From positions 1-22,978 of the IMG/VR virus record IMGVR_UViG_3300038621_000085: a stretch of DNA of 22,978 bases. One strand, written 5' to 3'. Positions 1 to 22,978 of this stretch are shown piece after piece. The position numbers were made by a program, and so were the translations under genes. The DNA comes from a virus. How positions within the stretch are numbered: position 1 is the first letter of the stretch; every line of letters begins with the position of its first letter. Below the pieces are notes generated by a model. The model ran no database searches and was not told where the DNA came from. It saw only the letters and a list, made by a program, of their open reading frames with translations.

Positions 1-282
1 CCCCTCAGGAATATCTTCACCACCAGTCATCAAGCTAGAATCCGCGTGTTTAAACAATGTTCTTATATCTATCTCATGATGCACAATAGTATCATCTTGT
101 AGAGATTCTTGATAATAAGAAATAATATCATGAGCCGCTCTCAGTTCATACGGGTTATGTTTAGATCCGTAGAGAAAAGAACAACAATGGACTTGATAAC
201 CTTGCTCGATATAATGACCAAGCAAGGTTGCAGAATCCATTCCACCTGATAATCCTATGACTGCTTTTTTATTTGATTCCAT
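1..282 (-). CDS. queC: 7-cyano-7-deazaguanine (preQ0) synthase QueC, N-terminal part
   Basis: QueC converts 7-carboxy-7-deazaguanine to preQ0 using ATP and ammonia. The ATG is at 282-280 and 94 codons are visible before the window edge. Residues 11-16 read SGGMDS, the PP-loop pyrophosphatase motif that binds ATP. The last visible residues include TGGEDIPEG, typical of QueC, whose family has about 220 residues, so the rest (including the zinc-binding Cys residues) lies outside. The start overlaps the end of the upstream 301-aa gene by 14 nt, so the two are probably translationally coupled. Together with QueD and QueE just upstream this gives three steps of preQ0 synthesis. In phages this pathway usually supplies modified guanine for DNA rather than tRNA; that use is inferred here. 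Confidence 0.93.
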   Translation of the reverse strand, partial: MESNKKAVIGLSGGMDSATLLGHYIEQGYQVHCCSFLYGSKHNPYELRAAHDIISYYQESLQDDTIVHHEIDIRTLFKHADSSLMTGGEDIPEG

Positions 283-1174
283 CTTCAGTTATTTTTTTGT
301 CATTCAAATAATCTGGATTGCTTTTTCTTCGGAGTTTAATGTGGTTATTAATAACTCCTTTGGTAACAGGTGGCTTATATCCTCTTCTTTTTGCTTCTTC
401 TTTGCATTCCTTGACTATTTCGTCCCAGGTACCACCTTTTTCCAATACAGTGTCTATATAATCCGCGAAAGTATTGCCTTTTTTCTGTGGCTTTTTGTCA
501 ATTTTTTGTTTCGATTTTTCTTTCTTTTCACTGGATGATTTCTGTTGTCCAGAAGAACCTTTCTTTGATTCCTTCTTAGGATGATTCTTCGGAGCTGCTA
601 CGGATTGTCCTTTGTCTTTCTTCGCGTCTTTTTCAAACTCTTTTTCTTTTTGTTCTACAGCTTCCCTTGCGCGAGCCGCATCTTTATCCTCCACTTCAAC
701 GCCTTTTCCAATCGTTTCAAGCATGGTGTTTTTCAAAGCTGTTTTCTTCTTAAAAGAACTAAGCTCGCCCCGAATACCTTTGAACTCATCGTAAGATTTG
801 CAAATGTCTTTTAATTCTTTCAAACTTTTTGCATCTTCAATTTCTGATTCTAAATCAGGTTGTTCTTCTTCGTCTGACTCCTCATTGTCCTCCTCTTCTT
901 CTTCAATTCTCTGTTTTAAAGTCTTTTCCTTTTGTCCTGGCCAATAACCAAAATCTTTTAATAACTTTTCGGTTCCTTCGGAAAATTCATCATACTCATC
1001 TGGGCTGATTTCGGGTGAATAAATTTCTTTACTTGCTTCTTTTAGTATGTTTTTCAGATCTTTCCATCCTTTATTTTTGATTGATGGAACGTCTTCAAAA
1101 TCCATTACTTTAAACATCTCACTGAGTGCTTCCCTCAGTTGTTCTTCACTATAATACTGTTTTAATTCTTCCAT
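269..1174 (-). CDS. Unknown Glu/Lys-rich protein inside the preQ0 operon
   Basis: I do not recognise this 301-residue protein. Residues 90-114 are strongly acidic. Residues 116-155 form a predicted helical segment resembling a Rho-N/SAP-like nucleic-acid binding fold (weak similarity by eye). Residues 178-233 are a Lys/Ser/Gln-rich, probably disordered linker, and residues 234-290 form a second compact domain rich in Lys/Arg that could bind DNA. No signal peptide or membrane segment is seen. It sits between queE and queC and its last 14 nt overlap the queC start, so it belongs to the same transcript. The ATG at 1174 is preceded by an AT-rich 71-nt gap with a TTGTATAAT motif. A role in DNA binding or in modification is only a guess from neighbours. 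Confidence 0.8.
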   Translation of the reverse strand: MEELKQYYSEEQLREALSEMFKVMDFEDVPSIKNKGWKDLKNILKEASKEIYSPEISPDEYDEFSEGTEKLLKDFGYWPGQKEKTLKQRIEEEEEDNEESDEEEQPDLESEIEDAKSLKELKDICKSYDEFKGIRGELSSFKKKTALKNTMLETIGKGVEVEDKDAARAREAVEQKEKEFEKDAKKDKGQSVAAPKNHPKKESKKGSSGQQKSSSEKKEKSKQKIDKKPQKKGNTFADYIDTVLEKGGTWDEIVKECKEEAKRRGYKPPVTKGVINNHIKLRRKSNPDYLNDKKITEDGIK

Positions 1175-1202
1175 TTCTGATTAATTTTTGTTTATTATAT
1201 TA

Positions 1203-1215
1203 TACAATCTAGTTT
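1203..1215 (-). promoter_or_regulatory. Possible leftward promoter element TTGTATAAT
   Basis: On the minus strand the 71-nt gap between queE and the 301-aa gene contains TTGTATAATA about 35 nt before the ATG. The same TTGTATAATA lies just upstream of the primase start, and TGTATAAT occurs in the divergent control region. TATAAT matches a sigma-70 -10 box, but no convincing -35 box is seen. Confidence 0.3.
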
Positions 1216-1245
1216 TGAATTAAGTTCGATTTTTTAGAAAAGATT

Positions 1246-2004
1246 TTAAACTCCATTCGCTTTATCCCACAAAAGTATGTGTTCTCGGGTACAATAACGG
1301 ACGTTGTTTTTTAATGCCATTTCTATAACTACCTCACTATTCTTCAACAATTGGTTTCTATTATTACCCAAAGCCATTAGAATAACTTGGTTTTTGTCTA
1401 TTAAACCTGGTTTGATGAAATAGTCGCAGATTTCATTCCAATCTTGTTCCCTAGTAATAACAAATTTAAACCAACTATTATTCAAAGATGACAATAACTT
1501 CAGTATATCAGGTTGATAACTCAATGATCTAGAGTTACCTGAATTAGAAAGTTTTGGTGAGTTGTTCCAAACATCAACTAATTCTATCATATCTTTGCTT
1601 GGAATTAACGTACATTCGTTCTCAATCTCTATAATTGGTTTAAAACCGTATTCAAACCAAAATTCATGAATAAACTCAACTAAAACATGTTGTTGTTTCA
1701 GTGGAGAACCTCCAGTTAGGACTAAGTGTTGTCCATCTTTTAGCTTATCAACTACATTATTCCATTCCATTATCTTGAATAATTCGCGGAAAGTATAAGG
1801 ATTTCCGTATCTCCAAACTTCCTGACTATCACACCATTTACAATTTTGAGTACAATGCTGCATCCTTAAAAAGGCAGATGGTGTACCTATGTTTACGCCT
1901 TCTCCTTGCACAGTATCACAGAAAAACTCCGCGACTTCCAGATATTTAGTATCTGGAAATTCTTTCTTGAAATCTGGTTTTGCTTCTATCAATACCTTAC
2001 TCAT
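1246..2004 (-). CDS. queE: 7-carboxy-7-deazaguanine synthase QueE (radical SAM)
   Basis: QueE is a radical SAM enzyme that contracts the ring of 6-carboxytetrahydropterin to give 7-carboxy-7-deazaguanine. Residues 51-58 contain C-x3-C-x2-C (Cys51, Cys55, Cys58) for the 4Fe-4S cluster, preceded by the QGEG substrate-site motif at 33-36. The SAM-binding motif is TGGSP rather than the usual TGGEP, an unusual change. At 252 residues it is within the range for the family. The start overlaps the end of queD by 8 nt (1997-2004), so the pair is probably coupled. The downstream gene is the 301-aa unknown, then queC. Confidence 0.92.
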   Translation of the reverse strand: MSKVLIEAKPDFKKEFPDTKYLEVAEFFCDTVQGEGVNIGTPSAFLRMQHCTQNCKWCDSQEVWRYGNPYTFRELFKIMEWNNVVDKLKDGQHLVLTGGSPLKQQHVLVEFIHEFWFEYGFKPIIEIENECTLIPSKDMIELVDVWNNSPKLSNSGNSRSLSYQPDILKLLSSLNNSWFKFVITREQDWNEICDYFIKPGLIDKNQVILMALGNNRNQLLKNSEVVIEMALKNNVRYCTREHILLWDKANGV

Positions 2005-2362
2005 AATAAATCGCTTTAGTTTTTTCAGTCTCTTTTACTTCAACTGCAGTTAACTGAGAATATCCATAATTTTCACCATACTTGAATGTTTTGAACAACA
2101 TCTTAGCAATATTCTCTGCAGTTGGATTAAATTCAAAGATATCATTCAGATGTCTATGATCTAAAAACGTATCAATATATTCTTTTATCGGTTTCAATTC
2201 ACCGTAATCTTTGACAAATCCATTATTGTCAAGCACTTTACTTTCTAAATTAACTACTACCACGTAGTTATGACCGTGGACTCTGCTGCATGGATGGCCA
2301 TCTGACAATCCGTGCAACTGATGTGATGCTGAAAAGCGAAATTCTTTACTAATTTCAAACAT
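1997..2362 (-). CDS. queD: 6-carboxytetrahydropterin synthase QueD
   Basis: QueD (6-pyruvoyltetrahydropterin synthase family) converts dihydroneopterin triphosphate to 6-carboxytetrahydropterin, the substrate of QueE. The 121-residue length is normal for the family. Zinc ligands are visible as His14, His29 and His31 (SASHQLHG and the HGHNY segment), the catalytic Cys is Cys25, the Asp/His pair is in DHRH at 68-71, PTAEN lies at 80-84 and the pterin-anchoring Glu is likely Glu111. GTP cyclohydrolase I, which makes the substrate, is not in the window and may come from the host or another part of the phage genome. No Shine-Dalgarno sequence is seen. The gene follows the helicase after a 26-nt gap. 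Confidence 0.93.
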   Translation of the reverse strand: MFEISKEFRFSASHQLHGLSDGHPCSRVHGHNYVVVVNLESKVLDNNGFVKDYGELKPIKEYIDTFLDHRHLNDIFEFNPTAENIAKMLFKTFKYGENYGYSQLTAVEVKETEKTKAIYYE

Positions 2363-2388
2363 AATTTTAAGTTTTAATGATTATTAAT

Positions 2389-3948
2389 TTACCAATAGCT
2401 ACCCAGGCAAGGTTGTCCTCTACTTAGATTTTGCAGCACGTGAACTTCATCAGTTTCCGCAAAATTGCCTTCCCTCATAACTATCTTATTTATTCGCATA
2501 ATACCTATTTCTTTTTCCCTCCAATATTTGTCCTGGTTTAAACCAAACATCGCAGTAACGTGAGCTAATTTACGTTTATCTTCTGAAAAATTACTCCTGC
2601 CTAATCTATTTCTATTATAACTATCCGCATCAGATTGGGTTGCTGATATTACCAGGCAATGTTTTTCTTGGCTTAAACCACGTAATTTCTTCCAATTATC
2701 GTTATCTCTGTCCCTTTGATCCCCATATATCTCGGAAGCTAATATATCAGCGTAGTCAATTATTATGACATCAGGAACAAACTGTTCTTGTTTCTCCCAT
2801 ATATCCAATTTAGCTTTTATCTCTGATATAGTCAAAGTGTCGTTAGGATAAGTTGCAAGTTTCAGTCGTTTATTCTTACGAATGAAAAACTCATTAAAAG
2901 CCTTCTTCGTATCATGACTAGTCAAAGCTTTTGGTACTTCAACTTTTTGCAACCACACACAACCCCACTTATTCTGTTTCTCCCAATATTCAGGACAACC
3001 AGTGCATGGTTTATGATCGGGGCATTCTTTATATTTTTCTAATAATTCCTTTTTAGTTATTTGCGTACGCAACCGCTCATCATAACCTTCTGTGGCTTCC
3101 CATAACTCATCATCTCCTTCCCTTTCGTCTTTATCACATTCATCCACCTGGTTATAAATGCAATCCCTAACGGGTTGGTACATAGCACCACAGTAATCCG
3201 GGTCATCTGATCTTTTTGTTAAATACATTCCTATTCTCCTCAACTGTTGACCTTTACTCATATCACCGGCTTGAAAAAACACAACATTCGCTTTCTGCCT
3301 TGTTGCTCTGATTGCAAAATCCAATAACCAATAAGTTTTTCCCACTTTCTCCTGTCCCATTAACGCTACAAATGAATCTCTAACTAATTGTTTATTCCAA
3401 AACTTACCTAATTGGCGTGGGTATTTAACAATAGGATTTGCTGCTTGTTCAAACGCTTTATCTATATCGTGAAAAACTTGTGGATCGGATAAATCAATAA
3501 CATCACTGGAATAAGTTGCGACTGGTTTAAAATTAGTTGCTTTATTTTTAGCATCACTTATTCTACCCTCATCAAGATCGTTTTGTATATTTTCGGTAAA
3601 ATCAGCTAAGTTTTGTTGATCGAAATAATCGTAAGTTTGATCCAACAGATAATCAACATTAAACTTATCCTCCCTTTGGTATTCGTCACTTAAACCATCT
3701 ATTATATCTTCTATATCTTCTACGTACTCTTGTTTTAATCCTTTACTTTTACGATTGAATATTAACTCAATATCTTTATTAGGTGCCTTACCGTATTGGT
3801 CAAAATGTTCAATGCACCAACTTGCTATTCTTTTCGCGGTATCTGATTCTAGAAAGGCAGGATTCCATATTGCTCTTATTTGTCGCAGATACTGAGTGGA
3901 TATGATTAATCCCGTTACTATTCTACGTTCTATAAATTCGTCTGTCAT
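2389..3948 (-). CDS. DnaB-type replicative helicase with Cys-rich insertion
   Basis: This 519-residue protein is a RecA-fold replicative helicase of the phage DnaB type. The N-terminal 150 residues are helical and match the DnaB N domain in size. Walker A is GQEKVGKT at 198-205 and Walker B is VIIIDYAD at 394-401, followed by SATQSD at 435-440, the sensor-type motif. Between Walker A and B lies an insertion of about 110 residues with seven Cys residues (253, 263, 271, 309, 315, 318, 330), probably one or two zinc sites. Similar Cys-bearing insertions occur in other phage DnaB-like proteins as I recall, but not in cellular DnaB. The ATG is 3 nt after the stop of the winged-helix replication gene, so these are one operon and probably a loader-helicase pair. 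Confidence 0.88.
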   Translation of the reverse strand: MTDEFIERRIVTGLIISTQYLRQIRAIWNPAFLESDTAKRIASWCIEHFDQYGKAPNKDIELIFNRKSKGLKQEYVEDIEDIIDGLSDEYQREDKFNVDYLLDQTYDYFDQQNLADFTENIQNDLDEGRISDAKNKATNFKPVATYSSDVIDLSDPQVFHDIDKAFEQAANPIVKYPRQLGKFWNKQLVRDSFVALMGQEKVGKTYWLLDFAIRATRQKANVVFFQAGDMSKGQQLRRIGMYLTKRSDDPDYCGAMYQPVRDCIYNQVDECDKDEREGDDELWEATEGYDERLRTQITKKELLEKYKECPDHKPCTGCPEYWEKQNKWGCVWLQKVEVPKALTSHDTKKAFNEFFIRKNKRLKLATYPNDTLTISEIKAKLDIWEKQEQFVPDVIIIDYADILASEIYGDQRDRDNDNWKKLRGLSQEKHCLVISATQSDADSYNRNRLGRSNFSEDKRKLAHVTAMFGLNQDKYWREKEIGIMRINKIVMREGNFAETDEVHVLQNLSRGQPCLGSYW

Positions 3949-3951
3949 AAA

Positions 3952-5235
3952 TTACGATTTTTTCAATTTTCCAGTGTATATATCTACCTTTACTTGTTTA
4001 CTAATTTTATCTGTGAATATCTTAAATACCTTACCTGGTGATAATAAACTTGCATCTTTATTACTTATCCAATCTTGTTCGTTTAACCAATAAATATATT
4101 CTTTAACTAAAAACATACCACCTGGTATATCTTTATTATTCTTTGCGTCCTTACTTTGTTTACTAGATATATAATTACTTAACTCGCATATATTCTGGGT
4201 TATTCTTGTATCTGAGTCATCTATTATTTCTTTCGCCTTTTCGCACATATCATTAATAACTGATTTTTGCCAACCAGTAAAATACTGTTCTATGATTTGT
4301 TCGGGCGTTTGTTCGGGAGTGTTTTGTTCGTTATTATCGGAATAGGATATCATCTCACTTGGATCATCTAACCAACGTTCTTGATTTAACCACGTACTTG
4401 GGTGGGGTATATATTTCTTGTTTTGCCATCTTTCACTTTTCTTTTGTTTAGCTAATGCTACAGATATATCTTTCCATTTGGGTCTATGTTTACGATTGCA
4501 TAATCTATTCCATATAGTTTTGCATTTACCCTTATCTATTTTTCTTGGGTACATCTTCCAAAACCTTTCAAATTTGGATAGAGTTATTTTATCATCTTTT
4601 GGATCACTATTTTTGGTGTTACTTTGTTGACTTGTTTCCTCAACTTCAATGGAAGATTTAATATTTTTATATTTAATATTTTTTAATATTAATATTTTTA
4701 ATTCCGGGTTTTCCACATGGTGGGCTCCCACAACATGGAAAGCCGTATCCGGAAAAGCGGGTTGTGGATCTTTGTATAGTTTATCTGCATTTATACCCAC
4801 CTCTATTCGCGATAAATCAAGTTGTTTTAAACTCTCAGATATATAGAATTGATTAGGTATATCTGTGTATGCCCAAAAACTACCTATCCATTTTTTACTT
4901 TGTATATCCCTATATCTGAATTTAAGTATATAACCGTGTTCTTCTAATTCTTTGAATCCAGTATTTATAGCTTCCCTGCCTTCTAAAGTTTTATTCTCAA
5001 CTATTTCAGATACGTAAGAAACCCATCCTTCTTTATTACTTAATAATAAACTCAACAAAGCTTTAGCTTTTAGTGATATTTTTGGATTTCTTAGAAGTTC
5101 GTTTGGAACTTGTGTATAATCTTTTATCGAACTGCAGTTAATTGCATCTTTTACTTTGTTTTTTACTTGTCCAGGATACCTTGTTCGATTCATTTGGGTA
5201 GGTAGATTAAAAAATTCCAAGGTTTCGGTGGGCAC
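3952..5235 (-). CDS. Winged-helix replication initiation/helicase-loading protein
   Basis: A 427-residue protein with two recognisable parts. Residues 35-110 form a winged-helix DNA-binding domain of the type found in phage and plasmid replication initiators. Residues 220-292 carry a segment common in phage replication proteins, with FWKMYPRK and later HPSTWLNQERW as key residues. Its position directly before the DnaB-type helicase supports initiation or helicase loading. The start is uncertain: the longest frame begins at GTG 5235, with AAGGGAG 8 nt upstream. An ATG 14 codons later (5193) has no ribosome binding site. The GTG and AAGGGAG lie inside a predicted hairpin with a loop complementary to a second upstream hairpin (5210-5306), suggesting translational control. 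Confidence 0.82.
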   Translation of the reverse strand: MPTETLEFFNLPTQMNRTRYPGQVKNKVKDAINCSSIKDYTQVPNELLRNPKISLKAKALLSLLLSNKEGWVSYVSEIVENKTLEGREAINTGFKELEEHGYILKFRYRDIQSKKWIGSFWAYTDIPNQFYISESLKQLDLSRIEVGINADKLYKDPQPAFPDTAFHVVGAHHVENPELKILILKNIKYKNIKSSIEVEETSQQSNTKNSDPKDDKITLSKFERFWKMYPRKIDKGKCKTIWNRLCNRKHRPKWKDISVALAKQKKSERWQNKKYIPHPSTWLNQERWLDDPSEMISYSDNNEQNTPEQTPEQIIEQYFTGWQKSVINDMCEKAKEIIDDSDTRITQNICELSNYISSKQSKDAKNNKDIPGGMFLVKEYIYWLNEQDWISNKDASLLSPGKVFKIFTDKISKQVKVDIYTGKLKKS

Positions 5236-5306
5236 AGCACCTACTCCCTTGGAATTTTTGATTCAACAATATATTTTTATCGCACTGTGCCCACGATTTA
5301 TTGTTG
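5210..5306 (-). promoter_or_regulatory. Predicted kissing-loop RNA or origin structure before the replication gene
   Basis: Three interlocking perfect inverted repeats are seen. Hairpin 1 on the minus-strand RNA has 8-bp arms at 5299-5306 and 5264-5271. Hairpin 2 has 13-bp arms (AAAAATTCCAAGG and its complement) at 5247-5259 and 5210-5222. The loop of hairpin 1 contains GTGGGCACAG (5285-5294) and the loop of hairpin 2 contains CTGTGCCCAC (5228-5237), a perfect 10-bp complement. The second loop includes the GTG start (5235-5233), and the AAGGGAG ribosome binding site (5250-5244) spans the stem edge. The order of arms fits a kissing-loop. At the DNA level the same repeats could be initiator sites or an origin. 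Confidence 0.6.
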
Positions 5307-5314
5307 TCTATTTG

Positions 5315-5322
5315 CAAATATA
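5315..5322 (-). promoter_or_regulatory. Bacteroidota-type -7 box TATATTTG
   Basis: TATATTTG on the minus strand fits the TAnnTTTG -7 element of Bacteroidota primary sigma promoters. A TTTT stands 19 nt upstream where TTTG would be expected, so the -33 box is imperfect. Transcription would start near 5308, almost exactly at the base of the first hairpin of the 5210-5306 structure. Confidence 0.4.
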
Positions 5323-5352
5323 AATATAATAATTCGGAAATAAAAATACATC

Positions 5353-6282
5353 TCATAATCTATTGAAAATTAATTGTTTCAATAAATAGTCTGCTTCTTC
5401 TTGTGGTGTATCAGCTGGGTCTGCGTTTAATATCACGTTATCACATTTAACTCCTCTAAACGTTAATTCTTTTCTCAACTTTTTTGCTTGTTTTTGTGAT
5501 TGTTTACCTTTTTCGTCCGGATCAAATATAGTTATTACCCTATTAAATTGACTCAACAATATTAGTTGTTCCCTTGTGTACTCAATTCCATACGTAGCAA
5601 CCGCATAACGTGGAAATCTCCAAGCATCGAAGAAACCTTCTACTACTATTGCTGTATCTGATTTGCATTGATCATAACCATATAAAGTATGCTTGTGATC
5701 AATTTTTTCCCTTACTTTCGGGCAAGCGAGGTATCTTTTTTGGCTCTTGCCTGTAATATCTCTTGCCTGAAATGATACTTGTTCTCCTTTGTAGTATATC
5801 GGGATGAGTATTCGATGTTTGTAACTAATATTATCTAACACTGAAGCAGGACCAGTACCTAATACTCCATATTGCTGTTCTATTAGGTCAGGGTCAAATC
5901 CTCTTTTTTCAATATATCTCTTATGGCGTTTTGTCATGTCCCTGGTATCAGTAGGCAATTTATGAGGTTTCCTATTTACTGTGACTACGTGGTTGGTTTT
6001 TCGCCTTTTTTTGGAGTATATATCGTATTGCTTCGCTAACTTACTGGCAAATTTTTTGTCTACACCTATTATCTTAGCTATAGTGTTTGTTATTGAGTAA
6101 GTATTTTCACGACCACATCGCCAACAATAGAAATATTTTTCATCAATGTTATAACCAAGATGATAACCTTCGTGTTCCCCTGAGCAAAAAGGACATTCTA
6201 CATTAACCCACCCCGGTCGGCTGTGTTTATGACCTTCCGGGGCGGTATCCACTCCAAAGTCATGAAATAAATCTTCTATCAT
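5353..6282 (-). CDS. DnaG-type primase (CHC2 zinc finger plus TOPRIM)
   Basis: The protein makes RNA primers for DNA replication. Residues 30-56 hold a four-Cys zinc ribbon (Cys30, Cys33, Cys53, Cys56) of the CHC2 type. The TOPRIM domain is at about 208-300, with the metal-site Glu in VVEGFFDA (213-220) and the Asp pair in IFDPDEKG (252-259). At 309 residues it is shorter than cellular DnaG and lacks the C-terminal helicase-interaction domain, as is common in phages. It lies between the sigma-like gene (5-nt gap upstream) and the 117-nt structured region upstream of the winged-helix replication gene. No Shine-Dalgarno is seen; TTGTATAATA is present about 13-20 nt before the ATG. Confidence 0.9.
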   Translation of the reverse strand: MIEDLFHDFGVDTAPEGHKHSRPGWVNVECPFCSGEHEGYHLGYNIDEKYFYCWRCGRENTYSITNTIAKIIGVDKKFASKLAKQYDIYSKKRRKTNHVVTVNRKPHKLPTDTRDMTKRHKRYIEKRGFDPDLIEQQYGVLGTGPASVLDNISYKHRILIPIYYKGEQVSFQARDITGKSQKRYLACPKVREKIDHKHTLYGYDQCKSDTAIVVEGFFDAWRFPRYAVATYGIEYTREQLILLSQFNRVITIFDPDEKGKQSQKQAKKLRKELTFRGVKCDNVILNADPADTPQEEADYLLKQLIFNRL

Positions 6283-6287
6283 GTTTT

Positions 6288-6755
6288 TTATTTATTATAC
6301 AATTCAAATTCCAAAGTATGGCCTTTTTCTGCTAACAGTGATATATCTTGTATCATATTCTTTATTATATCAGCTTTGTAGTCATACTTTCTTAACAGAT
6401 CTTTGTATAGATTTTGATTTTTATATGCTAATTTTGCTGCGCGTATCGTTTTACTGTGGCATATAGGTTTCATCTCAAAAGTATGTATATCATTGTGTTT
6501 TATATCACTATCAAAGTCGGATGATACGTATCTCTTCTCTTTTTTGCAGAAATTTATTAACCTGTTTTTCATGCAATACCATAGGTAAGAACTTATCTTA
6601 GTATTCTTACTTGTTTCGTAAGTGTTTATAGCTTCACAATAAGCTAATGCTGCTTCCGAAAATAACTCATTCCATTCTATGCCGGTGCTGTGATAGAATG
6701 ACCATGCAATTTTACGTACTAAATTGATGTGTTTTGTTCTGATTAACTTATTCAT
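6288..6755 (-). CDS. Sigma-70 region 2-like protein
   Basis: A 155-residue protein whose residues 8-75 resemble sigma-70 region 2: a helix with LVRKIAWSFY, an acidic stretch with ELFSEAALAYCEAI, then TKISSYLWYCMKNRLINF and a basic KKEKR. This region binds the RNA polymerase clamp and the -10 element. The remaining 80 residues are helical and Lys-rich and show no clear region 4, so -35 recognition is not evident. It could be a minimal phage sigma factor for middle or late transcription or a polymerase-binding regulator. It is placed between the SNF2 helicase (4-nt gap) and primase (5-nt gap) in the early block. Confidence 0.65.
   Translation of the reverse strand: MNKLIRTKHINLVRKIAWSFYHSTGIEWNELFSEAALAYCEAINTYETSKNTKISSYLWYCMKNRLINFCKKEKRYVSSDFDSDIKHNDIHTFEMKPICHSKTIRAAKLAYKNQNLYKDLLRKYDYKADIIKNMIQDISLLAEKGHTLEFELYNK
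6294..6304 (-). promoter_or_regulatory. Possible leftward promoter element TTGTATAAT before primase
   Basis: TTGTATAATAAATAAAA lies on the minus strand directly before the primase ATG, within the last codons of the sigma-like gene. It shares TTGTATAATA with the gap before the 301-aa gene. As a -10 box this would leave almost no leader, so a ribosome-binding enhancer or AT-rich start context is the alternative. Confidence 0.25.
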
Positions 6756-6759
6756 AGTA

Positions 6760-8871
6760 TTATTTTTTGTATTGTTCGATTAATTCCGTTATGAGATTAT
6801 TTTGATCGGTTTCTTTTCCGTCTAATACTTGATCTAAAGTCTGTCGTTTTTGATCTAATATGCTGGCTATTTTTTGCTCAATCGTATCATTTGCTAACAA
6901 ATAATAGACGTTTACCGTATCTTTTTGACCAATTCGGTGCAGTCTATCTTCCGCTTGTGTTAATGCTCCAGGAGTCCATGGTAATTCGAGAAATGCAACA
7001 CTTGATGCTGCTGTTAATGTTAACCCGACTCCTGCTGCTTTTATATTACCTATAAATAACCGTGTTTTTGGGTTATTTTGGAATTTATTAACAGCTTCAT
7101 GCCTTTGTTCCTGTGATACTGAACCGTCTATTTTTACCGCTATATTTCCAAATTCTTCCATTAATACATTGATGGTTTCTTTATGAGTTGCGAATACTAC
7201 TAGTTTATTCTCAACTCCAAGAAATTCATTTATCCATTTAATACAAGCATTCATCTTGCCTTTTATGGCCAATTGTTTTAACCCCTCTATTTCGGTTAAT
7301 ACATTCACTCGGTTGGCACGTTCAGCTTTCAATTCTTTGACTTTTTTATCATCTATTTTTATAGCATTTGCCATATTACCGAATTCCTCTTGTATTTTCT
7401 TTTTTAATTCTTCTTCTACTTGATTTGTAGCATATTCCGTAAAATCTGATTCCGCTTTATCGTATTCTTTGCGATTATCTAATTCCATTGGTATATGGTC
7501 ATAAATCTTATCAGGTAGTTCAGTCAACACTTCGTTCTTTCTACGTCTGATCATAATGGTATTGGTTAGTTTTTCGTGCAATTCTTCAGTATTACTTGCA
7601 CCATCGAAGTCCCAACCAAAACCATCGTGCTTAGCATCGCAGTAACGATGGGCAAAGTTCCAGAAATCAGGAAATACTGTGTTATCAATAAGATTAACTG
7701 CATTAAATATTTCTTTAGGCCTGTTTTCAATAGGAGTGCCACTGAGTGCAATAACATGAGGAATATTCTTTCCTAATTTTTTCACTGCTTTTGTTCTCTT
7801 TGCTTTGTTATTTTTATAGTAATGACATTCATCGGTAATTAATACCTGGGGTTTAATTTTCTTTAACTCATCAACCCAATATGGAAGTATATCGTAGTTT
7901 ATGATTAGTACATCTCCAGTGATTGGTACATTTGGTTTAGTCCCGTTTAGTATTTGTACGTTTGGATTATTTAGCCATTGATTAAGTTCCTTTTTCCAGT
8001 TAAGTTTTAGTGATGCTGGTACTACAACTATCACAGGAACTTTTTCAGGATGTAACGCCAGGTAACCGATTGCCTGTACTGTTTTACCCAATCCCATATC
8101 ATCTGCTATAAGGGCTCTACCATCCTTTATTTCCGCAAATGATATGCCTTTTCGCTGGTATTCGTATAAGTATTTATCAATACCGGGTACAACTATCTCT
8201 TTTACATCATCTACATTTAACTTGCTTTTTTCAAGGAATTCTAATAGTTTTTGATCTAAGTAAAATCCCCATTCTTTCAATTTTTCAACTGCTTCTACTG
8301 ATAATGGCGCTGTCCAGTATTTTTCATTTGCATTAAACTTTCTGCCAGGTAATGTTTTAACTCTATCTAAGTCATTGTAGTTAAAAGGAAATACTATTTT
8401 TATTGCAGGTTTGCCTGATTTTTGAAACTTTACTTTATACGCGGATCTACTTGCTTTTTTAGAGTTTTCATCTTTATTCTTTAACATCTTGTGTTTTGCA
8501 GGTACTTTTACTTCTGTTTCGTTAGCTTCAAATGTTTCTTTTACGATTGATTTGGGAAACCAACCGTCTACAATAATTTCTTCCATTTTCTTTGACAGAT
8601 TTTCTATGTTTTCTTTAGTGAATCCACCCACTGCATCCCAACTCCAATAATGTTCACCGCATATTGGGCCTATTCCTAATTCTACTGAGACGGGATGTTC
8701 TAAATCCCGTCCGCATTTCATACACATTCCTGTTTTCCTGACCTCGGCTGTTCCGTGTCCGTATAAATAAATAGCTTTTTTCGTTTCCGCCAGTTGTTTT
8801 GCAGCGAATATCACAGGATATTCCTTTGCCCTGGCAAATACTTGACTAATTTTGTATAATTTAGTTTCCAT
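6760..8871 (-). CDS. SNF2-family helicase of HARP/SMARCAL1 type with N-terminal zinc finger
   Basis: A 703-residue SNF2 ATPase, probably a fork-remodelling or annealing motor in phage replication or recombination. Residues 50-74 form a zinc site (Cys50, Cys53, Cys71, perhaps His74) in a segment like the DUF6011 domain (CGRxL then GIGPxC). Residues 145-205 resemble a HARP domain, with NANEKYWTAPL as key residues. ATPase motifs follow: DDMGLGKT at 257-264, DECH at 347-350, SGTP at 377-380, and motif VI QAEDRLHRIGQ at 639-649. The ATG has a good ribosome binding site, AAAGGAG 7 nt upstream. All key ATPase residues are present, so it looks functional. Confidence 0.92.
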   Translation of the reverse strand: METKLYKISQVFARAKEYPVIFAAKQLAETKKAIYLYGHGTAEVRKTGMCMKCGRDLEHPVSVELGIGPICGEHYWSWDAVGGFTKENIENLSKKMEEIIVDGWFPKSIVKETFEANETEVKVPAKHKMLKNKDENSKKASRSAYKVKFQKSGKPAIKIVFPFNYNDLDRVKTLPGRKFNANEKYWTAPLSVEAVEKLKEWGFYLDQKLLEFLEKSKLNVDDVKEIVVPGIDKYLYEYQRKGISFAEIKDGRALIADDMGLGKTVQAIGYLALHPEKVPVIVVVPASLKLNWKKELNQWLNNPNVQILNGTKPNVPITGDVLIINYDILPYWVDELKKIKPQVLITDECHYYKNNKAKRTKAVKKLGKNIPHVIALSGTPIENRPKEIFNAVNLIDNTVFPDFWNFAHRYCDAKHDGFGWDFDGASNTEELHEKLTNTIMIRRRKNEVLTELPDKIYDHIPMELDNRKEYDKAESDFTEYATNQVEEELKKKIQEEFGNMANAIKIDDKKVKELKAERANRVNVLTEIEGLKQLAIKGKMNACIKWINEFLGVENKLVVFATHKETINVLMEEFGNIAVKIDGSVSQEQRHEAVNKFQNNPKTRLFIGNIKAAGVGLTLTAASSVAFLELPWTPGALTQAEDRLHRIGQKDTVNVYYLLANDTIEQKIASILDQKRQTLDQVLDGKETDQNNLITELIEQYKK

Positions 8872-8904
8872 GGTAAGCTCCTTTCAAGGCTTTTTACCTA
8901 ATTT

Positions 8905-9180
8905 TTATTTGTTTCTTACTATAATCATTTTTACTATTAAATCTAACTCATCCTCGTCCTTTATTGGGAAACTGGTTATAAATTGATAATTAATGCGACT
9001 TAATTCCCAGTTTTCTTCCATAAGGTTTATACGTCTGTTGTTAACTTTTTGTACCTCAAAACGTGCTCCTTTTTGGATACAATATAGTTTTTCGTGCGGT
9101 TCTAATTCATGACTTTTCAGAATCACTTCTTTTTGTAAGTCTGAATTTTCTTTCAACTCATCAATTATAGATTTATTCAT
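8905..9180 (-). CDS. Small unknown phage protein (91 aa)
   Basis: I do not recognise this protein. It is rich in Glu and Lys, has no signal peptide or membrane segment, and is probably cytoplasmic. The ATG overlaps the end of the preceding 108-aa gene by 8 nt (ATGAATAA), which argues for real translation by coupling. It lies 33 nt before the SNF2 helicase gene in the same direction. No motif supports a function. Confidence 0.65.
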   Translation of the reverse strand: MNKSIIDELKENSDLQKEVILKSHELEPHEKLYCIQKGARFEVQKVNNRRINLMEENWELSRINYQFITSFPIKDEDELDLIVKMIIVRNK

Positions 9181-9499
9181 GGTTAATTAGTTGTTGGAAT
9201 TTATTTGCATATCGTTTTTTATCCTTGTTTAATATCGTGTAAAAATCATGGTTTGTCTTATGTAGGAACGGGCGATGTTTACGCCTAACATCCGTCCTGA
9301 ATAACTGTTCCACTGTTTCCTTCGGTAACTGTTTTTTACCTAAGTCGGAGTTTTCATAGAATATAACTTTTCCGTATTCGGTTATATGCGCTTCTAATGT
9401 AACACCCCTAAGACAATCAAACCACCTGTATTCTTTATTGGGATACGCCACTGCTATCTTATGGCATTGTTTATTATCAGGATATTTTTTCCGTTTCAT
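9173..9499 (-). CDS. Small unknown basic phage protein (108 aa)
   Basis: Unrecognised. The protein is basic, with many Lys/Arg/His and aromatic residues, and contains an Arg/Lys/His patch at about 71-81 that could touch nucleic acid. It starts 2 nt after the stop of the coiled-coil gene upstream and overlaps the next gene by 8 nt, so it is tightly embedded in the small-gene operon. No conserved family is evident. Confidence 0.65.
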   Translation of the reverse strand: MKRKKYPDNKQCHKIAVAYPNKEYRWFDCLRGVTLEAHITEYGKVIFYENSDLGKKQLPKETVEQLFRTDVRRKHRPFLHKTNHDFYTILNKDKKRYANKFQQLINHE

Positions 9500-9501
9500 A
9501 A

Positions 9502-9702
9502 TTAGTTTAGATTTGTAAATTCATTTAAAATACTATTCTCTGTTTCTAATTCATTAATCTCCTTATTGATTTGAAGGGCTCGGTCTTTGTCCGCTGGTGC
9601 GGATGTTAATCGTTCTAGTTCCATTTTTAACTCAATGATTGTTGCTTTATTAATTTCAATCATTACACGTGAATTGTTTTTTCTTTCTTGTAAATGTACC
9701 AT
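9502..9702 (-). CDS. Small coiled-coil protein (66 aa)
   Basis: Unrecognised. Residues 14-62 are almost entirely helix-forming with leucine/isoleucine heptad spacing, so a short coiled coil is likely. The ATG at 9702 follows the previous stop by only 2 nt, which supports that start. An ATG 13 codons later (9663) is an alternative and would remove a Lys/Arg/Asn-rich N-terminus. Neither has a Shine-Dalgarno. Confidence 0.55.
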   Translation of the reverse strand: MVHLQERKNNSRVMIEINKATIIELKMELERLTSAPADKDRALQINKEINELETENSILNEFTNLN

Positions 9703-9704
9703 AG

Positions 9705-9890
9705 TTATTGGCTTTTAGACTTAATTTCTTTTTCTATTATTAACCGGCGTTTCATATAGATTAGCCGTACAATGCTTGGATCTTTAGTTTTTTCAGGAAA
9801 TTCCATTATAATTGAGTCTATTTCTTCCTGAGTTTGACATTCTATTAACTTTGTGCGAATGCCTTTTTCATCAAGATATTTTGTTTCCAT
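9705..9890 (-). CDS. Small unknown phage protein (61 aa)
   Basis: Unrecognised charged protein, predicted mostly helical. It has a ribosome binding site (GGAG about 7 nt before the ATG) and overlaps the end of the upstream 71-aa gene by 20 nt. Its stop is 2 nt before the next start. The tight spacing is the main evidence that it is a gene. Confidence 0.6.
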   Translation of the reverse strand: METKYLDEKGIRTKLIECQTQEEIDSIIMEFPEKTKDPSIVRLIYMKRRLIIEKEIKSKSQ

Positions 9891-10086
9891 TAAATTCTCC
9901 TATTTCGTATAAGTATTGAAGAGGTGGTATGTTTAAACCTCGGCGCAGTAATTCTTTTTGTATGTCTATTGCAATATTTTCATTTTGAGCGGCTTTACAG
10001 TGTCCTCCGCATAATGCTTGAGTTTTTCGAGCATTTGCGAGCATTTGGATAAGTTGTTCTTCACTTTTTTGTTTCAGGTCGTTCAT
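9871..10086 (-). CDS. Small unknown helical protein (71 aa)
   Basis: Unrecognised. Residues 1-50 are helical and include a CGGHC pair of cysteines at about 26-30 followed by KELLRRG. The Cys-x3-Cys with a central His could bind metal, but this is only suggestive. No Shine-Dalgarno is seen before the ATG at 10086. It lies 66 nt after the 66-aa gene at 10153-10353, with a small GC-rich hairpin in the gap. Confidence 0.6.
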   Translation of the reverse strand: MNDLKQKSEEQLIQMLANARKTQALCGGHCKAAQNENIAIDIQKELLRRGLNIPPLQYLYEIGEFNGNKIS

Positions 10087-10114
10087 TTTAGTAAAGATTT
10101 TAGAGGTTTGATAT

Positions 10115-10130
10115 AAAGCCCGCCGGCTTT
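10115..10130 (-). other. Small GC-rich hairpin between two genes
   Basis: On the minus strand AAAGCC GGCG GGCTTT forms a 6-bp stem with a 4-nt loop, in the gap between the first and second genes of the leftward operon. A second AAAGCC copy (10134-10139) just upstream could pair with the same GGCTTT. There is no U-run after it, so it is not a standard terminator; an attenuator or processing site is possible. Confidence 0.35.
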
Positions 10131-10152
10131 CACGGCTTTTAGTACCTTGCAG

Positions 10153-10353
10153 TTAATATACATCGAAATATTTATGCAACGTCATCAGAAGAAATTCATA
10201 ATCTCCTGACATTGCTTCTTCTTGTATTATTTCCCAGTTCATGTTGTTTGCTTTCGCAACTTGTCGCGCCTTTGCTAATAAGTTAAAGGCATTACCGTTT
10301 TCTCCGGTTAATTTTAGAATAGGTTTATCTTCTTCTTGTCTTTCGGTTTGCAT
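10153..10353 (-). CDS. Small conserved phage protein of unknown function (66 aa)
   Basis: First gene of the leftward operon. After an acidic N-terminus it has LKLTGENGNAFNLLAKAR, then a helix, then EAMSGDYEFLLMTLHKYFDVY-like residues at the end. The GxxGNAF start and the AMSGDY followed by a hydrophobic helix are a pattern I recognise in small uncharacterised proteins of many phages. No function is known to me. The ATG is 27 nt downstream of the tRNA-like minihelix that ends the leader RNA. No Shine-Dalgarno is present. Confidence 0.75.
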   Translation of the reverse strand: MQTERQEEDKPILKLTGENGNAFNLLAKARQVAKANNMNWEIIQEEAMSGDYEFLLMTLHKYFDVY

Positions 10354-10380
10354 AATATTTGGTTTTTGCGGTTAATATTG

Positions 10381-10423
10381 AACCCACAGGTGGAATCGAA
10401 CCACCTTACAACCATTGTGGGTT
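10381..10423 (-). ncRNA. tRNA-like minihelix (acceptor stem plus T-arm only)
   Basis: On the minus strand AACCCACA (10423-10416) pairs perfectly with TGTGGGTT (10388-10381). Between them are 10 nt (ATGGTTGTAA) and a perfect T-arm: GGTGG, loop TTCGATT, CCACC (10405-10389). The loop fits the tRNA consensus TTCRANY and the T-stem joins the 3' acceptor strand without a gap, exactly as in tRNA. D-arm and anticodon arm are missing, so it is not a normal tRNA. No CCA follows the stem (CAATA). An acceptor/T-arm minihelix is the minimal RNase P substrate, so a processing signal is possible. A tRNA remnant or an attP copy of a host tRNA end are alternatives. Confidence 0.6.
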
Positions 10424-10698
10424 TAAAAATTGCACCGTGTTATTTATTTAGTTATGATTTGGCGTTTTATCCTTCCTTCTGCATCCCTTCTAATCAACCC
10501 ATCGGGATATGAAACGACCTTCATCTCAGCCTTTTTGTTCCATCCGCCAGAGACCCTAACTTTTCTAACACTCGGATTTCCACAATGCTGGGCTAATCGT
10601 GAATGGTGTCCTTCAACTTCGCAAATCCTGTCTGATCGTGCCTGTTCACTTTCGCTTTCCCACTGTCAACATTTCAAAGAACGTTCCTAATCGTTTGT
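10424..10698 (-). ncRNA. Putative structured leader RNA of the leftward operon
   Basis: About 275 nt between the mapped-by-sequence promoter and the tRNA-like minihelix hold no gene with a credible start. Base composition rises to about 45% G+C (27 of 60 at 10621-10680) against 4 of 60 at 10741-10800, which fits a structured RNA or a decayed gene. Minus-strand frame 10448-10674 is open for 74 codons but begins after a stop and has its first ATG only about 26 codons before its end. The segment starts with a boxA-like motif. I could not assign it to a known RNA family. Confidence 0.4.
10667..10682 (-). promoter_or_regulatory. boxA-like antitermination element
   Basis: GTTCTTTGAAATGTTG on the minus strand, about 15 nt after the predicted transcription start, resembles the boxA sequence in leaders of Bacteroidota rRNA operons (GTTCTTTGA core, from memory). 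In phages boxA with Nus factors makes RNA polymerase ignore terminators. The position early in a long operon leader fits that role. Confidence 0.4.
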
Positions 10699-10703
10699 AT
10701 TAA

Positions 10704-10734
10704 CAAATATAGTATAAGTTTTACTTTTTACAAA
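10704..10734 (-). promoter_or_regulatory. Leftward Bacteroidota-type promoter of the early operon
   Basis: On the minus strand TTTG (10734-10731), a 19-nt spacer and TATATTTG (10711-10704) match the Bacteroidota primary sigma consensus TTTG-N19/20-TAnnTTTG without mismatch. Transcription would start near 10698, giving a leader of about 345 nt before the first gene. Confidence 0.6.
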
Positions 10735-10770
10735 ATTTTTTATAAACTTTTTTATAATTATTTTAAAAAA

Positions 10771-10799
10771 TTGACTTATTTATAATGATTTTAAATAAT
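10771..10799 (+). promoter_or_regulatory. Possible rightward sigma-70-like promoter
   Basis: TTGACT, a 17-nt spacer and AATAAT sit 139 nt upstream of the small terminase ATG. The match is good, but the area is extremely AT-rich (4 G/C in 10741-10800), so a chance match is likely enough to keep confidence low. Confidence 0.3.
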
Positions 10800-10890
10800 A
10801 ATACTCAGTTTATACTCTGGTAATTAATGACTTAAATTTTTATACTTTTTATAAAAGATTAGAATTCAATAGAATACAACAATAAATTTT

Positions 10891-10937
10891 TGTATAATTT
10901 AGTTATATATTATACATTTACCGTAAATTCGCGAATT
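10891..10937. promoter_or_regulatory. Operator-like palindromes before the small terminase gene
   Basis: TGTATAAT (10891-10898) and ATTATACA (10909-10916) form an inverted repeat with a 10-nt spacer; each arm contains a TATAAT, one per strand. AATTCGCGAATT (10926-10937), a perfect 12-bp palindrome, touches the small terminase ATG. Both could be binding sites for a dimeric regulator of rightward transcription. Confidence 0.4.
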
Positions 10938-11492
10938 ATGAAGAGGATAGATAAACCTAATATCAAAAGGAAAGGCAGACCGGGAAGGAAAAGTAAATTC
11001 ACAGAAGAAATGCTTCATCAAGTTGAGTGCTTTGCAAAACTTGGTGCAACCAATAAAGATATAGCTGAGTTGTTGGATGTTAATTTAGGTACGGTTGAGA
11101 ATTGGTTGAGGAATAAACCAGAGTTTTATCAAGCAAAACAGAGAGGCATGAAAGTAGCCGATGCCAAAGTAGCTGAGGCAGCATACAAATCCGCAACTGG
11201 TTATAGTTATGAAGAAACAGAGATAAGTGAAAGTTCAAAAGGTGTATATAGGACAACCAGAGTTAAACACGTACCACCACAACCAACAGCATTTATATTT
11301 TGGTTAACCAACCGACAACCAGAGTATTGGGAACATGCAAACAAGATGAAGCATGAACACTCGGGACAGATTAATCACAACCACAAAAGTGTAGAAGATT
11401 TAGAACAAATGAATGAGTTGAGCGATAGTGAAAAAGAGTTATTGTTTGATATAAATAAGAAACAGATATTGCATGGAAAGAACAGCAATTAA
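10938..11492 (+). CDS. terS: Terminase small subunit
   Basis: Recognises phage DNA and starts packaging with the large subunit. The ATG at 10938 is preferred over an upstream in-frame ATG at 10890, because the extra 16 residues are encoded by the operator-like palindromes and read like translated control DNA. With this start the protein has 184 residues. A basic N-terminus (KRKGRPGRKSKF) leads into a helix-turn-helix at about 22-60 (ATNKDIAELLDVNLGTVENW), as in the terminase small-subunit family. The C-terminal half carries a YSYEE segment and QPTAFIFWLTNR, seen in relatives. It overlaps the large subunit by 20 nt. Confidence 0.85.
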   Translation: MKRIDKPNIKRKGRPGRKSKFTEEMLHQVECFAKLGATNKDIAELLDVNLGTVENWLRNKPEFYQAKQRGMKVADAKVAEAAYKSATGYSYEETEISESSKGVYRTTRVKHVPPQPTAFIFWLTNRQPEYWEHANKMKHEHSGQINHNHKSVEDLEQMNELSDSEKELLFDINKKQILHGKNSN

Positions 11493-12984
11493 AAATAATG
11501 CTGATAAACAAGTTATTGAACAGGCAGTTACAAATCCATTGTCTTCCATGCGAAGTATAGTTAAATCTTCACTGTACTATTTTGTTCGTTACTTTTGGGA
11601 TGAGTTAAGTAATGATGAGTTTCACGACAACTGGCACATTAAGTATTTATGTGATGAGTGTCAGAAAGTAATAGAACGAGTTGAGAAAAGACAACCAAAG
11701 TTGTATGATTTGATAATAAACATACCACCAGGCACAACTAAATCAACAATAGTAAGTCGGATGTTACCAGTTTGGGCATGGACAAGGTCATATTGGATGA
11801 AGTTTATTACAGGTAGTTACGGCAGCACATTATCATTGGAGTTAGCGGAGGATAGCAGGGATTTACTTAGGAGTGAAAGATTTGGAGAGTTATTCCCGGA
11901 GTTGGGGATAAAACAAGATAAGGAGCAGAAGTCAAATTTTAAGGTTGTTAAAAAGGAGTGGGTTAGGAAGAATTCGGTACCCCGGCAACACCAAGGCGGT
12001 GGAAGGTTCTCAACTTCAGTTGGTAGTGGAGTTATGGGATTCCATGGTCACGTAATTATAATAGATGATCCATTGAATCCAAAACAAGCATTATCAGAAG
12101 TTGAGTTATTGAATGCCAACCGATGGGTAAGTAGTACGTTAAGCTCAAGAAAGACAGATAAGGAGAAGACACCTATTATATTGATAATGCAGCGCCTTCA
12201 CCAGAATGATGTAACCGGGGATTTACTGGACAGAAAAGACAATATAAAACATATATGTTTACCAGCATCACTAGATAATACACCTCATCTGGTTAAACCG
12301 AAAGAATTGAAAAAATATTACCAGGATGGATTGTTAGATCCAGTACGATTGAACAGAAATGTATTAAAAGAAGCATACTCAGAAGGTCAATATGTATACT
12401 CAAGTCAATATGATCAAGATCCTGTGCCAGCAGGTGGCGGAATGTTCCAAATAGATAATATACCAGTTATTGAAGCAATGCCCGCCCGAGTTAATATAAC
12501 CAAAACTGTTCGGTATTGGGATAAGGCAGGATCAGAAGGAACTGGGGCTTATACAGTTGGTACTAAGATGTGTAGATTGAAGTCAGGTAAGTGGATTATT
12601 ATTGATGTAGTGCGCGGACAATGGTCAAGTGAAAAACGTGAAAAGATAATAAGGCAGACAGCCGAAGCAGATGGATACAATACAACGGTATATATAGAAC
12701 AGGAACCGGGATCAGGAGGTAAAGAATCCGCGATGTCTACGGTAAGAAATTTGGAAGGATTTGCTTGTTACAGGGATTTGCCAACAGGTAATAAGGAGTA
12801 TCGAGCTGATCCTTTCTCAGTACAAGTTAACGAAGGTAATGTTATGATGTTGCGCGGGGATTGGAATGCGAAGTTCAGAGAAGAGTTAAGGTATTTTCCG
12901 TTTTCAACTTATAAGGATCAGGTGGATTCAGCATCAGGAGCATTCGCAAAATTAGTTATTAGAAAAAAAGCCGGTAAGTTATGA
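11473..12984 (+). CDS. terL: Terminase large subunit
   Basis: Motor and nuclease of DNA packaging, 503 residues. ATPase: Walker A-like PPGTTKST at 85-92, Walker B VIIIDDP at 194-200, and IMQRLHQNDVTGDLL at 238-252, a conserved coupling segment. Nuclease (RNase H-like) domain: Asp350 in RYWDKA, Glu409 or Glu411 in IEQEPGS, and Asp485 in QVDSASGAF are the likely metal ligands. All expected motifs are intact. The start lies inside the end of terS (20-nt overlap), and its stop overlaps the portal start as ATGA, so these three are translationally coupled. Confidence 0.95.
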   Translation: MERTAIKNNADKQVIEQAVTNPLSSMRSIVKSSLYYFVRYFWDELSNDEFHDNWHIKYLCDECQKVIERVEKRQPKLYDLIINIPPGTTKSTIVSRMLPVWAWTRSYWMKFITGSYGSTLSLELAEDSRDLLRSERFGELFPELGIKQDKEQKSNFKVVKKEWVRKNSVPRQHQGGGRFSTSVGSGVMGFHGHVIIIDDPLNPKQALSEVELLNANRWVSSTLSSRKTDKEKTPIILIMQRLHQNDVTGDLLDRKDNIKHICLPASLDNTPHLVKPKELKKYYQDGLLDPVRLNRNVLKEAYSEGQYVYSSQYDQDPVPAGGGMFQIDNIPVIEAMPARVNITKTVRYWDKAGSEGTGAYTVGTKMCRLKSGKWIIIDVVRGQWSSEKREKIIRQTAEADGYNTTVYIEQEPGSGGKESAMSTVRNLEGFACYRDLPTGNKEYRADPFSVQVNEGNVMMLRGDWNAKFREELRYFPFSTYKDQVDSASGAFAKLVIRKKAGKL

Positions 12985-14366
12985 GAAGAACAAAGCCACC
13001 AGCAATACAAACGAATACAACCATAGCCGGTGATGTAGCGAGCCGGTTAAAACTTGCATCCGGTTTAGGTCTGCAGTATGGAGGCAAACGAGATGTATAT
13101 GAAGCACTGGGTTATCCAAAGGATTCTGAGCTTAATTTTGCGAAGTATTGGTTCCGTTATGATAGACAAGATATAGCAAAGGCAGTTATTGACAAGCCTG
13201 TCAATAAAACATGGAATGGTCCTATTAGTGTCAGTGAACCTGACCAGGAAGAGGAAGAAACACAATTGCAAAAGAAATTCAAAGAGTGGGAGAAACGATT
13301 GAAACTGACTTCCAAGCTATCCCGGTTGGATAAGCTCACAAGAGTTGGGTATTATGGAGTGCTATTACTTGGGTTTAACGATGTGCAGAAAGATGAGGAT
13401 TTTATGCGCCCGGTACAGAAGTCGGGTAATTTGAAGTTATTATACGTTAAACCATTTGATAGTTATTCTGCATCTATCCATACTTATACGAATGACCCGT
13501 CTAACCCGCGTTTCGGTATGCCTGAGTTATATAACATTGAGTTACATCATCCAAGTAGCAACGCCACAACTCAGATACAAGTTCATTATAGTCGGGTCAT
13601 CCATGTGGTTGAGGATGCTGTTACTTCCGAGATATATGGAACACCAGTGTTGAAAGCAGTGTATAACAGGTTAATGGATTTGGAGAAATTGGTTGGTGGT
13701 GATGCTGAAATGTTTTGGCGTGGCGCTCGTCCCGGGTATGCTGCGAACGTGAATGACGAGTATTCGATGGATAACGAGACTTACGAAGATGTGAAGGGAC
13801 AGATAGCGGAGTTCAACCACGATTTACGTAGGATTCTAACTCTGAAAGGGATTGACTTACAGTCGTTAGCCCAACAGATAGCCGACCCGTCAGGTCATAT
13901 AGATGCTCAACTTACTATGGTAAGCGTAGTGACGGAGATACCGAAACGAATATTGATGGGCAGTGAGCGAGGCGAGTTGAGTTCTAAACAAGATAAGGAT
14001 GAGTGGGCGGCGTTCATAAAAGGACGTAGAGAGAATCATGCAGAACCTAATATATTAAGACCATTCATTGACCGTATGATTGAACTTGGGTTAGTTGATG
14101 CAGACCCGGATTATATGGTTGAGTGGGAAGACCTATTTGCACCGTCTGAGAAAGAAAAGGCAGAGGTTGGTAACACGAGAGCTGCGGCGATTAAAGCATA
14201 CACAGTTAACCCAGCAGCACAGTCAATCATACCACCGAAGGCGTTTTTCAAAACTATGCTTGGGTTGTCGGATGATCAGATTGAAATGATTGAACAATAT
14301 ATGAACGAAGAAATAGAAGAAGAACAACAAGAAATAGAAGGAACCGAACCAAACGAAGGAGAATAA
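12981..14366 (+). CDS. Portal protein (DUF1073 family)
   Basis: Forms the dodecameric vertex ring through which DNA enters. The 461-residue length and the segment at about 52-80 (KYWFRYDRQDIAKAVIDKP) mark the DUF1073 portal family; the later GVLLLGF and the TEIPKRILMGSERGELSS segment are also typical of it. The C-terminus is strongly acidic. It directly follows terL with a 4-nt ATGA overlap, the usual place for a portal. Siphovirus- or podovirus-type heads both use such portals; no tail gene is visible to decide. Confidence 0.92.
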   Translation: MRRTKPPAIQTNTTIAGDVASRLKLASGLGLQYGGKRDVYEALGYPKDSELNFAKYWFRYDRQDIAKAVIDKPVNKTWNGPISVSEPDQEEEETQLQKKFKEWEKRLKLTSKLSRLDKLTRVGYYGVLLLGFNDVQKDEDFMRPVQKSGNLKLLYVKPFDSYSASIHTYTNDPSNPRFGMPELYNIELHHPSSNATTQIQVHYSRVIHVVEDAVTSEIYGTPVLKAVYNRLMDLEKLVGGDAEMFWRGARPGYAANVNDEYSMDNETYEDVKGQIAEFNHDLRRILTLKGIDLQSLAQQIADPSGHIDAQLTMVSVVTEIPKRILMGSERGELSSKQDKDEWAAFIKGRRENHAEPNILRPFIDRMIELGLVDADPDYMVEWEDLFAPSEKEKAEVGNTRAAAIKAYTVNPAAQSIIPPKAFFKTMLGLSDDQIEMIEQYMNEEIEEEQQEIEGTEPNEGE

Positions 14367-14368
14367 CT

Positions 14369-14608
14369 ATGCCACAACACACTTATAGAAAAATATCGGA
14401 CGACTTGTTTTTGCCGGAGCGGGACACTCCCAACCCGGTAAGTCTAAGTAAATTGAAAACCGAACTGGAAGAGCTGAAAGCATCTAAAGGCACAGAGCCC
14501 ACTGACGCTGAATTAATCGAGTGGGCTAAACAAAACCATCCTTATTATGAGGATGATGCCCGAATTGCTGAATTGGAGGAGTTTGTTAATTATTTAGAAT
14601 CATTGTAA
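14369..14608 (+). CDS. Small unknown head-region protein (79 aa)
   Basis: Unrecognised acidic protein with a predicted helical C-terminal half (residues 25-79). A good ribosome binding site, AAGGAG 7 nt before the ATG, supports translation. It is placed 2 nt after the portal stop and 1 nt before the next start. Position suggests a head accessory role, but nothing in the sequence proves it. Confidence 0.65.
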   Translation: MPQHTYRKISDDLFLPERDTPNPVSLSKLKTELEELKASKGTEPTDAELIEWAKQNHPYYEDDARIAELEEFVNYLESL

Positions 14609-14609
14609 T

Positions 14610-15770
14610 ATGGCTATAACACTCTCAGGCACCCGCATAACAATAACTTACGAATCAGGCGATCCCAAGGGAGATTCGTTTGATAATCCTTATACCATGC
14701 AGGATATTTACGATGCTAATATTGCAGGAGGGTGGGGTGTTGTGCAAAAGATTGGTAATGTGTATATATTTGAGGCTTCGCTGTATATAGAGGGAAGTGA
14801 TACTTATTTTAAGGATGGTGGTTTTGGTTTATATTTTAATGCAAATAGTATAAATGATAGAGTTGTTTTTAATTTATATATGTGTTATTCATATATTGAG
14901 CGCTGCTCAGTTCAAATTCAAAATCTTACAAATGAATATTTTGACTTTCAAACAGATAAAGCAGAATTTTACCGCATAAATTTCCCTTATAATACTACTG
15001 TAGTATTTTATGGACCTGTTGCCAAAGGATGCTTTTTTCGTGATTGTTTTATAACAAAAAACTTAACAATAGATAGTTGTATCTTTATTAATGAAGAAAG
15101 AGATGCGTTAAATGTACGAGGAACTCCAGACTCTACAAAAAACTGTATTGTCCGTGATAGTAAATATGCACTTCACTTAAGAAGAGGTCCTGCTATTTTA
15201 AAAAATATAATATTAATAAACAATACGTTTGATTTCTGGTTTATTTCAACAAACGATACTTATGATATTATAGACAGTAAAGTTAATATAGACAAGCATG
15301 CAATAAGACCTGATTTTGATGGATATACAATACTTAATTTAAAATCCATTTTTCGCATCTATATCAACCAAGCTGCAAACGCCACTGCCAAACTTTATGA
15401 CCAGCACGGCACACTCATAGAAGAAGGCACGCTGGACGGGGATGGAAAATGGAACCTTGCCGACCCAGTAACTTATGCAAGCCGATACGTTGAAACAGAC
15501 GGCTCGCAAGTTGTAGAGAATACTAAAACAGTGTATGAACCCTTCAAATTAGTAGTAGAAAAAACAGGCTATAAAACGCTTGAGATACCAAATATATATG
15601 CAACTGTAGAAGAAAATGGCAGTCGCAAAGGAACACTAAGTCCTACGGTTGTGGAGGGGAAGATGGAGAAGAAAAATTATATACATAAGAAACTAAAAGG
15701 ACAAGTTACGACTAAGAGTATATCAGGTAGAGTAAAAACCAAAAAAGTAAAAGGAGTGGTATTAACATGA
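14610..15770 (+). CDS. Beta-helix-like structural protein with mosaic composition
   Basis: A 386-residue protein. Residues 50-247 show short repeating beta-strand units with Asn, Ile and Cys ladders (for example CSYIERCSVQIQNL, FRDCFITKNLTIDSCIF), as in right-handed beta-helix surface or fibre proteins. Residues 250-345 resemble a carboxypeptidase-regulatory-like beta-sandwich (ATAKLYDQHG, EKTGYKTLEI). The last 34 residues are basic with three short beta repeats (LKGQVTTK, ISGRVKTK, VKGVV). The coding DNA for the beta-helix part is much more AT-rich (25-30% G+C per line) than the part after 15360 (52% at 15421-15480), which suggests domain exchange. It may be a head fibre; an N-terminal enzyme role is not supported. 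Confidence 0.7.
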   Translation: MAITLSGTRITITYESGDPKGDSFDNPYTMQDIYDANIAGGWGVVQKIGNVYIFEASLYIEGSDTYFKDGGFGLYFNANSINDRVVFNLYMCYSYIERCSVQIQNLTNEYFDFQTDKAEFYRINFPYNTTVVFYGPVAKGCFFRDCFITKNLTIDSCIFINEERDALNVRGTPDSTKNCIVRDSKYALHLRRGPAILKNIILINNTFDFWFISTNDTYDIIDSKVNIDKHAIRPDFDGYTILNLKSIFRIYINQAANATAKLYDQHGTLIEEGTLDGDGKWNLADPVTYASRYVETDGSQVVENTKTVYEPFKLVVEKTGYKTLEIPNIYATVEENGSRKGTLSPTVVEGKMEKKNYIHKKLKGQVTTKSISGRVKTKKVKGVVLT

Positions 15771-16096
15771 GTATAAAAAAGACGGTAAATACTATTGAGG
15801 TTTACGAACAAAACACACTCCCAGTTACTTGTGAGGTTAGCGGTTTGGGTTCATTATCTGGATACACTCCACGATTGATGGTAAAAGAAAATTTGGATGA
15901 TGCAGATAGTGAGGCATTGATTGATGTTACTGGCGGAGTCACTGACTTAATAATTGATTTTACTATACCTTTTTCAGACAATGAAATAACCCCGGGAGTA
16001 TATTATTATGATATTACTTTAGAGGAAGATGCTGGTTCAGAGAAATATACAGTAGTTCAAGATTATTATATAATACTTAAATCCGTGAGGTACTAA
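15767..16096 (+). CDS. BppU-N-like beta-sandwich structural protein (109 aa)
   Basis: A 109-residue all-beta protein with an early segment of VYEQNTLPVTCEV, a middle with DVTGGVTDLIIDFTIP and an end with TPGVYYYDITLEED. This pattern resembles the N-terminal fold of phage BppU/baseplate upper proteins and related decoration domains. It overlaps the beta-helix gene by 4 nt (ATGA) and its own stop overlaps the next start by 1 nt, so it is co-translated with them. It may pair with the beta-helix protein as a head or neck accessory. The GGAG ribosome site is 10 nt upstream. Confidence 0.55.
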   Translation: MSIKKTVNTIEVYEQNTLPVTCEVSGLGSLSGYTPRLMVKENLDDADSEALIDVTGGVTDLIIDFTIPFSDNEITPGVYYYDITLEEDAGSEKYTVVQDYYIILKSVRY

Positions 16097-17061
16097 TGAA
16101 TAATTGCTCCATACATACTAATACTTCTCCTGTTTTGTCAGTCCATACTCAGGCAGAGGGCTATGACCCCTCCCGGACGACTACGTTAAGGAATTTGTTT
16201 GCTCGGAAGATGCGCAAGCGGTTCCGTAGATTACGTGGTGTTATCAGGGAGGCGGTCGTGGCTCAGGACTGTTTTGCATTGGAAGAAGGTATTATGACTC
16301 AGCAGCAAATGACAGGACCCGGGAGGCAGGCGTTTGATTTCCCTCGGTCATCGAAGAAAGTTAGTGCATTCATGGATTGGTTGCAACGCCAGCAAACCAA
16401 CGGTATACTGGAGGTAACAAACGCCGATCAGGTTGGTAATTCAGTGGATTCAATGTGGTCGAATACGTATATCAATGACAGTTACAAGCGAGGAGTTCAG
16501 CGAGCAAGAGGACAGATGATAGAAGCGGGAATGCACGTTCCCAGCATGGAAGAGACAGGAGGTATAGAAGCAACAATGCAAGCCCCGATTCATGCGGATC
16601 GAGTTGGGTTACTATATACAAGAGTATATAATGAGTTGAAAGGCATTACGGATGCTATGGATCAGCAAATTAGTCGGGTTCTTTCACAAGGATTGGCAGA
16701 TGGAGATCACCCGCGTTTGATTGCTCGTAAGTTGAACTCCGTCATAAGTGGAATGAGTCAAGCGGATTTGGGTATTACTGATTCACTGGGCAGGCGTATT
16801 CCACCAGAACGTCGAGCGGCAATGCTTGCCCGAACTGAAGTTATAAGAGCTCATGCGGAAGGGCAGTTGAATGAGTTTCAAAATTGGGGAGTTGAGCAAG
16901 TCAATGTAAGAGCGGAGTGGGTTACCGCAGGTGATCAACGGGTCTGTCCACGATGTGCGAGCAGAGAAGGCGAAACTTATACGATTGAACAGGCAAAGGG
17001 ATTGATACCACTTCACCCACAGTGCCGTTGCATTTGGTTACCATATAGACAAGAAAATTAA
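16096..17061 (+). CDS. Head morphogenesis protein, Mu gpF / SPP1 gp7 type
   Basis: A 321-residue minor head protein that in Mu and SPP1 binds the portal and enters the procapsid. The C-terminal half contains the family signature: LARTEVIRAHAEGQ (244-257), then Cys284 and Cys287 in VCPRC, and HPQCRC (His307, Cys310, Cys312), probably a zinc-stabilised fold. The N-terminus is basic and helical. A GAGGT ribosome site is close to the ATG. It is followed by the protease-scaffold gene after 5 nt, a common order in phage head operons. Confidence 0.9.
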   Translation: MNNCSIHTNTSPVLSVHTQAEGYDPSRTTTLRNLFARKMRKRFRRLRGVIREAVVAQDCFALEEGIMTQQQMTGPGRQAFDFPRSSKKVSAFMDWLQRQQTNGILEVTNADQVGNSVDSMWSNTYINDSYKRGVQRARGQMIEAGMHVPSMEETGGIEATMQAPIHADRVGLLYTRVYNELKGITDAMDQQISRVLSQGLADGDHPRLIARKLNSVISGMSQADLGITDSLGRRIPPERRAAMLARTEVIRAHAEGQLNEFQNWGVEQVNVRAEWVTAGDQRVCPRCASREGETYTIEQAKGLIPLHPQCRCIWLPYRQEN

Positions 17062-17066
17062 TAGAT

Positions 17067-19172
17067 ATGCCTTGGACAGTAGCAGATGTAGATAGATTCA
17101 AACAAGGATTGACCGAAGCGGAGAAACGCCGTTGGGTTAGGATAGCGAATAGCGTCCTGCGGCGTTGTTTGGATAACGGAGGTTCACAAGATGAATGTGA
17201 AGCATCTGCGATAAGGCAAGCGAATGGATCAGTAGGAAACAATCAACAAGTTATGGATAACTTACTATACATACAAGTGAATAACCGTTATAGTCTTAGG
17301 CGGGTTCAACACCAAGGCCGGCAGCATTTGGTTGCGCCTGTGGTTATGATGGTTGAAGGAGTTCACTCAGGATCTCACGGAGCTGTTTTGCATCTCGCAG
17401 AAGAGTTAGGCAGAATACCGGGGTCTTGGGATGGTATTCCTGTAACTATCGGGCACCCGGAAGATAATAATGGTCAAGGCATCTCTGCCAATTCTCCAAC
17501 AGTGATCGACCGTGAAGCAGTTGGCAGGGTGTATAATACTCACATGGATGGTGATAAGCTCAAAGCAGAAGTATGGCTAGATGAGCAGCGATTGATTGCA
17601 GTTGCACCAAACGCTTACCAAGCTATTGAGCAAGGAAACATCTTAGAAGTGAGTGTAGGGGTGTTCACCGACCAACAGGTCGAAGAAGGTGAGCACCAAG
17701 GCGAACATTACGTAGCCATTGCCAGAAATCATAGACCTGACCACCTTGCAATTTTGCCCGATGAGCGAGGTGCTTGTTCTACAGAGGATGGCTGTGGCAT
17801 ACGACTTAATCAACAAGGAGGTAAGATGAACAAAAAGGTTCAGACCTTAGCAGTGAGAAACGCTGCGAGAACTCCTAATTATGATGGGACATCTTCAGGG
17901 GATTGGAATGCTCCAGATTTTTCAGCGTGTGTGGCCGGGTATTACAAACACCACACGGATGTTTCTGAGCCGGACGATGGTGTGAATACGGTAGATGAAG
18001 CTCCGCAGGCGATGAAGAATTGGATTGCTTCATTGTCATTACTTGGCAATTCCGGTGCTGAAACATTTGAGCATCTGATGTATTTTCCTGTAGTTAACCC
18101 AGATACTATGGAGTTGAATGAGAATGCGTTACGTGCGGTTATTGGTGGTCGGGGAGCTCAAGCAGCTATTCCTGACAGTACTCGAAATTCAGCACGTAGA
18201 AAAGCTTACCGCTTGCTTAATGAGGAATTTGATGCCGGGTTAGAAATCCCGGAAGACCTTCAATCATTGAAAGAACGAGCAAGTGTGGAGGGTTACGCTA
18301 TGACTCCGCTCAATAACAGAACGGGTTATACTGAACTGGCTCATGTTATCCAACGGCGTTTGGATAGTATGGATGAGAACGGTAAGTTGCATTATCTACA
18401 AGAATTGTATGAAACGGATTTCATATATAGGATTGAACAACGGAACGATAATGCAATGTATTACCGACAGCGGTATACCGTACCTGAAGAAGGAGCGGTT
18501 GATTTTGTAGGTGACCCAACTCGAGTACAACGGAAAGTTGAATATGTAGAAATGGTAGAACAAAACAAATTCAAAAACCAAAATTCTATGGCAAATAAGA
18601 AAGAAGGTTGCTGTGAAGAAAAAGTAAAACAACTCATAGCAAACGAAAGAACGAAGTTCACTGAAAACCACAAAGAGTGGTTGATGGAACAAAGTGAGGA
18701 AATGCTGGATACGCTTTTCCCGGAAGAGCCAGAAACAAACCAGAACGGTGATGGTGGTGATGATGGTAAAGAAGGTAAAACTCAAACTAAATCCGAACCG
18801 CAAGTAAATGGTGAACAACTGGCTGAAGCACTGAAAGAGTATGCACAAACTCCCGAGAAATTCATTGAACTTGCACCCGCAGAGGTACAAGATCAGTTGA
18901 AGTCAGGACTTAATCTACATCGCCAAGAGCGAAACGATATGATTAAGAAAATTGTGAACAACGCCGGTGAAAATGGTTTCACCGAGGATGAGTTAAAGCA
19001 GATGAGTACTGATCAACTGCGAAAGATGACTAACATGATTCCTGAACCGGGTAATTACACGCTGAACGGCGGAGGTTCACCAAGACCTTCAAACAATCAG
19101 GAGCGAACTCCTATGATGCCGGGAAGTACTGAACCTCAGCTAAATCAGGATGATAAAACCAAAAAAGAGTAA
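17067..19172 (+). CDS. Capsid maturation protease-scaffold fusion (DUF2213 type)
   Basis: A 701-residue fusion. Residues 1-55 are a small helical domain common in phages (MPWTVADVDRFKQGL, then ASAIRQANG). Residues 85-248 match the DUF2213 prohead-protease family; likely catalytic residues are His130 (IGHP), Ser196 (LEVSVGVF) and His226 (RPDHLAILP). Residues 265-400 hold a phage-specific domain (RTPNYDGTSSGDW, then SARRKAYRLLNEEF). Residues 500-701 are charged, helical and low in complexity, as in scaffold proteins. An internal AAGGAGGT plus ATG at 17826 would make the C-terminal 448 residues alone. It precedes the decoration and major capsid genes. Confidence 0.85.
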   Translation: MPWTVADVDRFKQGLTEAEKRRWVRIANSVLRRCLDNGGSQDECEASAIRQANGSVGNNQQVMDNLLYIQVNNRYSLRRVQHQGRQHLVAPVVMMVEGVHSGSHGAVLHLAEELGRIPGSWDGIPVTIGHPEDNNGQGISANSPTVIDREAVGRVYNTHMDGDKLKAEVWLDEQRLIAVAPNAYQAIEQGNILEVSVGVFTDQQVEEGEHQGEHYVAIARNHRPDHLAILPDERGACSTEDGCGIRLNQQGGKMNKKVQTLAVRNAARTPNYDGTSSGDWNAPDFSACVAGYYKHHTDVSEPDDGVNTVDEAPQAMKNWIASLSLLGNSGAETFEHLMYFPVVNPDTMELNENALRAVIGGRGAQAAIPDSTRNSARRKAYRLLNEEFDAGLEIPEDLQSLKERASVEGYAMTPLNNRTGYTELAHVIQRRLDSMDENGKLHYLQELYETDFIYRIEQRNDNAMYYRQRYTVPEEGAVDFVGDPTRVQRKVEYVEMVEQNKFKNQNSMANKKEGCCEEKVKQLIANERTKFTENHKEWLMEQSEEMLDTLFPEEPETNQNGDGGDDGKEGKTQTKSEPQVNGEQLAEALKEYAQTPEKFIELAPAEVQDQLKSGLNLHRQERNDMIKKIVNNAGENGFTEDELKQMSTDQLRKMTNMIPEPGNYTLNGGGSPRPSNNQERTPMMPGSTEPQLNQDDKTKKE
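17815..17828 (+). promoter_or_regulatory. Internal Shine-Dalgarno and ATG for a nested scaffold product
   Basis: Within the protease gene, AAGGAGGT (17815-17822) precedes an in-frame ATG (17826, Met254 of the fusion). The spacer from GGAGG is 4 nt, slightly short. The site lies just after the end of the protease domain, so it would give a separate scaffold-type protein of 448 residues, as lambda C contains Nu3. Confidence 0.55.
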
Positions 19173-19183
19173 GGAGGTAAAAA

Positions 19184-19660
19184 ATGGGTTATAACACAAT
19201 TAAGTTAAAGGACATGCTTCACATCCGAGAAGAGTATAAGGCAGCTTCTGCTGTTACTCCCGGGATGCTTTTGGAGCTGAATGGTTCCTCAAAAGTCCAA
19301 GCTCATTCTAGCGCTGGGCAAAATATCTTACCGATGGTTGCTTATGAAGACGAATTGCAAGGCAAAACCATTGATGAAGACTATGCTGCGGATGATCCCG
19401 TTCAGTGTTGGGTTCCTACGCGCGGAGATAAGGCGTATCTAATCCTGGCAGATGGTCAGAACATTACTCAGGGAGATTTCCTTGAAAGTGATGGCAATGG
19501 CTATGTCCAGAAGCATGAAGCCGATTCCGCAGGAGTCGTTGAATACGGACATCCTATTGTAGGAGTAGCGCTTGAAGACCTTGACCTCAGTGGTTCGTCC
19601 GGTGAAGAGTCAAGTGGTCCTCTTGGATATAATAAGCGAATCAAAGTACAAATTCTGTAA
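19184..19660 (+). CDS. Head decoration-type protein (158 aa)
   Basis: A 158-residue, beta-rich, acidic protein with many Gly and Ser, placed directly before the major capsid gene where phage decoration proteins usually lie. Residues 18-45 (AASAVTPGMLLELNG) and the Gly/Asp-rich middle resemble the small capsid-stabilising proteins that follow a scaffold. A Ser/Gly-rich linker is present near residues 137-145. The ribosome site AGGAGGT, 5 nt before the ATG, is near ideal, fitting high expression. No transmembrane segment is seen. Confidence 0.7.
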   Translation: MGYNTIKLKDMLHIREEYKAASAVTPGMLLELNGSSKVQAHSSAGQNILPMVAYEDELQGKTIDEDYAADDPVQCWVPTRGDKAYLILADGQNITQGDFLESDGNGYVQKHEADSAGVVEYGHPIVGVALEDLDLSGSSGEESSGPLGYNKRIKVQIL

Positions 19661-19680
19661 TTAGAAAGGAGGATATATCT

Positions 19681-20775
19681 ATGAATAAGACGAAGATGAA
19701 TTTCAACAATGGAGGTCATGTTCAAGACCCTGTCTTGGATCAATATATGCAAACCAATACTCAACTGAATATTGGTGCGATGAGGCCTTACATTGACCAC
19801 GATGGTACTCCATGTATGGCGGTATATAAGGGAGGTGATCCCAATAAACCGGAGAATTACATGGTTAAGCCTGTAAATAACGCCACGCTGCGGCGTGATG
19901 AGTGGAAAACACTTGATGAGTCAGTTAAACGAGTTGCTCGTGAACGTCTAACTGGAGTACAGGATCTTATTGACAATGGTTTGGTCTTTGACCTCAACAA
20001 TGCCATGGGAACAACTGTACTCGAGTACCACGATGTAGACGACAGCTTGGAAGCTGAAATGTCTATGGACGGTATTTCCCGTTCCAACAATGATAGACCG
20101 AACTTTGGAACCAATTACTTGCCGATTCCTATTATTCATGTTGATTACCAGCTGAATCTTAGGGCATTGTCAGCAAGTAGAAACATGGGTAATCCATTGG
20201 ATACTACATTGGCGGAAAATGCTGCCCGTAGAGTATTAGAAAAGCGAGAGTCATTGCTTTTCACTGATACTAAATATAACTTTTCGGGCGGCACAATCTA
20301 TAGTTATTTGAACCATCCTGACAGAAATCAGGTTACGTTAAGTGCTAACTGGGATGAGCTTTCTGCAACCAGTACACAAAGTATTGGTGAACAGATTGTG
20401 GATGATGTTATTTCTATGAAACAATCGCTTATCGCTAAAAACCAGTTTGGACCTTACGTTGTTTACATTCCTCAAAACTATGAAACCGTGATGGATAAGG
20501 ACTACGATACAACTCGTGGAAATACCATCCGTTCAAGAATCGAGGCGTTGGAGAACGTACAGAAAGTTAAGGTAGTCGATAAACTGCCAGATGACAACGT
20601 TCTCATGGTTCAAATGACAAGTGAAACCGTGCGGTTAGTACGAGGTTTGGATATCCAGAATGTTGAATGGAAATCCGAAGGTAACTTTGTTACTAATTAC
20701 AAGGTTATGGCAATTCAAGTTCCTCAGATCAGAAGCGATCAGAATGGAAATTGTGGAGTTGCCCACCTTGCTTAA
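19681..20775 (+). CDS. Major capsid protein, encapsulin-like HK97 fold
   Basis: A 364-residue major capsid protein. Residues 74-165 show a pattern shared with encapsulin/linocin-type HK97 shells: EWKTLDESVKRVARERL, GVQDLIDNGL, TTVLEYHDVDD, EMSMDGISRSNNDRPNF and PIPIIHVDY. The rest includes LDTTLAENAARRVLEKRE and an E-loop/P-domain region. It lacks a long N-terminal scaffold segment, consistent with the separate scaffold upstream. The ribosome site AAAGGAGG is strong. Placement after protease and decoration genes and before a hairpin at 20786-20812 completes the capsid module. Confidence 0.9.
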   Translation: MNKTKMNFNNGGHVQDPVLDQYMQTNTQLNIGAMRPYIDHDGTPCMAVYKGGDPNKPENYMVKPVNNATLRRDEWKTLDESVKRVARERLTGVQDLIDNGLVFDLNNAMGTTVLEYHDVDDSLEAEMSMDGISRSNNDRPNFGTNYLPIPIIHVDYQLNLRALSASRNMGNPLDTTLAENAARRVLEKRESLLFTDTKYNFSGGTIYSYLNHPDRNQVTLSANWDELSATSTQSIGEQIVDDVISMKQSLIAKNQFGPYVVYIPQNYETVMDKDYDTTRGNTIRSRIEALENVQKVKVVDKLPDDNVLMVQMTSETVRLVRGLDIQNVEWKSEGNFVTNYKVMAIQVPQIRSDQNGNCGVAHLA

Positions 20776-20785
20776 TAACTAATGT

Positions 20786-20812
20786 AGTTGGCTTAATCAC
20801 CAGTCAACTTTT
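20786..20812 (+). terminator. Weak hairpin with T-run after the capsid gene
   Basis: AGTTGGCT pairs with AGTCAACT (7 Watson-Crick pairs and one G-U) around an 8-nt loop, then TTTT. It is a weak intrinsic terminator or a 3' end stabiliser between the capsid gene and the next gene, which could keep capsid mRNA in excess. Confidence 0.4.
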
Positions 20813-20824
20813 AAATCGTAAGTT

Positions 20825-21352
20825 ATGAAAAGAAACGATAATACAATTATGTGGAAGAAGAACGGAGGCGGAACATTTCGTCTACCATCGGGTAAAATCA
20901 TAAAACCGAATCAGAAGTTCCGCGCACGTATTGATGAAATACCAAAGGCGTTCCGTGATCAGATAATTCCATTGGAAGACATATCTGAGATGAACGGTGA
21001 AGTGAAAGCCCCTGAGTACAATAAACAGGATGCAGGATTATTCTACATCATGGATGAAGAAGGACCTGTAACTGATAAGACTTACTCAGAGGAGATGGCT
21101 AATCAAATCGTAGAAGAAGGATTTGAAAGAAAAGCCAAACAAGGCGGTTGGATTGATTTAGTTGATCCTTCAGGCGATGCGATTAACAAAAAGTCTCTAA
21201 CATCTGAAGATGCTGAAGAGATTGAAAGCGCTGAACTTTATAAGGAGAAAGCCGAGCTGTTCAACATTGTTGACGGTCAAGGTAAACAAGTCAATGAGGT
21301 TCCGCTGTCTGAAGAAGACGCGGATGAGATGATAAAAGAGCTTATTGGATGA
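20825..21352 (+). CDS. Protein with three imperfect repeats, unknown (175 aa)
   Basis: Unrecognised. After a basic N-terminus with a short beta segment (FRLPSGKIIKP) come three imperfect units of about 27 residues, at roughly 73-99, 110-136 and 146-173. Each has a hydrophobic-Asp start (IMDEEG, LVDPSG, IVDGQG), then about eight residues, then a helix with SEE/SED and Ala (YSEEMANQIV, TSEDAEEIE, SEEDADEMI). The acidic repeats could bind a partner protein or cation. Its stop overlaps the next start (ATGA). The position after the capsid gene suggests a head-completion or adaptor role, unproven. Confidence 0.6.
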   Translation: MKRNDNTIMWKKNGGGTFRLPSGKIIKPNQKFRARIDEIPKAFRDQIIPLEDISEMNGEVKAPEYNKQDAGLFYIMDEEGPVTDKTYSEEMANQIVEEGFERKAKQGGWIDLVDPSGDAINKKSLTSEDAEEIESAELYKEKAELFNIVDGQGKQVNEVPLSEEDADEMIKELIG

Positions 21353-22050
21353 AATGGATAGTGCCTGAAATATGGAAGGGAGGAGAATGTTGGATTATCG
21401 GAGGAGGTCCTTCGATAGTTGAACAATTCAACATCCCGAAAGACGTTGTTAAGAGGGTGCGTGCTGGTGAGTTACCGCTTAGTGCGTATTCTCCTTACCT
21501 TTCATCTATCCATGACAGACACGTAATAGGAGTTAACGTTGCGTTTATGATCGGGAACTGGATTGATGTGTTATTTTTTGGTGATGGTAAGTTTTATTTA
21601 AAACACCGAGAAGCGATTGATAATTTTCCAAACTTGAAGGTAACATGCTCGGGCAACTTCGGACCTAAGTATAAGAATATAAAATACCTTGCCCGTACCG
21701 GGAACAACAAACCACGAGGATTGACCGGAGATAAAGGCAAAGTTTGTTGGAATAGAAATAGTGGAGCCGCTGCAATTAACATGGCAGTACATACAGGAGT
21801 AAAACGAATTATACTGCTTGGGTTTGATATGAAGTTGGATGATGAGAAGCGACAACATTGGCACGATGTATATAATAAAGGTATTCGGGATGGTTCAACC
21901 CACCCACCGAGATTACCATTCAATAAACATCTAATTGGATTTGATGCGATTAAGCAGGATGCTCTAAACATGGGAGTTGACATAATTAACGCCAATCCGA
22001 ATAGTGCGATAAAACAGTTTTATAGATGTAATGTTAAGGAATTACTATGA
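21349..22050 (+). CDS. DUF115-like (MAF/MptE-type) protein
   Basis: A 233-residue Rossmann-like protein. WIIGGGPS (15-22) is the Gly-rich loop of the DUF115 family, and the later VNVAFMIGNWIDVLFFGDGKFY and SGAAAINMAVHTGVKRIILLGFDM segments match the core of that family, known for the pterin kinase MptE and flagellin glycan factors. In phages such genes often stand next to glycosyltransferases. Here a glycosyltransferase follows with a 4-nt overlap (ATGA). The exact reaction cannot be told. Confidence 0.75.
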   Translation: MKWIVPEIWKGGECWIIGGGPSIVEQFNIPKDVVKRVRAGELPLSAYSPYLSSIHDRHVIGVNVAFMIGNWIDVLFFGDGKFYLKHREAIDNFPNLKVTCSGNFGPKYKNIKYLARTGNNKPRGLTGDKGKVCWNRNSGAAAINMAVHTGVKRIILLGFDMKLDDEKRQHWHDVYNKGIRDGSTHPPRLPFNKHLIGFDAIKQDALNMGVDIINANPNSAIKQFYRCNVKELL

Positions 22051-22748
22051 TAACTATTGCTTGCGTATATAAGTCGGGAAAGAAGTTCAATATAAGTTAT
22101 GTTGAAAAGCTGTATAACATGGTTAGCAGAAATATGACTCTGCCTTTTGAGTTTGTTTGCCTGACTGATGTCCAAGCGGATGTTCCTTTTCGACTGATCA
22201 AGTTGAAATATGAGTTGCCCGGTTGGTGGAGTAAGTTTGAACTTTTCAGACACGGGATATATAATACGGATTATGTTCTTTACTTCGATCTTGATACACT
22301 TATTCTTCGTAATATTGATGAAATAACAGAAGTAGTAAGGCAACATGAGTTCCTGATGCTTCGTGGATTTAATTTAGAAGCCCGTAAGTTAGGAGATACT
22401 CCAGCTTCAGGTATAATGGGATTTAAGGTGGGTTCAGAAATCATTAATTACATATACAGTGAGTTCTTCAAAGACCCGGCGTTGAACATACGTAAAACAG
22501 AAGCAAAAGGAGGTCCCGGTGGGCAAGGAGGTGATCAAGGATTTACCGGTGATTTGCTTGGATGGGATAATATTAAGAAATTCCAAGATTATCTCCCAGA
22601 AGGATATATTGCAGGGAAGCAAGTGGTTAAAAATTATAAGATGGTCATGCCTGATTATAACATAGTGGCGTGGTCAGGTTATCCAACTTTGGAGGAATTG
22701 TATAACAAACAAGTTAGTTACCAATGGGTCAACAAGATATGGAAATAA
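22047..22748 (+). CDS. Glycosyltransferase with DxD motif (GT8-like)
   Basis: A 233-residue GT-A type glycosyltransferase. The start (ITIACVYKSG) is a nucleotide-binding beta strand and turn, and the DxD metal/nucleotide-sugar motif is DLD at 81-83 (YVLYFDLDTLIL). A Gly-rich loop with GDQGF is at about 153-170. It has no membrane segment. AAGGA stands before the ATG and the start overlaps the DUF115-like stop by 4 nt. It likely moves a sugar onto a virion protein or a phage glycan; acceptor unknown. Confidence 0.82.
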   Translation: MITIACVYKSGKKFNISYVEKLYNMVSRNMTLPFEFVCLTDVQADVPFRLIKLKYELPGWWSKFELFRHGIYNTDYVLYFDLDTLILRNIDEITEVVRQHEFLMLRGFNLEARKLGDTPASGIMGFKVGSEIINYIYSEFFKDPALNIRKTEAKGGPGGQGGDQGFTGDLLGWDNIKKFQDYLPEGYIAGKQVVKNYKMVMPDYNIVAWSGYPTLEELYNKQVSYQWVNKIWK

Positions 22749-22978
22749 AAGTTAAACCAAACAAGGTAGTGATTTGTGGTGTTCCGAAAAGCGGTACAAA
22801 GTTGTTAAACCACATGCTTCATACTGCTCTTCCTTCTTGGGATTATACTCCACAGGAACGGAGTATATTTAATCACAGTAGTAAAGAGCATATTATAACC
22901 AAGAAACCAAGTGATTTGTTTGGTTATGATTATATAGTGGGTAATGAAAATATATTTGTTATTGTCAAAGTGAGAGAA
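22739..22978 (+). CDS. Sulfotransferase-like protein, N-terminal part
   Basis: Cut by the window end after 80 codons. VICGVPKSGTKLLNHML has the 5'-phosphosulfate-binding loop (PKSGTxLL) of PAPS-dependent sulfotransferases. The C-terminal visible part (FVIVKVRE) fits the strand and Arg before the 3'-phosphate-binding site. The ATG at 22739 gives a 10-nt overlap with the glycosyltransferase; an ATG at 22724 would extend it by five residues. No Shine-Dalgarno is present at either. The order DUF115-like, glycosyltransferase, sulfotransferase suggests a sulfated glycan. Confidence 0.75.
   Translation, partial: MEIKVKPNKVVICGVPKSGTKLLNHMLHTALPSWDYTPQERSIFNHSSKEHIITKKPSDLFGYDYIVGNENIFVIVKVRE

Follow-up and report, generated by a model that had tools for sequence, protein, structure and literature searches.

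The 22,978-nt stretch of viral DNA analysed here (the window) carries on its minus strand, directly upstream of a gene for a replication initiation protein, two inverted repeats whose loops are complementary to each other. The first-pass annotation read these repeats as a kissing-loop RNA that covers the start of the gene and switches its expression, with a cruciform-type origin as the alternative. The locus raises the question of whether the repeats act as RNA or as DNA and, if as RNA, of what that RNA does for the gene behind it.

Architecture of the leader upstream of the replication gene

The leader RNA extends from position 5310 to position 5194 (minus strand, as for all leader features given here), flanked by a promoter box on one side and the start codon of the following gene on the other. 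The box, TATATTTG at 5315-5322, is present as annotated earlier and matches the Bacteroidota-type −7 promoter box TAnnTTTG; the transcript would be expected to start a few nucleotides downstream of it, before hairpin 1. Over the window as a whole, the TAnnTTTG motif is not over-represented (33 occurrences versus 29 expected). Hairpin 1 (5279-5297) consists of a 6-bp stem, AUCGUG/UGCGAU, that closes the 7-nt loop GGCACAG (5285-5291), or ATCGTG(GGCACAG)TGCGAT in DNA form. The 8-bp arms that had been taken for hairpin 1, CAACAAUA/UAUUGUUG, do exist and surround it (5264-5306, with the arms at 5299-5306 and 5264-5271), but no such outer arms were seen in the other leaders compared; they lie outside the conserved element, in which hairpin 1 has just the inner 6-bp stem. 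An A/U-rich linker of 19 nt (5260-5278; mostly 10-22 nt in other leaders) leads to hairpin 2 (5210-5259), which comprises the previously described perfect 13-bp outer stem (5247-5259/5210-5222), an internal loop GAGUA/GAAA (5242-5246/5223-5226), a 4-bp inner stem GGUG/CACC, and a 7-nt apical loop CUGUGCC (5231-5237) that is the complement of the hairpin 1 loop. A terminator-like U6 run (5209-5214) overlaps the 3′ end of hairpin 2.

The internal loop is of the bulged-G (loop E, sarcin-ricin) type, its AGUA/GAA motif being present as a sequence match; the motif was demanded by the search pattern in most family members, and Olleya phage Harreka_1 and contig L223 were found with other closing pairs. 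Folding z scores were −3.6 for hairpin 2 and −2.3 for the surrounding 141-nt region, and hairpin 2 scored 60.3 bits with CM R1, which was built from sequences that included the window. The loops GGCACAG and CTGTGCC are perfect complements over 7 nt. The longer 10-bp perfect complementarity annotated earlier, GTGGGCACAG/CTGTGCCCAC at 5285-5294/5228-5237, was also recovered; its conserved part is the 7-bp loop-loop helix, and the other 3 bp sit in both stems and are not generally conserved.

The gene behind the leader (3952-5193, minus strand) encodes a 413-residue replication initiation protein (PHROG 270, E = 6.9e-29). Its frame is also open from a GTG at 5235, and this codon (5235-5233) does fall within the second loop, which had been said to contain the gene start. 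By comparison with related sequences, the start codon is almost certainly the ATG at 5193 instead, 16 nt past hairpin 2 and outside the pairing. In L161/L219, the orthologous Rep starts at the corresponding ATG, which its own hairpin 2 precedes by 18 nt, and an ATG lies 3-25 nt (median, 12 nt) after hairpin 2 in all 39 tabulated leaders of the window's class (class E, described below). On these grounds, GTG 5235 was rejected as the Rep start.

Compensatory changes in loops and stems

A pattern describing hairpin 2 alone returned 81 stretches from IMG/VR, and where hairpin 2 was good, a hairpin with an exactly complementary loop stood in most cases about 30 nt upstream. The pattern fixes GGGAGTAG and GAAACC, and their conservation is therefore in part built into the search, unlike that of the pairing. 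Class E is characterised by a GAGUA/GAAA hairpin 2 with a 4-bp inner stem and a loop of 6-7 nt, a complementary upstream loop, and a flanking box and ATG, all of which were found in the window. Of the 36 class-E members selected on hairpin 2 alone, 34 carry within 75 nt upstream a 6-mer that complements the loop perfectly, compared with 27 of 518 in a mismatched control that used the loops of other members, and the remaining two (L126 and L144) keep the kiss through G-U pairs. Loop partners were located by a search for complementarity, and permutations and cross-pairings served as the intended control. A 37th unique member, on a bacterial contig (L180), was taken as a false positive.

Compensatory change in the loops and stems of homologues, the check suggested together with the original annotation, was strongly borne out. 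The L161/L219 Rep is an orthologue with 48% identity to that of the window, and its leader has the loops GTACCCG/CGGGTAC versus GGCACAG/CTGTGCC. One phage (L128/G003 and L223) has two kissing leaders before near-identical gene starts, with loops TATCCG/CGGATA in one and TGTCCG/CGGACA in the other, a difference of one compensated pair; in the second copy, GGGAGUA/GAAACC is replaced by GGUAAGUA/GAAAGCC. A second class of leaders, with a GGAU/UGAA internal loop, includes eight loop types, each with its matching partner.

Pair counts over 28 distinct members supported all four helices, with changes on both sides in five of six kissing pairs, in all seven stem pairs of hairpin 1, and in 8 of 11 outer and two of four inner pairs of hairpin 2; related contigs are not independent events. 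The covariation score in the same members was 0.69, versus 0.20 when shuffled and at most 0.16 when slid. In the pair-count table the 100% pairing of the kissing helix is by construction, full pairing having been required for inclusion, and the double changes are not. The counts were made on concatenated hairpins because MAFFT, applied to the whole leaders, failed to align hairpin 1 correctly. Judged from these sequence comparisons, both hairpin stems and the loop-loop pairing (6-8 nt) are preserved through compensatory changes, and we regard it as close to certain that the minus-strand leader would fold as a kissing-hairpin RNA, as the first-pass annotation had proposed.

Occurrence of the leader in phages of Bacteroidota

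The same design was found in dozens of IMG/VR phage contigs. A structure-only scan for a box, two kissing hairpins, and an ATG over 686 kb (the window together with parts of related phage records) gave 12 sites, including that of the window, versus 0, 0, and 0 in three shuffles, and 7 of the 12 have other internal loops. A second scan that was blind to kissing (box, terminator-like hairpin with T-run, and ORF) gave 30 sites, and its shuffled control gave 1. Of 24 of these kissing-blind sites, picked by hand with near-duplicate leaders omitted, 10 had a loop match of at least 7, compared with a mean of 1.4 and a maximum of 7 over 20,000 permutations. A simpler leader was observed at 12880 (+) of contig L275, with an 8-bp kiss ACGGCTAC/GTAGCCGT and a plain stem-loop as its second hairpin. 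Two sets of matches were discarded: L004, a match of a fixed 9-N spacer pattern, proved to be a chance coding match, and the GGGAGTAG..CGTC..GAAACC group (L135, L148, L154, and others) was excluded for its poor inner stem and inconsistent kissing.

Homologues of a downstream gene occur mostly in phages of Flavobacterium, Cellulophaga, and Olleya, and the named cultured phages were reached through the downstream protein and not through DNA similarity; a DNA similarity search of INPHARED phages found no leader, presumably owing to the variable loops and stems. Olleya phage Harreka_1 carries a class-E leader (loops GTGGTGG/CCACCAC), Flavobacterium phages tooticki9-1 and hemulen6-1 carry a leader with loops GTCGTC/GACGAC before an HNH-type endonuclease gene, and tooticki9-1 has an additional one (loops GTGAGACG/CGTCTCAC) before gp035-036. 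The loops are TGAGAGC/GCTCTCA in Flavobacterium phage elemoC, and in Cellulophaga phi19:3 a 9-nt CTCTCACAA match lies directly upstream of the gene, the stem of hairpin 1 being weak by eye.

A scan of genome_contigs gave 14 matches, of which one, in Dysgonomonas sp. PH5-45 (L186), is real and has the same sequence as the viral contig L105; no such leader was seen on inspection of the other 13. This bacterium was also the sole match in CM R1 surveys of 393 and 396 genomes from two orders, in which the filters may have lost weak members, so the element is rare in the bacterial genomes sampled. Because the named phages and Dysgonomonas sp. PH5-45 carry the leader, the host phylum of the family is Bacteroidota, and the promoter box of the window and its membership of the family point to the same phylum for its own host.

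Downstream genes and spacing of the leader elements

The genes that follow the leaders encode Rep, HTH_36 proteins, BT4734-like/PriCT primases, and DUF3987 proteins, as well as HNH and GIY-YIG endonucleases, Mom, and a helicase-methylase, a range that speaks against the earlier suggestion of a switch dedicated to the replication protein. In contig L206 (the same as L058), a Mom-family DNA modification gene (848-1495, minus strand) stands directly after a kissing leader. Replication genes of the MAENKKSF type (DUF6291-like) are headed by either a class-E or a GGAU leader, and another pair of homologous genes (44% identity) has leaders of different classes. A single phage may combine several classes, with a separate gene behind each leader, and the number of copies reaches two to four in some phages. 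Among Rep relatives, L003 (confirmed by tblastn) has both hairpins upstream, with other loops and with an HNH gene in between; L002 is without a leader, and the upstream reading frame runs close to its start.

In 26 of the 39 class-E leaders, 1-17 nt separate the end of a TAnnTTTG box from hairpin 1, compared with 4% of background windows, and the 17 nt of our window is the farthest in the class. The U content of the 8 nt after hairpin 2 is 5.6 in class E versus 2.7 for background. In all 10 leaders of the GGAU class, the last G-C pair leads into a U-run of 6-8 while the distance to the ATG varies from 7 to 28 nt, which indicates that this run is part of the hairpin. Behind the boxes of other genes in these phages stand short unstructured leaders, so the element is no general feature of the mRNAs of these phages.

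Further features were recorded elsewhere in the window. Genes for a QueE-like radical SAM protein and a QueD-like 6-pyruvoyl-tetrahydropterin synthase (1246-2362, minus strand) suggest a phage 7-deazaguanine DNA modification. A small protein with a sigma-70 region 2 domain, encoded between the primase and helicase genes (6288-6755, minus strand), may represent a sigma factor of the phage. A tRNA T-arm-like stretch, GGTGGAATCGAACCACC (10380-10422, plus strand), gave a weak Rfam match, and ARAGORN found no tRNA in the window.

Comparison with known RNA elements

In IncI/IncB plasmids, repZ translation is activated by a pseudoknot that depends on leader-peptide translation and is countered by an antisense RNA. 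The likeness to this system that had been drawn earlier holds for ColIb-P9 insofar as loop-loop pairing occurs in the mRNA leader of a replication initiator, but it goes no further: no ATG was found inside the window leader, the pairing excludes the start codon and neither involves nor exposes a Shine-Dalgarno sequence or the start of rep, and the element serves many types of gene. For a possible antisense RNA, a box-like TATTTTTG occurs on the plus strand at 5077-5084, and such boxes are at chance frequency in the window. Transcription attenuators (e.g. the pIP501/pT181 rep leaders and riboswitch terminators) share with the leader the order of promoter, structured leader, terminator-like hairpin with U-run, and gene, and the gene after such leaders is often rep. 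They differ in that the conserved feature of the family described here is a cis loop-loop helix of variable, covarying sequence, and no antisense RNA or ligand was identified for it.

The loops of guanidine-II riboswitches are a short conserved ligand-binding sequence, whereas those of our leaders (6-8 nt) vary freely, and the window has no Rfam match to this riboswitch up to E = 5. Common to both are two leader hairpins, P1 and P2 in the riboswitch, with kissing loops (PMC9300104). A hairpin with a GAGUAG/CGAAA internal loop and a U-run is also found in TEG147 (Rfam RF03535), a small RNA of Staphylococcus aureus. Hairpin 2 of L105 (9624-9673) scored 35.8 bits against this model, below the gathering score of 56.1, and the window gave no match; the 60-nt model is a single hairpin without an upstream kissing hairpin. 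From the resemblance of L105 to TEG147, it is possible that the loop E terminator-like hairpin is shared with Firmicutes. The candidate HMP2_4078, a 109-nt palindromic RNA of Bacteroidetes found near phage D5 N-terminal and integrase domains in a microbiome screen (Fremin and Bhatt 2021, PMC8040213), may or may not be the same element, judged from its description. Rfam 15 has no family at threshold for the leaders, and the open-licence titles and abstracts returned by literature searches, a scope short of proving novelty, contain no description of the element. It looks like an undescribed RNA control element.

Possible roles of the leader

Control of the downstream gene in cis by the leader is probable. 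We favour a transcription attenuator because hairpin 2 and its U-run resemble an intrinsic terminator, the stable hairpin being followed directly by the U-run. A simple terminator scan (simple loop of 3-8 nt) did not list hairpin 2, and its rule is unfit for a hairpin with an internal loop. RNA polymerase would start just before hairpin 1, hairpin 2 would fold while the U-run is being made, and a fraction of the transcripts would end there. The cis loop-loop helix would pre-organise or stabilise hairpin 2 and set the terminated fraction, and a factor or the timing of folding could break the kiss and shift the balance. Against attenuation, the U-run of the window overlaps the stem of hairpin 2, and a few leaders (L126, L221) are without a good U-run. 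We give attenuation as the mechanism an even chance, and the account as a whole, a cis-acting attenuator set by loop-loop pairing, a slightly better one.

With a median of 12 nt to the ATG, the terminator-like structure might equally well serve to gate the ribosome. The leader might act in translation or mRNA stability: the kissed hairpins would give the mRNA a compact, protective 5′ end and set a helix just upstream of a U-rich initiation region free of structure, so that initiation is helped or gated in hosts whose ribosomes make no use of Shine-Dalgarno pairing. The constant proximity of the ATG to hairpin 2 in class E would fit this role, as would the interchangeable classes, which suggest a structural and not a ligand-specific function, and Bacteroidetes naturally lack Shine-Dalgarno sequences and tune initiation by mRNA structure (PMC6847099). 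We nevertheless judge it rather unlikely, in view of the GGAU-class U-run, which is tied to the hairpin and not to the ATG, and of the short unstructured leaders behind the boxes of other genes in the same phages. A free-standing small RNA of about 95 nt, acting in trans as a decoy or regulator while the gene is read by run-through, would account for the self-contained unit of promoter box and terminator-like end and for the conservation of the internal-loop sequence within a class. That an ATG follows shortly after every tabulated class-E leader, that each of several classes in one phage stands before its own gene, and that homologous genes retain a leader though its class changes together make such an RNA quite improbable.

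The put RNAs of phage HK022 lie at the start of early-operon transcripts, and the leaders likewise open the phage transcripts of replication genes with a pair of hairpins. A structured 5′ end of that kind would act on the transcribing polymerase and carry it past terminators, beginning with the U-run of hairpin 2. Yet here the second hairpin is itself terminator-like, the classes share no sequence fit to be a common contact for the polymerase, and, to our knowledge, put RNAs have neither loop-loop covariation nor a terminator-like second hairpin; we consider antitermination of this kind improbable, if marginally less so than the small RNA. Extrusion of the inverted repeats as a DNA cruciform, or their use as a protein-binding replication origin, would suit the position of the window copy next to replication genes. 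This alternative, already raised in the first-pass annotation, is now very hard to sustain: frequent G-U pairs (e.g. in L126 and L144) fix the strand, the element always faces the same way with respect to promoter, U-run, and ATG, and many copies stand before endonuclease or Mom genes, in phages that may have more than one.

Returning to the attenuator, we tentatively suggest, at somewhat less than even confidence, that the leaders constitute a shared modular class of Bacteroidota phages in which a programmable 6-8-bp kiss would control expression past a terminator-like hairpin 2, the loops being interchangeable and the architecture being what is selected. The family amounts to a structured RNA that is widespread, has no Rfam 15 match at threshold, and heads replication and homing-endonuclease genes in Bacteroidota phages, where gene control is little known. 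Loop-loop pairing is unusually testable, as the sequence can be swapped if the pairing is kept, and with cultured phages that carry the leader (Harreka_1, tooticki9-1, hemulen6-1, elemoC, and phi19:3), its function can be settled at the bench.
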